A stretch of 64,000 nt of DNA from Gaiellales bacterium (GTDB taxonomy: Bacteria > Actinomycetota > Thermoleophilia > Gaiellales > JAICJC01): contig DASWRM010000073.1 in the NCBI GenBank assembly GCA_036403155.1, positions 1 to 64,000 of the forward strand, given 5' to 3'. Of this stretch, positions 1-64,000 are shown piece after piece. Position 1 is the stretch's first letter; each line of letters begins with the position of its first letter. The translations under genes and the position numbers were made by a program. Below the pieces are notes generated by a model. It saw only the letters and a list, made by a program, of their open reading frames with translations. It searched no databases and was not told the DNA's origin.

Positions 1-167
1 GCGCCCCAACTCTTGGAGACCAAGTCGTTCGCGGCGGGTGTTGCACGGCTGTCAGACGCGCGTGACGGCGGCCGGGATGGTTGGGCTGATCGCCGCCCCA
101 CCCCAACCCCCGGTGACCAAGTCGATCGGGTGGGGTGGCACGCCGCCGTTGCGGTTCCGTTGCGCCG
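1..167 (+). repeat. Modular intergenic repeat, copy 1 (cut by window start)
   Basis: Non-coding stretch downstream of the first gene. It holds TTGGAGACCAAGTCGTTCG (13-31), a GTGACGGC core (62-69), CGGGATGGTTGGGC (73-86), a CCACCCCAACCCC tract and a second GTGACCAAGTCGATCG core (113-128). The same modules in the same order and almost the same spacing recur at 60.86-60.98 kb, and a reduced version lies at 12.26-12.33 kb. No reading frame in it looks real. Function unknown. Confidence 0.75.
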
Positions 168-506
168 CTACCAGAGTGAAAGCGACCGGCCGACGCCGCC
201 CAGGGTGCGTCGCGGGCTGCGCCGGTCGGTGACCAGCGGGCTGCTGTCCGCGGCGACGTGCACCTCCTCCTCCGTGGGATCGACCGCCTCGACGTCGCCC
301 ACCTGGACGAACAGCTTCCTGCTGCCGAACACCCCGCCGCGGACTGCCAGCGAATCGGGCGCCGTCGCACTCGTCCGGTACTTGACGTACTCCACGACGC
401 CGAGATGGCGCTCCCCCTGGTACACCCGAAATCCTTCGCAGTGTCCCAGCCAGTAGACCCGGTCGACGGTCTCCAGCCACGATTTCCGCGCCCTGAACAC
501 GTCCAT
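168..506 (-). CDS. PRC-barrel-like small protein
   Basis: 112-residue cytoplasmic protein without signal peptide or membrane segment. The middle third (HLGVVEYVKY, LAVRGGVFGSRKLFVQVGDV, EAVDPTEEEVHV) has the alternating short beta strands and the final strand-turn-acidic pattern of PRC-barrel domains, which are RNA- or membrane-associated adaptor folds. The C-terminal 20 residues are basic and low in complexity. The ATG at 506 follows a GGAGGG ribosome site by 8 nt. The gene stands alone and is followed by repeat copy 1. The family assignment rests on pattern only; no specific function can be given. Confidence 0.6.
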   Translation of the reverse strand: MDVFRARKSWLETVDRVYWLGHCEGFRVYQGERHLGVVEYVKYRTSATAPDSLAVRGGVFGSRKLFVQVGDVEAVDPTEEEVHVAADSSPLVTDRRSPRRTLGGVGRSLSLW

Positions 507-612
507 GTGCCAGCCCTCCGAATCGTCAATTCCGGCTGGCTGCTGAACCGTCCGCGGCGACCTCTACCCGACCGGGCGCGGCGGCGAAACCGCGATCGGC
601 CGCCCGCCGGCG

Positions 613-2067
613 TCAGGACGCGTCCGGCTGTTTGCTGATCTTGAAATATCCGGAGGGAGCGAATCCCGCCAGCCGCACCGAGACCGGGTCCGGCCGGCGA
701 CCCTCGTCCTCGGCGCGCTCCTTGCGCGCGACGGCCGCGCGCACGAGCACGCTGCCCAGGTAGCGGGCCGGCTCAGGCGGGAAGGTCGGGTGCCTGTCGG
801 CGACCAGCCCGCATGTCGACCACTCATCCTCGCGCCCCGCGGCGAGCGATGCCAGGATCCGGCCGCCGACCCGCGTCGGCCCGACGCCGTTGCCGGAGAA
901 GCCGATCCCATAGACGATGTGCGGCGCGCTCCGCAGGCGCCCGAACACGGGCAGGCCGGTCACGCTGCGGTCGACCCAGCCGCTCCACTCGTGCTCGACC
1001 GGAACGTCGGCGACCATCGGATAGATGGTGCGCATCCGGCGCGCCGCCTCGGCCGTGTGCCTGCGGTCGACGTCCAGCCGCGCCATCCGCCCGCCCGCGG
1101 CCAGCCTGCCGCCGCCCTTGCCCCAGGCGATCCGGCCGTCGCGCGTCGTTCGGTAGTAGTTGACCATCAGGTGCGAGTCCGAGATCGCCTCGCCGCCCGT
1201 CCACCCGATCTCGGCGAGCCGCTCCGGCATGGGCGCCGTGGCGGCGATGTCGCTGCCGAGCGGCACGACCACGCGCCGCAGCTCCCGGATGCCGACCGCC
1301 CAGGCGTTGGTCGCGATCACGACCGTGCCGGCCGTGATGTCGCCGCCCGGCGTGCGCACGGTTGCCGGCGTGCCGCGGTTCAGCGCCACCATGGGGGAGT
1401 GCTCGTGGATGCGCACGCCACGCTCGAGCGCCACCCGCCGCAGGCCCCGCGCGAGCAGGGCCGGCTGCACCGTCGCCGCATTCGGCTCGAAGACGCCGGC
1501 GAGCGTGACAGGCGACCCGGTGCGCGCGGCAACCGTCTCGTCGGAGACTCGCTCGAACGCGTCGACGCCGAGCTGCTCGCACGCCCGCACCGAGCCCTCC
1601 CAGGCGCCGACCTGGGCGCGAGACGTCGCCACCCACAGCCAGCCGCCGTGGACGTAGTGCGCGTCGATGCCGTTGTCGTCGCAGAACGCGCCGATCTCCT
1701 TGACCGCCTCGTCGCTCGCCCACGCCAGCCGCAGCCCCTCGTCCTCGCCGTAGGTCTCGACCAGCGTCTCGAGCTTCGGCCACCAGGACAGGACGAAGCC
1801 GCCGTTGCGGCCGCTCGCCCCGCCGCCGCAGATGTCCGCCTCGACGATCGCAACGTCGAGCCCCGGGTCGCGGTCGCGCAGCTCGAGCGCCGTCCAGAGA
1901 CCGGCGTAGCCGCCGCCGACGATGACCACGTCAGCATGCGCGGTGCCGGCGAGCGGCGGGCACTCGGACCCGGGCGGCTCGGCGGCCAGCGCATCGTGCA
2001 GCCACATCGACCGGTGCTGTCCGGGCATGTCCGCCGAGGTCGCGACCGGGTTCGCCGCCTGCGCCAT
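613..2067 (-). CDS. FAD-dependent amine oxidoreductase (DAO family, PuuB-like)
   Basis: About 484 residues, usual for the family. The N-terminal dinucleotide motif VVIVGGGYAGL sits near residues 47-57, followed by the ribose-binding acid in VAIVEAD and the SGRNGGF motif typical of gamma-glutamylputrescine/D-amino acid oxidases. The C-terminal GIGFSGNGVGPTRVGG loop closes the FAD site. Family members oxidise amines or amino acids to imines with H2O2 release. I chose the ATG at 2067; an alternative ATG at 2028 leaves the FAD domain intact. It is divergent from the hydantoinase-transporter operon, so it may act on a product of that pathway. PuuB-like activity is inferred from sequence type; the substrate is unknown. 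Confidence 0.85.
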   Translation of the reverse strand: MAQAANPVATSADMPGQHRSMWLHDALAAEPPGSECPPLAGTAHADVVIVGGGYAGLWTALELRDRDPGLDVAIVEADICGGGASGRNGGFVLSWWPKLETLVETYGEDEGLRLAWASDEAVKEIGAFCDDNGIDAHYVHGGWLWVATSRAQVGAWEGSVRACEQLGVDAFERVSDETVAARTGSPVTLAGVFEPNAATVQPALLARGLRRVALERGVRIHEHSPMVALNRGTPATVRTPGGDITAGTVVIATNAWAVGIRELRRVVVPLGSDIAATAPMPERLAEIGWTGGEAISDSHLMVNYYRTTRDGRIAWGKGGGRLAAGGRMARLDVDRRHTAEAARRMRTIYPMVADVPVEHEWSGWVDRSVTGLPVFGRLRSAPHIVYGIGFSGNGVGPTRVGGRILASLAAGREDEWSTCGLVADRHPTFPPEPARYLGSVLVRAAVARKERAEDEGRRPDPVSVRLAGFAPSGYFKISKQPDAS

Positions 2068-2239
2068 CGCGTGATGGTGACGCACGGGAGCCCGGGACGC
2101 AATCCGGAACCCCGAGACTCGCGGCGTGCGGCGTTCGGTTTCGTCCGCTCCACGCGCGGATTCGACGGTGAGCAGCCCCACGGTCCGGTCGAAGCTCCAC
2201 TGGAAGCCTCTTCCTCGCTCCCGTAGAGTGTCGGGCCTT

Positions 2240-4285
2240 GTGACCGGACGCATCGGCATCGACGTCGGGGGCACCTTCACGGATGCCGTGATCGTGCACG
2301 ACGGCGGCGTCCGCATCGCCAAGGTGCGGTCGACGCCGGAGCGCATCGAGGACGGGTTCATGGACGCGCTGCGCGAGCTGACCGGCCGTGCGTCCACGCC
2401 GGCGTCCGAGATCGGCTACCTCGCGCACGGTTCCACCGTGGCCACCAACGCGATCGTCCAGCGCCGCCTGGCGCGGACGGCGCTGATCACCAACGATGGA
2501 TTTCGCGACGTCCTCACGATTGGCACGCAGATGCGCCGCAACGTCTACGACCTGTGGACGCCGGAGCCCGCGCCGATCGTTCCGCGCGCGCTGTGCGTCG
2601 GCGTGGCCGGCCGGATCGATGCCGATGGGCGCGAGATCGCCCCGCTCGACGAGGACGGCGTCGTGCGCGCCGCGGAGCTGCTCCGCCAGGAGGAGGTGGA
2701 GGCGGTCGCCGTGTCGCTGCTCTTCTCGTTCCTGAACCCGGCGCACGAGCTGCGGATCGGCGAGATCCTGGCCGAGCGCCTGCCGGGCGTGCCGGTGTCG
2801 CTCTCCTCGCGGGTCGCACCCGAGGTGCGCGAGTACATACGCGCCTCCACCACGGCGCTGAACGCATCCCTGCTGCCGCTGCTCGGCGCCTACATCGAAG
2901 CGGTGAGCGGCGAGGTCGAGCGGGAGGGCGTGCCCGTGCCGCTCTACCTGATGCAGACCAACGGCGGCGTGACGCCGGCCGACCGGGCGCAGCAGCTCCC
3001 GATCGGACTGGCGGCCTCGGGGCCGGCCGCCGGCGTGACCGGCGGCGCGCGCCTCGCCGGGCTGGTCGGCGAGGAGAGCGCATTGACGTTCGACATGGGC
3101 GGCACCACGGCCGACATCGGCCTTGTCCTCGACGGCCGGCCGCAGGTGCGCTTCAGCGGCGAGGCGGCCGGCATGCCGGTGAACCTGCCGCAGATCGACG
3201 TGCTGTGCATCGGCGCGGGCGGCGGCTCGATCGCGACCGTCGACGAGTTCGGCGCACTGCGCGTGGGACCCGAGAGCGCGGGAGCGGTGCCCGGCCCGGC
3301 GGCCTACGGCGCCGGGGGCCGGTCGGCGACGGTCACGGACGCCCACGTGGTGCTGGGCACGCTGAGCGAGGACGGCGGGCTGGCCGGCGGCATCCCGCTC
3401 GACGGCGACCGGGCGCGCGAGGCCGTGGCCCGGTCGGTGGGCGAGCCGCTCGGGATCGAGGCCGAGCAGGCCGCCGAGGCGATCCTCCGCATCGCCAACG
3501 CGAACATGGCGAATGCGCTGCGTGTCATGTCCGTCGCCCGCGGGCACGATCCGCGGCGGTTCGCGCTCGTTGCCATCGGCGGCGCGGGGCCGATGCATGC
3601 GTGCGCGCTGGCCGACGAGCTCAGCATCCCTCGTGTCGTCGTCCCGCGCTACCCCGGCGTGGCGGCCGCCATGGGGCTGCTCGCCACCGACGTCCGCCAC
3701 GACCTTCGCCGCAGCTGGCTGCGACCGGCCGCCGAGGTGGCCGCGGAGGAGCTGGACGCCGAGCTGGCGCGGCTCGAGGGCGAGGCGAACGAGCTGCTCG
3801 CAACGTCGTCGGCCGACGCCCGTGGCCACGAGCTGCAGTACGAGCTGGACATGCGCTATCGCGGACAGGCGTACAACCTCACGGTGCCGCTCGGCCCGCG
3901 TCCGGTCACGACGGCATCGCTGGCCGCCGCGGCGCAGGCATTCGAGGACGAGCACCAGCGTCTGTACGACTACACGCCCGAGGTGACCGACACCGACATC
4001 GTCACGCTGCGGCTGCGAGCCGTCGCCCGCATCCCCGACATCGACTGGGAGGCCGTGTCCGAGCGTCCGCCCGCCGCCGGCGCGTCGCAGCGCCGCGTCT
4101 GGGCAGGTGGCGAGTGGGGCACCTGGACCGCGGTCGCGCGCGCCGACCTGGCTGACGGCGACCGGCTCGACCCCGAGTCGATCGTCGAGCAGGAGGACAC
4201 GACGGTGGTCGTGCCCGCCGGCTGGCACGGCACGGTCGCAGCCGCGGGAACGCTCGTGCTCGAGCGGGACGGCGCCGCCGCGTGA
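2240..4285 (+). CDS. hyuA: Hydantoinase/oxoprolinase subunit A
   Basis: 681 residues with the hydantoinase A N-terminal signature at the very start (GIDVGGTFTDAV, residues 6-17), an actin-like ATP-binding motif seen again as FDMGGTTADIG, and the GAGGGSIA loop before the C-terminal half. In this family subunit A supplies the ATP-using ring-opening function and pairs with subunit B for 5-oxoproline, hydantoin or related cyclic amides. The GTG at 2240 puts the motif at the N terminus; the longer frame upstream has no coding character. Its stop overlaps hyuB by 4 nt. First gene of a seven-gene operon ending in an ABC importer, so the substrate is probably imported by that system. Exact substrate not readable. 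Confidence 0.93.
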   Translation: MTGRIGIDVGGTFTDAVIVHDGGVRIAKVRSTPERIEDGFMDALRELTGRASTPASEIGYLAHGSTVATNAIVQRRLARTALITNDGFRDVLTIGTQMRRNVYDLWTPEPAPIVPRALCVGVAGRIDADGREIAPLDEDGVVRAAELLRQEEVEAVAVSLLFSFLNPAHELRIGEILAERLPGVPVSLSSRVAPEVREYIRASTTALNASLLPLLGAYIEAVSGEVEREGVPVPLYLMQTNGGVTPADRAQQLPIGLAASGPAAGVTGGARLAGLVGEESALTFDMGGTTADIGLVLDGRPQVRFSGEAAGMPVNLPQIDVLCIGAGGGSIATVDEFGALRVGPESAGAVPGPAAYGAGGRSATVTDAHVVLGTLSEDGGLAGGIPLDGDRAREAVARSVGEPLGIEAEQAAEAILRIANANMANALRVMSVARGHDPRRFALVAIGGAGPMHACALADELSIPRVVVPRYPGVAAAMGLLATDVRHDLRRSWLRPAAEVAAEELDAELARLEGEANELLATSSADARGHELQYELDMRYRGQAYNLTVPLGPRPVTTASLAAAAQAFEDEHQRLYDYTPEVTDTDIVTLRLRAVARIPDIDWEAVSERPPAAGASQRRVWAGGEWGTWTAVARADLADGDRLDPESIVEQEDTTVVVPAGWHGTVAAAGTLVLERDGAAA

Positions 4286-5925
4286 GCGCGTCCGCCACCC
4301 GCCTCGACGCCGTCACGCAGGAGATCCTGGCCAGCGCCTTCCACCACATCGCCGAGGAGATGGCGGTGGTCGAGTACCGGTCGTCCTACTCACCGATCAT
4401 CCGCGAGATGCTCGACTTCAACTGCGGCGTGTTCACGGGCGACGGCCGGATGGTCGCGAACTCCGAGCAGATCCCGGCGCAGCTCGGGCTGATGGGCTTC
4501 GCGCTGGCATCGGTTCGAAGCCGTTGGGCCGAGGACATCGCGCCCGGCGACGCGTTTATCACCAACCACCCGTACATGGGCGGTACGCACACCCCCGACC
4601 TGCAGGTGTTCACACCGCTGTTCGCCGAGGGCCGCATCGTCGCATGGGCGGGCTCGATCGCGCACCACATCGACATCGGAGGGCGCTTCCCCGGCACCGA
4701 GAGCGCGCAGTGCACCGAGCTCTTCCAGGAGGGGCTGATCTTCCCGGCCGTCAAGTTCGTCGAGGCGGGGACGAGGGTGCGCGCGGTCTACGACATGGTC
4801 GGCGCGAACGTGCGCGACCCCGCGTCGACCATGGGGGATCTGGACGCCCAGCTCGCCGCCTGCCGGCGCGGGATGATGCGGCTCGAGGAGCTGGCCGGGA
4901 CGCACGGCATGGGAACGGTCTGCGACGGCATGGACGCGCTGCTCGAGATGACGGCGCGGCGTGCCGAGGCAGCGTTCCGCTCCTGGCCGCAGCACGCCGT
5001 CGAGGCCGAGGGGTTCCTCGACGACCAGGGCTTCGAGGACACGCCGCCCGTGCGCGTGCATGCGGCGCTGCGCGTGGACGACGGGACGCTGGTCGTCGAC
5101 CTGAGCGGCTCGAGCGACGAGATCCCCTCCGGAATGAACGTGCCGATCTCGAGCGCCCATGCCGGCACCTACTTCGCCGTCCGCTCCTTTCTTGGGCCGG
5201 AGGTTCCGCAGAACGGCGGCCTCACCAGCCGGGTGCGGGTGGTCGCCCGCGAGGGAAGCATCTTCAACCCGCGGTTCCCGGCCGCGCTGAGCGCCCGGCA
5301 CCTGACCGTGCAGCGGCTCGCCGACGTGATCGTCGAGGCGCTCGGCAGGCTGCTGCCCGAGCGGGACATCGCCGGCAGCCAGGTGTCGTTTCCGGCGCTT
5401 GTGTTCCAGGCGGTCGACCCCCGCTCCCGGCGGCTGACGCTGCTTGCGGACATCCTCGGCGGCGGCGGAGGTGCGCGCCGCGATGCCCCCGGCGAGGACG
5501 GCATCGATCCCTACACCTCGAACTGCGGCATCCTGCCTGCCGAGATCGCGGAGCTCGAGTACCCGTGGCGGATCGAGAGGACCGAGCTGGTCGAGGACTC
5601 CGGCGGTGCGGGGCGCAACCGCGGCGGCATGGGGCTGCGTCGAGACTACCGGCTGCTCGCCGACGTCTCGGACGGCATGTACTACGTCGAGCAGACGGTG
5701 CCCGAGTTCGCGGCGAAGGGCCGCGACGGCGGGGGCCCGGGCGCGCCCGGCAGCGCCTTCGTGCGGCGGGCGGGCGCCGGGGCGGCCGAGGAGCTTCCCG
5801 GCAAGGGATACATCCACCTCTACCGCGGCGACGTGCTGTCGCTCGTGGGCGCGGGCGGCGGTGGCTTCGGGGCGGGCGGCCAGGCGCCCCCGCCGTCACG
5901 CGACGAGAACGAGGAGGAGCGATGA
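4282..5925 (+). CDS. hyuB: Hydantoinase/oxoprolinase subunit B
   Basis: 547 residues covering the whole hydantoinase B domain: FNCGVFTGDGRMVA near the N terminus, ITNHPYMGGTHTPD, HHIDIGGRFPGT, and the glycine-rich LGGGGGARRDAPGEDG and SGGAGRNRGGMGLRRDY loops in the second half. It should form the catalytic complex with the upstream HyuA for ATP-dependent or independent opening of a cyclic imide or amide. The GTG start overlaps the hyuA stop (GTGA), and its stop overlaps the start of the binding-protein gene (ATGA), implying translational coupling. Length is normal for the family. Confidence 0.93.
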   Translation: MSASATRLDAVTQEILASAFHHIAEEMAVVEYRSSYSPIIREMLDFNCGVFTGDGRMVANSEQIPAQLGLMGFALASVRSRWAEDIAPGDAFITNHPYMGGTHTPDLQVFTPLFAEGRIVAWAGSIAHHIDIGGRFPGTESAQCTELFQEGLIFPAVKFVEAGTRVRAVYDMVGANVRDPASTMGDLDAQLAACRRGMMRLEELAGTHGMGTVCDGMDALLEMTARRAEAAFRSWPQHAVEAEGFLDDQGFEDTPPVRVHAALRVDDGTLVVDLSGSSDEIPSGMNVPISSAHAGTYFAVRSFLGPEVPQNGGLTSRVRVVAREGSIFNPRFPAALSARHLTVQRLADVIVEALGRLLPERDIAGSQVSFPALVFQAVDPRSRRLTLLADILGGGGGARRDAPGEDGIDPYTSNCGILPAEIAELEYPWRIERTELVEDSGGAGRNRGGMGLRRDYRLLADVSDGMYYVEQTVPEFAAKGRDGGGPGAPGSAFVRRAGAGAAEELPGKGYIHLYRGDVLSLVGAGGGGFGAGGQAPPPSRDENEEER

Positions 5926-7259
5926 GCGAACCGAGGCCTTCTGGCGGACGCGGGATGAGCCGCAAGAGCTTCCTGCAGGGCACGGCCGGCGCGGGGGTGG
6001 GCGGGCTGCTGGTCGGCGGAGGGGTCGGCTATGCGGTCGGCAACTCCGGATCGTCGTCCAGCAGCTCGAACGGGGGCGGCGGAGGGAAGAGCAAGGGGTC
6101 ACTCAAGATCGGCTCGGCAAGCCCCATCACCGGCCCGTTCGCCGGCGACGGCAAGGAGATGGTCCGCGGCCAGGAGATGGCGGTCGCGGAGCTGAACGCG
6201 AACGGCGGCGTCGCCGGCTACCAGCTCGAGCTCGTCAAGCTCGACAGCAAGGACCAGTCGCCGGACGTGATGAAGACCGTGCTGCAGAACCTCGTCTCGC
6301 AGAACGTGGCCGCGGTGTTCATGCCGTTCTGCTCGTACACGTCGGTCGAGTTCCCCATCGTCAAGGCCAAGAAGGTGCCGACCTTCCACGTCAACACCTG
6401 GCACGGCAACGTCGACTGGGTGGCGCAGAACGGCGCGACGAACATCTTCCAGGGCGACCCCAGCGAGCTGTCCTACGGCTCCGGCATCGTCAGCGTTATG
6501 GACACGCTCCAGGCAAACGGCGCCTGGACGCCCAGTTCGAAGAGCGCGTTCGTCGTCACCTCGAACGACCCGTACAGCCTGAACATCGCCAAGAGCTTCC
6601 AGACCGAGATCACGAAGAAGGGCTGGGACGTGAAGGGCTTCGAGCAGTTCACGGTGCCCCAGGCCAACTGGGGCGGCGTGCTGGTCAAGATCCGCGACGC
6701 CAATCCGGGCGTGATCGTGTTCTCCGACTACGCCGCCGGCGACGAGGCCGCTTTCATCAAGCAGTTCGCGCAGAACCCGACCCAGTCGCTGGTCTATCAG
6801 CAGTACGCGCCCTCGATCCCGCAGTACCTGCAGCTCGCCGGGGACGCGGCCAACGGCGTGATCTGGTCGACGGTGGTGGGCATCCTGCAGAACGACCCGA
6901 TCGCGCAGCCGTTCATCGACGCCTTCACGAAGAAGTTCGGCGAGGGGCCGGGATTCTCCAACGCCGGCGACCAGTACGACCTCGTCAAGATCTGGGCGCA
7001 GGCGGTGGGCGCGGTCGGCGATCCGTATGACTTCGACCGCGTCAACGCCCACATCAAGACGACGCCGTACCGCGGTGTCTGCGGTGCATACACCTTCGAT
7101 CGCGAGGGGCTGACGTGCATCCCCTACCCGGACGACACCGCCGACCCGTCGATCGGGATGGCGCACCTGACGTTCCAGATCCAGGACGGCAAGCAGATCG
7201 CCATCTCGCCGGCCCCGTACACGACCGGGGAGTTCCAGCTCCCGTCCTGGCTGGCGTGA
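5922..7259 (+). CDS. ABC transporter substrate-binding protein (amide/branched-chain amino acid type)
   Basis: 445 residues, exported. The N terminus carries a Tat-like SRKSFLQG motif (an RK variant of the twin arginine) and a glycine/alanine hydrophobic segment, then a Ser/Gly-rich linker. The mature part starts with LKIGSASPITGPFAGDG, the usual opening of Leu/Ile/Val-type periplasmic-binding proteins (type I fold), and ends near the expected length. ATG at 5922 follows GAGGAGGAGC, a strong ribosome site. Lying between hyuAB and the liv-type permease genes, it most likely binds the hydantoinase substrate. Ligand specificity cannot be read from sequence. Confidence 0.92.
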   Translation: MSEPRPSGGRGMSRKSFLQGTAGAGVGGLLVGGGVGYAVGNSGSSSSSSNGGGGGKSKGSLKIGSASPITGPFAGDGKEMVRGQEMAVAELNANGGVAGYQLELVKLDSKDQSPDVMKTVLQNLVSQNVAAVFMPFCSYTSVEFPIVKAKKVPTFHVNTWHGNVDWVAQNGATNIFQGDPSELSYGSGIVSVMDTLQANGAWTPSSKSAFVVTSNDPYSLNIAKSFQTEITKKGWDVKGFEQFTVPQANWGGVLVKIRDANPGVIVFSDYAAGDEAAFIKQFAQNPTQSLVYQQYAPSIPQYLQLAGDAANGVIWSTVVGILQNDPIAQPFIDAFTKKFGEGPGFSNAGDQYDLVKIWAQAVGAVGDPYDFDRVNAHIKTTPYRGVCGAYTFDREGLTCIPYPDDTADPSIGMAHLTFQIQDGKQIAISPAPYTTGEFQLPSWLA

Positions 7260-8017
7260 GCGCAGAGCCCGTGCCCGCGCAGCCCGCCCTCGAGGTGGTC
7301 AACGTCTCGAAGCTCTACGGCGGGCTGCGCGCGGTCGCGGACGTCTCGTTCTCTGTCGCTTCGGGCGAGGTGCTCGGCATCGCCGGGCCGAACGGCGCCG
7401 GCAAGACGACGCTGTTCGACACGATCACCGGCCACACGATCGCGTCGGGCGGCGACATGTACCTGGCCGGCACCCGCATCCGGGGCACCAAGATCCATCA
7501 TCGGTGCCGGCTCGGGCTCGCGCGCACGTTCCAGCACCCGGTCGCGGCCGACACGCTGACCGCGCTGGAGAACGCGTACCTGGCCGCGAGCTTCCGGCGC
7601 GGCCGGGAGCGCCGGTCGCGGTCGGGAGACGTGGCCGCGGCGCGGGACGCGCTCGAGCTGGTCGGGATCGGGCACCAGGCCGATACCGTCGCCTCGCTGC
7701 TTCCTGTCTACGACCGCAAGCGGTTGATGCTGGCCACGGCGCTCGCCACCAACCCATCGGTGCTCCTGCTCGACGAGCCGTTCGGCGGGCTCAACCCGCA
7801 GGAGATCGACGAGTCGATCGGCCTGCTCAAGCGGCTGCGTGGCGGCGGCCTGGCGATCGTCTGCATCGAGCACGTGATGCGCGCGCTCGTGGCCCTCGCC
7901 GACCGGGTATTGGTGATGCACCACGGCGCTGAGCTCTTCCTCGGGACGCCCGGCGAGATGATGAAGGACCGCAACGTGGTCGAGGTCTACCTGGGTGCGA
8001 GCGGAGGTGCGGCGTGA
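7256..8017 (+). CDS. livG: Branched-chain-type ABC transporter ATPase (LivG-like)
   Basis: 253 residues. Walker A is GPNGAGKTTL, Walker B is VLLLDEPFGGL with the LNPQEI D-loop, and the H-loop is IEHVM. LivG-type proteins carry the PHxAR-like RLGLARTFQHP segment, seen here. The ABC signature is degenerate: LPVYDRKRLMLA replaces the usual LSxGQ-type motif, so the transporter may depend on the LivF partner's canonical motif at one site. The GTG start at 7256 overlaps the binding-protein stop (GTGA). Part of the hyuAB-linked importer; powers uptake at the cytoplasmic membrane. Confidence 0.9.
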   Translation: MSAEPVPAQPALEVVNVSKLYGGLRAVADVSFSVASGEVLGIAGPNGAGKTTLFDTITGHTIASGGDMYLAGTRIRGTKIHHRCRLGLARTFQHPVAADTLTALENAYLAASFRRGRERRSRSGDVAAARDALELVGIGHQADTVASLLPVYDRKRLMLATALATNPSVLLLDEPFGGLNPQEIDESIGLLKRLRGGGLAIVCIEHVMRALVALADRVLVMHHGAELFLGTPGEMMKDRNVVEVYLGASGGAA

Positions 8018-8751
8018 GCGATGCGCTGCTCGACGTCCGCGGGTTGCAGGCCGGCTACGACCGGTCGGTGGTCGTGCACGATCTCGACCTGACGGTCGGC
8101 CGGGGGGAGACCGCCGTGGTGATCGGCCCCAACGGCCACGGCAAGACCACGATGCTCCGGGCGATCTCCGGGCTGATCGCGCCGTCGGCCGGCGAGGTGA
8201 CGCTCGACGGCGAGCGGATCGACGGCCGGTCCGCCGACCGGATCGCGAACCTGGGCGTCGTCCACATCATGCAGGGCGACGGCCTGTTCCCGGAGATGAC
8301 GGTCGAGGAGAACCTGCTGATGGGCGCGTTCCTCGGCCGCTCGTGGCGCGACCGCCGCGCAGCCTTGGCCCGCGTGTACGACGGGCTGTCGATCGTGCGC
8401 GAGAAGCGGGCGCAGAAGGCGCGGACGCTCTCGGGCGGCGAGCGGCGGCTGGTCGGCCTGGGCCGCGGGATGATGCGCCCGGCCCGGCTGATGCTGATCG
8501 ACGAGCCGTCGCTCGGCCTGGCTCCTGTCGCGATCGAGGCCGTCTACGCCGCGCTCGCCGCGCTGCGCGAGGAGTCGGAGGCGGCCGTGGTGCTGATCGA
8601 GGAGAACTTCACGCACATCGGCGTGATCGCGGACGTCGTCCACGTGCTCGAGGCGGGAACGATCGTTCGCAGCGGGAGCTACGCCGAGCTCTCGAGCGAC
8701 CGCACGGTGGTCGAGACGTACCTGGGCGCGCTGCCGGAGGCCGGCCGGTGA
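8014..8751 (+). CDS. livF: Branched-chain-type ABC transporter ATPase (LivF-like)
   Basis: 245 residues with Walker A GPNGHGKTTM, a proper ABC signature LSGGERRL, Walker B LMLIDEPSLGL and switch region IEENF. Note histidine in the Walker A loop where alanine is usual. Starts with GTG at 8014, overlapping the livG stop, and overlaps livH by 4 nt. As the second nucleotide-binding subunit it should pair with LivG, whose signature motif is poor; together they form an asymmetric ATPase. Confidence 0.92.
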   Translation: MSDALLDVRGLQAGYDRSVVVHDLDLTVGRGETAVVIGPNGHGKTTMLRAISGLIAPSAGEVTLDGERIDGRSADRIANLGVVHIMQGDGLFPEMTVEENLLMGAFLGRSWRDRRAALARVYDGLSIVREKRAQKARTLSGGERRLVGLGRGMMRPARLMLIDEPSLGLAPVAIEAVYAALAALREESEAAVVLIEENFTHIGVIADVVHVLEAGTIVRSGSYAELSSDRTVVETYLGALPEAGR

Positions 8752-9638
8752 GCGACATCGTCGCCATCCTGGCAAACGGCCTCGTCTACGGATCGATCTT
8801 CGGGCTGGTGGCGATCGGCATGACGCTGATCTACGGGACGCTGCGGATCCTCGACATGTCGCAGGGCTCGATGGTGATGGCCGGCAGCTACGTCGGCTGG
8901 TGGGCGCTCGCGACGCACGGGTTCAACCCGGTGGTCGCGCTGGTCGCGGCATTCGTCCTCACGTTCATCCTGGGGACGGTGACCGAGCTGATCTCGGTGC
9001 AGCCGCTGCTCGGCCGGGGGAAGGAGGTCGACCTCGAGATGGTCACCTTCATCACCACGTTCGCGGTTGCCATCCTGATCACGAACGTCGCGCTTCAGCA
9101 CTTCGGCCCGTTCCAGAAGAACGTGCCGCCGATCGTCAGCGGCGACCTGAAACTCGTGAGCGGTGTGCGCATCAGCTACCACGAGCTGACGATGGCCGGC
9201 GTCTCGGTCGTCCTGATGAGCGCGCTCGGCCTGTTCCTCGCGCGGACGAGGTGGGGGCTCGCGATCCGCGCCGTCGCCCAGGATCTGGACGCCTCGCGGT
9301 CGCTCGGCGTGCCGGTCACGCGGCTGTACCCGCTGACGATGGGCCTCGCCTCGGCGCTGGCCGGCGTCGGTGGGGTGTTCCTGGGGGCGCTCTACTTCGC
9401 GTCGCCGACGGCGGGCGACCTGCCGCTGCTCGAGGCGCTGATCGTCGTCGTCCTGGGCGGCCTGGGCAGCCTCAGCGGCACGCTCTACGCCGCGTACCTG
9501 GTCGGCCTGATGCAGGCGTTCTGCGAGGTCGAGATCGGGACGACCTGGACGCTGACCGTGCTCTATGCGGCGATCCTGGCCATCCTGCTCGTGCGGCCGA
9601 ACGGGCTGAAGGGCAGCCCGAGCGAGGCGCGCCTGTGA
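8748..9638 (+). CDS. livH: Branched-chain-type ABC permease (LivH-like)
   Basis: 296 residues, almost entirely hydrophobic, with about eight predicted membrane segments. The N-terminal GLVYGSIFGLVAIGMTLIYG and the cytoplasmic-loop pattern GLAIRAVAQDLDASRSLGV (the EAA-like coupling loop to the ATPase) are typical of LivH, as is VVLGGLGSLSGTL near the C terminus. GTG start at 8748 overlaps livF. It forms the transmembrane channel with LivM. The hyuAB context suggests cyclic amide, amide or amino acid uptake rather than ordinary leucine transport. Confidence 0.92.
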   Translation: MSDIVAILANGLVYGSIFGLVAIGMTLIYGTLRILDMSQGSMVMAGSYVGWWALATHGFNPVVALVAAFVLTFILGTVTELISVQPLLGRGKEVDLEMVTFITTFAVAILITNVALQHFGPFQKNVPPIVSGDLKLVSGVRISYHELTMAGVSVVLMSALGLFLARTRWGLAIRAVAQDLDASRSLGVPVTRLYPLTMGLASALAGVGGVFLGALYFASPTAGDLPLLEALIVVVLGGLGSLSGTLYAAYLVGLMQAFCEVEIGTTWTLTVLYAAILAILLVRPNGLKGSPSEARL

Positions 9639-10663
9639 TCGGTGGGCTGGGATCGCTGAGCGCCGGGCGCTGGGCGCTGATCGGCGTCGCGGTCGCCCTC
9701 GCGGCGGTGTTCCCGCTCGCCTACACGGATCCGTACTACATGACGATCATCGTCACCGCCGAGATCGTGCTCGTCCTGAACATCTCCTGGAACTTCATCC
9801 TCGGGATGGCGGGCGTCTGGAACTTCGGCCAGCTGGCGATCTACGCGCTCGGCGCCTACGGATGCGGCTGGGTGATGCTGCACGAGACCGGGCTGCCGGT
9901 CGCCGTCGCGATCCTGGCCGGCGGCCTGCTGAGCGCCGGGGTGTCGCTGCTGCTGGCGTTTCCGACGCTGCGGCTGTTCGGCATCTACACGTCGCTGCTG
10001 ACCTTCTCGTTCGCCCAGGTGGTCGATTACACGGCGGTGAACGACCCGCACGGGCTGACGGGCGGCTCGTTCGGATATCCGGCCGTTCCCGGGCTGTTCC
10101 CGAACTACGGCCAGGAGGCGTACCTGCGGGCGTACTACTGGGTCTGCCTCGGGGTGATCGTCGCGTCCTGCTTCGCCGTCGCCTGGCTGCGGCAGTCGCA
10201 GCTGGGATACGCCCTGCGGTCCGCGCGCGACGCACCCGCCTACACCGCGGCGCGCGGGATCGACCTGCGCGCGGCGCGGGTGGCGGCGTTCGGGCTGTCC
10301 GGGTTCCTCGCCGGGATCGCGGGTGCGCTCTACCTGTGCTTCCAGCAGTCGTTCACGACCAGCCAGATGGGGCTGACGCCGATGTCGATCGACGTCACCA
10401 TGCTGGTGATCGGCGGGCTCGGCACGGTCACTGGGCCGATCATCGGCACGGTGCTGGTGACGGCGATCCAGACCAAGCTGATCAACTACCCGGGCTGGCA
10501 GCTGACGGTGCTGGGCGCGGTGCTGCTGGTGATCGTGGTGTTCGTGCCGGGCGGGTTCGTCGGCGTGTTCAGCCGCATCAGCAGGCGGGTGGGCGCCTGG
10601 GTCGGCGAGGAGGACGATGTCCCGCCGGGCGATCCCGAGCCGGACCAGCGGCTCGTCGCCTGA
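9635..10663 (+). CDS. livM: Branched-chain-type ABC permease (LivM-like)
   Basis: 342 residues with about nine to ten hydrophobic segments. The coupling loop GYALRSARDAPAYTAARGID and the segment VIGGLGTVTGPIIG are the LivM hallmarks. The C-terminal tail is acidic (EEDDVPPGDPEPD) and cytosolic. GTG start overlaps livH by 4 nt. Last gene of the operon: its TGA lies 3 nt from the convergent stop of the SDR gene, with no room for a separate terminator hairpin. Confidence 0.92.
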   Translation: MIGGLGSLSAGRWALIGVAVALAAVFPLAYTDPYYMTIIVTAEIVLVLNISWNFILGMAGVWNFGQLAIYALGAYGCGWVMLHETGLPVAVAILAGGLLSAGVSLLLAFPTLRLFGIYTSLLTFSFAQVVDYTAVNDPHGLTGGSFGYPAVPGLFPNYGQEAYLRAYYWVCLGVIVASCFAVAWLRQSQLGYALRSARDAPAYTAARGIDLRAARVAAFGLSGFLAGIAGALYLCFQQSFTTSQMGLTPMSIDVTMLVIGGLGTVTGPIIGTVLVTAIQTKLINYPGWQLTVLGAVLLVIVVFVPGGFVGVFSRISRRVGAWVGEEDDVPPGDPEPDQRLVA

Positions 10664-10666
10664 CGG

Positions 10667-11386
10667 TCAGAGGCTGAGTCCGCCGTCGACGGGAAGCGCG
10701 ACGCCGGTGATGTAGGCGGCGGCATCCGAGGCGAGGAACGCGATCGTCTCGGCGACGTCGCGGGCGGTGCCGAGGCGCTGGAGCGGGACCGACTCGCGGA
10801 CGAACCGCTCGCCCGCCTCCGGGTCGTCCATGGCACGGAGCATCGGCGTGTCGATGACGCCCGGGCAGACGGTGTTCACGCGGATGCGGTGGGGGGCAAG
10901 CTCGACGGCGAGCTGCCGGGTGAGCGCGACGACACCCGCCTTGCTGGCGTTGTAGTGGGCGGTCGGCTCGCCGGCGTCTGGCTGGAGCGCGGCGGTCGAC
11001 GCGATGGTGACGATGGCACCGCCGCTGCCCGCGGCGGCCATGGCCCTGGCCGCCTCGCGGGCGGTCAGGAAGGTGCCACGGAGGTTGGTCTCGAGCACCT
11101 CGTCCCACTCGGCGGCGTCGAGCGACAGCGCCGGAGCGATGCGGTAGATCCCGGCCGCCGTGACGACCACGTCGGGGGCGCACCCGAGCCGCTCGGCGGC
11201 CGTGGACACCGCGGCTGCGACGGAGGCCTCGTCACGCACATCGGCCGCGATGTCGCCCCCGGTCAGGTCGACGGTGACCACGTGCGCGCCGCGCTCGCGG
11301 AGCAGCTCGGCCGTGGCGGCGCCGATCCCCGACCCGCCGCCGGTGACGAGCGCCCGCCGGCCGTGTGCCACCAGGCCGGTGCTCAC
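10667..11386 (-). CDS. Short-chain dehydrogenase/reductase
   Basis: 239 residues, classical SDR. Cofactor motif TGGGSGIG near residues 15-22, NAD(P) region acid DLTGGDIAADV, structural motif TAAG, catalytic Ser in ASTAAL and YNASK (Tyr-x3-Lys). C-terminal ITGVALPVDGG is standard. The aspartate after strand 2 (VTVDL) suggests NAD rather than NADP. GTG start overlaps the stop of the upstream polysaccharide-deacetylase gene, so the two are co-transcribed. It presumably oxidises an alcohol in the pathway served by the convergent hydantoinase operon, but the substrate is not evident. Confidence 0.88.
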   Translation of the reverse strand: MSTGLVAHGRRALVTGGGSGIGAATAELLRERGAHVVTVDLTGGDIAADVRDEASVAAAVSTAAERLGCAPDVVVTAAGIYRIAPALSLDAAEWDEVLETNLRGTFLTAREAARAMAAAGSGGAIVTIASTAALQPDAGEPTAHYNASKAGVVALTRQLAVELAPHRIRVNTVCPGVIDTPMLRAMDDPEAGERFVRESVPLQRLGTARDVAETIAFLASDAAAYITGVALPVDGGLSL

Positions 11387-12177
11387 CGGGCGTGGTCGGC
11401 GATCTCGGCGCAGGTGGCGACCCAGACGTCACCGCGCGCCTTGACGTCTGCGATGAACGCCTCGAGGAAGGCGAGGCGGTGCGGCCGGCCGATGATCTGC
11501 GGGTGCATCGTGATGATGCATGCTCCACCGAGCGCCACGATGCCCTCGAGCTCGGCCCACCAGATCTCGCGGACGGTCGACGGCGGCGTGATCGAGCGCG
11601 TCCAGTCCATGCCGCTGCTCGAGAACCAGAAGTAGGCGGCGTCGTCGAGGATCCACTGGATGGGCAGCTCGACCAGCTCGGATTCGGGATGCAGGTACGG
11701 GCGCAGGTCGTCCATGTGGTTGGACGAGTACCGGAACCCGTGCTTCTGCAGGAGGCCGATCGTGGCCGGCGAGAACTCCCAGGACGGCGACCGGTAGCCG
11801 ACGGGGTCGGCGCCGAGGTCGCGCAGCACCTGCAGGCCGCGGAGCAGCTCCTCCTCCTCGTCGTGCGGCGACAGCTTCGCCGGCGACGTGTGGGTGTAGC
11901 CGTGATGCCCGACCTCGTGGCCCGCCGAGACGATCTCCCGCACGCGGGCGGGGTGACGTTCGCCGACGCGGCCGGGTATGAAGAAGGTCTGGCGGAGCCC
12001 CTGGCGCGCGAGCATCTCGAGCAGCAGCGGCACCGCGACCTTCGCGCCGTACGTGCCCTGCGAGAGGACCCCCGGCCGGTTCGCGTTCGCGGGATCGTCG
12101 CCGATCCAGACCTCCTCGGCGTCGAAGTCGAAGGTGAATGCGACCGCTCCGCGGGCGCCTCCGGGCCAGCTCGTCAT
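11383..12177 (-). CDS. Polysaccharide deacetylase-family hydrolase (imidase/PuuE-like type)
   Basis: 264 residues. NodB-type fold with the metal Asp pair in FTFDFDAEEVW, the His-x3-His motif in HHGYTHTSP, RSPSWEFSP and the final IITMHPQIIG histidine. No signal peptide, so it is cytosolic, unlike peptidoglycan deacetylases; cytosolic members include allantoinase-like and cyclic-imide hydrolases. Next to a hydantoinase operon, an imidase or amidase role fits better than carbohydrate deacetylation (inference). A TAGACT box lies 7 nt upstream of the ATG at 12177 on the coding strand, suggesting a leaderless mRNA. Co-transcribed with the SDR downstream. Confidence 0.85.
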   Translation of the reverse strand: MTSWPGGARGAVAFTFDFDAEEVWIGDDPANANRPGVLSQGTYGAKVAVPLLLEMLARQGLRQTFFIPGRVGERHPARVREIVSAGHEVGHHGYTHTSPAKLSPHDEEEELLRGLQVLRDLGADPVGYRSPSWEFSPATIGLLQKHGFRYSSNHMDDLRPYLHPESELVELPIQWILDDAAYFWFSSSGMDWTRSITPPSTVREIWWAELEGIVALGGACIITMHPQIIGRPHRLAFLEAFIADVKARGDVWVATCAEIADHAR

Positions 12178-12257
12178 GGGGTCGAGTCTACCGTGCCGGC
12201 CCAGCCCGGCGGTGTCGGACTCCCGACAGGTGGGTGTGACCGTCCCGTGACGCTGGT

Positions 12258-12330
12258 GTGACGGATGAGCGGCGTGGTTGGGCGGATCGGCGCTCCACCC
12301 CAATTATTGGAGCCCAACCCCATACACCGC
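12258..12330 (+). repeat. Modular intergenic repeat, copy 2 (reduced, hairpin-forming)
   Basis: Intergenic. Shares GTGACGG, TGGTTGGGCGG, CCACCCCAA and TTGGAG-CCAA modules with the copies at 1-167 and 60.85-61.0 kb. Here the right part TGGAGCCCAACC (12308-12319) is the exact reverse complement of GGTTGGGC (12276-12283) joined to CTCCA (12293-12297), so the element can fold into a hairpin with a 9-nt bulge. It separates the deacetylase-SDR pair from the permease-ligase operon. The remaining gap sequence (12178-12257, 12331-12371) shows nothing else. Confidence 0.65.
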
Positions 12331-12371
12331 GAGGTGAGGCGCTCGTGACGGTTCTGTGGCACGTCCCGCGG

Positions 12372-12539
12372 TCAGCGCAGCCGGCCTGTCCGCGCGGCGT
12401 ACCAGACCGCGATCGCCCCGGCACCGGCGACGCAGAGGTAGGCGAACGACCACCCGGCCGACGGCGCGAACGGCGCCTGGGTGAGGGACAGCACGACGAC
12501 GAGGATCAGGGTTCGGAAGATCAGCCGGCCGCGTCGCAT
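12372..12539 (-). CDS. Tiny two-segment membrane protein
   Basis: 55 residues, below usual ORF cut-offs. It opens with basic MRRGRLIFR followed by a hydrophobic stretch LILVVVLSLTQAPF, then a second one FAYLCVAGAGAIAVWYAA, and ends with basic RTGRLR. The charge pattern and two helices suggest a genuine small inner-membrane protein. ATG at 12539, TGA at 12372. It lies 29 nt downstream of the amidohydrolase stop in the same direction, so it is probably the last gene of the permease-ligase operon. No homologue recognised; existence is inferred from composition and position. Confidence 0.55.
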   Translation of the reverse strand: MRRGRLIFRTLILVVVLSLTQAPFAPSAGWSFAYLCVAGAGAIAVWYAARTGRLR

Positions 12540-12568
12540 GTGCGGTGGCTACCCCGGCGGGCGCGCGG

Positions 12569-13678
12569 TCAGACGTACAGCCGTCTGGCGTTGCCGGCGA
12601 GGATCGCGGCAGCCGCCTCCTCGGCCTCGGAGGCGCGCAGCATCCCCGCCGAGATCAGCTCCTCCAGCGCAACCGCGAGCGACCGGCGGCCCCAGCGCGC
12701 GCCCAGCCCGGCCTGCTCCGGCACGCCCGCCGAGTCGGTCGACGCCTGGATGCGCGAGACCGGCGCCGCGGCCAGCGCGCTTCGCCACATCGACACCATC
12801 TCGCCGAACCCGAGCGGCGGGATGCACGTCGCGATGTCGGTGTAGACGTCCTGGTGAACCGCGGCCAGGTACGCCGCCTCCCGGGTGTAGGGCCACGACC
12901 CGTGCAGCAGCACCAGCGGCACGCCGTCGGCCGCGCCGCTCTCGAGCAGCGGGCGGAGGTGCAGCGGGTTGCCGAGCGCCAGGTCGAGGTCACGGTCGCC
13001 GTAGCCGGTGTGCAGCTGCATCGAGAGGCCCAGCTCGCGCGCGATCCGCAGCGCCCGCACCAGCAGGTGGTCGAGCAGCGGCTTGACCGAGATGCGAGAG
13101 CCGATCCGCCGCTGTTCCTCGTAGGCCTCCGCGGCGGCGGCCTCGTCGACCGGTTCGACGGCGAGCCCGGTGCGGTACGCGATGATGCTCTTCAGGCCCA
13201 GGTAGCCGTCGTCCCGCGCCGCCCGCAGCGCGGCGTCATAGCGCTCCGCCAGCTCGCCGAACGTTGCCGCGCCGTCGACGAGGCCGCCCGCAACCGACTC
13301 GACCCGAAGCAGGGGGCGCACCTCGACGCCGGACATCGACCGGGCGTTCTCGACCGAGAGCGCATCGGCCGGATCGGGATAGCCCATGTCCATGATCAGC
13401 CCCTCGATGCCGCCCAGCCGCATCATCTCGGCGAACCAGGCGCCGGCGTCCCGCGCGCCGATGGCCGCTACGACCGCGTCCTCGGACTCCTCGCAGCCGA
13501 GGTGCTCGGCGAGGTCACGGATGGCGGCCCGGTACGTTGCCAGATCGGTCACCATGCGGGACGATTCCGCGCGGCCCTCGTACCAGGGCACGCGGTACTC
13601 CTCCGTCGTCGCCGGCGGCCGGCGCAGTGGCGGGTGCATGTGCCCGTCCACGTAGGGCAGGTGCGACAGGTCGAGCAC
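12569..13678 (-). CDS. Amidohydrolase family protein (FluG N-terminal type)
   Basis: 369 residues, metal-dependent TIM-barrel hydrolase. The first metal motif is VDGHMHPPL near residues 10-18; later come a lysine strand (ISVKPLLDHL), SMQLHTGYGD with the metal His and LVLLHGSWPY. The Asp strand is QASTDSAG. In fungal FluG and many actinobacteria this domain is fused or adjacent to a glutamine-synthetase-like domain, as here, where the GTG start directly abuts the ligase stop (TGAGTG). It may hydrolyse a gamma-glutamyl amide or a downstream amide made by the neighbouring ligases (inference). Confidence 0.85.
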   Translation of the reverse strand: MLDLSHLPYVDGHMHPPLRRPPATTEEYRVPWYEGRAESSRMVTDLATYRAAIRDLAEHLGCEESEDAVVAAIGARDAGAWFAEMMRLGGIEGLIMDMGYPDPADALSVENARSMSGVEVRPLLRVESVAGGLVDGAATFGELAERYDAALRAARDDGYLGLKSIIAYRTGLAVEPVDEAAAAEAYEEQRRIGSRISVKPLLDHLLVRALRIARELGLSMQLHTGYGDRDLDLALGNPLHLRPLLESGAADGVPLVLLHGSWPYTREAAYLAAVHQDVYTDIATCIPPLGFGEMVSMWRSALAAAPVSRIQASTDSAGVPEQAGLGARWGRRSLAVALEELISAGMLRASEAEEAAAAILAGNARRLYV

Positions 13679-14983
13679 TCAGTACCTCCAGCGGTAGCGT
13701 TCCTGCAGATGCTCCGCCGACAGCCCGGCGGCGTCCGCCGCCTCGGACCGGCGTACGGCGACGATCACATCCGTGAGCACGTCGCCGAGCGCCTGGCGCA
13801 AGACCGCCGAGCCGTCCAGTGCCGCGGCGGCCGAGGCGGCGTCGGTGGGGAGCGGGTGGATGCCGCGCGCCGCTCGCTCGGGCTCCGGAATCCGCACGGG
13901 GTCGACATCCACGGGAGGGGGCAGCTCCGCTCCATCGGCCACGCCCGCCAGACCGGCCGCGATCAGTGCTCCGGCGGTCAGGTACGGGTTGCCGCTCGCA
14001 TCGCCCGTCTTCAGCTCGGCGTTCGCCGACGCGGGCCGGGCGGCCCGCGTCCCCGCGATCACCCGAATCGGCGCCTCCCGGTTCTCGATGCCCCAGCACG
14101 TGAACGCCCCGGCCCAGCGGCTGGGCGCGATGCGCGCCCAGGAGAGCGGGCTCGCGCAGCCGATCGAGGCGAGCGCCGGCAGCTCGCGGAGCACGCCCGC
14201 GAGGAACGCCCGTCCGGTCTCGTCCGCCGCGGCCGGGTCGAGCAGGTTGTCGTCGCCCCGCCAGACGCTGAAGTGCAGGTGGCAGCCGTTTCCGAGCAGC
14301 TCGGGCCGCACCAGAGGCGCGAACGAGGCGCGCACGCCCGACGCCTCGCGCGCCGTGCGGATCGCGTGGCGCGTCAGCACCACCCGGTCGGCTGCCGCAA
14401 CCGGGTCGGCCGGCGCCACCGACAGCTCCAGCTGGCCGGCGGAGTACTCGGGATGCACCTGGACGACGGGAACGCCGTAGCCGGCCAGCCGCCCGGCCAC
14501 CGCGCGCAGGTACGAGCCCGCGTCGGCCAGGGTGGCCAGGCCGTATCCCGGCCCCGAGTGCACGGGAGCGCCGTCCGTCTCCCGCTCCGCGTACCACTCC
14601 GTCTCGTACGCCATCGAGATGCGAAGCCCGGCCTCGCCGGCGCGAGCCGCCATGCGCCGCAGGAACGTCCGCGGGCAGGTCGGCAGCGGTTGGCCCTCGA
14701 CGTCGTGGAGGTCGGCCGCCGTCCACGACCAGCCGTCCACGGGCCCCGCCAGGCTGCCGGCGTCCGGCATCAGCCGCATGTCGCCGACGGGCACCTCGAG
14801 GTCGTGTGCCGATGCCATCAGATCGTCGCCGCGGAACACGGAGAACGTCGTCGATGCGCCGACCCCTTCAATCCGTGCGTGGTCGAACAGCTCCTCGGGG
14901 ACCGCCTTGACGCGCGCGATGCCGCCGATGTCGGTGAAGCTGATCGCGACCAGCGCGGGGCCCGGCGAGTCAGGCCCGCGCAT
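13679..14983 (-). CDS. Glutamine-synthetase-like gamma-glutamyl ligase 1
   Basis: 434 residues, type of FluG/PuuA ligases that join glutamate to an amine using ATP. Visible GS landmarks: glutamates in AYETEWYAE and GQLELSVAPAD, the ATP/NH4 loop GNGCHLHFSV, ENREAPIRVI, and NAELKTGDASGNPYL, where lysine replaces the arginine found in true GlnA. It lacks the adenylylation loop and ends in YRWRY, a tail shared with the second ligase. Its 5' end overlaps the upstream gene by 14 nt. Likely role: gamma-glutamylation of an imported amine; not nitrogen assimilation. Substrate unknown. Confidence 0.85.
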   Translation of the reverse strand: MRGPDSPGPALVAISFTDIGGIARVKAVPEELFDHARIEGVGASTTFSVFRGDDLMASAHDLEVPVGDMRLMPDAGSLAGPVDGWSWTAADLHDVEGQPLPTCPRTFLRRMAARAGEAGLRISMAYETEWYAERETDGAPVHSGPGYGLATLADAGSYLRAVAGRLAGYGVPVVQVHPEYSAGQLELSVAPADPVAAADRVVLTRHAIRTAREASGVRASFAPLVRPELLGNGCHLHFSVWRGDDNLLDPAAADETGRAFLAGVLRELPALASIGCASPLSWARIAPSRWAGAFTCWGIENREAPIRVIAGTRAARPASANAELKTGDASGNPYLTAGALIAAGLAGVADGAELPPPVDVDPVRIPEPERAARGIHPLPTDAASAAAALDGSAVLRQALGDVLTDVIVAVRRSEAADAAGLSAEHLQERYRWRY

Positions 14984-15788
14984 CCGGGCTGCCGTTGTCC
15001 CAGGTGGCGATGGTCAGGCCGGCGGAGGTGAGCGCGGTGCTGACGTCCTCGGCGCGGTGCGAGGGGACGACCACGAGCGCGCCGCCGTCGGTCGAGAGGT
15101 GATCCCGGCGCAGCGCGGCGGCGACCCGCTCGACCGGCTGGAGGTACACGGCGTTCCAGCCGAGCGACGGGTAGGTGTCCGCCACGATCACGAGCGTGCC
15201 CCGCGCGCCCCGGATGGCGCCCAGGCAGCCGGTGAAGTGGCCGACGTGCCAGTCGGGCGGCGGGCCCGCCGAGTCATCACCGTCGGCGAGATATGCGAGC
15301 AGCGTCGGGAGGGCGGGCTTCGAGCCCCACAGGACGGCGGTCGCCATGTTGAGGACGATCGCGGCCTCCTGCTCGGCGGACGCGACGGCGAGCAGCTCGG
15401 ACACGGTGCGCCCGTCCCACGGGCCGGCCACCGGCACGGCACAGCGGCTTCCGCCGCTCAGCTCGTCGACGGCGCGCACCAGCCCGGCCGCCGAGGCGCC
15501 CGCCGCGTCGGGGTCGTCCGACACCGGCAGCTGCAGCCGGTAGTCGCGGCGGCCCCGCTCCCCGGCCGGCAGCTCGGCGGTGTGGTCGTGATCCTCTGGG
15601 GCGAGCACCGCGCCCGCGGCCTCGGCGACGGCGTCCTGGTCGGCGGCGACGACGCCCGCCAGCCGCAGCGCGAGGAGCGTTGCGAACGAGCCGCACAGCT
15701 CGTCCTTCTGGGGCAGCTCGGCCGCATGCAGCTCGGCGAGACGGGCGGCGCCGGGAAGCAGCTGCGCGGTTGGAAGCTCGATTGCCAT
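14970..15788 (-). CDS. Uncharacterised protein with papain-like Cys/His/Asp pattern
   Basis: 272 residues, cytosolic, sandwiched between two gamma-glutamyl ligase genes. I do not know a function. Features: Gln27 and Cys32 in LPQKDELCGSF, opening a helix; His181/His184 in DWHVGHFTG; Asp204 in VIVADTYPSLGW, followed by a strand and helix. Gln-Cys ... His ... Asp in this order and spacing resembles papain-like or C39-like cysteine hydrolases, including phytochelatin synthase, which acts on gamma-glutamyl bonds. ATG at 15788 is 1 nt before the upstream ligase's stop triplet and its 3' end overlaps ligase 1. A role in cleaving or transferring gamma-glutamyl groups is inference. Confidence 0.7.
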   Translation of the reverse strand: MAIELPTAQLLPGAARLAELHAAELPQKDELCGSFATLLALRLAGVVAADQDAVAEAAGAVLAPEDHDHTAELPAGERGRRDYRLQLPVSDDPDAAGASAAGLVRAVDELSGGSRCAVPVAGPWDGRTVSELLAVASAEQEAAIVLNMATAVLWGSKPALPTLLAYLADGDDSAGPPPDWHVGHFTGCLGAIRGARGTLVIVADTYPSLGWNAVYLQPVERVAAALRRDHLSTDGGALVVVPSHRAEDVSTALTSAGLTIATWDNGSPDARA

Positions 15789-15789
15789 G

Positions 15790-17124
15790 TCAGTACCTCC
15801 AGCGGTAGGCGGCCACGATGTCGTCCGGCGCCTGGCCGTCGACGGCGGCGGCATCGGCGCGCCGCACGACGCTCCAGGCATCGACCAGATCCTCGCCGAA
15901 CGCGTCGCGCACCGGCCGGGACGACGCCACCGCCTCGACGGTCTCGTCGGCCGTCTCGGGGAGCCGGCGCACGCCGCGCCGCTCCCGCTCCTCGTCGTCC
16001 CACCCGCCCGGCTCGTCCTGGATCGGCTCGGGAAGCGTGAGGCGCTCCTCGAGCCCCGCCATGCCCGCTGCGATGATCGCCGCGAGCGACAGGTAGGGGT
16101 TGCCGGAGGCATCCGACGTCTTCAGCTCGACGTTCGCCGCCTCGTCCGGGACGAGCCCGCCGCCGGGGATGAACCGCAGCGATGCCTCCCGGTTCTGCAC
16201 GCCCCAGAAGGCGAACGCGCCCGCGAAGTACCCCGGCCGGCGCCTGATCAGCGACACCATGCTGGGCGCTGCGACCGCGGACAGCGCCGGCAGCTCGCGG
16301 AGCATCCCGGCCACCCAGCCCTCTCCCTCGGCCGTCATGCCGGACGGCCCGTCGCCGCCGCTCATGAGGTTGCGGCCCTCGCGGGACACCGAGGTGTGGA
16401 TGTGCCAGCCGTTGCCGACCGCCTCCATCGACACGACCGGCGAGAAGGAGGCACGCAGGCCATGAGCGCGCGCGGCGGCGTGGATGGTCTGGCGGGCGAG
16501 CAGCTGGCGGTCGGCCGCGGTGACGGGATCCGACGCGCCGATCGACAGCTCCATCTGCGCCAGCCCGTACTCCGCATGGAACTGGCCCACCGGGACGCCG
16601 TTCGCCGCCAGATCTGCGAGCAGCTGTCCGCTGAACTCGTCGACCGCCAGCATGGCGTGCGGCGAGTAGACCGGACCGTGGTGCGCGGGCGACAGCTCGT
16701 CACCGGCGTGACCGATGAACCACTCGAGCTCGATGCCGACGCGCACCTCGAGGCCGGCCGACGCGGCGCGCTCGACCATCCGCTCGAGCACGCCCCGGGG
16801 ACAGTACGGCGAGCGCGAGCCGTCCACGTAGAACTGCCGCCCCGGCGTCCAGGCGAACGCCGGCTGTCCGGCCAGTGGGACGACCATCTCGGGCGTGGCC
16901 AGCAGGCGCAGATCGCCCGAGACGTTCGAGAGCGGGGGATGGTCGAAGGTCAGGCCATCGTTCGAGAGGAAGATCGGAAACAGCGTCGTCATCCCGACCC
17001 CGCGCTCGCACGCCTCGGCCAGCCGGTCGGCGGGCACGCTCCGCGACCGCGGTATGCCATTGTTGTCTACAAAGACAATGGTCACCCCGTGGACGCCGGG
17101 CGGCAGGTCTGGCACGTTGCTCAT
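15790..17124 (-). CDS. Glutamine-synthetase-like gamma-glutamyl ligase 2
   Basis: 444 residues, paralogue of ligase 1. GS landmarks: VGIELEWF, AQMELSIGASD, GNGWHIHTSV, QNREASLRFIPGG, NVELKTSDASGNPYL (Lys where GlnA has Arg) and the C-terminal YRWRY. Early residues VTIVFVDNNGIPRS match the N-terminal domain of this class. The codons for VFVD are unusually AT-rich and form an inverted repeat (17063-17078). ATG at 17124 overlaps the permease stop (ATGA), so it is translationally coupled to transport. Two non-identical ligases suggest two amine substrates or a hetero-oligomer. Confidence 0.86.
   Translation of the reverse strand: MSNVPDLPPGVHGVTIVFVDNNGIPRSRSVPADRLAEACERGVGMTTLFPIFLSNDGLTFDHPPLSNVSGDLRLLATPEMVVPLAGQPAFAWTPGRQFYVDGSRSPYCPRGVLERMVERAASAGLEVRVGIELEWFIGHAGDELSPAHHGPVYSPHAMLAVDEFSGQLLADLAANGVPVGQFHAEYGLAQMELSIGASDPVTAADRQLLARQTIHAAARAHGLRASFSPVVSMEAVGNGWHIHTSVSREGRNLMSGGDGPSGMTAEGEGWVAGMLRELPALSAVAAPSMVSLIRRRPGYFAGAFAFWGVQNREASLRFIPGGGLVPDEAANVELKTSDASGNPYLSLAAIIAAGMAGLEERLTLPEPIQDEPGGWDDEERERRGVRRLPETADETVEAVASSRPVRDAFGEDLVDAWSVVRRADAAAVDGQAPDDIVAAYRWRY
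17063..17078. promoter_or_regulatory. Intragenic 6-4-6 inverted repeat (GntR-like site?)
   Basis: TTGTCTACAAAGACAA, a perfect 6-bp inverted repeat about 46 nt inside ligase 2. A 14-bp part (TTGTCTTTGTAGAC on the minus strand) occurs again at 25637-25650 inside the M24 peptidase gene. It contains TTGT-N2-ACAA, a common GntR/FadR-type half-site layout. Binding protein unknown. Confidence 0.35.
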
Positions 17125-18599
17125 TCTCCCGCCGTCGACTCGCTCAGGCCCTCGTGCCGGGACAGCCGCTGGCCGACGCGTGTCGCCATACCGGGCAGCA
17201 GCAGCACGAGCACGGCGCCCGCGATCACCCACGCGCCCGCGGTGATGTAGTTCCACTTCAGCTCGGTGGTCGCATCCGGATCGATGTTGTAGTACAGCGT
17301 CGCCAGCAGGACCAGCAGCGCGGCGATGGGGACGACGATCTGCACGATCGGCACCCGGTGCGTTCCCCGGAACCACAGCAGCCGCACGGCTCCGGCCGTC
17401 GCCATGATGTAGGCGACCAGCAGGATCAGCGTGCCGATCACGCCCGACCAGAAGAACACGTCGAAGGCCGAGCTCGTGAAGAAGAGCCGGTCGATCAGCG
17501 TGATCGCGGCCGCGACGACCGTCACGACGGCCAGCGCCCGCACCGGCGTGCCCGTCTCTCCGTGGACGCTGTCAAGAGCCGTGATGCCGAGGCCGTCGCG
17601 GCTCAGCGCATAGAGGATCCGCGTCGCGCCGACCACGCACGCGAGCGTGCAGCCGAATGCGCTGACCGCCGTGCCCAGCGTGATCACGTCGCCGATCGAC
17701 GAGGTGATGTACGTCGTTCCCAGATCGCCGAGCAGCGACCCGGAGGAGCCGAAGGCGGCGACGCCCTTGGCGTCGGTGCCGAAGCCCATCACCTCGACCG
17801 ACGTGACGTACACGAAGTACAGGCCGCCGAAGATGGCCGTGCCGAGGATCGCGCGCGGGATCGCACGGCGCGGCTCCCGCGTCTCCTCTCCCAGCGTGGA
17901 TGCGGCCTCGAAGCCCGCGAACGACAGGAAGCCGAACACGGCGCCCTTGAAGACGTCGCCGATGCCGGATCCGGAGGGCGGTGAGAACACCTTCAGCGTG
18001 AAGCTCTGGTTGCCGGGCGTGTCGCCTGCGATCACCTTGATCAGCACGACGGTCGCCACGACCAGGATCAGCGCCACCGTGATGCCCTCGATCGAGAGCA
18101 GGATCCGCGCCGCGCGGTTGGCGGGGAAGCTTGCCAGCGCGAACGCGCCGGCCAGCGCGAGGAATGCGAAGAGAAACTCGGACCAGAGCGGGTGGTTGTC
18201 CCAGAGGCCGATCTCGTCCAGGAACGTCGTGCTGAAGATGCCCGCGGCTGCGCTCGTCACGCATGCGTAGAACGTGTACGTCCCCATCAGCGACCAGCCG
18301 GCCAGCACGCCGGCCCGCGCCCCGAGCGTGGCTCCGACGAAGCCGAAGACCGACCCCGCATGGTTGTAGACCTGGCACAGGCGGACGAACGTGTAGGAGA
18401 CGAGCAGGACGCCGACCGTCGCGAAGACGAACGCGAGCGGTACGGCGCGGCCCACCAGCGCCACCGTGCCCTGCGGATTGATGTTTGCGGCCATCGACGG
18501 GGCCATCAGTGCGATGGACAGGCCGATCGCCTCCCAGATCGAGAGGCTGCCGTGCCGGAGACCGGTCTGCTCGCGCGGTGCCTCGGTTGCGTGCGCCAT
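17121..18599 (-). CDS. APC-superfamily amino acid/amine permease 1
   Basis: 492 residues with about twelve to fourteen hydrophobic segments. The first segment pattern SIWEAIGLSIALMAPSM and the central GFLSFAGFEAASTLGEET (APC helix 6-8 region) identify an amino acid-polyamine-organocation transporter. ATG at 18599 sits behind GGAGGAAGC, an excellent ribosome site. It heads the operon containing two gamma-glutamyl ligases, comparable to PuuP with PuuA in putrescine use, so an amine or polyamine cargo is likely (inference from context). Upstream 79 nt hold the probable promoter; I could not place boxes with confidence. Confidence 0.88.
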   Translation of the reverse strand: MAHATEAPREQTGLRHGSLSIWEAIGLSIALMAPSMAANINPQGTVALVGRAVPLAFVFATVGVLLVSYTFVRLCQVYNHAGSVFGFVGATLGARAGVLAGWSLMGTYTFYACVTSAAAGIFSTTFLDEIGLWDNHPLWSEFLFAFLALAGAFALASFPANRAARILLSIEGITVALILVVATVVLIKVIAGDTPGNQSFTLKVFSPPSGSGIGDVFKGAVFGFLSFAGFEAASTLGEETREPRRAIPRAILGTAIFGGLYFVYVTSVEVMGFGTDAKGVAAFGSSGSLLGDLGTTYITSSIGDVITLGTAVSAFGCTLACVVGATRILYALSRDGLGITALDSVHGETGTPVRALAVVTVVAAAITLIDRLFFTSSAFDVFFWSGVIGTLILLVAYIMATAGAVRLLWFRGTHRVPIVQIVVPIAALLVLLATLYYNIDPDATTELKWNYITAGAWVIAGAVLVLLLPGMATRVGQRLSRHEGLSESTAGE

Positions 18600-18678
18600 G
18601 CTTCCTCCAGGTCGTGGGAACCGCCGGGGCGCCATTAAAGCACCCGTTGTCAAGGATTCCCATGCCGCCGCCCCCGGG

Positions 18679-19557
18679 TCAGGCGGCGGCGGCCAGTAGC
18701 GGCCGCGCTCGCAGCAGCGACTGCTCCTTGTCCTTCACCTCGAGGATGCAGTCGAGCGGGAGGTCGCCCACCGCACCGGCGAACGCAGCGAACGCGTCCA
18801 GCTCGAGCGTCTCGGCATGCGCGCCGGGCCGCCGGCCGGGCGCCTGCGTCGAGAAATGCACCTCGGGACGCCCGTCACTGGGGGCCCATGTGGCCGCCGC
18901 CCGCTCGGCCAGCTCGCGCACGCCGAGCCCCTCGAACGAGGGTGCCAGCTCATGGTGGAAGGCGTCGAACACCACCGGCGTTCCGCATGCCGTCCCGATG
19001 GCGAGCACGTCCGCGAGCGTCCAGCGCTCGTCGTTCTCGAGCACCAGACGCGACCGCGGGCCGGCCGGCAGCGCCTGGATGGCCGCGGTGAGGCGCCGCG
19101 CGGCCGCCTCGTCGCCGCTTCCGGATCCGACGTGGAGGACGACCTTGTGCGAGGCGTCGAGGCCCAGTGCCGTCAGCATCCGGTCGTGGTACACGAGCTC
19201 GGCGACGGCGGACTCCACGACCTCGGGCCGTGCGGATGAGAGCACCGTGTACTGACCCGGGTGGGTCGACAGGCGGGCGCCGATCTCGCGGCCGAGCGCC
19301 GCCAGATCGGCGAACCGGGAGGCGAACTCGTCCCACCAGCGCAGGCGGTTGACGGGATGCGACCCGAAGGGAATCAGGTCGGACGTCAGGCGGAACACCT
19401 GGATCCCGTGCTCGGCGTTCCAGCGGAGTATCGCCTCCAGCGCGTCGAGGTTTCCGGCGATCACCTCGCGGAGCCGCTCCGGGGTCGCATTGGCCAGGCG
19501 CATGGTGCGCGACGAGGACGGAAGCCCCGTGTTCACGCACGCGTAGCCGAGCCGCAA
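18679..19557 (-). CDS. uvsE: UV-damage endonuclease UvsE
   Basis: 292 residues, TIM-barrel nuclease that nicks 5' of UV photoproducts. Diagnostic motifs: LGYACVNTGL at the N terminus, FRLTSDLIPFGSH, ARLSTHPGQYTVLSS, VVLHVGSGSGDE, LVLENDERW, VFDAFHHEL and DCILEVKDKEQ, which carry the metal-binding His, Glu and Asp residues. TTG start at 19557 because it gives the exact conserved N terminus; a GAGGA ribosome-like site and a TAGCTT box lie just upstream. Divergent from the Ser/Thr kinase gene. Stand-alone light-independent repair gene. Confidence 0.94.
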   Translation of the reverse strand: MRLGYACVNTGLPSSSRTMRLANATPERLREVIAGNLDALEAILRWNAEHGIQVFRLTSDLIPFGSHPVNRLRWWDEFASRFADLAALGREIGARLSTHPGQYTVLSSARPEVVESAVAELVYHDRMLTALGLDASHKVVLHVGSGSGDEAAARRLTAAIQALPAGPRSRLVLENDERWTLADVLAIGTACGTPVVFDAFHHELAPSFEGLGVRELAERAAATWAPSDGRPEVHFSTQAPGRRPGAHAETLELDAFAAFAGAVGDLPLDCILEVKDKEQSLLRARPLLAAAA

Positions 19558-19617
19558 TCCCCTGATCCTCGCAAGCTAGCGGGTTTTGGCCCTCGAACCG
19601 TCGGGCAGTCGCTTGCG

Positions 19618-21066
19618 ATGCCGATGCGCCACGCTCCCATCACCGACCTCCCGCCGCGATATGCGAGACCGCGGCGCCTGTCCGCCGGCGGCATGGGCGA
19701 CATCTATCTGGTCGAGGACACGCTGCTCGGCCGCCCGGTCGTGATCAAGGTGCTGGGCGACCGCTACGCGCGTGACGACTCGGTGCGGCGCCGCTTCCTG
19801 CGCGAGGCGAACGCGGCCGCCCGGCTGTCCGGACATCCCCATGTGGTCACCATCTATGACGTCGGCGAGTGGGACGGCCGGCCCTTCATCGCCATGGAGT
19901 ACCTGTCGAACGGCGACCTGCACGACCGGCTCGCGAAGGGCCGGCCGCCGTTCCCGGCCACCGTCGAGTGGATCCGCGAGGCGGCGTCGGCGCTCGACGC
20001 CGCGCACGCCGGCGGCATCGTCCACCGCGACATCAAACCGGCGAACCTGCTGCTCGACGCCCGCTGCTCCATCCATGTTGCCGACTTCGGCATCGCCCGG
20101 GTGGCCGACGCGCTGACGACCGCAATGACGATGCCCGGGACGGTGATGGGCACGGCCGGCTACATCTCGCCGGAGCAGGCGATGGGCGAGCCGGCCACCG
20201 GCGCCAGCGACATCTATTCGCTGGGCGCGGTCGCGTACGAGCTGGTCACCGGCCGCCGCCCGTTCGCCCGCGAGGCGCAGACCGACGAGGTCGCCGCGCA
20301 CCTGCACGCTCCGCTGCCGCCCGCATCCGCCGCGCCGGGCGTTCCGCGTGCGGTCGACGCGGTCTTCGCGCGCGCAATGGCCAAGAACCCCGCGGATCGG
20401 TACCCGACGGCCGCGGCGCTCGCGAGCGAGCTGGACGCAGCGCTCAGGCACACCGACCAGCCCACCGTCGTGATGGCGCCGTCCCGCTCCCGCCCGGCGG
20501 AGGCGCCGATGGCCACCTACGGGCGCAGCCGCGAGAGCGGCCGGCGCAGCCGCACCGGGGTGCTCGTGGCCGGCGTCGCTGCCGTGGCGCTCGCGGGCGG
20601 GTTGGCCGCCGCGTATGCCGCGACCGACACCGGTGGATCGAGCGCGCCGCGGGTTCGGACGATCACGCGTGAGCGCACCGTGCACAGGGTGATCACCAGC
20701 CGGGGGACGACCGTCACGGTTCCGCAAACGCAGACGCACACCGTCACTGTCCCCGACTCCCCGTCGCCGGCCGCTCCGGATCCCGGCGCCGGGCATGCGC
20801 TGAACGACCAGGGCTATGCCTCGATGCAGCGCGGCGACTACGCCTCGGCGCTGACGCCGCTTCGCGGCGCCGTCGCCGACCTGCGCGGAGCCGGCCCGGG
20901 CGATCCCTACGAGGCGTACGCGAACTACAACCTGGGCTACACGCTGCTTCAGCTCGGCCGCTGCAGCGAGGCGATCGCGCCGCTCGAGCGCGCCCAGCAG
21001 CTCGAGTCGAGCCCCTCCGTGCCGCGCGCGCTCGCACGCGCGCACGCCTGCGCATCGTCCAGCTGA
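19618..21066 (+). CDS. Membrane Ser/Thr protein kinase with extracellular repeat tail
   Basis: 482 residues. PknB-type kinase domain at about 15-275: glycine loop LSAGGMGDIYLV, ATP Lys44, catalytic HRD 136-138 (HRDIKPANLLL), DFG 156-158, and GYISPEQ after the activation loop. A linker leads to one transmembrane helix (about 314-336), then a Thr/Val-rich region with RTITRER and TVTVPQTQTHTVTVP, and a C-terminal outside domain with TPR-like helices (LNDQGYASMQRGDYASALTP, NYNLGYTLLQLGRCSEA). Signalling receptor kinase at the cell membrane; no PASTA repeats, so its ligand differs from PknB. ATG at 19618. Confidence 0.9.
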   Translation: MPMRHAPITDLPPRYARPRRLSAGGMGDIYLVEDTLLGRPVVIKVLGDRYARDDSVRRRFLREANAAARLSGHPHVVTIYDVGEWDGRPFIAMEYLSNGDLHDRLAKGRPPFPATVEWIREAASALDAAHAGGIVHRDIKPANLLLDARCSIHVADFGIARVADALTTAMTMPGTVMGTAGYISPEQAMGEPATGASDIYSLGAVAYELVTGRRPFAREAQTDEVAAHLHAPLPPASAAPGVPRAVDAVFARAMAKNPADRYPTAAALASELDAALRHTDQPTVVMAPSRSRPAEAPMATYGRSRESGRRSRTGVLVAGVAAVALAGGLAAAYAATDTGGSSAPRVRTITRERTVHRVITSRGTTVTVPQTQTHTVTVPDSPSPAAPDPGAGHALNDQGYASMQRGDYASALTPLRGAVADLRGAGPGDPYEAYANYNLGYTLLQLGRCSEAIAPLERAQQLESSPSVPRALARAHACASSS

Positions 21067-21099
21067 CCGGTCGCGGTGGGCCGTCCGGCGTACCGCGGC

Positions 21100-21816
21100 T
21101 CACGCCGCGGCGCGGCGCCCGCTGATCACGACCACCTGCTCGGTGGCGTCGTCCGAAATCCCGAGCGAGCGCAGGTGTGCCAGCTCCGCGCGCGCCAGCG
21201 CGCCCAACGGGCCGGTGTAGGACGCGACGACCGAGGCGTCGAGGCCGGACGCCTGAAGCCGTTCCAGGGTCGGCCCCACGCGCGTGAGCGAGGACTGCAC
21301 CAGGAGCACCTCGCCGCCCGGTTCCAGATGCGCGGCCGCATGAGCGCAGATGCGGTCGAGCACGGCGCGGCCGTCGTGCCCGCCCCGCCAGGCGCGGTCG
21401 CCCAGGCGTCGCGCGCGGTGCTCGGGGATCGGAAGGTACGGCGGGTTGCTGATGATCGTGTCGAAGCGCCGCCCGGCCACCGGGGCGAACAGGTCGCCCT
21501 GCAGCACCTCGACCGGGCGCCGGTTGATCGCCGAGTTGACCCGCGCGGTCGCGACCGCGAGCCGCGACGCATCGACCGCGGTCACGGCCCCGGCATCCGG
21601 CGCGACCGAGAGGCCGAGCACGCCGCTTCCCGCGCAGACGTCGAGCACCGTTCCCCGAACCCGCCCGCGCGCGGCCTCGAGCAGCATCCCGGCGTCGCTG
21701 CGCGGGACGAAGACGCCGGGCGGCGTCAGGAGCCAGAGGTCGCCGAAGCGCGTCACCGGCCCGAGGCGGCGGCTGTGGGGGCGCGACCCGGCCGGTTGCC
21801 GAAGAGCGGTCTGCAT
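21100..21816 (-). CDS. HemK/PrmC-type class I methyltransferase
   Basis: 238 residues. SAM-binding motif VLDVCAGSGVLGLSVA, acidic loop TAVDAS and the catalytic NPPYLP motif at mid-protein, which in this family methylates glutamine or another amide nitrogen. The protein lacks the long N-terminal helical domain of PrmC, so it is closer to stand-alone YtxK/RsmC-like or natural-product methyltransferases. A TAGGGC box lies 6 nt upstream of ATG 21816, in the leaderless layout. Convergent with the kinase gene. Substrate unknown. Confidence 0.8.
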   Translation of the reverse strand: MQTALRQPAGSRPHSRRLGPVTRFGDLWLLTPPGVFVPRSDAGMLLEAARGRVRGTVLDVCAGSGVLGLSVAPDAGAVTAVDASRLAVATARVNSAINRRPVEVLQGDLFAPVAGRRFDTIISNPPYLPIPEHRARRLGDRAWRGGHDGRAVLDRICAHAAAHLEPGGEVLLVQSSLTRVGPTLERLQASGLDASVVASYTGPLGALARAELAHLRSLGISDDATEQVVVISGRRAAA

Positions 21817-21860
21817 TGCCCCGCCCTACCCGCACCCCGGCCACGCGGAAACGGCGGCGT

Positions 21861-21888
21861 TTGGCAAGCGGCACCTTCGGGGTAGCGC
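21861..21888 (+). promoter_or_regulatory. Predicted leaderless promoter of CDGSH gene
   Basis: TTGGCA (21861-21866), 16-nt spacer, TAGCGC (21883-21888), then 6 nt to the ATG at 21895. The -10 lacks the final T of TANNNT. Confidence 0.45.
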
Positions 21889-21894
21889 GGCACC

Positions 21895-22134
21895 ATGCCG
21901 GACGAAGCTGTCATCACGCCGTACGAGAACGGCCCGCTGATCGTGCGGGGGCCGTTCACGATCACGGATCAGGACGGCAATGCGATCGACGCCGGCCGCC
22001 GCACCGTCGCCCTCTGCCGGTGCGGACGCTCGCGCCTGCGCCCCTTCTGCGACGGGTCGCATCTCTCGACGCGCTTCCGCGCGGAGGGCGGGCTCAGCGA
22101 CGAGGCGCGGCGCCGCCACGGCGCGGTCGCCTAG
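21895..22134 (+). CDS. CDGSH-type iron-sulfur protein
   Basis: 79 residues. Contains the complete CDGSH cluster motif: Cys-Arg-Cys-Gly, then PFCDGSH, i.e. three Cys and one His binding a 2Fe-2S cluster. The preceding NGPLIVRGPFTITDQDGN segment is the strand region usual in bacterial members, which act in redox or cluster transfer. The stop TAG overlaps the TAG of the convergent gene (CTAG, 22131-22134). A predicted leaderless promoter is upstream. The partner could be the convergent haem-oxygenase-like enzyme; in many actinobacteria these two are neighbours (recollection, not checked). Confidence 0.92.
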   Translation: MPDEAVITPYENGPLIVRGPFTITDQDGNAIDAGRRTVALCRCGRSRLRPFCDGSHLSTRFRAEGGLSDEARRRHGAVA

Positions 22135-23153
22135 ACAGACTCGTCGCGCAGCGCCGTCCCGCCGTCGGCCCACGCGTCCAGGAGCGCCTCCGCGAACCCC
22201 GCCTCGAGGCGCAGCAGCGCCGCGGCGCCGAACAGGATGTCGTCCGCGAGCGCCGGCTCCTGCCGCGCCAGGCCGGCCGCGAGGTCGTGCGCCGCGACGG
22301 CCTCGTGGACGGCGTCCGCCTCGACGTGCTCGTCGAAGAACTCGGTCGCGTCCTCGGCTCCCAGCCGTCGCAGGCCGGTCGCATAGCGCCGGTTCGGGCC
22401 CGGTGACGTCATCTCGAACGCCGCGAGGTGGCCGACGATGCAGCCGCGCAGCCGCCGGTGCAGGCCGAACAGCGACATCAGGTTCACCGTCGCGAGCGTC
22501 GTGCCGGGCAGCCTGTCCAGGTACGCGCCGTACGTGTCTTCCAGGCCGACCGCCCGCATGGAGGCCCCGAACAGGGTGGCATGCATGCGGCCCGGGCGCC
22601 CGCCGCCGTACTCGTCGGCCTGCACCTCGACCAGCGCCTCCTTCGCCCGGCCCGCGAGCCGGGGCACCGCCCATGAGTGCGGGTCGGCCTCCTTCAGCTG
22701 GTACGCCGACCGGTGGATCATGAACTCGCGGAACTGGTCGAGCGTCGCCTCGCGCTGCAGGAACCGCGACAGCGGCGGCCCGTCGTCGTCGGCAACGAGC
22801 GCCCGCAGCGTCCGCTCGAGCTCGTCCGGCGTCGCGGACGGCGCGTCGACCGCCGCCCGCAGCGCGCGCTCGAACGTCCGCTCCAGCTCGGCCCGCGCCG
22901 CGATCAGACCGGGATCCCACTCCCATTCCGCATGGACGCCGGCGAATCCCCGGTAGTGCAGCTCGTAGCAGGCGTAGAGCGCAAGGTGCAGGTCATCGTC
23001 CGCGAGCGGGTCGGCCGGATCCACAGCCGGGAGGCGGACGTCCGCGCGGCAGCGCATGATCGCGCCCAGCACCGCCTCGCTGAGAGGTCCGCGCGGCAGC
23101 GGCAGCGGCGGTCCCGACGCCAGGTCGAACGCAGGGGTGGCCGTGGCCGACAC
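22131..23153 (-). CDS. Iron-containing redox enzyme (haem-oxygenase-like fold)
   Basis: 340 residues, mostly helical. The pattern LALYACYELHYRGFAGV, LRQ-like FREFMIHRSAYQLKEADPH, VEVQADEYGGGRPGRMHA and FFDEHVEADAVHE supplies Glu/His ligands expected of di-iron haem-oxygenase-like oxidases (the Pfam Haem_oxygenas_2 group). Known members oxidise fatty acids or amino acids with O2. GTG start at 23153. Its stop overlaps the CDGSH gene stop in CTAG. A functional link to the CDGSH iron-sulfur protein is suggested by the pairing. Substrate unknown. Confidence 0.82.
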   Translation of the reverse strand: MSATATPAFDLASGPPLPLPRGPLSEAVLGAIMRCRADVRLPAVDPADPLADDDLHLALYACYELHYRGFAGVHAEWEWDPGLIAARAELERTFERALRAAVDAPSATPDELERTLRALVADDDGPPLSRFLQREATLDQFREFMIHRSAYQLKEADPHSWAVPRLAGRAKEALVEVQADEYGGGRPGRMHATLFGASMRAVGLEDTYGAYLDRLPGTTLATVNLMSLFGLHRRLRGCIVGHLAAFEMTSPGPNRRYATGLRRLGAEDATEFFDEHVEADAVHEAVAAHDLAAGLARQEPALADDILFGAAALLRLEAGFAEALLDAWADGGTALRDESV

Positions 23154-23196
23154 GTCGACGAGGTTCCCCGCAGCCCTCGCGCGGAAACGGCGTTGC

Positions 23197-24327
23197 CTAC
23201 TCCTCGGTGCTCGCCGCGAGCACCCTGCAGAGCGCGGGCAGCCCGGCGCGCTGGGCGATCAGCCGCTGTTCACCCGGGACGTCGCGCTCGAGCAGCGCGC
23301 GGGCGAGCGCCACGCCGTGCGTCGCGCCGCAGCTTGCCGCCGCGGGCCCGATCCGGTCGAGCATGGCCGCGATCACCTCCCGCGCCGGCCGCAGGCGCTC
23401 GCCGGCGGCATCGATCATCTCGCCCTCGAGGCCGTAGCGCGCGGCGCGCCAGCGGTTCTCCTCGATCAGGAGGGTGTCGTGCACCGGCAGCGCCTCGCCC
23501 GCGTCGTGGCGTTCGCAGAGATCCGCGGCGGCGGCGTGCACCACCGCAACCAGCGCCTCGGCGTCGTCCAGTCGCGGCTGCGCGTCCGGCGCGCGCACCT
23601 CGATCGTGCCGGTGCGGGTGTTCAGGCGGCAGTCCCACCAGAAGCGGGAGGCGTCGGGCACCGCTCCGCTCGCGCGGCCCCATCGCAGCGACTGCTCGAA
23701 CGCCTCCCAACCGTCGAACGCGGGTCCCGTCCCGTGCCGCGGCAGCGCATCCGCGAGCGTGCACCGTACGGTCGCCAGCCCGCTGTCCACCCCCGCGATG
23801 AACGGCGCGTTCGCGGAGAGGGCAACGAGGGCCGGCATGAGCGAGCGAAGGGCGTTGTGCACGGCGATCGCGCGGTCGGCGCCCGAGACCGCGACGTGGA
23901 CGTGGAACCCGGCGGCGAGCGCGCCCAGCCGCACGCCGAGCTGGTGCTCGTCGAGCAGCGCGGCATATCGAGGCGCCGAGCCGATCTCGCTCCAGGGCAG
24001 GGCGAAGGGATGGGCACCGACGCCCGCCAGGCGGATCCGTCCGGCTGCCGCGGCGCGGGCCTGGCGACGACCCTCCGCAAGCTGCGCGCGAACCTGGCCG
24101 CTCGCCGTGCAGATGCCGGAGACGATCTCGATCTGCGCGGGGGAGATCTCCTGCCGGTAGCGCTCGGGATCGGCGAGATCGACGAAGAGGCCGGGCGCGG
24201 CGGGCGTCAGGTCAAGCGTGTCCGGGTCGAGCAGGAGCAGCTCCTCCTCCGCCGCGACCGTCAGGTCGACCCGATGGTCGAACGCCGTACGCGACGGAAC
24301 GCCGGGATCCGCAGCGGCGTCGTCCAC
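23197..24327 (-). CDS. Carboxylate-amine ligase (YbdK/GCS2 family)
   Basis: 376 residues. GCS2 pattern: VAAEEELLLLDPDTLDL near the N terminus, QIEIVSG, FHVHVAVSG, and WWDCRLNTRTGTIEVRAPDAQP, carrying the ATP/Mg and glutamate-binding residues of the gamma-glutamylcysteine-ligase superfamily. YbdK members show weak glutamate-cysteine ligase activity; the actinobacterial ones may make other gamma-glutamyl compounds. GTG start at 24327. Neighbours (CDGSH protein, di-iron enzyme) fit a redox or thiol theme. Confidence 0.85.
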   Translation of the reverse strand: MDDAAADPGVPSRTAFDHRVDLTVAAEEELLLLDPDTLDLTPAAPGLFVDLADPERYRQEISPAQIEIVSGICTASGQVRAQLAEGRRQARAAAAGRIRLAGVGAHPFALPWSEIGSAPRYAALLDEHQLGVRLGALAAGFHVHVAVSGADRAIAVHNALRSLMPALVALSANAPFIAGVDSGLATVRCTLADALPRHGTGPAFDGWEAFEQSLRWGRASGAVPDASRFWWDCRLNTRTGTIEVRAPDAQPRLDDAEALVAVVHAAAADLCERHDAGEALPVHDTLLIEENRWRAARYGLEGEMIDAAGERLRPAREVIAAMLDRIGPAAASCGATHGVALARALLERDVPGEQRLIAQRAGLPALCRVLAASTEE

Positions 24328-24479
24328 TCCGGTCGTGTCCTCGATCGTGTCGATGCCAATGGGCTACCGCCGGGCGGCCGATCCGAAACCGCCGGCTTGC
24401 GGAGAAGCCGCAGCGGCGCGCCGTCCCGCCGCGGATGCGCGGCGCGCGCCGCGCGGCGATGCTCATCTCGGAGCCCGCG

Positions 24480-25364
24480 ATGACCATGACCGCCGATCGA
24501 CAACACACCCGCCCGCGTGCAGCCACGCGCGCCGCGGCCGACCACCGGCTGGCCGCGGGCCTGCTCGCCATCGCTGCCGGGCTGTCCGCCGTCGCCCTGC
24601 TCGGGCCGCTGGCGACCGGCGTCGTGCGCTACAGGGTCACCGAGACGCTTCGCAACCAGACGATCGGCCTGGACACCGCGTCGCTCCTGCTCGTGGCGCC
24701 GCTCGCCGTGCTGGCTGCGGTGCTGGTGCTGCGCGGCCGGGATGCGGGTCGCGCGCTTGCGATGGGCATCGGCGCCTACACGAGCTACATGTTCCTGCAG
24801 TACGTCGTCGGCCCGGACTACGGCCACCTGGGCGGCAACAACCAGCTCCTGTTCCCGCTCTGCGCGGCGCTGTTCGCACTCGGGTGGATGGTGGCGCTCG
24901 GCGGATGGGTGAGCCTCGACGCCGGCCGCCTGCCGGTCTCACCGGCGCGCGATCGGCGGGTCGGGCGCGTGATCCTGCCGGTGCTGGCCCTGCTCGCATT
25001 CGGACGCTACGTGCCGGCGCTGGCCGACTGGATGAGCGCCTCTCCGGCCGACGGGCAGTACACCGCCGGCCCGTCGTTCGCGTGGGCGATCGCCCTGCTC
25101 GACCTGGGCGTCTTCCTCCCCGCGACGGCCGCCACGTGCGTCGGCCTCGTTCGCGGCGCTCCGTGGGCGCGGAAGGCGCAGTACCTGGTGGCGGGCTGGT
25201 TCGGCCTGGTCGGGCCGGCCGTGGCCGCCATGGCGATCGCCATGCTGCACGACGGCGATGCGAACGCGTCCGGCGCGTCCGCCGCCTTCATGACGGCGCT
25301 GGGCGCAGCGTTTGCCGTGCTGGCGGGCGTGCTCTTCCTCCCGCTCCTGCGGCATCGCCGCTAG
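24480..25364 (+). CDS. Multi-pass membrane protein, function unknown
   Basis: 294 residues from ATG 24480 (GGAG 8 nt upstream); an upstream ATG at 24459 is possible. Seven to eight hydrophobic segments, for example LAAGLLAIAAGLSAVALLG, ASLLLVAPLAVLAAVLVL and LLFPLCAALFALGWMVAL. A hydrophilic loop with YVVGPDYGHLGGNNQ lies between segments. No transport or enzyme motif recognised. It stands alone, divergent from the carboxylate-amine ligase and upstream of the peptidase gene, which has its own promoter. Confidence 0.7.
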   Translation: MTMTADRQHTRPRAATRAAADHRLAAGLLAIAAGLSAVALLGPLATGVVRYRVTETLRNQTIGLDTASLLLVAPLAVLAAVLVLRGRDAGRALAMGIGAYTSYMFLQYVVGPDYGHLGGNNQLLFPLCAALFALGWMVALGGWVSLDAGRLPVSPARDRRVGRVILPVLALLAFGRYVPALADWMSASPADGQYTAGPSFAWAIALLDLGVFLPATAATCVGLVRGAPWARKAQYLVAGWFGLVGPAVAAMAIAMLHDGDANASGASAAFMTALGAAFAVLAGVLFLPLLRHRR

Positions 25365-25389
25365 CGGACTCGTGCCGATCGGCTCGGTG

Positions 25390-25419
25390 TTGACAGTCGC
25401 TCGCCCGGTGGGGCATGGT
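25390..25419 (+). promoter_or_regulatory. Predicted leaderless promoter of M24 peptidase
   Basis: Perfect -35 TTGACA (25390-25395), 18-nt spacer, CATGGT (25414-25419), then 6 nt to ATG 25426. The spacing to the start codon matches other leaderless candidates in the window; the -10 is weak. Confidence 0.45.
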
Positions 25420-25425
25420 GCGCCG

Positions 25426-26610
25426 ATGCCGGAGCAGGAGCAGGCCGTTCGGCCCTTCAGCGACGAGGAGTACCGCGCGCGCGGCGCCCGCGTACGGGAC
25501 GAGATGGGCCGCAGGTCGGTCGACGTCCTGCTCGTCCTCTCGCCTCCGAATCTGTACTACCTGACCGGCTTCGAGTCGATCTGGTATCCGCCGCGCGCTC
25601 CCGTCGGCGTGCTGGTGTCCGCTGACAGCGAGGACGTTGTCTTTGTAGACTACGAACGGCATCAGACGCTGGTCGAGCAGGTCGCGCTCTACGACGACGC
25701 GGTGTTCTACGACTACGCCACCGCGGTCGACCAGATCTGCGCCGCGATCAGCGCGCGCGGCTGGGCGTCGTCCTCGGTCGGCATCGAGCGGTGGACGACC
25801 TCGCCCGGTGCGCCCATCGTCGACCGCATCGCCGCGGCGATCGCCGGCCTCGGCGCCCGCGTCGTCGACGGCGACTGGATCGTCGACCGCGTGCGGCTGG
25901 TGAAGAGCGAGGCGGAGCTCGCATCGGTGCGCCGTGCCGCTGAGATCGTCGACGCCGCCGTCGGGTCGCTCGCCGACTACGTACGGCCGGGCAGGACGGA
26001 GCTCGAGATCGCTGCCCACCTGGACGCCGTGATGGCCGGCATGGGCGGCGAGGATCCGGCGATCCGGACGATGGTGTCGGCCGGGCCGCTGGTCTGGTGC
26101 CGGACGCACTCCCCGCCGTCGACGCGTCCGGTCGAAGCGGGTGACGTGATGTACGTCGACTGCTGCGGCGTGGTCAACCGCTACCACGTGGACGTCTGTC
26201 GCACCTTCGCGATCGGGCGTGACCATCCGGAGGCGCGGGCGATCCTGGAGCAGACGGCGGGCAGCGTCGAGGAGGTGATCGCGGCCGTGCGGCCGGGCGA
26301 CCCGCTCGACGTGGCGCAGCGCGTCGCGGAGGACTATGTCTTCTCACGCTTCCCGCGCGAGCAGGTGTGGTGGGTCGGCGGCTATGCCCTCGGCATCGCG
26401 ATGCCGCCCAACTGGGTCGGGCACACCTATCTGGCGAACGATGCGTTCGAGCGGTTCACCTGGGAGCCCGGCTACACCACCAACTACGAGAACATCCTGT
26501 TCGACCGCCATGGGGGCTACACCGCCAGCTACATGGAGACGCTGCTGATGGGGCCGGAGCGGATCGAGGTGCTGTCCAAGCTGCCGCGCACGCTCACGGT
26601 GCTCGGGTAG
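25426..26610 (+). CDS. M24-family metallopeptidase/creatinase-like hydrolase
   Basis: 394 residues. N-terminal creatinase-type domain with PPNLYYLTGFESIWYPP; C-terminal pita-bread domain with metal ligands in VMYVDCCGVVNRYHVDVCRTF (two Asp), GHTYLAND (His), NYENILFD (Glu) and YMETLLMG (Glu). Includes Xaa-Pro aminopeptidases, creatinase and amide or amidine hydrolases; the missing GxGxG-H-E wording of classic prolidases leans toward a non-peptide hydrolase. A 14-bp AT-rich identity with the ligase 2 gene lies at 25637-25650. Followed by a convergent hairpin. Confidence 0.87.
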   Translation: MPEQEQAVRPFSDEEYRARGARVRDEMGRRSVDVLLVLSPPNLYYLTGFESIWYPPRAPVGVLVSADSEDVVFVDYERHQTLVEQVALYDDAVFYDYATAVDQICAAISARGWASSSVGIERWTTSPGAPIVDRIAAAIAGLGARVVDGDWIVDRVRLVKSEAELASVRRAAEIVDAAVGSLADYVRPGRTELEIAAHLDAVMAGMGGEDPAIRTMVSAGPLVWCRTHSPPSTRPVEAGDVMYVDCCGVVNRYHVDVCRTFAIGRDHPEARAILEQTAGSVEEVIAAVRPGDPLDVAQRVAEDYVFSRFPREQVWWVGGYALGIAMPPNWVGHTYLANDAFERFTWEPGYTTNYENILFDRHGGYTASYMETLLMGPERIEVLSKLPRTLTVLG

Positions 26611-26619
26611 CCGCCGGTA

Positions 26620-26665
26620 CGGGGGGCCGGGCGGCCGGGGGAGCGCAACGGACGCCGGCCCCCCG
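26620..26665. terminator. Bidirectional hairpin between M24 and GNAT genes
   Basis: CGGGGGGCCGG (26620-26630) and CCGGCCCCCCG (26655-26665) are perfect 11-bp arms around a 24-nt loop, placed between two convergent stop codons. No T-run follows. Confidence 0.55.
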
Positions 26666-26666
26666 C

Positions 26667-27170
26667 CTACTCGGTCAGCGTGCGGGTGAGGACGTCACCT
26701 GTCTCCCCATGCTCAATCGCCGTGCCATACCGCTGCCATCCGCAGCACTCGTAGAACCCGGCGGCATGCTCGGTGAACACCCATAGCCGCGGCACGCGGT
26801 GCCCGGCGGCGAACTCCTCAAGCGCCGCCAGCAGCCGCCTGCCCACGCCCGCCCCGCGGTACTGCGGCCGCACCACCATGCCGCACACCCACGGCGAGCG
26901 GTCACGGACGGCGTCGATCTCAAATTCGTGCAGTTGAACCGTTCCGACCGCGCGCGAACCGTCCACAGCGACGAAACCGGCGGACGTGGGTAGATGGAGT
27001 CGGCTGTCCTGCTCCGCTTCCCGGAGCCAGCGTTCGCGTGGATCGTCGGCGTGCTCGGCTCCCCATTCGTCCCACGCCATTTCGACCACCTGCGGCACCA
27101 GTTCCGGGGCGTCCGCCAGCGTCGCGATCTTGACGAACAGCCCTCGCTGACGTTCATCTGACCTGGCCAT
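26667..27170 (-). CDS. GNAT-family N-acetyltransferase
   Basis: 167 residues. Acetyl-CoA motif A is MVVRPQYRGAGVGRRLLAALEEFA, followed by RLWVFTEHAAGFYECCGWQRYG, the usual beta5-alpha4 segment where the acceptor Tyr sits. N-terminal part has ELVPQVVEMAWDEWG. It transfers acetyl from acetyl-CoA to an unidentified amine. A TATGGT box (27182-27177 on the minus strand) lies exactly 6 nt before ATG 27170, predicting a leaderless transcript. Confidence 0.9.
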   Translation of the reverse strand: MARSDERQRGLFVKIATLADAPELVPQVVEMAWDEWGAEHADDPRERWLREAEQDSRLHLPTSAGFVAVDGSRAVGTVQLHEFEIDAVRDRSPWVCGMVVRPQYRGAGVGRRLLAALEEFAAGHRVPRLWVFTEHAAGFYECCGWQRYGTAIEHGETGDVLTRTLTE

Positions 27171-27176
27171 GCAGAG

Positions 27177-27182
27177 ACCATA
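27177..27182 (-). promoter_or_regulatory. -10 box of GNAT gene (leaderless layout)
   Basis: TATGGT on the minus strand, 6 nt upstream of the ATG at 27170. No clear -35. Confidence 0.45.
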
Positions 27183-27315
27183 CGCGCGCCGGGAGCAGGA
27201 ACGGCCGTTCCCGTGAGGGTGGCGCGTGCTTCAACGGCGGTGCACCACGTGTTCGACCGCGATGCGGGCGAGACCGTGCCGCCGCCATCGTGTTCCTGCG
27301 GCATGCGGGAGCGCG

Positions 27316-27344
27316 TCGACAACCACGGCCGCCGGCCGTATGCT
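27316..27344 (+). promoter_or_regulatory. Predicted leaderless promoter of secreted-protein gene
   Basis: TCGACA (27316-27321), 17-nt spacer, TATGCT (27339-27344), then 6 nt to ATG 27351; transcription should begin at or next to the start codon. Confidence 0.55.
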
Positions 27345-27350
27345 CGTCAC

Positions 27351-28010
27351 ATGCGGCGCGCGATCCTCTCCATGCTGGCACTCGCCGGCGCGCTGTGGGC
27401 TGCCAGCGCGGGTGGCACGGTCGCCGCGCCGGCGCTCCGCACGCACATCGCGATCACGCGCCCCTGCAGCGTTTCCGATGTCCCGCACGGGCTCGAGCAG
27501 GTCGACATCGCCGGCCTCGACGGGCCGTTCGTCGTCCCGGCGTCACTGCGCCGGCCGCCCCTGGTCGAGTTCATCGCGCCACCGGTCGCGGGTGCCACCG
27601 TCACCGACGCACTCGGCCTCTTCGCCTCGGGGCCGCTGGCGGCGAACCAGGTATACGACCGCAACTACCGGTGGGCCGGAAGCTTCGCGCTGACCGTCGA
27701 CACGACCGCTGCGGTCGTCAACGGCAGGGTGGACGTGAAGATGCGCGCGGTGCCCCGTCGGGCGGCGGTCGGCCACCGGATCGCAGTGCAATGGGCGACC
27801 TCGCGGCCCCGTGGCTACGTCTTCGACATCCAGCGCCGCACGCCGGGATCGCGGCACTGGCGCCTCTTCCGCTCGGGCACCAAGCGCCTGCTCGGATGCG
27901 CGACTCCCTCCCGGTCGGGCACGTACCACTGGCGGGCTCGGATGCGCAAGGCATCGAGCGGGGCGCACAGTCGGTACAGCCCGGCGATCCGCGTGCGCAT
28001 CACGTCCTAG
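27351..28010 (+). CDS. Secreted protein of unknown function
   Basis: 219 residues. Basic start MRRAILSM, hydrophobic core and small residues before APALRT form a Sec signal peptide (cleavage near residues 26-28). The mature protein is rich in beta strands, with two fibronectin/Ig-like halves suggested by FALTVDTTAAVVNGRVDVKMRA and YVFDIQRRTPGSRHWRLF, the latter like FnIII 'structured as difference of terms' repeats in actinobacterial secreted proteins. Ends basic (RIRVRITS-like tail). No enzyme motif. Probably surface or extracellular. Promoter predicted at 27316-27344. Confidence 0.7.
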   Translation: MRRAILSMLALAGALWAASAGGTVAAPALRTHIAITRPCSVSDVPHGLEQVDIAGLDGPFVVPASLRRPPLVEFIAPPVAGATVTDALGLFASGPLAANQVYDRNYRWAGSFALTVDTTAAVVNGRVDVKMRAVPRRAAVGHRIAVQWATSRPRGYVFDIQRRTPGSRHWRLFRSGTKRLLGCATPSRSGTYHWRARMRKASSGAHSRYSPAIRVRITS

Positions 28011-28053
28011 GGGTGCGCATGGAAACGCAGCCGAGGGTCCCAGGGCGAATCGC

Positions 28054-29154
28054 GTGATCGACGTCTTCTTCCACCCCGCTGTGCTCGGCCACGACACCGG
28101 CTCGGGGCTCTTCGAGGGCGGTCCCTCGGACCTGCTCGACGTCCCCGAGCTGCATCCGGAGAACGCGGAGCGTGTGCGCAACATGGTGTCGGTGCTGCGC
28201 CGCGGGCCTCTGGCCGACCGGATGCGCTGGCACGACGGCGCCGTGGCCACCGAGGAGGAGCTGGCGCGTGTCCACGAGCCGGCGTACATCGCGTCGATCC
28301 GCGAGGCGTGCGAGCAGGGCGGCCGGGTGTTCGCGCCGTCGACGCTGCTCACCGCCGACTCATGGGAGCCGGTGTGCGCCGCGGCCGGCACGGCGCTCGC
28401 GGCCGGCGAGGCCGTGCTGCGGGGCGAGGCGGCCGTGGCGTATGCGCTCGTGCGCCCGCCCGGCCACCACGCCGGCCCGGCGACCGCTGACGGCTACTGC
28501 TTCTTCAACAACGCGGCGCTGGTCGCCCAGCGGGGGCTGGACGGCGGATGCGCGCGCGTCGCCGTGATCGACTGGGATGTCCACCATGGCAACGGCACGC
28601 AGGCCTGCTTCTACGACCGCTCCGACGTGCTCACGGTCTCGATGCACATGCGGCACGGCAGCTGGGGCATCAGCCATCCGGAGACGGGCTCGGCGGCCGA
28701 GGTGGGCGTGGGCGCGGGCGCCGGCCACAACGTCAACGTCGAGCTGGGACTCGGGTCGGGCGCTCGGGCGTACCTGACAGCGTTCGAGCAGGTGGTCGCG
28801 CCGATCGTGCGCGCGTACGAGCCGGATCTGATCGTCGGCGCCTGCGGACAGGACGCGAGCGGGTTCGATCCGAACGGCCGCCAGAACCTGCTGATGAACG
28901 GGTTTCACCGGCTGGGACGCGCCGTCGGCGCGCTGGCGGCGGAGGTGTGCGACGGCCGCCTCGTGCTCGTGCAGGAGGGCGGCTACGCCCGGACCTACGC
29001 GGCCTACTGCCTGCACGCGACGCTGGAGGGGGTGCTCGGCACCGAGCGGCTGCTTCGCGACCCGATCGGCTACCTCCCGGACGACGCCACCAGGGGCGAG
29101 GGGGACATTGCGCTGCTGCGCACCTATCTCGCACCCTTCTGGGCGCTGCCCTGA
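28054..29154 (+). CDS. Histone-deacetylase-family / acetylpolyamine amidohydrolase
   Basis: 366 residues, zinc-dependent arginase-deacetylase fold. RPPGHHAGPATADGYCFFNN carries the catalytic tandem His, IDWDVHHGNGTQ the zinc Asp/His, and EGGYARTYAAYC the C-terminal Gly-rich loop. Bacterial members deacetylate acetylpolyamines or similar small N-acetyl amines in the cytosol. GTG start at 28054 fits the conserved DVFFHPAVL N terminus. Its 3' end overlaps the convergent EamA gene by 31 nt. Fits the amine-catabolism theme of the window. Confidence 0.9.
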   Translation: MIDVFFHPAVLGHDTGSGLFEGGPSDLLDVPELHPENAERVRNMVSVLRRGPLADRMRWHDGAVATEEELARVHEPAYIASIREACEQGGRVFAPSTLLTADSWEPVCAAAGTALAAGEAVLRGEAAVAYALVRPPGHHAGPATADGYCFFNNAALVAQRGLDGGCARVAVIDWDVHHGNGTQACFYDRSDVLTVSMHMRHGSWGISHPETGSAAEVGVGAGAGHNVNVELGLGSGARAYLTAFEQVVAPIVRAYEPDLIVGACGQDASGFDPNGRQNLLMNGFHRLGRAVGALAAEVCDGRLVLVQEGGYARTYAAYCLHATLEGVLGTERLLRDPIGYLPDDATRGEGDIALLRTYLAPFWALP

Positions 29155-30008
29155 GCCGATGACCGCGCCGCGCCGGCCGACGCGGCGACGACGAGCGCGA
29201 TCGCGGCGACCTCGACGGCCGTCGGGGTCTGCGCGAGCAGGAGGATCCCTACCACGACGGCGATCGCCGGCTCGAGGCTCACCATCACCCCGTACGCGGC
29301 CGCGCGCATCCGCCGCAGCGCGGCGAACTCGAGCGCGTACGGGATTGCGGTGAGCGCGCCGTTCGCGAACCCGAGCGCGACGGTGCCCGCGCCCACGTCC
29401 CCGCCCGGCGGTGCAAGTACGGCCGGCACGGCGAGCAGGAGCGTGGCCGCGCCGATCGACATGGTGAGGCCCTGCAGCCCGGGGATCGCCCTGCCCACCC
29501 GCTGCATCAGGATCGCGTACGCGCCCCAGCACGCGCCGTCCAGGCAGGCGAGCAGGATCCCCGCGGGGTTGAGCGACGCGCCGCCCGGGAAGCCGCCGAA
29601 GAGCGCGACCCCGGCGAACGCCATGACCACCCAGCCCACGTCCGCCCGGCTGCGCGAGCCGACCACCGCTACCGTCAGGGGGCCGACGAACGAGATGGTC
29701 ACGACGACGGCCAGCGGGATCCGCGCGACGGCGGCGTAGAAGCAGAGGTTCATCCCCGCCAGGGCGACGGCCACCATCGCCACGTCCCGGCCGGGGCCGC
29801 CGCGGATCGCCCGAAACGACGGACGTGCGACCGCTGCCAGCAGGACGGTCGCGACCGCGTTGCGGACGAACGCAGCACCGGCCGTCCCCAGCTCCGGCAG
29901 CACCTTCGCCCCCAGGCCGGTGCCAAGCTGGAAGGCGACCATCGCCCCGAGCAGCAGCGCCGGCGCGGGCACGCGCTCGTCGCCGGTCGCCGCGACGACG
30001 TCGCTCAC
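29124..30008 (-). CDS. EamA/DMT-family transporter
   Basis: 294 residues with ten hydrophobic segments in two homologous halves of five, the EamA layout. Typical phrases are PLAVVVTISFVGPLTVAV and the second-half YGVMVSLEPAIAVVVGILLLAQ. Likely an exporter of small metabolites or amino acids (RhtA-type). GTG start at 30008 overlaps the stop of the upstream MFS gene (GTGA), so both are in one operon. Overlaps the deacetylase-like gene tail-to-tail by 31 nt. Confidence 0.88.
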   Translation of the reverse strand: MSDVVAATGDERVPAPALLLGAMVAFQLGTGLGAKVLPELGTAGAAFVRNAVATVLLAAVARPSFRAIRGGPGRDVAMVAVALAGMNLCFYAAVARIPLAVVVTISFVGPLTVAVVGSRSRADVGWVVMAFAGVALFGGFPGGASLNPAGILLACLDGACWGAYAILMQRVGRAIPGLQGLTMSIGAATLLLAVPAVLAPPGGDVGAGTVALGFANGALTAIPYALEFAALRRMRAAAYGVMVSLEPAIAVVVGILLLAQTPTAVEVAAIALVVAASAGAARSSAQGSAQKGAR

Positions 30009-31168
30009 GACGCTGCCCGCGCGAGCGAGCCGCGGCGCACCCAGGCGGCGCCCGCCGCCGCGGCGGGAACGATCACGGCCAGCACGACCGCCGCCCCGCG
30101 GAAGGTGGCCACCGCGCCGCCCTGCGCGTAGAGGCGGCCGCCGAGCACCGCGCCCAGCGCTCCGCCGAGCCCGTTGCTCGTGCTGGTGAACAGCCCCTGG
30201 GCGACGGCGCCGACCCCCACAGGGGCAAGGCTCCTCGCCAGCGCGACCCCCGACACCCACATCAGCGCGAAGGTCGGGCCGTGCAGGAGCTGCAGCGCGA
30301 GGACGGCCCACGGCGAGCCGGCGAACGAGAGGGCCAGCCCGCGCAGCCCGTAGAGGACGAGGGCGATGACGAACGCGCGCCCGAGCCCGAGGCGCCCGAG
30401 GATCGCCGGGCCGCACATCATCACGGGCAGCTCGCTGATGGTGGCGATCAGGAGCGCCACGCCGACCAGACCGGTCGCGTGCATGCCGGCCAGGTAGAGC
30501 GGGAGGTACGCGTTGACCATGCTCATCCCCACACCGCCGATGAAGGCGACCCCCAGGAACATCCAGAGCGACCGGCTGCGCGTGAGCGCGCCGATGCGCG
30601 CGGTGAACCGCTCGGACGGTGGACGGTCCGCGACGGGCAGCCGCACCGCCGCGACCAGCAGCGCCGCCATCAAGGCGACGTAGATCGCGAAGATCCAGCG
30701 CGGGCCGACGTCCGCGACGACCCATCCCACCAGCGGTGCGGACGCGCCCCAGCCGATCGTCCCCCACAGCCGGAAGCGGCCGTAGCGCTCGGCTCGCGCG
30801 CCGAGCATCGTCAGCGCGCCGTTGTCGAGCAGCGAGTTGACGGGCGCGAACATCGCGGCCTGCAGGAGCGCGAACGGCACGACCAGCGCGAACGTCTCCG
30901 TGGTCGGGATCAACGCCGCGCCGCCCGCGGCGCCGGCGACCGCGATCACGAGGATCGCGCGGTGGCGGTGCGTCGCATCGGCGACGGCGCCCCAGGCGGG
31001 CGTCGCGAGCACGCTCATCAGCAGCGGGATGCCGAGCAGCCAGCCGATCTGCTGGGGCCCGAAGCCGAGGCTGCGGTAGTAGATCGAGACGAACGGGATC
31101 AGCGACGCCGCCGCGGCGAAGGCGAAGAAGTACGAGAGCCGCACGGCTGCTGCTGTCGGGCCGGTCAA
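30005..31168 (-). CDS. MFS transporter (12-helix, LacY/nucleoside-symporter-like)
   Basis: 387 residues, twelve hydrophobic segments. N-terminal YFFAFAAAASLIPFVSIYYRSLG and WLLGIPLLMSVLATPAWGAVAD match the MFS_1-like group that includes nucleoside/sugar:H+ symporters. Start TTG at 31168 gives the best N terminus and lies directly after GCGGAGG; VRLSYFF could be an alternative. Co-transcribed with the EamA gene. Substrate unknown. Confidence 0.82.
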   Translation of the reverse strand: MTGPTAAAVRLSYFFAFAAAASLIPFVSIYYRSLGFGPQQIGWLLGIPLLMSVLATPAWGAVADATHRHRAILVIAVAGAAGGAALIPTTETFALVVPFALLQAAMFAPVNSLLDNGALTMLGARAERYGRFRLWGTIGWGASAPLVGWVVADVGPRWIFAIYVALMAALLVAAVRLPVADRPPSERFTARIGALTRSRSLWMFLGVAFIGGVGMSMVNAYLPLYLAGMHATGLVGVALLIATISELPVMMCGPAILGRLGLGRAFVIALVLYGLRGLALSFAGSPWAVLALQLLHGPTFALMWVSGVALARSLAPVGVGAVAQGLFTSTSNGLGGALGAVLGGRLYAQGGAVATFRGAAVVLAVIVPAAAAGAAWVRRGSLARAAS

Positions 31169-31179
31169 CCTCCGCGATG

Positions 31180-33222
31180 CTAGCGGCCGGCGCCCTGCAG
31201 CCGAAGCTCGACCGTGCCCCAGCGCTCGGTGTCGCGCCGCGCATGCGTCCAGCCCGGCTCGAGCCGCAGGATCGTCCGCAGCAGCATCATGACGGCGGCC
31301 GACGCCATCGCGAGCGGCACCTGCGCGTCGGGGTACTCGACCGCGAAGCCGGTGTCCGCGCGGTCGTAGCCCGCGAACACCTCGGGCATCCGGTAGCCGT
31401 AGCAGCAGGCCGCGTCGAGCAGGGCGGCGGCGACCATGTCGGCCTGCTCCTCGAAGCCGTACCGCAGCAGCCCGGCGGCGGCGATCGCCGTGTCATGCGG
31501 CCACACCGAGCCGTTGTGGTAGGAGACCGGGTCGTAGGCCGCCTCGCCCCGCGCCATCGTGCGCACGCCGTAGCCGCTGAACATGGCGTCGCCGAGCAGC
31601 ACGTCCGCGACGCGGGCCGCCCTGTCCTGGTCGGCGATGCCCGCGAAGAGCACGTGCCCGGCGTTCGACGTGACGCTGTCGACCTGCCGCTTGTGCGCGT
31701 CGAGTGCCAGCGCGTACGTCCCTCGATCCTCCATCCAGAAGTCGCGGTTGAACCGCTCGCGGAGAGCCCCCGCCTCGTCGTCCAGCCGGTCGCCCAGCGC
31801 CGCGTCGCCCCACACGGCGCGGGCCAGCTCCGCGCACCGGCGCTTGGCGTCGTAGACGTAGGCCTGCACCTCGCAGACGGCCAGTGGGGTCTCGCCGAAG
31901 CGTCCGTCGCGGAACCGGATGGGATCGTCGGAGTCCTTCCAGCACTGGTTCTCGAGCCCGTTCTCCGTGTTCCGCCGCTGGTACTCGAGGTACCCGTCGC
32001 CGTCCGGGTCGCCCTCGCCCGCCATCCACTCCAGCGCGGCCCGCGCGGCCGGCTCGAGCTCGCGCGCGAGGCCGTCGTCGCCGGTGTGCCTGCGGTGCTC
32101 GTCGAGCAGCACGAGGAACAGCGGCGTCGCGTCCACGCTCCCGTAGTACGGGGAGTCCGGGCGCGTGCCGTCGTAGGCCGACTCGCCGGCGCGCAGCTCG
32201 TGGTGGATCTTGCCGTGGTCCTCGTCATAGCGGTCGATCGACGAGCGGCCCTGCAGCGCCGCCAGCGACCGCAGCGTCCCCTCGGCGGCGCCGTCGTCGA
32301 ACCCGAGCAGGCTGTAGCCGGCCCAGAAGGCGTCGCGCCCGAACAGCGCCATCAGCAGCGGCGCACCGGCGCCGAACGTGAAGCCGCGGCCGTCGCTCCG
32401 GTGGGCGGTCAGGATCTCGAGGTCGCGGATGCTCTGGCGGTAGATCGCCTCCATCTGCCGCCAGTCGGCATGCAGCCGCGGCAGGCGGTTCGCCCAGCCG
32501 TCGTGCTGGCGGCGCCTGGCGTCGAGCAGGGCGCGTGCGGTCTGCGCGTCGCGCGGCTCACCCACCCGGTCGGTCGGCGCCACGGTGACCGTGGCGCACC
32601 ACGAGCCATGCGCGGGGATGGCTGCGGAAAGCCGCAGCGTGCGGCCGTCGGCCCGGGCACCGTCGGCGGCGACCCGCACGGTCACCGATCGGCTGAAGCC
32701 GCCCTGCTCGTAGTCGAACCGCACCTCGTTTCCGCGGCCGGTGCACGACACGTCGCGCTCGCGCGGGCCGTCCCGCAGCTCGAAGATGTCGGCGAAGTCG
32801 GCATCCAGCTCGACCGCCAGCTCGCACTCGACCGGCTCCTCGCCGGCGTTGACGACCACCAGGTGGTGCACGAGCTCGATGTCGAGCACCACGTGGCGGT
32901 AGATCACCAGCGGCAGGCGCTCCCTGTCCTCGGGCCTTGGCCGCAGGCGGTATCGCGTGGCGAACGCGTCCACCGACTCGCTGGCGAAGAACTCCAGGGG
33001 CGCGCCGTCGAGCAGCAGCCGGAACGAGGACAGGAGGCGCGTGTCGCCCATGAAGTAGCCGCTCTGCGGATCGTCCGCGATGTCGATGTCGCCGCTCGGG
33101 TCGTTCGCGACCATGGCGCGCCAGTCCAGCCCGGCGGCGCGCGCCGCCCATGCGACGCGCTCGGACGGATCGGCGAGCCCGGCGCCCGGCTCCCGGGCTG
33201 TTGCCTGGCGGGCGGCTCCCAT
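31180..33222 (-). CDS. Glycogen debranching-type amylo-alpha-1,6-glucosidase
   Basis: 680 residues. N-terminal beta domain with SGYFMGDTRLLSSFRLLLDG (GDE_N_bis type) and a C-terminal (alpha/alpha)6 barrel with PLLMALFGRDAFWAGY, YYGSVDATPLFLVLL and SYHNGSVWPHDTAIAAAGLLRYG, the catalytic-barrel phrases of GH15/GH133-like enzymes. Cytosolic; hydrolyses alpha-1,6 links or trehalose-like or glucosylglycerate-like substrates. ATG at 33222 is 2 nt downstream of the SDR stop, so they form one transcript. Substrate choice between glycogen and compatible solutes is open. Confidence 0.87.
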   Translation of the reverse strand: MGAARQATAREPGAGLADPSERVAWAARAAGLDWRAMVANDPSGDIDIADDPQSGYFMGDTRLLSSFRLLLDGAPLEFFASESVDAFATRYRLRPRPEDRERLPLVIYRHVVLDIELVHHLVVVNAGEEPVECELAVELDADFADIFELRDGPRERDVSCTGRGNEVRFDYEQGGFSRSVTVRVAADGARADGRTLRLSAAIPAHGSWCATVTVAPTDRVGEPRDAQTARALLDARRRQHDGWANRLPRLHADWRQMEAIYRQSIRDLEILTAHRSDGRGFTFGAGAPLLMALFGRDAFWAGYSLLGFDDGAAEGTLRSLAALQGRSSIDRYDEDHGKIHHELRAGESAYDGTRPDSPYYGSVDATPLFLVLLDEHRRHTGDDGLARELEPAARAALEWMAGEGDPDGDGYLEYQRRNTENGLENQCWKDSDDPIRFRDGRFGETPLAVCEVQAYVYDAKRRCAELARAVWGDAALGDRLDDEAGALRERFNRDFWMEDRGTYALALDAHKRQVDSVTSNAGHVLFAGIADQDRAARVADVLLGDAMFSGYGVRTMARGEAAYDPVSYHNGSVWPHDTAIAAAGLLRYGFEEQADMVAAALLDAACCYGYRMPEVFAGYDRADTGFAVEYPDAQVPLAMASAAVMMLLRTILRLEPGWTHARRDTERWGTVELRLQGAGR

Positions 33223-33224
33223 CC

Positions 33225-33986
33225 TCAGCGCCCCGCGAGCCAGGCCGAGACGCCGGTGTACGGCCGCACGGGCGCGAACCGGATCAGCTTCATCCCGACC
33301 AGGTAGGGCAGCGGGAACACCGCCTCGGCCTTGTCGCGCTCGATCGCCCGGACGATCCGGCGCGCTGCGTCGGGCGCTTCGATCATGAACGGCATCGGGA
33401 ATCGGTTGCGCCTCGTCAGGGGCGTCCGCACGAACCCGGGATTGACCGTCTGGACGCGGATGCCGAGCGGCGCCAGGTCGATGCGCAGCGACTCCAGCAG
33501 GTTGATCTCGGCCGCCTTGGTCGTGCCGTAGGCCTCGGCGCGGGTGTAGCCGCGGTAGCCGGCCACGCTGGCGATGCCGACGATGCGCCCGGAGCCGCGG
33601 TCGACCATCGCCGGGAGCACGGCGTCGAGCGAGTTCACCATGCCGAGCAGGTTCGTCTCGATGTGCTCGCGGATCGGCGCGGAGTCCCAGTGCGCCACGT
33701 CCACCTGCTGCCACGTTCCCGCGCCCAGCACCGCCAGGTCGATGGGACCGAGATCGTGGCGGATCCGTTCGGCCAGCTCGACCAGCTGGTCGCGGTCACG
33801 GACGTCACCGGGATACGCGTGCACCTCGCCGGGCCCCTCGGCCGAGTCGGCCACCTGCTCGAGCAGCTCGGCGCGGCGCGCCGTGATCGCCACTTCGGCG
33901 CCGCCGGCTGCCAGCTCGCGCGCGAGCGCCGCGCCGATGCCGCTGGAACCGCCCGTGATCCATGCCCGCGTGCCCTCGATGCGCAT
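33225..33986 (-). CDS. SDR-family dehydrogenase (DltE/YqjQ-like)
   Basis: 253 residues. TGGSSGIG cofactor motif at residues 11-18, acidic GDVRDRD, GAGTW in place of NNAG, catalytic Ser in ASVAGYRG and YGTTK (Tyr-x3-Lys). VNPGFVRTPLTRRN follows. The C-terminal extension with VFPLPYLVGMKLIRFAPVRPYTGV is hydrophobic and typical of membrane-associated SDRs acting on lipids or polymers. ATG at 33986. Upstream of and co-transcribed with the debranching-type hydrolase. Confidence 0.87.
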   Translation of the reverse strand: MRIEGTRAWITGGSSGIGAALARELAAGGAEVAITARRAELLEQVADSAEGPGEVHAYPGDVRDRDQLVELAERIRHDLGPIDLAVLGAGTWQQVDVAHWDSAPIREHIETNLLGMVNSLDAVLPAMVDRGSGRIVGIASVAGYRGYTRAEAYGTTKAAEINLLESLRIDLAPLGIRVQTVNPGFVRTPLTRRNRFPMPFMIEAPDAARRIVRAIERDKAEAVFPLPYLVGMKLIRFAPVRPYTGVSAWLAGR

Positions 33987-34094
33987 GGGGACCGATCTAC
34001 ACCGGCGCACGGGCGCGGAAACGCCGCGAGCCGGTTTGCCGTGGTATGGAGGCGGGAACGCTCGCCCATGCCGACCGACCGAGGAGGAAGGGAC

Positions 34095-34262
34095 ATGGAG
34101 CCCGAGCATCAGCAGGTGAGGCCCGAGGCGGACGGGCCCGAGACGCCGCAGCCGCCGCAGCCGGATCAGCCGCCGCAGCCGGACGGCCCGCCGCATCCCG
34201 ATCCGCCGGCGCCGACCGCGGATCAGGGACGGGAGGGGCATCAGGAGGGAGGCAAGCTGTGA
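34095..34262 (+). CDS. Tiny proline-rich disordered protein
   Basis: 55 residues, about one third proline, with repeated PQPPQPD/QPDGPPHPD units between acidic and Gln-rich ends; no hydrophobic segment, so it must be disordered. A strong ribosome site GAGGAGGAAG lies 4-13 nt before the ATG, and the TGA overlaps the GTG of the next gene (GTGA), strong signs of real translation. No homologue recognised. It may serve as a leader peptide coupling translation of the downstream acidic protein, or as a linker-like interaction peptide. Confidence 0.6.
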   Translation: MEPEHQQVRPEADGPETPQPPQPDQPPQPDGPPHPDPPAPTADQGREGHQEGGKL

Positions 34263-34633
34263 CGGACATGGCGCCGAGCAGCGACGAGCCGAACCAGGGT
34301 CTGGACTACGACCTCGGCGTCAGCCTTCACGAGTGGACCACGCGTTGGTCGCAGATCCAGGAGGACCGGGACGACGATGCCGGCGAGGCGCTCGTCGAAG
34401 TGACGGAGCTCCTCGGCGAGATGGCGCGACAGCTGCATGTCGAGAGCGAGCCGGCGTCGGCCGCCGAGACCGAGGAGTTCACCCGGGCGCTCGAGGCGCT
34501 CCGCGACATCGCCTCCCGGTACGAGCGCGACCAGCCGGTCGCCGACGACGAGATCGAGGACGGGTTCGTGAACGCCCGCGAGATGTTCGATCTGCTCGTG
34601 GGGGACCGAGACGACGCCGAGGCGGGGCCGTAG
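34259..34633 (+). CDS. Acidic helical protein of unknown function
   Basis: 124 residues, strongly acidic. Helices such as SLHEWTTRWSQIQEDRDDDAGEALVEVTELLGEMARQ (read as two segments) and FTRALEALRDIASRYERD could form a helical bundle. No cysteine, metal motif or membrane segment. GTG at 34259 overlaps the proline-rich gene; ATG at 34268 is an alternative. Followed with a 1-nt overlap (TAGTG) by the next small gene, so three tiny genes form one unit. Confidence 0.65.
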   Translation: MTDMAPSSDEPNQGLDYDLGVSLHEWTTRWSQIQEDRDDDAGEALVEVTELLGEMARQLHVESEPASAAETEEFTRALEALRDIASRYERDQPVADDEIEDGFVNAREMFDLLVGDRDDAEAGP

Positions 34634-34893
34634 TGGCGGTCACGGGCACCTACCGGGTCGAGCGGGTCTCCGGCGTGCTGCCGCCCTGGGGTATCGGCAA
34701 GCAGATCCGCGGCGACCGGGGGTTCACGACGGTGCTGGGCGTGCCCGTCGCGTCGTTCACACGCGTGGGTGACACGCTGATCTACGACTGGCTGCCCGTG
34801 CGCGACCGGCTGACGCGCGACGGCGACGGCTGGCGCGGCGAGGGCATCGTCGGCGGCATCCGGTTCTGCAGCTTCCGGCTGCGCCGCGGGTGA
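34633..34893 (+). CDS. Small protein of unknown function
   Basis: 86 residues, beta-rich: TYRVERVSGVLPPWGIGKQI, TLIYDWLPVRDRLTRDGDGWRGEG and FCSFRLRRG. The alternation looks like a small lipocalin- or barrel-like fragment, but I recognise no family. GTG start overlaps the stop of the acidic gene by 1 nt. The transcript would run into the palindrome at 34901-34933. Confidence 0.6.
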   Translation: MAVTGTYRVERVSGVLPPWGIGKQIRGDRGFTTVLGVPVASFTRVGDTLIYDWLPVRDRLTRDGDGWRGEGIVGGIRFCSFRLRRG

Positions 34894-34900
34894 TGGCGGC

Positions 34901-34933
34901 GTGAGAAAAACGTGCCAGGCACGTTTTTCTCAC
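34901..34933. repeat. Perfect 33-bp palindrome (REP-like)
   Basis: 16-bp arms, GTGAGAAAAACGTGCC and its exact complement, around a single central A. It lies between convergent stop codons (34893 plus, 34939 minus) and could serve as a bidirectional terminator since each arm ends in an A/T run. A close relative (same GTGA, A-run, TGCC-N-GGCA, T-run, TCAC plan) sits inside a coding sequence at 56540-56574, which argues for a mobile REP-type element. Confidence 0.85.
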
Positions 34934-34938
34934 CGGCC

Positions 34939-35301
34939 TCACGCCCGCACCAGCACCCGGCCGTCCTCGATGCGCGCCTCGTAGACCGCGACCCGCATGC
35001 GATCGTCCTCCGGGCAGCGCCCGGTCTCGACGTCGAACTGCCACCCATGCCAGGGACAGTGCAGCACCGACGTCCCGCCCAGCGCGTAGCTGCCCGGCGT
35101 GCCGCTCAGCCGCCTGCGCACCGCGCCGTTGCAGAGCGGCGCGCCGTGGTGGGGGCACCGGTTCCTGAACGCCCGCGCCTTCCCGTCGCCGTCCACCAGC
35201 ACGCCGATCTCGCGACCGTCCACCCGTGCCGTCAGACGCCCGGCGTCGCGCAGGTCCCGCTCCGACCCGACGTCGTGCCAGTCCGGGGCGGCCGCGCTCA
35301 T
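34939..35301 (-). CDS. Rieske 2Fe-2S ferredoxin
   Basis: 120 residues with both Rieske motifs, Cys-Pro-His-His (CPHHGAPL) and Cys-Pro-Trp-His (CPWHGWQFD), about 40 residues apart. It is the size of soluble ferredoxin subunits of oxygenases or nitrite reductase NirD-like proteins. ATG at 35301 overlaps the stop of the amidohydrolase gene (ATGA). No oxygenase large subunit is in the window, so its partner must lie elsewhere or be one of the neighbouring hydrolase-pathway enzymes. Confidence 0.92.
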   Translation of the reverse strand: MSAAAPDWHDVGSERDLRDAGRLTARVDGREIGVLVDGDGKARAFRNRCPHHGAPLCNGAVRRRLSGTPGSYALGGTSVLHCPWHGWQFDVETGRCPEDDRMRVAVYEARIEDGRVLVRA

Positions 35302-36374
35302 ACCGCCCCGGCCGCCAGGCGTGCCCCGAACAGGCGCTCGGCGTTCGCGGTCATGACCGTGTCGCGCCATGCCTCCGGCAGCCGTGCCAGCATCCGCTCG
35401 GGGTCGTCGAAGTCCCAGTGCGGGTAGTCCGAGGCGAAGCAGAGGATGTCCGGCGCTCCTACCGCCTCGAGCATCGCGAAGAGCAGCTCGTCGCGGCCGT
35501 CGGTGTGCTCGAGCGGCTGCGTCGTGAACGCGATGTGCTCGCGGACGACGTCGCTCGGCCGCCGCTCCAGCCACGGCGCCTCGGCCTTCAGCCCCCGCCA
35601 GTTCGTGTCGAGCCGCCAGAGGATGCCCGGCAGCCACGCGATGCCGCCCTCCATCAGCAGCACCCGCAGCCCCGGCAGGCGCTCGAAGGTGCCGTGACAG
35701 ATCAGCGACACCAGGTGCGCCATGATGCTGCACGCCGAACCGAGCGTGTGCCATTCCAGGTAGAACGCCGGCAGCCCGGCGCCGCCCGACGATGCCGAGA
35801 GGCCCAGCCCCTCCGCTCCCGAGTGGATCGCGACGGGCAGGTCGTGCTCGGCTGCGGCCGCGAAGATCGGCAGGTAGCGCGGCTCGCCGTAGGGCCGCTC
35901 CGACCCGCCGCAGAGCAGTACGGCCGCGAAGCGGGGGTCGGCGGCGGCCCGGTGGACCTCCTCCGCCGCGGCGAGCGGATCCTGGGCGGGCACGACGATC
36001 GTGCCGCGGAACCGCGGGTCGGCATCGAGCCAGCGCGCGGCCAGCCAGTCGTTGTGCGCCCGCGCGAACTCGGCCGCCCGGTACGGGCTGGCCATCAGCG
36101 AGACCGATATGCCGTCGTCCGCCGTCAGCAGCGCGATGTCGACGCCGTGGGCGTCGAGCAGCTCGCGCCGCACCACATCCGCGGTCGCCCCGGGGACGCC
36201 GCTCGCGCCCAGCTCCAGGTCGGCGCGCATGAACCCGGTCGGGTGCTGCCAGGTGTAGCCGGGCAGGCCGAGCAGCGGCTCCTGCAGGCGGAACCAGTCC
36301 CGCTGGGCGGGCTCGACGAAGGCCAGGAAGTCCTCACGGTCGCCGATCTGGACGTGCACGTCGCAGTCGATCAT
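35298..36374 (-). CDS. Amidohydrolase-2 family protein (decarboxylase/hydrolase)
   Basis: 358 residues, ACMSD-like TIM barrel. Metal motif CDVHVQ at the N terminus, IHSGAEGLGL and later FASDYPHWDFDDPE, the C-terminal metal Asp. Family members are non-oxidative decarboxylases or hydrolases of aromatic and ring-cleavage products. Coupled by 4-nt overlaps to the alpha/beta hydrolase upstream and the Rieske protein downstream, suggesting an aromatic or heterocycle breakdown operon under the divergent TetR. Confidence 0.88.
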   Translation of the reverse strand: MIDCDVHVQIGDREDFLAFVEPAQRDWFRLQEPLLGLPGYTWQHPTGFMRADLELGASGVPGATADVVRRELLDAHGVDIALLTADDGISVSLMASPYRAAEFARAHNDWLAARWLDADPRFRGTIVVPAQDPLAAAEEVHRAAADPRFAAVLLCGGSERPYGEPRYLPIFAAAAEHDLPVAIHSGAEGLGLSASSGGAGLPAFYLEWHTLGSACSIMAHLVSLICHGTFERLPGLRVLLMEGGIAWLPGILWRLDTNWRGLKAEAPWLERRPSDVVREHIAFTTQPLEHTDGRDELLFAMLEAVGAPDILCFASDYPHWDFDDPERMLARLPEAWRDTVMTANAERLFGARLAAGAV

Positions 36375-37189
36375 GTGCCCTCCTCGAGCAGCGAGCGAAT
36401 CAGCGCGTTCACCTCGTCGGGCCGGTGACCGAACCACGACGCGTGGCCCATCTCCTCGAGCAGGTGGAACGTCGCCGTCGGGATCATGTCGGCCAGCTCG
36501 CGACCATCCTGCGGCGGCGCCTGGACGTCCTCGGTGAACGCGATGACGTGCACCGGCACGTCGATCTCGTGCAGCCGGTCGCGCTGGTCGTAGCGGAGCG
36601 ACGCCTCCCACTGCGGGATCAGCGAGCGCTCGTTCTCGCCGGAGTCCATCCACTCCAGCATCAGGGCGCGGAGCTTCGGCCACAGCTCGCGGTCACCGAG
36701 CGCGCGCGCCGGATAGCACATCGCCGCGTAGTGGGCCGCGCCCATCATGCCGTCCAGGCTGCCGCCCGCCTTGCGGAACTCGATCTCGGCCTCCTGGTAG
36801 TCCCAGCCCCAGCCGGTGCTCCACGCACCGGTGCCCATGACCACCGCCCGGCTCGCCACGTCGGGGTGGTCGAGCAGCACCTGCTGGACGATCGCCGAGC
36901 CAAGCGAGCTGCCGACCAGCGTCACCGGCGGCTCGCAGACGCCCTGGACGAGCTCCGCCACGTCGCGGGCGAACGCCTCGAGCGGCCACGGGTCGGGCAG
37001 GTCGCAATGGGTGTCGCCGATGCCGCGCGAGTCGAACGTCGTCGAGCGGTAGCGGTCGTCGAATGCCGGCGTCTGGAACCGCCGCCAGTCGCCGCCGCGC
37101 GAGCCGCCGCCGGCGACCCAGACCACGTCGGGTCCGGCGCCCGACTGCTCGTATGCGATGCGCGCCTCGGATCCCTCGTGGTGTGGCAT
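36371..37189 (-). CDS. Alpha/beta hydrolase
   Basis: 272 residues. Oxyanion strand VVWVAGGGSRGGDW, FDSRGIGDTHC, nucleophile elbow LVGSSLGSAI (Gly-Ser-Ser-Leu-Gly), Asp in FTEDVQAPP and the catalytic His in EEMGHASWFGHRP. Cytosolic esterase or C-C hydrolase type. ATG at 37189 follows GGAGG at good spacing. First gene of the three-gene operon with amidohydrolase and Rieske ferredoxin, divergent from TetR regulator 1 with only 25 nt between starts. Confidence 0.88.
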   Translation of the reverse strand: MPHHEGSEARIAYEQSGAGPDVVWVAGGGSRGGDWRRFQTPAFDDRYRSTTFDSRGIGDTHCDLPDPWPLEAFARDVAELVQGVCEPPVTLVGSSLGSAIVQQVLLDHPDVASRAVVMGTGAWSTGWGWDYQEAEIEFRKAGGSLDGMMGAAHYAAMCYPARALGDRELWPKLRALMLEWMDSGENERSLIPQWEASLRYDQRDRLHEIDVPVHVIAFTEDVQAPPQDGRELADMIPTATFHLLEEMGHASWFGHRPDEVNALIRSLLEEGT

Positions 37190-37202
37190 GCGGCGCCTCC
37201 AG

Positions 37203-37214
37203 TAGACTGTACAT

Positions 37215-37217
<3 letters not shown>
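37203..37217. promoter_or_regulatory. Divergent TetR/hydrolase control region
   Basis: TAGACT (37203-37208) lies 6 nt before the TetR ATG (37215), the leaderless layout. It overlaps TGTACATATGT, which contains the palindromes TGTACA and ACATATGT; a TetR dimer bound here would block both divergent genes. Exact operator not resolvable. Confidence 0.5.
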
Positions 37218-40059
<2,842 letters not shown>

Positions 40060-40081
40060 GAGCGTCACGGTACCATCCAAG

Positions 40082-40097
40082 CGGAGCGACCGCTCCG
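40082..40097. promoter_or_regulatory. Candidate TetR operator
   Basis: CGGAGCG-AC-CGCTCCG, a perfect 7-2-7 inverted repeat between TetR regulator 2 and the divergent L,D-transpeptidase gene. Size and position suit a TetR dimer. Confidence 0.55.
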
Positions 40098-40156
40098 GTT
40101 ACCGGTCGTTACGAGATCGACGCCCGCGTTCGGCCAGAGATTCCTAAGCTATGACG

Positions 40157-41428
40157 GTGAGCACCGCGCGCATACGACCACGAACCACCGCCATGCTGCT
40201 CCTGGCTGTCGCCGCCGCGTCCGGGTGCGACGGCGCATCGGCGATGAGCGGGGGCGGCCAGACCCCGGGTGGCACGTCGGCGCCCGCGCCGAGCACCGCG
40301 CGCATCGTCATCACGCCGAGCGGGGGGCGCCTGCACGCGCACACCGAGGGCGGCGTCGTCGTGCGGGCGACCGGCGGGAAACTGACGCACGTGTTCGTGC
40401 GAAGCGGCGGGACCGAGATATCGGGCCACCTGCGCCAGCAGAAGACGGTGTGGCGCACCCGCGGGCCGCTGCACACCGACACCGACTACACGGTCAGCGC
40501 CTCCGCGGTGGACGCATCCGGCAAGCCGGCGACCAGGACGGTCAGCTTCCACACCCTGAAGCCGAGGCACGTCGAGGAGACGACGATCTTCGAGTCCCAC
40601 GACGCCACCTACGGCGTCGGCATGCCGGTGATGCTCTCGTTCAGCACCCCGGTCGAGAACAAGCGTGCGGTCGAGCGCGCCCTGTCGCTGCGCACGTCCA
40701 AGCGGGTGGTCGGCGCCTGGTACTGGGAGGGGGACAGCAGCGTGCAGTTCCGTCCCCGCGGGTACTGGCCGGCGAACACCGTCGTCCGGTTCCGCGGCGA
40801 CCTCGACGGTGTCGAGGTGGCGCCCGGCGTCTACGGCGCGCACACGCTCAGGCAGCGGTTCCGCATCGGCCGGTCGGTGATCGTCGTCGCGAGCACCGCG
40901 ACCCACAAGCTGCAGCTGTACCTGGACCGCAAGCTCTCGACGACCTGGCCCATCAGCACCGGCAAGCCCGGCGACGACACGCCGAACGGCACGTATCTGA
41001 CCATCGAGAAGGGCAATCCCGTGGAGATGAAGGGGCCGGGCTACGACCTGATGGTGCCATGGTCGGTCCGCTTCACCTGGTCGGGCGACTACCTGCACGA
41101 CGCGTACTGGTCGGTCGGGCAGCAGGGGTTCGAGAACGTCAGCCACGGGTGCGTGAACCTCTCGCCGGCCAACGCCGAGACGTACTACAACATGGCCGTG
41201 CCGGGCAACCCGGTGACCGTCACCGGCAGCCCGCGCGCGGGCGTGTGGGGCAACGGCTGGACGATCTGGTTCCTGACCTGGAAGGAGCTGCTCGGCGGCA
41301 GCGCCCTGCACCGGGCGGTTCGCGCCGGCCCTCACGGCAGCACCTTCGTGGATCCCGGCGACCTGCGGCCGCACCGTTCCCACTCGCCGGTGCGCGGGTC
41401 GGCGCCGGGCAACTTCGCGGCCGCCTAG
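40157..41428 (+). CDS. L,D-transpeptidase (YkuD), exported lipoprotein-like
   Basis: 423 residues. N-terminal signal with LLLAVAAASGC resembling a lipobox (Cys about 26). An Ig-like domain (about 45-235) resembles those of mycobacterial LdtMt2, including RPRGYWPANTVVRF. The YkuD catalytic domain follows: VASTATHKLQLYLD, the TGKPGDDTPNG loop and the active site SHGCVNLSP with catalytic Cys, His and Ser. It cross-links peptidoglycan 3-3 bonds outside the cell. TAAGCT (40145-40150) lies 6 nt before GTG 40157, favouring that start over ATG 40151, which directly abuts the box. Confidence 0.93.
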   Translation: MSTARIRPRTTAMLLLAVAAASGCDGASAMSGGGQTPGGTSAPAPSTARIVITPSGGRLHAHTEGGVVVRATGGKLTHVFVRSGGTEISGHLRQQKTVWRTRGPLHTDTDYTVSASAVDASGKPATRTVSFHTLKPRHVEETTIFESHDATYGVGMPVMLSFSTPVENKRAVERALSLRTSKRVVGAWYWEGDSSVQFRPRGYWPANTVVRFRGDLDGVEVAPGVYGAHTLRQRFRIGRSVIVVASTATHKLQLYLDRKLSTTWPISTGKPGDDTPNGTYLTIEKGNPVEMKGPGYDLMVPWSVRFTWSGDYLHDAYWSVGQQGFENVSHGCVNLSPANAETYYNMAVPGNPVTVTGSPRAGVWGNGWTIWFLTWKELLGGSALHRAVRAGPHGSTFVDPGDLRPHRSHSPVRGSAPGNFAAA

Positions 41429-41514
41429 ACCCGGCCGGCGATGAGTCCGGCGGCCGCCGGGCGTCTACCTCCCATACGGCGGCGATGCCGCGACGCAACC
41501 GGAAGGAGCACGAG

Positions 41515-41991
41515 ATGCACGATCTGACGCCATGCCTGTGGTTCGACACCGAGGCCGAGGACGCCGCGACCTTCTACACCTCCGTGTTCCCTGACTCGCG
41601 GATCACCTCGACGGCGCAGTACGGCGAGGCGGGACCGCGTACGGCCGGCATGGTCATGACCGTGAGCTTCGAGATCGACGGACGCGAGTTTCTCGCGCTG
41701 AACGGCGGCCCGAACTTCGCCTTCAGCGAGGCCATCTCGTTCCAGGTCATGTGCGACGACCAGGAGCAGGTCGACCGTTTCTGGTCGCAGCTGTCCGAGG
41801 GCGGCGAGCAGGGGCCATGCGGGTGGCTGAAGGACCGGTTCGGCGTGTCCTGGCAGGTCGTCCCGCGGGTGCTGCCGCAGCTGCTGCAGGAGTCGGATTC
41901 CGAGACGTCACAGCGCGTCATGCGGTGCATGATGGGCATGGGCAAGCTCGACATCGCGGAACTGGAGCGGGCCGCGGCTGCGCCGGCCTGA
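41515..41991 (+). CDS. PhnB/VOC-fold glyoxalase-like protein
   Basis: 158 residues. LTPCLWFDTEAEDAATFYTSVFPDSRI and GREFLALNGGPNF, PCGWLKDRFGVSWQVVP are the hallmarks of the PhnB/3-demethylubiquinone methyltransferase-like subgroup of the vicinal-oxygen-chelate fold, which often lacks an assigned enzyme role. The last helix (MMGMGKLDIAELERA) is typical. ATG at 41515 preceded by AAGGAG. Stand-alone gene; upstream 86-nt gap shows no other feature. Confidence 0.9.
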   Translation: MHDLTPCLWFDTEAEDAATFYTSVFPDSRITSTAQYGEAGPRTAGMVMTVSFEIDGREFLALNGGPNFAFSEAISFQVMCDDQEQVDRFWSQLSEGGEQGPCGWLKDRFGVSWQVVPRVLPQLLQESDSETSQRVMRCMMGMGKLDIAELERAAAAPA

Positions 41992-42005
41992 GCCCGTCGC
42001 GCCTG

Positions 42006-42034
42006 TTGCGGTGCGGCCCCGAACTGACTATCGT
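42006..42034 (+). promoter_or_regulatory. Predicted leaderless promoter of DUF4242 gene
   Basis: TTGCGG (42006-42011), 17-nt spacer, TATCGT (42029-42034), 6 nt to ATG 42041. Confidence 0.55.
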
Positions 42035-42040
42035 GCGCGC

Positions 42041-42325
42041 ATGCCGAGGTACCTGGTCGAGCGCACGTTCACGGTCTCCATCGAGGACATGCCGCCGGTC
42101 GCGACGCGCTCCAAGCGAATCGTCAATACGGCGTTCCCGGAGATCACGTGGGAGCACAGCCACGTGGTCGTCCAGGACGACGGGCGCGTGCGCACCTTCT
42201 GCGTCTACGCGGCACCGGACGAGGAGATGGTGCGCGAGCACTCCAAGGAGCTGGGGGAGCACGTGATCGACGTCATCCACGAGATCGCGGGCGACGTCAG
42301 CCCCGAGGATCTGCCCGACTCGTAG
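42041..42325 (+). CDS. DUF4242/SCO4226-type small protein
   Basis: 94 residues, ferredoxin-like alpha/beta fold. PRYLVERTF at the start, VNTAFPEITWEHSHVVVQDD and TFCVYAAPDEEMVREHSKELG are the conserved parts of the DUF4242 family, in which a Streptomyces member binds nickel through histidines. Predicted leaderless mRNA: the -10 TATCGT is 6 nt upstream, and an upstream ATG at 42011 would lie before the transcription start, so ATG 42041 is the start. Function unknown. Confidence 0.85.
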   Translation: MPRYLVERTFTVSIEDMPPVATRSKRIVNTAFPEITWEHSHVVVQDDGRVRTFCVYAAPDEEMVREHSKELGEHVIDVIHEIAGDVSPEDLPDS

Positions 42326-42360
42326 AGGGCAGCGCGGCGGGCCGGTTCCCGGTTGCCGCC

Positions 42361-44412
42361 CTAGCCGTCCCCGCTGCCGACCGGCTCCGCCGGGTCGAAG
42401 TGGAAGTGCATCTGGTAGACGAGCGCGAGCCGCCGGCGGATGTCGCGCCGCGTCTCGGCATCCTCCGCCGTGACGAGGTCGAGCGCCTCCTTGTAGAGCC
42501 GCAGGGCGCGCTCCATCGCCCATCCGCGCTCGGCCTCCTCGGCCGCGGCGATGAAGTACCGGACGGCGCGCTCGCCCTCCCCGGCCTCGCGCCAGTGGCG
42601 CGCCATCTGCGTCACCGCCTCGCCCGCGCCGGGCGCGTGCGCCTCGAGGTATCTCGCCAGGTCGGCATGCAGCTCCTGGCGGCGTCCGCGCGGCAGCATG
42701 TCGTACGCGGCGTCGCGGATCAGCATGTGGCGGAAGGTGTACTGCTGCTCGCCGGTGATCGCCGAGACCGCCTCCCGGCGGATCAGGTCGCGGCGTTCGA
42801 GGGCGGCCAGGGTGTCGCCCAGGCTTGACGCGTCCTCGGCAAGGCGCTGCACCGGGCCGCGCCAGAACACCTTGCCCATCACGGCGGCGGCCAGCAGCAC
42901 GGCTCGCTCCTCCGGCGGCAGCGCATCGAGGCGCGCCGCGACGATGCCGCGGATCGTGGTGGGCAGCGCGGCCGAGCTGCTGGCGGGCCGCTCCGCGAGC
43001 GTGGCCGCGAGCTGCTCGATGAAGAGCGGATTTCCCTCCGCCATCTCGGCGAACATGGCGGCCCGCCGCTCGCGCTCGCTCTCCTCGATGCCGCGCAGGA
43101 CGTTGAAGGCCAGCGCCTGGGCCTCCGCGCCCTCCAGCGGCTGCAGCGGCATCGAGATGTAGCCGGGAAGGCCGCCGCCCCAGCCGGGCCGGTTGTCGAG
43201 CAGCTCCGGCCGGGCCAGCGTCAGCAGCAGCACCGGCAGGCCGTGCATGCGGCCGGCCAGCTCCTCGATCAGGTCGAGCAGTCCGCGGTCGGCCCAGTGG
43301 ATGTCCTCGAACACGAGCACGGTCGGCTGCTCCGCGACGGTGGCCTGGATGAAGCAGCGCACCGAGAAGAACAGCGCCTCCCGGTCCTCGGCCACCATGT
43401 GCGGGTCGATGCCGAGGATCAGGCCCAGGTGCGCCGCCACCACCTCGGGATCCGGCACGCCCAAGCGGTCGCACTCCGCACGCAGCTTCGCCAGCACCAC
43501 GTCCGGCTCGTCGTTCTCGAAGATGCCGGCCAGCTGCTTGACCTGCGTGGCGAAGCCGCCGTAGGCCATGCTCTCGCGGTAGGGGAGGCAGCGGCCGCGA
43601 ACCGTCCGGCCGCCGTCCGCAGCCACCATCCGCCGGAACTCCGCGGCCAGGCGCGTCTTGCCGACCCCAGGCGGTCCCAGCACCGTGACGAGGTGCGGCG
43701 TGCCGGGAGCCGAGCGCTCCCAGACGCCCTTCAACATTGCGAGCTCGCCCACCCGGCCGACCAGCGGCGTGCGCGCCACGCCGTCGTCCGAGGCGAGCCG
43801 CTCCGCCAGCCACACCTCGACCGGCGCCTCCTTGCCCTTGGCGATCACCGGCTCCGCGCTGCTGTACTCGACCACCTGGTTGGTGCAGCGGTAGGTCTCG
43901 CCCCCGACCAGCACGCCGCCGGGAGGGGCGGCGGACTGGAGCCGCGCGGCCGTGTTGATCACGTCGCCTGCAACCATCGCCTCGCCCAGCTCCGGCCGGG
44001 CGCGCATCGTCACCAGCGCCTCCCCCGTGTTGACGGCCATGCGCACCTGCGTGCCCAGCGCCGCGCGCACCGACAGCGCCGCGCGGACAGCGCGCTCAGG
44101 GTCGTCGCCGTACGCGGTCGGCGCGCCGAAGACCCCGACCACCGCATCCCCGATGAACTTCTCGACCACGCCGCCGAACGACTCGATCTCCACGCGGACG
44201 CGGTCGTGGTAGGGCGCCAGGATCGCGCGGACATCCTCCGGATCCAGCGTCTCGGAGCGCGACGTGAACCCGACCAGATCGACGAAGATGACCGTGACGA
44301 TGCGCCGTTCCTCGCGCGCGGGAGCCGTATCGCTCGCCATCGGACGGCCGCACGCAAGGCAGAACTGTGCGATCTGCGGATTGTCCTGGCCGCATGAGGC
44401 GCAGATGGTCAT
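42361..44412 (-). CDS. Class III nucleotide cyclase fused to AAA/LuxR-type ATPase
   Basis: 683 residues. N-terminal zinc ribbon (CASCG ... CLACG, residues 4-21), class III cyclase domain with metal aspartates in IFVDLVGFTSR and EKFIGDAVVGVFGAP, and NTAARLQ near its end. Then a large P-loop ATPase: Walker A GPPGVGKTRL, Walker B VLVFEDIHWAD, and a helical tail with TPR-like segments. These multidomain cyclases are common in actinobacteria; a C-terminal DNA-binding domain is absent. A TAGACT box 6 nt before ATG 44412 suggests a leaderless mRNA. Signal sensed is unknown. Confidence 0.9.
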   Translation of the reverse strand: MTICASCGQDNPQIAQFCLACGRPMASDTAPAREERRIVTVIFVDLVGFTSRSETLDPEDVRAILAPYHDRVRVEIESFGGVVEKFIGDAVVGVFGAPTAYGDDPERAVRAALSVRAALGTQVRMAVNTGEALVTMRARPELGEAMVAGDVINTAARLQSAAPPGGVLVGGETYRCTNQVVEYSSAEPVIAKGKEAPVEVWLAERLASDDGVARTPLVGRVGELAMLKGVWERSAPGTPHLVTVLGPPGVGKTRLAAEFRRMVAADGGRTVRGRCLPYRESMAYGGFATQVKQLAGIFENDEPDVVLAKLRAECDRLGVPDPEVVAAHLGLILGIDPHMVAEDREALFFSVRCFIQATVAEQPTVLVFEDIHWADRGLLDLIEELAGRMHGLPVLLLTLARPELLDNRPGWGGGLPGYISMPLQPLEGAEAQALAFNVLRGIEESERERRAAMFAEMAEGNPLFIEQLAATLAERPASSSAALPTTIRGIVAARLDALPPEERAVLLAAAVMGKVFWRGPVQRLAEDASSLGDTLAALERRDLIRREAVSAITGEQQYTFRHMLIRDAAYDMLPRGRRQELHADLARYLEAHAPGAGEAVTQMARHWREAGEGERAVRYFIAAAEEAERGWAMERALRLYKEALDLVTAEDAETRRDIRRRLALVYQMHFHFDPAEPVGSGDG

Positions 44413-44418
44413 GAGGCG

Positions 44419-44424
44419 AGTCTA
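44419..44424 (-). promoter_or_regulatory. -10 box of cyclase-ATPase gene (leaderless layout)
   Basis: TAGACT on the minus strand, 6 nt upstream of ATG 44412; same hexamer and spacing as before TetR 1. No good -35. Confidence 0.45.
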
Positions 44425-44456
44425 CGACTCCTTTGCCCAACCGGTTTGTCGCGGGC

Positions 44457-44804
44457 CTATTTCGGGCTGACGGACGCCGGCGGCAGCGACGCCAGGCGAG
44501 CGACCGCATGCCGCCGCCAGATCGGCTGCAGCACCCCCCACCACAGCGCTCCGGCAGCGATCAGCGCGGCCAGTCCGGCCCACCGGTCGATGAGCAGGAA
44601 GCCGAGCAGCGCGGTCAGCCCGACGAGGCCGGTGCCGAGCCGGGCGAAGATCCGCATCTGTGTCTGCAGCCCGTTCAGGGCGGCCACCTGCTGGGTCGAC
44701 AGCGTCGTCGCGTAGCTCCGCCCGCAGTCGCATGTGACCTCCTGACCGGCGAACGCCTGGCTGGTGCGCCCGCACTGGCAGCTGACGGTGATCGGCACGT
44801 TCAT
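44457..44804 (-). CDS. Small membrane protein with N-terminal zinc-ribbon-like cysteines
   Basis: 115 residues. Two CxCG pairs (CQCG and CDCG, about 17 residues apart) could bind zinc in the cytosol; then QTQMRIFARLGTG leads to two transmembrane helices (LGTGLVGLTALLGFLLI and GLAALIAAGALWWGVL) and a basic tail. No known family. GACAAT (complement of 44811-44816) lies 6 nt upstream of ATG 44804, in the leaderless layout. Lies upstream of the cyclase gene on the same strand, 44 nt apart. Confidence 0.7.
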   Translation of the reverse strand: MNVPITVSCQCGRTSQAFAGQEVTCDCGRSYATTLSTQQVAALNGLQTQMRIFARLGTGLVGLTALLGFLLIDRWAGLAALIAAGALWWGVLQPIWRRHAVARLASLPPASVSPK

Positions 44805-44826
44805 GCGCGCATTGTCGCCCGCCCCC

Positions 44827-44855
44827 TTGGCGACCGCCACTCCGACCGGTAGGAT
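44827..44855 (+). promoter_or_regulatory. Promoter of APC permease 2
   Basis: TTGGCG (44827-44832), 17-nt spacer, TAGGAT (44850-44855). Predicted start near 44862 leaves a short leader carrying GGGAGG before ATG 44889. Confidence 0.5.
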
Positions 44856-44888
44856 CGTGCCCCCTGTTCCGATCTCTGGGAGGTTCGC

Positions 44889-46442
44889 ATGGCGGAAATC
44901 GCGGTAGACGATCGGCGATTGCTCAAGACGATGCACTGGTGGGACGGCTTCGTCGTCGGTCTCTGCAATCCCGGCTTCCTGCTCGCAGGCCTGGCCGGCT
45001 CGGTTGACACGTTGGGCCCGAAATGGGCCGCCATCATCTGGTTCTCTTCCTCCATCGTCGGCGCGTTGCAGGCATACATCTACGCCGAGCCCGCCACGAT
45101 GTTCCCCGACAAGTCCGGCGGACTCTCGATGTACGCCAAGGAGGGCTGGCGGAAGTACTTCTCGCTGGCCGGTCCGCTGGCGACCTTCGGGTACTGGTTC
45201 GCCTGGTCGAGCGTGCTCGCCATCTACGGCGGCATCATCGGCACGCTGCTGATCACCCGCTTCTGGGCCACGGACTGGATCGGAACGTTCGTCTGGCATC
45301 TCGGGTTCTTCGACGTGTACGGCTACCGGCTGATCGGCCTCGTCTGCATCCTCATGTGCTTCGTGTTCAACGTGCGCGGCATGCGGCCGGCGGTCTGGTT
45401 CAGCTACGTGACGGGTGCGATGATGCTGATCCCTGTGCTGGCGCTCGCGATCGTGCCGTTCCTGAACGGCGACATCTCGAACCATGCGCTGAACCAGAAC
45501 TTCATCTCGGCCTCGGTCTCGTTCTACGGCGGAACGCCGAGCACGTTCCAGAGCCTCGTGATGGGCATCGTCTGGTTCTGGGTGATCGGCTGGTCGTCCT
45601 ACGGGCCGGAGGCGCCTGCCACGTTCGCGCCCGAGTTCATCGACACCAAGGACGACACCCGCAAGGCGCTTGCCTCAGCGGGGATCCTGAACTGCTTCCT
45701 CTGCCTGCTGCTGCCGCTGACGATCGTGGCCGAGCTTGGCACGGGGACGATTGCGAAGGACACGACCTACATCGCCTACCTGACGTCCGCGCTCGACAAC
45801 ACGGTCGGCTCGACGCTTGGCGGCCTGTTCGTCGTCTTCCTCAGCGCCGGACTGCTGCTCTCGATGAACACGGCCACGATGGACGGGTCGCGGGCGCTGT
45901 ACGGCATGGCGAAGGAGGGGCTGACGGTCAAGCAGCTCGACCGGCTGAACCACTACCACGTGCCGGGCCGAGCCATGGCGCTCGACTGCATCCTCAACAT
46001 CTGCCTGCTCTACTTCGCGCCCAGCCTGCTGTTCATCCTGGTCGCGGGCAACATCGGGTACGTGCTCTCGCACGTGTTCGCCCTGTCCGGCGTGCTGCTG
46101 CTGCGCCGCGACCGGCCCGACTGGCCGCGCCCGTTCCGCCTGGCCAGATACTGGGTGCCGGTGATCTGGGCGTGCCTGGCGGTGAACCTGATCGCGACCG
46201 TCTTCGGCGTGATCTGGATCAAGTACACCGGCTACCTGATCAAGGGCACCGACGTGACGGGGTACAGGACCGCGGCGATCGCCGTCGGCCTGGCCGCGCT
46301 GGCCGCGGGCGTGCTCGGGTACGTGATCGGCCAGTACCAGCACGGCAGGAAGTTCAGCTTCAAGGATCCGAGCGACGAGACGCCGTCGGCAGCGGCGTAC
46401 GAGCTGCTCGGGCAGCCGGTGCCCGTCGTCGCGGGCGACTAG
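44889..46442 (+). CDS. APC-superfamily amino acid/amine permease 2
   Basis: 517 residues, about twelve membrane segments. WWDGFVVGLCNPGFLLAGLAGSV is the helix-1 unwinding region of APC carriers; VIGWSSYGPEAPATFAPEF is the helix-6-8 region. GGGAGG ribosome site 6-11 nt before ATG 44889. Convergent to the aldehyde dehydrogenase gene. Substrate probably an amino acid or amine; the neighbouring dehydrogenase would suit an omega-amino aldehyde route (inference). Confidence 0.88.
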   Translation: MAEIAVDDRRLLKTMHWWDGFVVGLCNPGFLLAGLAGSVDTLGPKWAAIIWFSSSIVGALQAYIYAEPATMFPDKSGGLSMYAKEGWRKYFSLAGPLATFGYWFAWSSVLAIYGGIIGTLLITRFWATDWIGTFVWHLGFFDVYGYRLIGLVCILMCFVFNVRGMRPAVWFSYVTGAMMLIPVLALAIVPFLNGDISNHALNQNFISASVSFYGGTPSTFQSLVMGIVWFWVIGWSSYGPEAPATFAPEFIDTKDDTRKALASAGILNCFLCLLLPLTIVAELGTGTIAKDTTYIAYLTSALDNTVGSTLGGLFVVFLSAGLLLSMNTATMDGSRALYGMAKEGLTVKQLDRLNHYHVPGRAMALDCILNICLLYFAPSLLFILVAGNIGYVLSHVFALSGVLLLRRDRPDWPRPFRLARYWVPVIWACLAVNLIATVFGVIWIKYTGYLIKGTDVTGYRTAAIAVGLAALAAGVLGYVIGQYQHGRKFSFKDPSDETPSAAAYELLGQPVPVVAGD

Positions 46443-46458
46443 CTGCGGTGCATGTCAC

Positions 46459-46491
46459 CCCGGGAGCCCGGCCGCGTGCCGGGCTCCCGGG
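46459..46491. terminator. GC hairpin between convergent genes
   Basis: Perfect 14-bp arms CCCGGGAGCCCGGC / GCCGGGCTCCCGGG around CGCGT, between the permease stop (46442) and the dehydrogenase stop (46500). No T-run; such I-shaped terminators are usual in actinobacteria. Confidence 0.75.
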
Positions 46492-46499
46492 CGTTCGCG

Positions 46500-47936
46500 C
46501 TACTCGCCGAGCTCCCAGGTGATCTGCTTGGTCTCGGTCATCGCGTCGAAGATCCACCCGGCCAGCTCGCGGCCCGACCCGGACTTCTTCGCGCCGCCGA
46601 ACGGCGCCATCTGATCCCAGTAGTTCGTCGTCTCGTTGATGTGGACGGTGCCGTGGCGCAGCTCTTCGGCGTAGCGCCACGCGGCACGCAGGTCGTTCGT
46701 GAAGACCGCCGCGGTGAGGCCGAAGTCCGTCTCGTTCGCGATCCGCAGGGCCTCGTCGTCGTCCTCGAACGTCATGATCGGCGCGACGGGTCCGAACGTC
46801 TCCTCGCGGGCGATGCGCATGTCGCTGGTGACCCCGTCGATGATCGTCGGCTCGTGCAGCAGCCCCGCGTGGCCGCCGCCCATGACGACGCTCGCGCCCT
46901 TCTCGACCGCCTCCGCGATGTGCCCCTTGGTGCGGTTGAGCACCGCCTCGGTGCGCACGGGCCCCATGTCGGTCTCGTCGGCCGTCGGGTCGCCGGTCGT
47001 CAGCGCCTCCGCCCGCTCGCGCAGCAGCTGGATGAAGCGGTCCTTCACGGAGCTGTGGACGAGGATCCGCTCGGCGGCGGTGCAGCACTGCCCGGCCAGG
47101 TAGAAGCACCCGGTGATGGCCGCATCGGCGGCCTTGTCGAGATCCGCGTCGGCGCGGACGATCTGAGGGCCGTTGCCGCCCAGCTCGAGCACGCGGTTCT
47201 TGAGGGCGGCCTCGCGGGCGACCGCCTCGCCGGTCTCGACCGAGCCGGTGAAGACCACGCAGCCGACGTCGGGATGCTCGACCAGCGCCTTGCCCGCATC
47301 GCCGCGGCCGTGGACGAGGTTCACCGTGCCGGGCGGGAAGCCGGCGTCGTGCAGCAGCTCGACGAACTTCTCGGCGCAGAGCGGCGAGAACTCGGAGGGC
47401 TTCCAGACCGTGGTGCAGCCGATGGCAAGGCCGTAGACGATCGGGATGCCGGCGATGTCGACCGGGAAGTTCCACGGCGTCACCGCGGCGACCACGCCGA
47501 TCGGCTCCTGTACGACCATGATCCGCTTGCTGCCCGTCCATTCCTGGGTCGAGGGCAGCACCTTGCCGGCGTAGCGCAGTGCGTCCTCCGACGCCCGGCG
47601 GAAATGGTCGACGGTGAACTCCTCCATCTCCTCGCGCGCCTCGCGGATCGTCTTTCCGACCTCGCGCGAGATCAGCTGTGCGATCTCCTCGTTTCGCTCC
47701 ATGCAGAGATCGAAGGCCCGGCGGCAGAGCTCGACCCGGTGGCGCAGGGGCGTCTTTCGCCATGCGGGGAACGCGTCACGAGCGGCGGCGACCGCCCGGT
47801 CGATGTCCGCCGGCGCGGCCGCCTGGACGGTGCCGACCACCGTGCCGTCGTAGGGGCTGCGAACCTCGATCTCCTCGCCGTCGCCGGCGACCCACTCACC
47901 GTTGATGAACGCGCTGCGCGCGGTCGCGATCGCCAT
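46500..47936 (-). CDS. NAD(P)-dependent aldehyde dehydrogenase
   Basis: 478 residues, full ALDH superfamily fold. VTPWNFPVDIA cofactor region, FTGSVETG, the catalytic general base in LELGGNGPQIV and catalytic cysteine in AGQCCTAAERI, and EETFGPVAPIM. It resembles class members such as gamma-aminobutyraldehyde, succinate-semialdehyde or glycolaldehyde/lactaldehyde dehydrogenases. ATG at 47936 preceded by AGGAGGAAGC. Divergent from the glycerol kinase gene. Substrate unresolved; unlike the BMC-locus enzyme, it carries no C-terminal targeting extension. Confidence 0.92.
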   Translation of the reverse strand: MAIATARSAFINGEWVAGDGEEIEVRSPYDGTVVGTVQAAAPADIDRAVAAARDAFPAWRKTPLRHRVELCRRAFDLCMERNEEIAQLISREVGKTIREAREEMEEFTVDHFRRASEDALRYAGKVLPSTQEWTGSKRIMVVQEPIGVVAAVTPWNFPVDIAGIPIVYGLAIGCTTVWKPSEFSPLCAEKFVELLHDAGFPPGTVNLVHGRGDAGKALVEHPDVGCVVFTGSVETGEAVAREAALKNRVLELGGNGPQIVRADADLDKAADAAITGCFYLAGQCCTAAERILVHSSVKDRFIQLLRERAEALTTGDPTADETDMGPVRTEAVLNRTKGHIAEAVEKGASVVMGGGHAGLLHEPTIIDGVTSDMRIAREETFGPVAPIMTFEDDDEALRIANETDFGLTAAVFTNDLRAAWRYAEELRHGTVHINETTNYWDQMAPFGGAKKSGSGRELAGWIFDAMTETKQITWELGE

Positions 47937-48046
47937 GCTTCCTCCTGGGATGGTGCCGGGTGTGCCGGCCAACTCTACTGCAGGGTGGACGGCGCTTCCG
48001 TGACGCCGCGAGGCAGCGCGGGCGGCGGCTGTGCGACGATGGCCGG

Positions 48047-49507
48047 GTGAACGGCCCGGCGTCACGCGGCGTCGTCCTGGCGGTCGACCAGGGCAGCTCG
48101 AGCACGCGCTGCGTGGCGTACGACGACCGCATGCGGGTGGTCGGGACGGCTGTGTCGCCGGTCGCGACGTCGCGGCCCGGCCCCGGGATGGTCGAGCACG
48201 ATCCGGTCGCGCTCCTGGACGGCGTGCTGGCCGTGCTGGACGAGGCGCGCGCCGGGTCGGAGGTGGCTGCGGTCGGCATCGCGAACCAGACCGAGACGTT
48301 CGTGGTGTGGGACGCCGAGACGGGTGATGCGGTGTCGCCGCTGATCAGCTGGCAGGACCAGCGGGCCGAGCAGGAGGCGCGTGCGCGCGACGGGCATGCC
48401 GACGGGGTGACCGCACTGACGGGGCTCCCGCTCGATCCGACGTTCTCGGCGCCGAAGCTGGCGTGGCTGTTCGAGCGCGATGCCGGGCTGCTGCGGCGGG
48501 CCGAGCAGGGCGAGCTGCTCGTCGGCGACGTCGCATGCTGGCTTGCCTGGAAGCTGTCGGGCGGCGCTGCGCATGTGACCGAGCCCTCGAACGCGTCGCG
48601 CTCCCTGCTGCTGGACCTCGACGCGCTGCATTGGGACGCGTGGCTGTGCGACCTGTTCGGCGTCACCGGGACGATGCTGCCCGAGGTGCGCCGCTCGGAT
48701 GCGCCCGGCGTGGGCACGAGCGGGGCCGTCGCCGGATTCGAGGCGCCGATCGCCGCGATGCTGGGAGATCAGCAGGCGGCGCTCTACGGGCAGGGCTGCA
48801 CCCGGCCGCGGATGGCGGCGCTCACGCTCGGAACGGGCGCGTTCCTGTGGCTGAACGTTGGCCCAGAGCGTCCGGATCCGCCCGGCGGCGTGCTGGCCAC
48901 GGCCGCCTGGGACACGGCCCGCGGCCGTGCGTACGCCCTGGAGGCGTTCGGGGCGAACGCCGGCAATGCGCTCTCGCTGCTGCGGCAGCTGGGGCTGCTC
49001 TCGGGCCCGCCGTCTCCAATGCCGGACTGGAGCCGCCGGCGCCCGGTGCTCGTCCCGGCCCCGGCCGGCCTCGGAACCCCGCGGTGGCACGGAGCCGACC
49101 GGATCACCCTGCTCGGCGCGGCCAGCACGACGACGGCCGGCGACCTGCACGGCGCGGCGGTGGCCGGCATCGCCCACCAGATCGTGGATGCGCTCGAAGC
49201 CCAGCACGCGGCCACGGCGATGGACGTGATCCGCGTCGGCGGTGGGCTGGCGGCGGACGCGTCGCTGCTACAGGCGGTTGCAGACCTGGCGGGGCTCGAG
49301 CTCGAGGTCTCGTCCCTGTTGGAGGCGAGCGCGCACGGCATCGCGGTGCTTGCCGCGGAGGCGGCCGGCGTGGTCGCTGAGGCTGCGGCCGCCCCGGCCG
49401 TTGCCCGGACGGTTGCCCCGCGGCTCGACGCAGACGGGCGCGAGCGCGAGCGCGACCGCTGGCGGCGGGCCGTGGACGTCCACGTCGGCGAGCGGGCGGC
49501 GGTGTGA
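48047..49507 (+). CDS. glpK: FGGY-family carbohydrate kinase, probable glycerol kinase
   Basis: 486 residues. First phosphate motif LAVDQGSSSTRCVAYD, WQDQRAEQEA substrate region, ALTLGTGAFLWLN second phosphate loop and VIRVGGGLAADASLLQAVAD adenosine loop. Next to and overlapping GlpD, it is most likely glycerol kinase, though the substrate loop differs somewhat from GlpK and another polyol is possible. GTG start at 48047; a GACGAT box lies 6 nt upstream. Pathway: glycerol to glycerol-3-phosphate to dihydroxyacetone phosphate. Confidence 0.82.
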   Translation: MNGPASRGVVLAVDQGSSSTRCVAYDDRMRVVGTAVSPVATSRPGPGMVEHDPVALLDGVLAVLDEARAGSEVAAVGIANQTETFVVWDAETGDAVSPLISWQDQRAEQEARARDGHADGVTALTGLPLDPTFSAPKLAWLFERDAGLLRRAEQGELLVGDVACWLAWKLSGGAAHVTEPSNASRSLLLDLDALHWDAWLCDLFGVTGTMLPEVRRSDAPGVGTSGAVAGFEAPIAAMLGDQQAALYGQGCTRPRMAALTLGTGAFLWLNVGPERPDPPGGVLATAAWDTARGRAYALEAFGANAGNALSLLRQLGLLSGPPSPMPDWSRRRPVLVPAPAGLGTPRWHGADRITLLGAASTTTAGDLHGAAVAGIAHQIVDALEAQHAATAMDVIRVGGGLAADASLLQAVADLAGLELEVSSLLEASAHGIAVLAAEAAGVVAEAAAAPAVARTVAPRLDADGRERERDRWRRAVDVHVGERAAV

Positions 49508-51198
49508 GCGCCGGCGCGCTCGGGCCCGAGGCGCGCGAACGGGCCGTCCAGCGGTTTGGCGTCGAGCGGTTCGACATCGCCGTTGTCGGGGGAGGCATCA
49601 CCGGCGTCGGGATCGCGCTCGACGCGGCGACGCGGGGGCTCTCCGTGGCGCTGGTCGAGGCCGGCGACATCGCCGGCGAGACGTCGAGCCGGTCGAGCAA
49701 GCTGATCCACGGTGGCCTGCGCTACCTCGAGATGCTGGACATCGGCCTCGTCCGCGAGGCGCTGTCCGAGCGCCGCCTCCTGCTCACCCGGATCGCCCCT
49801 CACCTGGTGCGGCCGGTGCCGTTCCTGTTCACGCTCACGCGGCGCGTCTGGGAGCGGCCGTACGTGGGCGCCGGGCTGCTGCTGTACGACTCGATGGGCG
49901 GAGCGCGGCACCTTCCGCGCGCGCGGCACCTGTCGCGGCGAAAGGCGCTGCGCGCGGCTCCGGCGCTTCGGCCCGACGCGCTGACCGGCGCGGTCGTGTT
50001 CCACGACTGCCAGGAGGACGACGCGCTTTACGCCGCGTACGTCGCGCGGACGGCCTCGGCGCACGGGGCGGCGATCGCGACGCGCATGCGGGCGGTCGGG
50101 GTCATGCGCGGCAGCGACGGCCGCGTCCAGGGGCTCGACCTGCGCGACGAGGAGTCGGGCGGGGGACTGGAGCTGCGGGCGCGGCACGTCGTGGCGGCGG
50201 TGGGAGGCGCCACGGACCGGTTCCTCGAGCTCGTGACGGGCCGTCCGTCGGAACTGCTCCGTCCGTCCAAGGGCATCCACCTGCTGGTGCCGCGGGCGGC
50301 GATCGCCGCGCGGCCGGGGATCTTCATGCGCACCGAGAAGAGCATCTTCCACGCGATCCCGTGGGGCGACGCCCACTGGCTGCTGGGAGACACCGACACC
50401 GCGTGGGACGGCGGCCCCGACGACGTGGTCGCCAGCGGGGCCGACCGCGACTACGTGCTGGACAAGATCAACAGCGTGGTGCGAACACCGGTCAGGGCCG
50501 AGGACGTGTGCGGGGTGCTCGCCGGCCTGCGGCCGCTGGTCGCCGCCGGCGGGGGCGACGACACCACGAAGCTGTCACGGAGCCACCGCCTGTTCCGGCC
50601 GGCGGACGGGATGACCGCGATCGCGGGCGGGAAGTACACGACGTACCGCGTGATGGCGCGTGACGCGGTCGACGCGGCTGCCCGTGACCTGAGCGGCGCG
50701 GCGCCGTCGCGCACGGAGGAGGTGCCGCTGGTGGGTGCGGAGGGCGCGGGGGCGGGGGCGCCGGCCCGCGTCCCGGACGAGCACGCGGCGCTGCTTCGGC
50801 GACGTCACGGAGGGTGCGCGGAGGAGGTGGCCGCTCTGGCGGCGGGCGACTCCGAGCTGGCGGTGCCGATCGCGGGTGCAGAGCGCTATCTGCGCGCCGA
50901 GGCGGTGCACGCCGTCACGCACCAGGGCGCGCGCGACCTGGACGACGTGCTCGCGCGGCGGATCCGCATCGCGCTCGAGGTGCCGGATCAGGGGCGCACC
51001 GCGGCGGCGGACGTGGCGCCGTTCGTCGGCCGCGCGCTGGGATGGTCGGCGGCCGAGACGGCCGAGCGGGTCGCGTCCTACGTGCGCCTGCGCGACGCGG
51101 GGGCAGCGGCGCTCGAGGCGCGGACGGACGCGGACGCACGCGCCCGGTTCGCGGCGATCCTCGCCGGTGCGCCGCCGCACCCGCCGAACGGCCGGTAG
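49504..51198 (+). CDS. glpD: Glycerol-3-phosphate dehydrogenase (FAD)
   Basis: 564 residues. FAD motif IAVVGGGITGVGIALDAATRG, ETSSRSSKLIHGGLRYLE with the substrate-handling pattern of GlpD, MRTEKSIFHAIPWG, DTDTAWDG and AIAGGKYTTYRVMA. The C-terminal helical domain (VTHQGARDLDDVLARRIRIALE) is complete. GTG at 49504 overlaps the kinase stop (GTGA). Membrane-peripheral respiratory enzyme. The pair gives complete glycerol entry into glycolysis; no facilitator GlpF is visible. Confidence 0.93.
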   Translation: MSAGALGPEARERAVQRFGVERFDIAVVGGGITGVGIALDAATRGLSVALVEAGDIAGETSSRSSKLIHGGLRYLEMLDIGLVREALSERRLLLTRIAPHLVRPVPFLFTLTRRVWERPYVGAGLLLYDSMGGARHLPRARHLSRRKALRAAPALRPDALTGAVVFHDCQEDDALYAAYVARTASAHGAAIATRMRAVGVMRGSDGRVQGLDLRDEESGGGLELRARHVVAAVGGATDRFLELVTGRPSELLRPSKGIHLLVPRAAIAARPGIFMRTEKSIFHAIPWGDAHWLLGDTDTAWDGGPDDVVASGADRDYVLDKINSVVRTPVRAEDVCGVLAGLRPLVAAGGGDDTTKLSRSHRLFRPADGMTAIAGGKYTTYRVMARDAVDAAARDLSGAAPSRTEEVPLVGAEGAGAGAPARVPDEHAALLRRRHGGCAEEVAALAAGDSELAVPIAGAERYLRAEAVHAVTHQGARDLDDVLARRIRIALEVPDQGRTAAADVAPFVGRALGWSAAETAERVASYVRLRDAGAAALEARTDADARARFAAILAGAPPHPPNGR

Positions 51199-51310
51199 CA
51201 CTGACGCCTGACATGTCGCGATGGCGTGACGGGCGGCTCCGTGGTTTCCCGAGGGAACGGCCCGGCGCATCCCCGATGGCCGTCCGGTGGTGCCGTGCCA
51301 CGCTGCCGGT

Positions 51311-51613
51311 ATGGCACACACACAGGACATCGACGAGGTCGTCGGCCCCACGGCGGATGACCTCCGCGACCTGGCCGTCCGCCGGCTCAAGAAGCGGCGG
51401 GACTTCCACGCGCACCTCTTCGCCTACGCCGTCATCAACGCGATGGTGTGGGCGATCTGGGCGATCACCGGCGACGGATATCCGTGGCCCGCCTGGCTCA
51501 CGCTGGGATGGGGCATCGGGTTGATCTTCAACGCGTGGGACGTCTTCATGCGGCGGCCGATCACGGAGGACGACATCCGGCACGAGGTCGACCGGCTCTC
51601 GCGCCCGACCTGA
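51311..51613 (+). CDS. 2TM-domain protein
   Basis: 100 residues. Acidic N terminus, then RRLKKRRDFHAHLFAYAVIN, first helix AVINAMVWAIWAI, loop GDGYPWPAW and second helix LGWGIGLIFNAWDVFM with basic surroundings, matching the bacterial 2TM-domain family, often found on membrane-linked histidine kinases or alone. A CACGCT box 6 nt before ATG 51311 follows the leaderless layout. Stop lies 1 nt from the convergent oxidoreductase stop. Preceding 112-nt gap has no other feature. Confidence 0.85.
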   Translation: MAHTQDIDEVVGPTADDLRDLAVRRLKKRRDFHAHLFAYAVINAMVWAIWAITGDGYPWPAWLTLGWGIGLIFNAWDVFMRRPITEDDIRHEVDRLSRPT

Positions 51614-51614
51614 G

Positions 51615-52787
51615 TCAGGCGCGCGCACCCGGCCCGTAGGCGAGGCGCAGCAAGCGCCCCTCGGCGAAGCGCTCGGCGCGCAGCTCCGAGACGTCGATCG
51701 GCGGCGTCCGGCCGGTCACCTCGGCCGCGATCACCTCCCCGACCGCGGGCGAGAGCTTGAACCCGTGCCCGCTCCACCCGGCCGCCAGGTACAGCCCCTC
51801 GATGCCCGGGCAGGGCCCGATCACGGGGTTCCAGTCGGGTGTCACGTCGTACGGCCCGGCGAATCCGCGCACCAGCGAGAAGTCGGCCAGCCCCGGGTAG
51901 CGTTGCCGCAAGCCCGTGCGCACCGCGTCGAGGTACCCCGGCGACAGAGCGTGATCGCAGTCGTCCGCGCGCTCGAGCCGGTCCTCGCCGGCATACGCGA
52001 CGGCGCAGAACTGGCGGCCGCGGTCAGGCCGCACCACGACGTTGCTGACGGCGTCCGACACCACCGCGGAGGGGAGCGGGCCGCCCGGCGCCGTGCGGAG
52101 GATCGCGACCTGCAGGCGCCGCAGCTCGATCGGCAGCCGCGCGCCGAGCGGCTCGAGCAGGTCGTTCGCCCAGGCACCGGTCGCGAGCACCACCCGCCCC
52201 GCCGCCACGCGGCCGGCGTCGGTCTCCACCCCGGTCACCCGGCCGTGCTCGACGGTGACCGCGCGCACCGTCGTCCCGAGGTGGTGGCGCAGCCCGCGCG
52301 ACGCGGCGGCGGCGAACCAGCCGAGGCACATCTTCTGCGCGTCGGCGAACCCCCCGTCCGGCTCGTACGCCGCGCCCGCCACACCGGCCGTCGACAGCTC
52401 CGGGTCGATGTCCGCGATGTCGCCCGGGTTCAGAAACCTCGTGTCCAGGCCGACCCCGGCGAGCATCTCGACGTTGCCGCGGCAGGCATCGACCAGGCGG
52501 TCCGGCACCGTCAGCAGGTACCCGCAGCGGACGTATCCCGCGTCGGCCACGCCTACCTCGTCGGCCCAGTTCGCGATCGTCCGCGAGCCGGCCATTGCGA
52601 GGCGGGCGACCACGGCGTTCGAGTAGTGCCGCCGCACCATCGAGAACGACCGCCCGGAGTCGCCCGACCCGGGCCACGAGCGGTCGAAGATCGCCACCGT
52701 TCCCGCGCCGTCACGGGTCAGGGCGTGCGCCGTCGCCAGCCCGACGATGCCGGCGCCGATGATCGCCGTGTCGACCGTCTCGCGCAC
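51615..52787 (-). CDS. FAD-dependent amine/amino acid oxidoreductase divergent from BMC locus
   Basis: 390 residues, DAO family. FAD motif TAIIGAGIVGLATAHALTRDG at residues 7-27, acidic strand end FDRSWPGSG, and C-terminal GLYLAAGWSGHGFKLSPAVG. Monomeric sarcosine oxidase and glycine-oxidase relatives look like this; they oxidise secondary or primary amines to imines and H2O2. GTG at 52787 has TAGGTT 6 nt upstream. Its promoter and that of the BMC operon share an inverted repeat, so it is likely co-regulated and may make or remove an amine used by the compartment. Not part of the described mycobacterial set as far as I recall. Confidence 0.87.
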   Translation of the reverse strand: MRETVDTAIIGAGIVGLATAHALTRDGAGTVAIFDRSWPGSGDSGRSFSMVRRHYSNAVVARLAMAGSRTIANWADEVGVADAGYVRCGYLLTVPDRLVDACRGNVEMLAGVGLDTRFLNPGDIADIDPELSTAGVAGAAYEPDGGFADAQKMCLGWFAAAASRGLRHHLGTTVRAVTVEHGRVTGVETDAGRVAAGRVVLATGAWANDLLEPLGARLPIELRRLQVAILRTAPGGPLPSAVVSDAVSNVVVRPDRGRQFCAVAYAGEDRLERADDCDHALSPGYLDAVRTGLRQRYPGLADFSLVRGFAGPYDVTPDWNPVIGPCPGIEGLYLAAGWSGHGFKLSPAVGEVIAAEVTGRTPPIDVSELRAERFAEGRLLRLAYGPGARA

Positions 52788-52793
52788 CCGGCA

Positions 52794-52859
52794 AACCTAC
52801 CAGTCACAGCCGGGTACCAAATCGACATATTTGACATTTGGTATGAGATTCGGTACGTT
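52794..52859. promoter_or_regulatory. Divergent control region of the BMC operon
   Basis: Plus strand: TTGACA (52831-52836), 17-nt spacer, TACGTT (52854-52859), 5 nt to ATG 52865. Minus strand: TAGGTT (52799-52794), 6 nt to GTG 52787, with TTTGGT at 52821-52816 as possible -35. Inverted repeat TACCAAAT (52815-52822) / ATTTGGTA (52836-52843), 13-nt spacer, overlaps both -35 regions; a third half-site ATTCGGTAC (52847-52855) lies in the spacer and -10. The block is strikingly AT-rich. Confidence 0.7.
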
Positions 52860-52864
52860 CGGGG

Positions 52865-54169
52865 ATGATGCCGCCAAGCTACGACTACGGCTTCTTCTCA
52901 TACGAGTCCAAGGACGACTTCCTGAACCGCTCGCGCGAGTTCTGGAACCCGGACAAGACGGACTTCTGGCAGGACGCGGGCGTCGATCTCGTGATTGACC
53001 GCCGCGAGGGCTACTTCTTCTGGGACATGGCCGGCCGCCGGTTGATCGACCTGCACCTGAACGGCGGCACCTACAACCTCGGCCACCGCAATCCCGAGCT
53101 GATCGCCACGCTCGAGCAGGCGATGGCCCGGTTCGACATCGGTAACCACCACTTCCCCGCGCTGGCCCGCACCGCGCTCGCCGAGGCGCTGGTCAAGACG
53201 TGCCCGCCGAACATGCGGCGTGTCATCTACGCAGCGGGCGGGGGCGAGGCCACCGACATCGCGATCAAGACCGCGCGCCACACGCGCCAGCGGCGCAAGA
53301 TCGTCTCGATCGTCAAGGGTTACCACGGCCACACCGGCCTGGCCGTCGCAACCGGCGACGACCGCTTCTCGAAGCTGTTCCTCGCCGACCGGCCCGAGGA
53401 GTTCGTCCACGTCCCGTTCAACGACCTGGCCGCGATGGAGGAAGCCCTGCGCGGAGGCGACGTCGCCGGCGTGCTGCTCGAGACGATCCCCGCCACGTAC
53501 GGCTTCCCGCTCCCCGAGCCCGGCTACCTCCAGTCCGTGAAGCGGCTCTGCGAGCGGTACGGCGCGCTCTACATCGCCGACGAGGTGCAGACGGGGCTCA
53601 TGCGCACCGGCGAGATGTGGGGCATCACCAAGGCCGCGGTCGAGCCCGACATCATGGTGGTCGGCAAGGGCATCACCGGCGGCATGTACCCGATCGCGTG
53701 CGTCGTCGTCTCGGAGGAGTGCTCCGCGTGGCTGAAGGAGGACGGCTTCGGCCACATCTCGACCGGCGGCGGCGCCGAGCTCGGCTGCATCGTGGGGCTC
53801 AAGGTGCTCGAGATCTGCGGCCGGCCGGAGGTGCGCTCGATGGTGCACTACATCGCCGACCGGTTCGGCCAGGGGCTCCGCGCCATCCAGGCCGCGTACC
53901 CGGACTGGTTCGTCGGCATCCGCCAGGACGGCGTGGTCATGGGGCTCGAGTTCGACCATCCGCAGGGCGCGAAGATGGTGATGAAGCACCTCTACGAGAA
54001 CGGCGTCTGGGCGATCTTCTCGACGCTCGACCCGCGCGTGCTGCAGTTCAAGCCGGGCATCCTCCAGGGCCCCGAGCTGGTGGATGAGACGCTCGACCGC
54101 ACCGAGGTGTCGATCGGCCAGGCGCTGGCCGAGCTGCGCACCGGCCGGGTGGCGGCGGGGGTGTCATGA
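52865..54169 (+). CDS. Class III PLP enzyme (aminotransferase fold; probable amino-alcohol-phosphate phospholyase)
   Basis: 434 residues. Fold type I: AAGGGEATDIAIKTARH PLP-phosphate loop, YHGHTG, the cofactor Asp in IADEVQTGLMRTG and the PLP lysine Lys268 in VVGKGITGG. In the mycobacterial aminoacetone/aminopropanol compartment the class III enzyme is thought to act on phosphorylated 1-amino-2-propanol, releasing ammonia, phosphate and propionaldehyde, like ethanolamine-phosphate phospholyase. First gene of the operon; its -10 box is 5 nt from ATG 52865, so the mRNA should be leaderless. Overlaps the next gene by 4 nt. Confidence 0.85.
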   Translation: MMPPSYDYGFFSYESKDDFLNRSREFWNPDKTDFWQDAGVDLVIDRREGYFFWDMAGRRLIDLHLNGGTYNLGHRNPELIATLEQAMARFDIGNHHFPALARTALAEALVKTCPPNMRRVIYAAGGGEATDIAIKTARHTRQRRKIVSIVKGYHGHTGLAVATGDDRFSKLFLADRPEEFVHVPFNDLAAMEEALRGGDVAGVLLETIPATYGFPLPEPGYLQSVKRLCERYGALYIADEVQTGLMRTGEMWGITKAAVEPDIMVVGKGITGGMYPIACVVVSEECSAWLKEDGFGHISTGGGAELGCIVGLKVLEICGRPEVRSMVHYIADRFGQGLRAIQAAYPDWFVGIRQDGVVMGLEFDHPQGAKMVMKHLYENGVWAIFSTLDPRVLQFKPGILQGPELVDETLDRTEVSIGQALAELRTGRVAAGVS

Positions 54170-55668
54170 GCGAGCGCGCGGCCGAGACACCGGGCGCTCC
54201 GCGCGCCCGCATGATGCTCCAGCGGGCGCACTGGGCGGCGACCGCCTTCGCGGCGTACGACCGCGACCGCACCCGCCGCATCGTCGATGCGGTGGCCGAC
54301 GAGGCATACCGAAACGCGGAACGGTATGCCGAATGGGGCGTCCGCGAGACCGGCATGGGCGTGGTCGAGCACAAGCGCCGCAAGAACGAGGCCTGCTCGC
54401 ACGGCCTGGTCGACTGGTACGGCGGGCACGACTACGTGAGCGCACGGGTCGACGCCGAGCGCAAGATCGTCGAGCTGCCGCGCCCCGCCGGGGTGGTGCT
54501 CGCGCTGACGCCGTCGACGAACCCGATCGCGACGGTCTACTTCAAGGTGCTGCTCTCGCTGATGACGCGAAACGCGGTCGTGGTCAGCCCGCATCCGCTT
54601 GCGCGCGAGGTGTCGGTCGATGCCGTGCAGCACCTGGCTCGCGCGGCCGTGGCCGCGGGTGCGCCGGACGGCTGCATCCAGGTGGTGGAGGAGCCCACCA
54701 TTCCCCTGATCGAGGCGCTGATGAGCGACGCGACGACGGACGTGATCCTCGCCACCGGCGGGGTGGCCGTCGTGCGCGCGGCCTACCGTTCCGGGAACCC
54801 GGCGATCGGTGTCGGTCCGGGCAACGTCCCGGCGCTGGTCGACCGCACCGCGGACCCGGCGCAGGCGGCGCGGCACCTCGCCGAGTCCAAGGCGTTCGAC
54901 AACTCGATCCTGTGCACGAACGAGTCGTGTGCGATCGTCGAGGAGCCCGTCTACGACGCGTTCGTCCGCGAGCTCGGCCGGCACCACGCGCACGTGCTCG
55001 ACGAGGAGGGCGCCGCCGCCGTGCGCGACGCGCTGTACCCGGACGGGCGCATGCGCGTCGACCTGGTCGGGAAGGATGCGACCGTGCTTGCGGCCGAGGC
55101 GGGCGTACGCGTCCCGCCGACGACGAGGGTGCTGGTCGCGCCGTTCGGTCTGGTCGTCCCCGAGGAGCCGCTCGCCCGCGAGAAGCTGTTCCCGCTGCTC
55201 GGGCTCGTGAAGGTGCCGGACGCCGGCCGGGGCATCGCGGCCGCGCTGGCCATGCTGCGGATCGGCGGCGCAGGCCACTCCGCCGTCATCCACTCGACCG
55301 ACGCGCGCACGATCATGGCCTACGGCGCCGCTGTCCGCGTCCTCCGCGTCGCCGTGAACGTCGGCGGCAGCACGGGGTCGGCGGGCCTGGACACCAACCT
55401 GGCGCCGACGATGACGATCGGCACGGGGTTCTACGGGCGGTCGTCGCTCGGCGAGAACCTGGAGCCCCGGCACCTCGTCAACTTCACGCGGATCGCGTAC
55501 GCGAGCGACCCGGCGGAGGCGTTCGGCGACTTCGCCGGTCTCGAGCCGTGGAGCGCCGCGCCCGAGCCGGCGGTGGCTGCGCCGGTGCCCTCGTTCGAGG
55601 CCGGGCTGGCGCGCGAGGAGATCCGCCGCGTCGTCCTCCAGGAGCTGCGGGAGCTGGTGCGACGCTGA
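54166..55668 (+). CDS. Acylating aldehyde dehydrogenase with C-terminal BMC targeting helix
   Basis: 500 residues, PduP/EutE-type CoA-acylating aldehyde dehydrogenase. PRPAGVVLALTPSTNPIATV cofactor region, ILATGG, and catalytic Cys250 in NSILCTNES. After residue about 460 comes a Pro/Ala linker and a terminal amphipathic helix (residues about 480-500, GLAREEIRRVVLQEL...), the plan of encapsulation peptides. It should convert propionaldehyde, or another C3 aldehyde, to acyl-CoA inside the shell. Overlaps the PLP-enzyme stop by 4 nt and the BMC-T start by 1 nt. Confidence 0.92.
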   Translation: MSERAAETPGAPRARMMLQRAHWAATAFAAYDRDRTRRIVDAVADEAYRNAERYAEWGVRETGMGVVEHKRRKNEACSHGLVDWYGGHDYVSARVDAERKIVELPRPAGVVLALTPSTNPIATVYFKVLLSLMTRNAVVVSPHPLAREVSVDAVQHLARAAVAAGAPDGCIQVVEEPTIPLIEALMSDATTDVILATGGVAVVRAAYRSGNPAIGVGPGNVPALVDRTADPAQAARHLAESKAFDNSILCTNESCAIVEEPVYDAFVRELGRHHAHVLDEEGAAAVRDALYPDGRMRVDLVGKDATVLAAEAGVRVPPTTRVLVAPFGLVVPEEPLAREKLFPLLGLVKVPDAGRGIAAALAMLRIGGAGHSAVIHSTDARTIMAYGAAVRVLRVAVNVGGSTGSAGLDTNLAPTMTIGTGFYGRSSLGENLEPRHLVNFTRIAYASDPAEAFGDFAGLEPWSAAPEPAVAAPVPSFEAGLAREEIRRVVLQELRELVRR

Positions 55669-56273
55669 TGGCAGAGCTGCGCTCGTTCATCTTCATCGAC
55701 CAGATGCAGCCGCAGACCATGTGCTATCTCGGCTCCTGGATCCGCGGCCGCCTGCCGCGTACCGGCGTCGCCGCGCAGATCATCGAGATCGCGCCCGGTC
55801 TCGACATTGAGCCGCTCACCGACGTCGCGCTCAAGTCGACCGAGGTGCAGGCCGGCATCCTCATCGTCGAGCGCCAGTTCGGCTACCTCGAGATCCACTC
55901 CCGCTCGACGGCGGCCGTGCAGGCAGCGAGCGAGGCGGTGCTGACGGCGCTCGGCGCGACGCCCGACGACGCCACGAAGCCGCAGATCCTGGCGTCGGAG
56001 CTGATCACGCGCATCGACCACCAGCACGCGTTCCTGATCAACCGGAACAAGCTCGGCTCCATGGCGCTGCCGGGCGAGTCGCTGTTCGTGCTGGAGATGC
56101 AGCCGGCCTCGTATGCGATATTGGCAACGAACGAGGCCGAGAAGGCCGCGCGGATCAAGGTGGTCGACTACCGGATGATCGGGGCGACCGGGCGGGTGTA
56201 TCTGGCCGGGCTCGAGGCCGACGTCCGCACCGCCGGGGACGCTGCGGTCGCCGCGCTGGGAGGTGTCGCATGA
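55668..56273 (+). CDS. BMC-T tandem-domain shell protein 1
   Basis: 201 residues, two BMC-fold halves (about 5-105 and 125-200) forming pseudohexameric trimers. First half: FIFIDQMQPQTMCYLG, LTDVALKSTEVQAGILIVERQFG; second: SMALPGESLFVLEMQPASYA, VVDYRMIGATGRVYLAG. Motif order and an insertion in the first half resemble RMM-type BMC-T proteins. It is a paralogue of the second BMC-T at 57497 (shared ERQFG, SM-LPGE and MIGA-GR). ATG at 55668 overlaps the dehydrogenase stop (TGATG). Forms large shell tiles and possibly the gated pore for cofactors. Confidence 0.88.
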   Translation: MAELRSFIFIDQMQPQTMCYLGSWIRGRLPRTGVAAQIIEIAPGLDIEPLTDVALKSTEVQAGILIVERQFGYLEIHSRSTAAVQAASEAVLTALGATPDDATKPQILASELITRIDHQHAFLINRNKLGSMALPGESLFVLEMQPASYAILATNEAEKAARIKVVDYRMIGATGRVYLAGLEADVRTAGDAAVAALGGVA

Positions 56274-56941
56274 CCGGCGGCGAGGAGAACCTGCTGCGCA
56301 ACGTGACGCGGGAGATGCTGGCCGAGGTGCTGCCCGGGCTGCTCGAGGAAGCCCTCGCCGGCCCGCGCGAGCCGAACGGCAACGGCCACACGACGTGGCA
56401 CACGACGACGCCGGCGGGCGGAGCGACGGACGTGTCGCAGGCGGTGCCCCACGACCCGCCGGGCGACCCCGTCGCGCAGGTGCCGGCGCCGCCGATCGCG
56501 GCGGTGCACCGGCCGCCCGGCTGGCAGGCCCAGGCGCCCGGTGAAAAAAAACTGCCTGGCACCTTTTTTTCACCCTCGCCTTCGGCCACACCTGCCTCAG
56601 CGCCCGACGGCGCCGATGTCGAGCAGGTCACCATCCGCTCGGATGCTGACCTCGACGCGTTCGTCCGGCAGCTCTCGCGGCGGCTCGAGAACCCGAAGGA
56701 TCGCATGGACATCATCTCCGGCCGCCTGCGCTTCTCGCTCGCGGGCGGGGGAGCGTCGCAGGCGCCGGGCGCGGGCCCGGTCATGCGCATCGAGAAGGGC
56801 GCGGTCACCGAGCGCCACGTCCGCGAGGCGGCCGAGAAGGGTGCGCGCCTGGTGCTGGCTCCCCGCGCGGTGCTCACGCCCATGGCCCGCGACCGTGCGC
56901 GAAGCCTGGGAGTCGAGATCGAGAAGGAGCGGCGATGCTGA
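56270..56941 (+). CDS. BMC-locus linker-rich protein with helical N terminus (function unknown)
   Basis: 223 residues in three parts. Residues 5-30 form an amphipathic helix (NLLRNVTREMLAEVLPGLLEE) like an encapsulation peptide. Residues 31-115 are a Pro/Ala/Thr-rich disordered linker. The C terminus (about 117-223) is folded: LDAFVRQLSRRLENPKDRMDI, then RIEKGAVTERHVREAAEKG and LVLAPRAVLTPMARDRARSLG, a module seen on several BMC-associated proteins. Residues 91-102 (GEKKLPGTFFSP) are encoded by an in-frame REP-like palindrome. Possible scaffold that bundles enzymes on the shell; not an enzyme by any motif I can see. Confidence 0.7.
   Translation: MTGGEENLLRNVTREMLAEVLPGLLEEALAGPREPNGNGHTTWHTTTPAGGATDVSQAVPHDPPGDPVAQVPAPPIAAVHRPPGWQAQAPGEKKLPGTFFSPSPSATPASAPDGADVEQVTIRSDADLDAFVRQLSRRLENPKDRMDIISGRLRFSLAGGGASQAPGAGPVMRIEKGAVTERHVREAAEKGARLVLAPRAVLTPMARDRARSLGVEIEKERRC
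56540..56574. repeat. In-frame REP-like palindrome inside BMC-locus gene
   Basis: 35-bp inverted repeat: GGTGAAAAAAAACTGCC, T, GGCACCTTTTTTTCACC, with two mismatched pairs. It starts exactly at codon 91 of the linker protein and together with one more base spans 12 codons. Same design as the intergenic palindrome at 34901-34933. Its A and T runs stand out from the GC-rich gene. Confidence 0.85.
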
Positions 56942-57195
56942 GAGCCACCGTGACGGGCTCAGTCTGGGCGACGAAGCGGATCGACAACGTCCCCCACGGG
57001 GCCTTTCTCGAAGTCGAGGTCGAGGGCGGTGCCAGGATGGTCGCCTTCGACGTGCTCGGCAGCGGCGTCGGCGAGCGGGTGCTCGTCGCCAGCGGATCGG
57101 TCGCATCGGGCTGGTTCCAGGACCATCCCCCGATCGACGCGCTGATCATCGGCTCGATCGACGAGCAGCGAACCACCGCGCCGTCCGGCGCATGA
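56935..57195 (+). CDS. BMC-P pentameric vertex protein (EutN/CcmL family)
   Basis: 86 residues, OB-like BMC-P fold. [22 protein letters not shown] start, [22 protein letters not shown] and the pentamer-tip segment [13 protein letters not shown], all standard for EutN/CcmL. Caps the twelve vertices of the icosahedral shell. ATG at 56935 follows GAAGGAGC, and the start overlaps the stop of the linker gene by 7 nt. Only one BMC-P is present in the locus. Confidence 0.94.
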
Positions 57196-57208
57196 CAGGA
57201 GGATCGTT

Positions 57209-57496
57209 ATGGCAGACCACGCACTCGGCATGATCGAGACCAAGGGGTACGTGGCGGCCCTTGCCGCCGCAGACGCCATGGTGAAGGCGGCCAACGTCAG
57301 CATCGTCGGCCGCGAAGAGGTGGGCGACGGGCTCGTGTCGGTCGTCATCCAGGGCGACGTCGGCGCCGTGAAGGCGGCGACCGAGGCGGGCGCCGAGACG
57401 GCGTCGACGGTCGGCGAGATCGTCTCCGTCCACGTGATCCCGCGGCCCCATCCCGACCTCGACCGCCACTTCGTCCACCAGCACGCGAACGCATAG
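57209..57496 (+). CDS. BMC-H hexameric shell protein
   Basis: 95 residues, canonical single BMC domain. [26 protein letters not shown] is the shared first helix-strand, followed by [21 protein letters not shown] and the C-terminal [15 protein letters not shown]. The lysine in AADAMVKAA marks the hexamer edge. ATG at 57209 has a consensus AGGAGG 6 nt upstream, the best ribosome site of the locus, in keeping with the need for many copies. The only BMC-H in this locus. Confidence 0.96.
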
Positions 57497-58147
57497 GTGA
57501 ACGCGGCACCGGACACCGCGGTCCAGCTGCGGGTCTACCTGCCGATCCCCCGCCTGGGGCGGCAGTTCGCGGCCTACCTGGGCACGCCCACCCGTGCGCG
57601 CGGCTACCCGCCGATCGAGGGCGACAACGCGCTGATCATCGAGGTCGCGCCGGCGCTCGCGATCGAGCGGATCACGGACCTGGCGTTGCGGTCGGTGCCC
57701 GAGGTCGAGCCGGGCATCCTCTACGTCGAGCGGCAGTTCGGCGTGCTCGAGGTGCACCACGCCGAGCAGGAGCTGGTCGACCGCGCCGGGCAGGCGATCC
57801 TCGACGGGATCGGCGCGACGCCCGCAGACGCGCTGCGACCGAATATCCTCTACGCCGACGTCATCGAGGACATCACCGATCAGCATGCCGTCATCATCAA
57901 CCGCAACCGCGACGCGTCCATGGTGCTCCCCGGCGAGACCCTGCTCGTCTACGAGGTCACGCCGGCCCTGTTCGCCGCCGTCGCGGCCAACGCCGCCGAG
58001 CGGGTGGCGCCGGAGGCGACGCTCGTGATCGTGTCGATGATCGGCGCCGCCGGCCGCATCTACATCAGCGGCGACCGCGACAGCGTTGTCCGGGCGGGCG
58101 ACGAGATCGCGCGCGTGCTGCAGTCCGTGGAGGGCCGTGAGCACTGA
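57497..58147 (+). CDS. BMC-T tandem-domain shell protein 2
   Basis: 216 residues, two BMC halves; shares ERQFG, SMVLPGE and MIGAAGR with the first BMC-T, implying an old duplication. N-terminal VYLPIPRLGRQFAAYLGTPTRARGYPP is longer than in BMC-T 1 and may line a pore. GTG start directly follows the BMC-H stop (TAGGTG). Its tail overlaps the kinase start by 11 nt. Two BMC-T types could form mixed or stacked tiles. Confidence 0.88.
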   Translation: MNAAPDTAVQLRVYLPIPRLGRQFAAYLGTPTRARGYPPIEGDNALIIEVAPALAIERITDLALRSVPEVEPGILYVERQFGVLEVHHAEQELVDRAGQAILDGIGATPADALRPNILYADVIEDITDQHAVIINRNRDASMVLPGETLLVYEVTPALFAAVAANAAERVAPEATLVIVSMIGAAGRIYISGDRDSVVRAGDEIARVLQSVEGREH

Positions 58148-59123
58148 CCAGGCGGCGATCGACGAGCTGGCGCGCGCGGCGCTCGAGCCGTACGGGCTCG
58201 ACCCCGGCTCGTCCGTCGACCTGATCAACGTCTCCGAGAACTGGACGTACCGGATCGACACGCCGGCCGGCGGGCGGTACGCGCTGCGGGTGCACCGGCC
58301 CGGATACCACACGGCCGACGAGATCGAGTCGGAGCTGCGATGGATCGACGCGCTCCGCGAGGACGGCGCGGTCGAGACGGCGCATGCGGTGCCGGGCGCC
58401 TCCGGTGCGCGCGTGTGCCAGGTGACAACGCCGTCGCTCGGCGAGCGGAACGTCGTGCTGTTCGAGTGGCTGACGGGGGAGATGCCGGACCCCGAGGGGC
58501 ACGACCTGCTGCCCGGATTCCGGACGCTCGGCGCGGTGTCGGCTCGGATGCACGCGCACGCCCGCGCGTGGACGCTGCCGGGAGCGTTCCGGCGGTTCTC
58601 GTGGGACTACGAGACGACGCTCGGCGCGGCCGGTCACTGGGGCCGCTGGCAGGACGGGCTCGGCATGGATGCCGGGGCGCGCGACGTGCTGGGGAGGCTG
58701 GATCGTGTGCTCCGCCGCCGGCTGGAGCGGTTCGGCACCGGCGCGGAGCGGTTCGGGCTCGTGCACGCCGACATCCGGCTCGCCAACCTGCTCGTGGACG
58801 GCGACCGGGTGCGCGTGATCGACTTCGACGACTGCGGCTTCTCGTGGTTCATGTACGACTTCGCGACCACCGTGTCGTTCATCGAGGACCACCCGCAGGT
58901 GCCCGAGCTGAAGCAGGCCTGGGTGGAGGGATACCGGTCGGTGGCGCCGCTGTCGGGGGAGGACGAGTCGGAGCTGGACACGTTCGTCATGCTGCGCCGG
59001 CTGCTGCTGGTGGCATGGATCGGCTCGCACCACGAGTTCGCGACCGAGGCGGCCGAGCTGGGCGCCGGGTTCACCGAGGGCTCCTGCCACCTGGCGGAGC
59101 GCTACCTGTCCACCCATTCCTAG
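58137..59123 (+). CDS. APH-fold kinase, probable (S)-1-amino-2-propanol kinase
   Basis: 328 residues, aminoglycoside-phosphotransferase fold. Nucleotide lobe [17 protein letters not shown] and [10 protein letters not shown]; Brenner motif His210-Ala-Asp212 in [11 protein letters not shown] with Asn217, and metal Asp229 in VIDFDDCG. The mycobacterial aminoacetone compartment encodes a kinase of this fold shown to phosphorylate 1-amino-2-propanol; same position here. GTG at 58137 overlaps BMC-T 2 by 11 nt. It makes the phosphate ester for the PLP enzyme. Substrate assignment by context. Confidence 0.87.
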
Positions 59124-59136
59124 GAGGAGCTGCTTG

Positions 59137-59916
59137 ATGTTCACGCCGGTCGAGGGGCGCACGGTGATCGTCACGGGAGGCACCAAGGGCATCGGCAAGG
59201 GGATCGCGACGTCGTTCCTGAAGGCGGGGGCGAACGTCGTCGTGACGGGGCGCGACGCGGCGGCCGGCGAGGCGGCGACGCGGGAGCTGAGCGGGCTCGG
59301 CGGGCAGGTGTCCTACGTGCAGGGCGACGTGGCCAGGGCGGCGGACTGCGAGCGGGTCGCGGCGGAGGCGGTCGAGCGGCACGGCGGGATCGACGTGCTG
59401 TGCGCGAACGCCGGCATCTTCCCCGACTCGAAGCTGATGGACATGACCGAGGACGAGATCGACCGGATCTTCGCCACCAACGTGAAGGGCACGATGCTGA
59501 GCGTGAAGGCGTGCGTGCCTGCGCTCGAGCGCAGCGGCCATGGGCGGGTGATCGTGACCAGCTCGATCACCGGGCCGTTCACGGGGTTCCCGGGCTGGTC
59601 GCACTACGGCGCGACGAAGGCGGCGCAGCTCGGCTTCATCCGCACGGCGTGCATCGAGCTGGCGAAGCGAAGGATCACGATCAACGCTGTCCTGCCTGGC
59701 AACGTCATCTCGGAAGGGCTCGACGAGCTGGGGGAGGACTACCGCAAGCAGATGGAATCCTCGATCCCGCTGGGCAGGCTCGGGGACGTGTCCGAGATCG
59801 GCGCGACGGCGCTGTTCCTGGCGACGGACGAAGCCGGGTACATCACCGGGCAGACGATCGTCGTCGACGGCGGGCAGACGGTGCCGGAGTCGCTGATGGC
59901 CCTGCAGGCGGTGTAG
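59137..59916 (+). CDS. SDR-family dehydrogenase, probable amino-propanol/aminoacetone oxidoreductase
   Basis: 259 residues. TGGTKGIG cofactor motif at 13-20, NAG at 91-93, catalytic Ser142/143, Tyr157 and Lys161 in [11 protein letters not shown] after strand 2 hints at NADP. In the RMM/AUM scheme an SDR interconverts aminoacetone and 1-amino-2-propanol. ATG at 59137 lies 9 nt after AGGAGG; a TTG one codon earlier is less likely. C-terminal [17 protein letters not shown]. Overlaps the regulator gene by 1 nt. It lacks an obvious targeting extension. Confidence 0.88.
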
Positions 59917-60716
59917 TGGCGCGGCCGGGCGATCCGGTGCCCGGGGCGCCGGGTGGTCTGGCGCCGCTCGGGCCGGCGGCCGCGGCGCTGCGCGACCGGC
60001 TGGCGGCCGAGATCGCGGGCGGCGTGCAGACGGCGGGACAGCGCCTGGGCGCGGAGCGGGAGCTGGCGGAGCGGCTCGGGGTGAGCCGCTCGACGCTGCG
60101 GGCGGCGCTCGACGCGCTCGAGACCGAGGGCGCGGTGCACCGGGTGCGGGGCCGGTCGGGCGGCGTGTTCGTGGCGGAGCGGCGTGTCGAGCGCGACCTG
60201 ACGAGCCTGGCGGGCCTGCCGGCCTACCTGCGGCGGCAGGGGTTCCAGTCGAGCGCGCGGGTGCTGTCGACCGCGACGCTCGGAGCCGATGACGAGACGG
60301 CCGCGGCGCTCGGGCTCCAGGAGGGCGCGCTCGTGCTCGAGGTTGTGCGCGTGCGGCTGGCGGACGGCAAGCCGATCTCGCTCGAGCGGGCGCGGTTCCC
60401 GGCGCACCGGTTCCCCGGCCTGCTCGACCGCTCGCTGGGCGGGTCGATCTACGACATGCTCGAGGGCGAGTACGGGCTCAGCGCCGGCGAGGCCGAGGAG
60501 CGGGTCGAGGTCGTGGGCGCAACGGCGGCCGAGGCGCGCGTGCTCGAGCTGCGGCCCGGTGCGTCCCTGGTCGCGATCGGGCGGACGGCATGGGATGCCG
60601 AGGGCGAGGCGTTCGAGCACTCACGCGACCTGTTCCGGGCCGACCGCGTGCGGATCGTGGTGCGCGTGCGCGGGCGGACGCCGGCGGCGCTGGGATCGTC
60701 GGTCGAGGTGGTCTAG
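59916..60716 (+). CDS. GntR-family regulator (HutC/UTRA type) of the BMC locus
   Basis: 266 residues. N-terminal winged helix: LRDRLAAEIAGGVQTAGQRL, ERELAERLGVSRSTLRAALDALE, VHRVRGRSGGVFVAE. C-terminal UTRA-type ligand domain with QEGALVLEVVRVRLADGKPISLERARFP and FEHSRDLFRADRVRIVVRVRG. It probably senses a pathway amine or its phosphate and binds the inverted repeat upstream of the first gene. GTG overlaps the SDR stop (TAGTG), so it is co-transcribed and possibly autoregulated. Confidence 0.92.
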   Translation: MARPGDPVPGAPGGLAPLGPAAAALRDRLAAEIAGGVQTAGQRLGAERELAERLGVSRSTLRAALDALETEGAVHRVRGRSGGVFVAERRVERDLTSLAGLPAYLRRQGFQSSARVLSTATLGADDETAAALGLQEGALVLEVVRVRLADGKPISLERARFPAHRFPGLLDRSLGGSIYDMLEGEYGLSAGEAEERVEVVGATAAEARVLELRPGASLVAIGRTAWDAEGEAFEHSRDLFRADRVRIVVRVRGRTPAALGSSVEVV

Positions 60717-60849
60717 GAGCCCGGGCGCGTCGCGCGCCAGGCGGCCTGCGAGCGGGCAACGCAGCAGCCGCGGCCGACGCGGCAGAGGGCGCGGTCGGCG
60801 CGACGGAGGGCTCGGATCAGGCGCGGTAGCACAGATCGGCATGCTACAT

Positions 60850-61000
60850 CCGCCACCCACTCATTGGAGACCAAGTCGTTCGAATGGGTTGTGATGCGAT
60901 CGGCGCACGGCTGTGACGGCATTCGGGATGGTTGGGCGAGGCGGCCCGCCACCCCACCCCCCGGGTGACCAAGTCGATCGCGGGGGCTGCCCGCCGTTCG
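60850..61000 (+). repeat. Modular intergenic repeat, copy 3
   Basis: TTGGAGACCAAGTCGTTCG (60864-60882), GCACGGCTGTGACGGC, CGGGATGGTTGGGC (60924-60937), CCACCCCACCCCCC and GTGACCAAGTCGATCG (60965-60980). The core spacings (55 nt, then 43 nt) equal those of copy 1 (55, then 42). Lies between the GntR gene and the acetamidase gene. Confidence 0.75.
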
Positions 61001-61050
61001 GCACCGACTTGTTGCATCTCGCCCCACGTTCGTGATGGCTCGCGCCGTGG

Positions 61051-61056
61051 GATACT
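61051..61056 (+). promoter_or_regulatory. -10 box of acetamidase gene (leaderless layout)
   Basis: GATACT, 7 nt upstream of GTG 61064; weak TTCGTG 16 nt farther upstream. Confidence 0.45.
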
Positions 61057-61063
61057 CGCCGCC

Positions 61064-62008
61064 GTGGCGGAGCACGAGATCACCCGCGACATGCCGACGC
61101 ACCGGCGCTGGGACGAGACGATCGAGCCGGTGCTGCGTGTGCAGCCCGGCGACGTGATCGACGTCGAGACCGACGACTTCGCCGGCGGCCAGATCGTCCG
61201 CGACTCGACGTCCGAGGACCTGCTCGCGCTCGACTTCAACCAGATCTATCCGCTGGCCGGCCCGATTCACGTCGAGGGCGCGGAGCCGGGCGACGCGTTG
61301 GCGGTCGAGCTGCTCGAGTTCCAGCTGCCGGAGTGGGGGTGGGCGATGATCGGCCCCGGCTTCGGCCTGCTCCCGCCCGGTGAGCTCGACCAGCCGCACC
61401 TCAAGGTCTTCGACCTCACCGAGGGCGACACCACCACCTTCGCCCCGGGCGTCCGCATCCCCGTCGAGCCGTTCTGCGGCACGACCGGCGTCCCGCAGGC
61501 CGGCATGCGCGATGTGCCCGTCCCGCCGCCGCACCGCGGGGGCGGCAACATCGACCTGCGTCACCTGACCGCGGGCGCGACCCTCTACTTGCCCGTCGGC
61601 GTGCCGGGGGCGCTCCTGTCGATGGGCGATGCCCATGCCGCGCAGGGGGACGGCGAGGTCGCCGTGTCCGGCATCGAGTGCCAGATGCGCACGACCATCC
61701 GCGTGACCGTGGAAAAGGGCATGCGCCTCCGCTCGCCGGCGCTGCGCCGGCCGGCCGGATCGCTCACCCCGCGCGTCGACGCCGGCGGGTGGTTCGCCAC
61801 GACCGGCGTCGAGGCCGACCTGATGGAGGCGGCACGCGAGGCGGTGCGCGGGATGATCGACCATCTCGAGCAGCGCCGTGGCCTGTCGCGCCAGGACGCC
61901 TACATGCTGTGCTCGCTCGCCGGCGACCTCAAGATCACCGAGGTCGTCGACGCGCCGAACTGGATCGTCTGCTGCTTCATGCCGGACGCCGTCTTCACAG
62001 GGCAATGA
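61064..62008 (+). CDS. Acetamidase/formamidase family amidase
   Basis: 314 residues. LRVQPGDVIDVETDDFAGGQI, the conserved EPFCGTTGVPQAGM, LYLPVGVPGALLSMGDAHAAQGDGEV and DAYMLCSLAGDLKITEVVD define the FmdA/AmdA family, which hydrolyses formamide, acetamide or other short amides to acid and ammonia. GTG at 61064 fits the conserved N terminus and the GATACT box 7 nt before. It sits between the BMC regulator and the convergent permease, so it may release an amine or acid linked to the compartment pathway (inference). Confidence 0.92.
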   Translation: MAEHEITRDMPTHRRWDETIEPVLRVQPGDVIDVETDDFAGGQIVRDSTSEDLLALDFNQIYPLAGPIHVEGAEPGDALAVELLEFQLPEWGWAMIGPGFGLLPPGELDQPHLKVFDLTEGDTTTFAPGVRIPVEPFCGTTGVPQAGMRDVPVPPPHRGGGNIDLRHLTAGATLYLPVGVPGALLSMGDAHAAQGDGEVAVSGIECQMRTTIRVTVEKGMRLRSPALRRPAGSLTPRVDAGGWFATTGVEADLMEAAREAVRGMIDHLEQRRGLSRQDAYMLCSLAGDLKITEVVDAPNWIVCCFMPDAVFTGQ

Positions 62009-62036
62009 GAAGGGGCGCCCCGCGGGGCGCCCCTTC
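62009..62036. terminator. GC hairpin between amidase and permease genes
   Basis: GAAGGGGCGCCCC-GC-GGGGCGCCCCTTC, perfect 13-bp arms (effective loop 4-6 nt), starting right after the amidase TGA and serving both convergent genes. Followed by GTCACG, no T-run. Confidence 0.75.
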
Positions 62037-62061
62037 GTCACGCTACGGATCCGGACGCGGC

Positions 62062-63660
62062 TCAGCCGGGAGCCTGATCCATCCCCTGGTTGATCATGCG
62101 GCCGATCGTCTCGTACTTCGCCCGGTCGCTCGACTTCAGGTAGAACGCGTACCCGACGCCACCGAGGAAGACCAGCACGTCGATGATCACGAGGTACCAC
62201 GCGTAGTGGTAGCCCGCCCCCAGGAAGTCGATCTTGTCGATCGCCACGGCCAGCACCGCCAGCTGGGCCACGAGGCCGATCAGCGGTGCGATCGTGTGGT
62301 TCCAGAGCCTGTGCTCCGCCGGGTGGTGCGTCCGGAAGTAGTTCCAGATCGCGATCGAGACCAGCGCCTGGACGAACAGGATGATCACGACGCCCATGAA
62401 GGCCGCCAGCCCGTACAGCTGCACGTAGGCCTGCGAGGTGGCCGCGTCCGAATCCTTCGCCGTGTCGGTGAAGAACTTGAACGCCAGCACGATCAGCGCC
62501 GCGATCACCGACTGGGCGGTCGAGGCGATGTGCGGGCTGCGGTGCTTCGCGTGCGTGCGCCCGAGCGCGGTCGGAAGCACCCGCTCACGTCCGAGCGAGT
62601 AGAGGTAGCGCGCGGTCGTGTTGTGGAACGCCATCCCGCATGCGAACGAGCCGGTGATGATCAGGTAGCTCATCGCGTCGCGCAGGAACTCGTTGCCGAA
62701 GTGCTTCGCGGGATCCAGGAAGAACCCGGACGCATTCGTCTGCGCCTGGAGGGCCGCTGCCGCCGTGGTCGCGTAGCTCGAGAGCGCCGCCCACGACGTG
62801 ATCGTGTAGAAGACGCCGAGGCCGATCACCGAGATGTACATCGACATCGGCACGATCCGCTTCGGGTCCTTCGACTCCTCGCCGTAGTTCGGCGCCATCT
62901 CGAAGCCGACCCACGACCAGAAGGCGAAGAACACGCCCACCGCCCATGCCCCGGCCGCGAAGTCCGTCCCGCCGACACTGCCGCTGTGCAGGTTCTTGAA
63001 CGCGTTCAGCGGGTTGATCGCGGCGGCCTGGATGTTCTCGCCGCCGTGCCCGAACACCACGATGTCGAACACGGTCAGTGCCAGCACCTCGCAGATCAGC
63101 GTGATTCCCAGCACCCGGGCCGAGAGGTGCACGTCGAAGTACGCCAGCACGCCGATCAGCACCACCATGAATAGCGCCACCCAGACCCAGTCGGGGTGGT
63201 AGCCGTACTGGCCGAGCTTCAGCACCGCGAAGTATGCGAAGCCGCCGCACAGCGAGGCCTCGAACACCGAGTACGCCACCGCCGAGGCCAGCCCGGCGGC
63301 CATGCCCAGCTCACGGCCGAGGCCGTGGCTGATGAAGCTGTAGAAGCCGCCGGCCGCCGTGACCTTGCGGGCCATGGAGACGTAACCGACCGAGAAGATG
63401 GCCAGCACCACGGTCGCGAACGCGAACCCGGCGGGCGTGCCGACGCCGTTGCCATAGCCGACCGACAGCGGCGTGTTGAACAGCATGGCCGAGATCGGCG
63501 CCGCGCCGGTCACGGTCAGGAAGAGAACGCCCATGAGGCCGACTGCGCCTCCATGGAGCTTGTGCAGGTCGTCTCGCTGCGAGACGTCCACACTTTCGAC
63601 GACCGGAAGCATCCCTTCGTGATGCTCGCTGGCACCAGGATGATGCCCATGTCCTTCCAC
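62062..63660 (-). CDS. APC-superfamily permease 3 (BMC-locus amine permease)
   Basis: 532 residues, twelve or more membrane segments. GLMGVLFLTVTGAAPISAM is the helix-1 motif, SWVGFEMAPNYGEESKDPKR the helix 6-7 region. N terminus is His-rich (EGHGHHPGASEHHEG), possibly a metal or pH-sensing tail. Permeases of this superfamily are constant members of aminoacetone-type BMC loci. GTG at 63660 follows AGGAGGAATC. Convergent with the amidase and 35 nt downstream of a partial gene. Likely imports the amino-alcohol or aminoketone substrate. Confidence 0.88.
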   Translation of the reverse strand: MEGHGHHPGASEHHEGMLPVVESVDVSQRDDLHKLHGGAVGLMGVLFLTVTGAAPISAMLFNTPLSVGYGNGVGTPAGFAFATVVLAIFSVGYVSMARKVTAAGGFYSFISHGLGRELGMAAGLASAVAYSVFEASLCGGFAYFAVLKLGQYGYHPDWVWVALFMVVLIGVLAYFDVHLSARVLGITLICEVLALTVFDIVVFGHGGENIQAAAINPLNAFKNLHSGSVGGTDFAAGAWAVGVFFAFWSWVGFEMAPNYGEESKDPKRIVPMSMYISVIGLGVFYTITSWAALSSYATTAAAALQAQTNASGFFLDPAKHFGNEFLRDAMSYLIITGSFACGMAFHNTTARYLYSLGRERVLPTALGRTHAKHRSPHIASTAQSVIAALIVLAFKFFTDTAKDSDAATSQAYVQLYGLAAFMGVVIILFVQALVSIAIWNYFRTHHPAEHRLWNHTIAPLIGLVAQLAVLAVAIDKIDFLGAGYHYAWYLVIIDVLVFLGGVGYAFYLKSSDRAKYETIGRMINQGMDQAPG

Positions 63661-63695
63661 GATTCCTCCTTTGCAGAGACAGGTCCCCCCGGCGG

Positions 63696-64000
63696 TCAGT
63701 GCCCGGCGACCACCTCCTCGGGACGGCGCTCCGGCGCGGCCTCCCCGGCCCCCGCCAGCGCCTCGACCAGCATCCGCTCGACCGCCGCCTTCCACTCGCC
63801 CTGGCGGACGTGGACGCGGTCGGGCACGAGCCGCCGGCGCTCGATGTCGGCGTACCGGCTCTTCGCCAGCTGGTCGAACGCACCGATCGCCCGCACGACG
63901 ATGCCGTAGTCGCCGGGGCCCACGAAGCTGCCGATCCAGTCGCCCGGCCGGCCCTCGTCGCTGAAGACGCCCTCCTCGACGCCCTGCCAGTAGGCGTGCT
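63696..64000 (-). CDS. Partial gene of unknown function (5' end beyond window)
   Basis: C-terminal 100 or so residues, running in from the right edge. Visible phrases: HAYWQGVEEGVFSDEGRPGD, WIGSFVGPGDYGIVVRAIGAF, YADIERRRLVPDRVHVRQGEW, and a terminal helix KAAVERMLVEALAGAGE. Ends at TGA 63696. I could not place it in a family; an upstream neighbour of the permease on the same strand, it probably belongs to the same amine pathway. Confidence 0.75.
   Translation of the reverse strand, partial: HAYWQGVEEGVFSDEGRPGDWIGSFVGPGDYGIVVRAIGAFDQLAKSRYADIERRRLVPDRVHVRQGEWKAAVERMLVEALAGAGEAAPERRPEEVVAGH

Follow-up and report, generated by a model that had tools for sequence, protein, structure and literature searches.

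How did a 35-bp inverted repeat come to lie in frame within a gene of a bacterial-microcompartment operon, and does it serve a purpose there? The gene is located in the window, i.e. the whole stretch of 64 kb that was analysed (G000:C73:1-64000), from a genome of 3.2 Mb in 79 contigs, and belongs to an RMM1-like operon (RMM gene content was described in PMC4207490), composed of genes for a class-III aminotransferase, an aldehyde dehydrogenase, BMC-T, the linker protein, BMC-P, BMC-H, a second BMC-T, a phosphotransferase, a short-chain dehydrogenase and a GntR regulator, the last one assigned by eye. The linker protein has no family in Pfam or PDB, and in NCBIfam it has only a sub-threshold match (eut_hyp TIGR02536). 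In the AlphaFold model, built on a shallow alignment, residues 85-95 and 97-113 have pLDDT values below 50, and a fold comparison of this low-confidence model retrieved no match at an E-value of 0.001 or better. The coordinates of all features are given in the Table.

The repeat (GGTGAAAAAAAACTGCCTGGCACCTTTTTTTCACC) starts 270 nt into the ORF, precisely at codon 91, and keeps the frame, as the earlier note had stated; the ORF is intact. Its codons read GEKKLPGTFFSP (G-E-K-K-L-P-G-T-F-F-S-P), the twelfth taking one base from beyond the repeat, because the palindrome has 35 bp and not 36, and the palindrome is imperfect, with two unpaired positions per arm (AC opposite CC). Among 2115 operon codons AAA was counted zero times and TTT once, the two being codons that the insert uses; the near-absence of these repeat codons from the operon is consistent with an insert unadapted to host codon usage.

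Matches to the linker protein were found in 13 of 151 genomes, some of them weak, and thus in a minority of the relatives searched; an orthologue is lacking in the same-genus genome. In the orthologues from relatives the N-terminal helix and the C-terminal region are kept, as is a VPAPPVA motif, and the linker region is poorly conserved and gap-rich. All nine orthologues that cover the linker lack the 12 residues of GEKKLPGTFFSP, which suggests an insertion into this gene. Of the earlier statement that the palindrome adds 12 codons, the in-frame reading of 12 codons therefore stands, and the added length is put forward as probable from the orthologues. In relatives, too, the linker gene is followed by that of BMC-P, an order that speaks against the repeat marking a join made in assembly.

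Table. Features of the window, of repeat-bearing loci elsewhere in the source genome and of RAYT loci in relatives (RAYT, REP-associated tyrosine transposase).
Feature	Position	Strand	Remark
RMM1-like amino-alcohol microcompartment operon	52865-60716
BMC-T shell protein 1	55668..56273	+	upstream of linker gene, overlaps it by 4 bp
BMC-locus linker/scaffold-like protein	56270..56941	+	223 aa; helical N-terminus, then a disordered linker and a folded C-terminal region
In-frame copy of the RAYT/TIRYT-type repeat, an imperfect palindrome of 35 bp	56540..56574	+	identical to the C33, C36 and C42 copies
12 codons read from the repeat	56540..56575	+	GEKKLPGTFFSP, residues 91-102; absent from nine orthologues
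A8 run within coding sequence	56544..56551	+
T7 run within coding sequence	56564..56570	+
BMC-P (EutN/CcmL) pentamer gene	56935..57195	+	overlaps end of linker gene
BMC-H shell protein	57209..57496	+
Second repeat copy in window, intergenic	34900..34934	+	3' ends of two convergent genes 6 bp and 4 bp away
C49 RAYT gene	L060:2421-3143	-
Repeat copies around C49 RAYT	L060 2461, 3246, 3322
Hairpins flanking another RAYT (C42)	L064:1808-1832, 2528-2556		GGGGTCAGCCTTCAGGCTGACCCC and GGGGTCTGCCTGAAGGCAGACCCC
Paired tagged copies	L065:1709/1823, L066:1651/1752, L058:1485/1593, L060:3246/3322		last pair 5' of C49 RAYT
Example RAYT loci of relatives	L096, L102, L103, L109, L117, L182, L194

The palindrome is not unique. 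A scan of the whole 3.2-Mb genome with the pattern TGCCNGGCANNTTTT gave 24 forward sites, against none with the reversed control, so that the repeat is not due to chance, and relaxed searches retrieved three further copies, two of them 5' of the C49 RAYT and one at C73:68750, just beyond the window, giving a total of at least 27. The 26 aligned copies all orient to a single consensus, GGTGARAAAAANN-TGCC-N-GGCA-NNTTTTTYTCACC, and four sites, including the linker copy, carry an identical 35-mer. The proposal of a dispersed family of mobile type, based on a related element near 34.9 kb, was thus borne out, since that element is real and the repeat is multi-copy. The family is restricted to the source genome among the 150 relatives searched, which include the only other genome of the same genus. 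In a sample of the phylum, the pattern was present in two of 397 genomes, the source genome and one other with a single occurrence. When the sequences on either side of the C42 and C69 copies were used to look for empty sites in the nearest relatives, only one flank matched, with no synteny, and no empty site was retrieved.

Five genes of the source genome encode Y1_Tnp proteins, and one of them, at C49, is a RAYT, the kind of gene that the earlier note had proposed to look for; it is physically flanked by copies of the repeat. Its product matches the Y1_Tnp profile above the cut-off (9.2e-10) and NF047646 below its cut-off (1.1e-14); the ORF has an intact HUH motif (HYH, in GNHYHL), the catalytic tyrosine motif YVAMNP and a C-terminal HTH of Sigma70_r4 type (residues 183-217, 28 bits against a cut-off of 24.1). 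Two 5' copies are in plus orientation and one 3' copy in minus, an inverted arrangement. The 3' copy lies within the RAYT ORF, near the C-terminus, where it encodes GEKKVPGTFFSP in the context ...AEQGEKKVPGTFFSPTDAV..., i.e. it is read in the same frame as the linker copy and the peptide differs by one residue. Another RAYT of the source genome, at C42, is flanked by hairpins of a different end type.

We also searched for the GTGCC-N-GGCAC core in the RAYT loci of relatives, in 41 kb near and 78 kb far from the genes, and found 17 occurrences within about 600 bp of a RAYT gene and none further away, in eight of the 42 unique loci. In the same-genus genome, the RAYT at L096 is bounded by a terminal inverted repeat of 26 bp with the core of the source genome and different arms, and other RAYTs carry GGGTC-N-GACCC or GGGAC-N-GTCCC in place of this core. 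The less expected feature is this RAYT-linked core, common to the order, with genome-specific arms. A literature search on the literal core GTGCC-N-GGCAC retrieved nothing on bacterial repeats among the papers listed. Throughout the order, palindromes with one of the three cores, and with arms that vary by genome, were observed on either side of RAYT genes.

We consider it very probable that a non-autonomous repeat spread by a RAYT landed in the disordered linker, kept the frame and persisted. The palindrome would be a mobile repeat that consists of a single terminal hairpin of REP/TIR type; a TIRYT-like RAYT, an HUH/Y1 tyrosine transposase whose gene persists at C49, would have spread it in the lineage, and one copy would have inserted into the microcompartment-locus protein where its linker is disordered and of low complexity. 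Since 35 is not divisible by 3, a clean insertion requires an additional base or some other change that compensates; survival would have depended on a net insertion that is frame-neutral, on the frame used having no stop and on a linker that tolerates 12 extra residues, and the insert is now predicted to be translated. By analogy, the C49 RAYT is the putative mover of the copies, and a single-strand route may be expected from the biochemistry of TnpA-REP (PMC8266576) and of IS200/IS605. We infer that the linker insert is probably a tolerated passenger, neutral or nearly so, and the insertion itself most likely a neutral trace of RAYT activity.

The earlier note went further and hypothesized that the palindrome was domesticated as a peptide, may alter the reach of the scaffold and, through the mRNA hairpin, may tune shell stoichiometry; as an alternative explanation, the peptide or the hairpin would have been co-opted for the reach of the linker or for the ratio of the downstream shell proteins. 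The copy does lie mid-operon, between BMC-T1 and BMC-P, and its predicted hairpin folds better than shuffled sequences (z -3.7); however, this hairpin is weaker than that of the intergenic copy (-13.1 vs -22.8 kcal/mol) and the region is free of terminator calls, so that a tuning of shell stoichiometry is a weak proposal. Domestication as a peptide and an altered reach of the scaffold found no support, the family being private to the genome and the codons those of the unmodified repeat, of which identical copies lie at other loci, in a linker that orthologues conserve poorly. On the whole, we regard domestication as unlikely.

A slippage switch, in which polymerase or ribosome slippage at the A8 and T7 tracts would yield full-length protein mixed with frameshifted products, we regard as decidedly unlikely. 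These tracts are the sole A/T runs of at least seven in the window, and the in-frame A-AAA-AAA has the hairpin immediately downstream; the computed outcomes are a 126-aa truncation for one additional A and a 320-aa frameshifted product for one A less. Nevertheless, slippage would be a by-product of the repeat sequence, with no comparative support. That the slippery A8 tract and the hairpin make the insert functional, so that a constant share of the linker protein is truncated or frameshifted, is very unlikely; if true, a mobile repeat would have made an isoform switch within a microcompartment operon.

The distribution of the copies relative to genes bears on a further alternative, according to which they are bidirectional elements resembling intrinsic terminators, multiplied by selection and not by transposition. 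Only two of the 27 copies are intragenic, the one in the C49 RAYT gene and the one in the linker gene, against an expected fraction of about 0.92, since random 35-mers fall inside predicted genes in about 92% of cases in the window (an approximate value from a simple codon-usage gene finder); copies inside genes are thus strongly removed or avoided, and the linker copy is a survivor in a permissive linker. Of the 25 extragenic copies, 17 have the 3' end of a gene at no more than 60 bp, where a fraction of 0.35 would be expected (P about 7e-4), and the repeat supplies the TGA stop of four genes (lysS-like, uvrB-like, VOC-like and one other, named by eye). This placement, as well as the layout of A-run, GC core and T-run, would suit terminators, but REPs, too, typically lie near the 3' ends of genes, and GTAG REPs combine this preference with stop-codon donation and intragenic copies (PMC3733652). 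Moreover, near-identical 35-mers are found at unrelated loci, copies flank a transposase gene, other RAYTs have the conserved core with quite different arms, one copy lies within a coding gene and there is no terminator call. A terminator role was rejected as the main explanation, and its likelihood is very small. That the segment is an ancestral part of the linker protein, palindromic by happenstance, would agree with its being in frame but is already contradicted by its absence from nine orthologues and by the repeat at about 26 other sites, and is scarcely credible.

We compared the family with known systems. The designation REP-like holds in that the repeat is a dispersed, multi-copy hairpin with a RAYT, its copies flanking a Y1 tyrosine transposase gene at C49, as in REPtrons and TIRtrons; it does not hold in the sense of a canonical REP, because the GTAG/GTGG foot is lacking: all aligned copies read [GC][GA]TG[AG]...TC[AT][CG][CG], and the GT[AG]G foot of the canonical GTAG REP is absent from every one of them. 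GTAG REPs and REPtrons (PMC2817692, PMC3733652) share with our repeat the short dispersed hairpins, the flanked RAYT, the preference for gene 3' ends and the donation of stops, as well as some copies inside ORFs and in frame inside tnpA-REP genes, whereas in the source genome the palindrome reaches its ends, without an unpaired foot, and the number of copies (about 27) is low.

The repeat best fits the TIR type of TIRYT genes, as judged by domain and repeat features. TIRYT/TIRtron repeats (Di Nocera et al., 2013; PMC3733652, section 16) and TnpA-REP subclass 2.1 (PMC6006769) have a Y1/HUH transposase with a C-terminal HTH and inverted repeats at both ends, both found at C49. Among TIR families, some multiply and are found in pairs; ends of GGGGWSAS type are present on other RAYTs of the source order. 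The source genome differs in its GTGCC-N-GGCAC core. PMC6006769 also reported no REP-like sequences at subclass 2.1 genes, and the sections of PMC3733652 and PMC6006769 consulted contain no in-frame intragenic TIR copy.

The kind of event is already described, since REPs and Rickettsia palindromes are known inside ORFs: in-frame palindromes are recorded for GTAG/CGTC REPs (PMC3733652) and REPs in frame inside tnpA-REP genes for subclass 2.4 (PMC6006769). The Rickettsia RPE (Ogata et al., 2000, cited in PMC10969869) are palindromic repeats translated in frame within unrelated proteins, and ours resembles them in lying in frame, with predicted translation, in an otherwise conserved gene whose orthologues are without it; RPE differ in having about 150 bp and many intragenic copies per genome, whereas the source repeat has 35 bp, is RAYT-linked and has one unrelated host gene. 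On our reading, the range of palindromes inserted in frame would now include a RAYT repeat of TIR type, and that of the host proteins one from a bacterial microcompartment; the order-wide conserved core with differing arms would offer a substrate set for repeat recognition by the little-studied, HTH-bearing (TIRYT) branch.

Among the contigs of GTDB r220, in a search that may omit the window's own genome, one Atribacteria contig, from a distant phylum, matched the pattern (PFIP01000167.1). No RAYT motif was seen in 8 kb of this contig; five copies with the same core and A/T-run arms lie within these 8 kb (L123:2268-6637). In the source genome, copies that occur in pairs, spaced by 75-114 bp, have in common a left tag before the palindrome, TGCAAC plus 9-10 nt, with variants, and solitary copies are without it.
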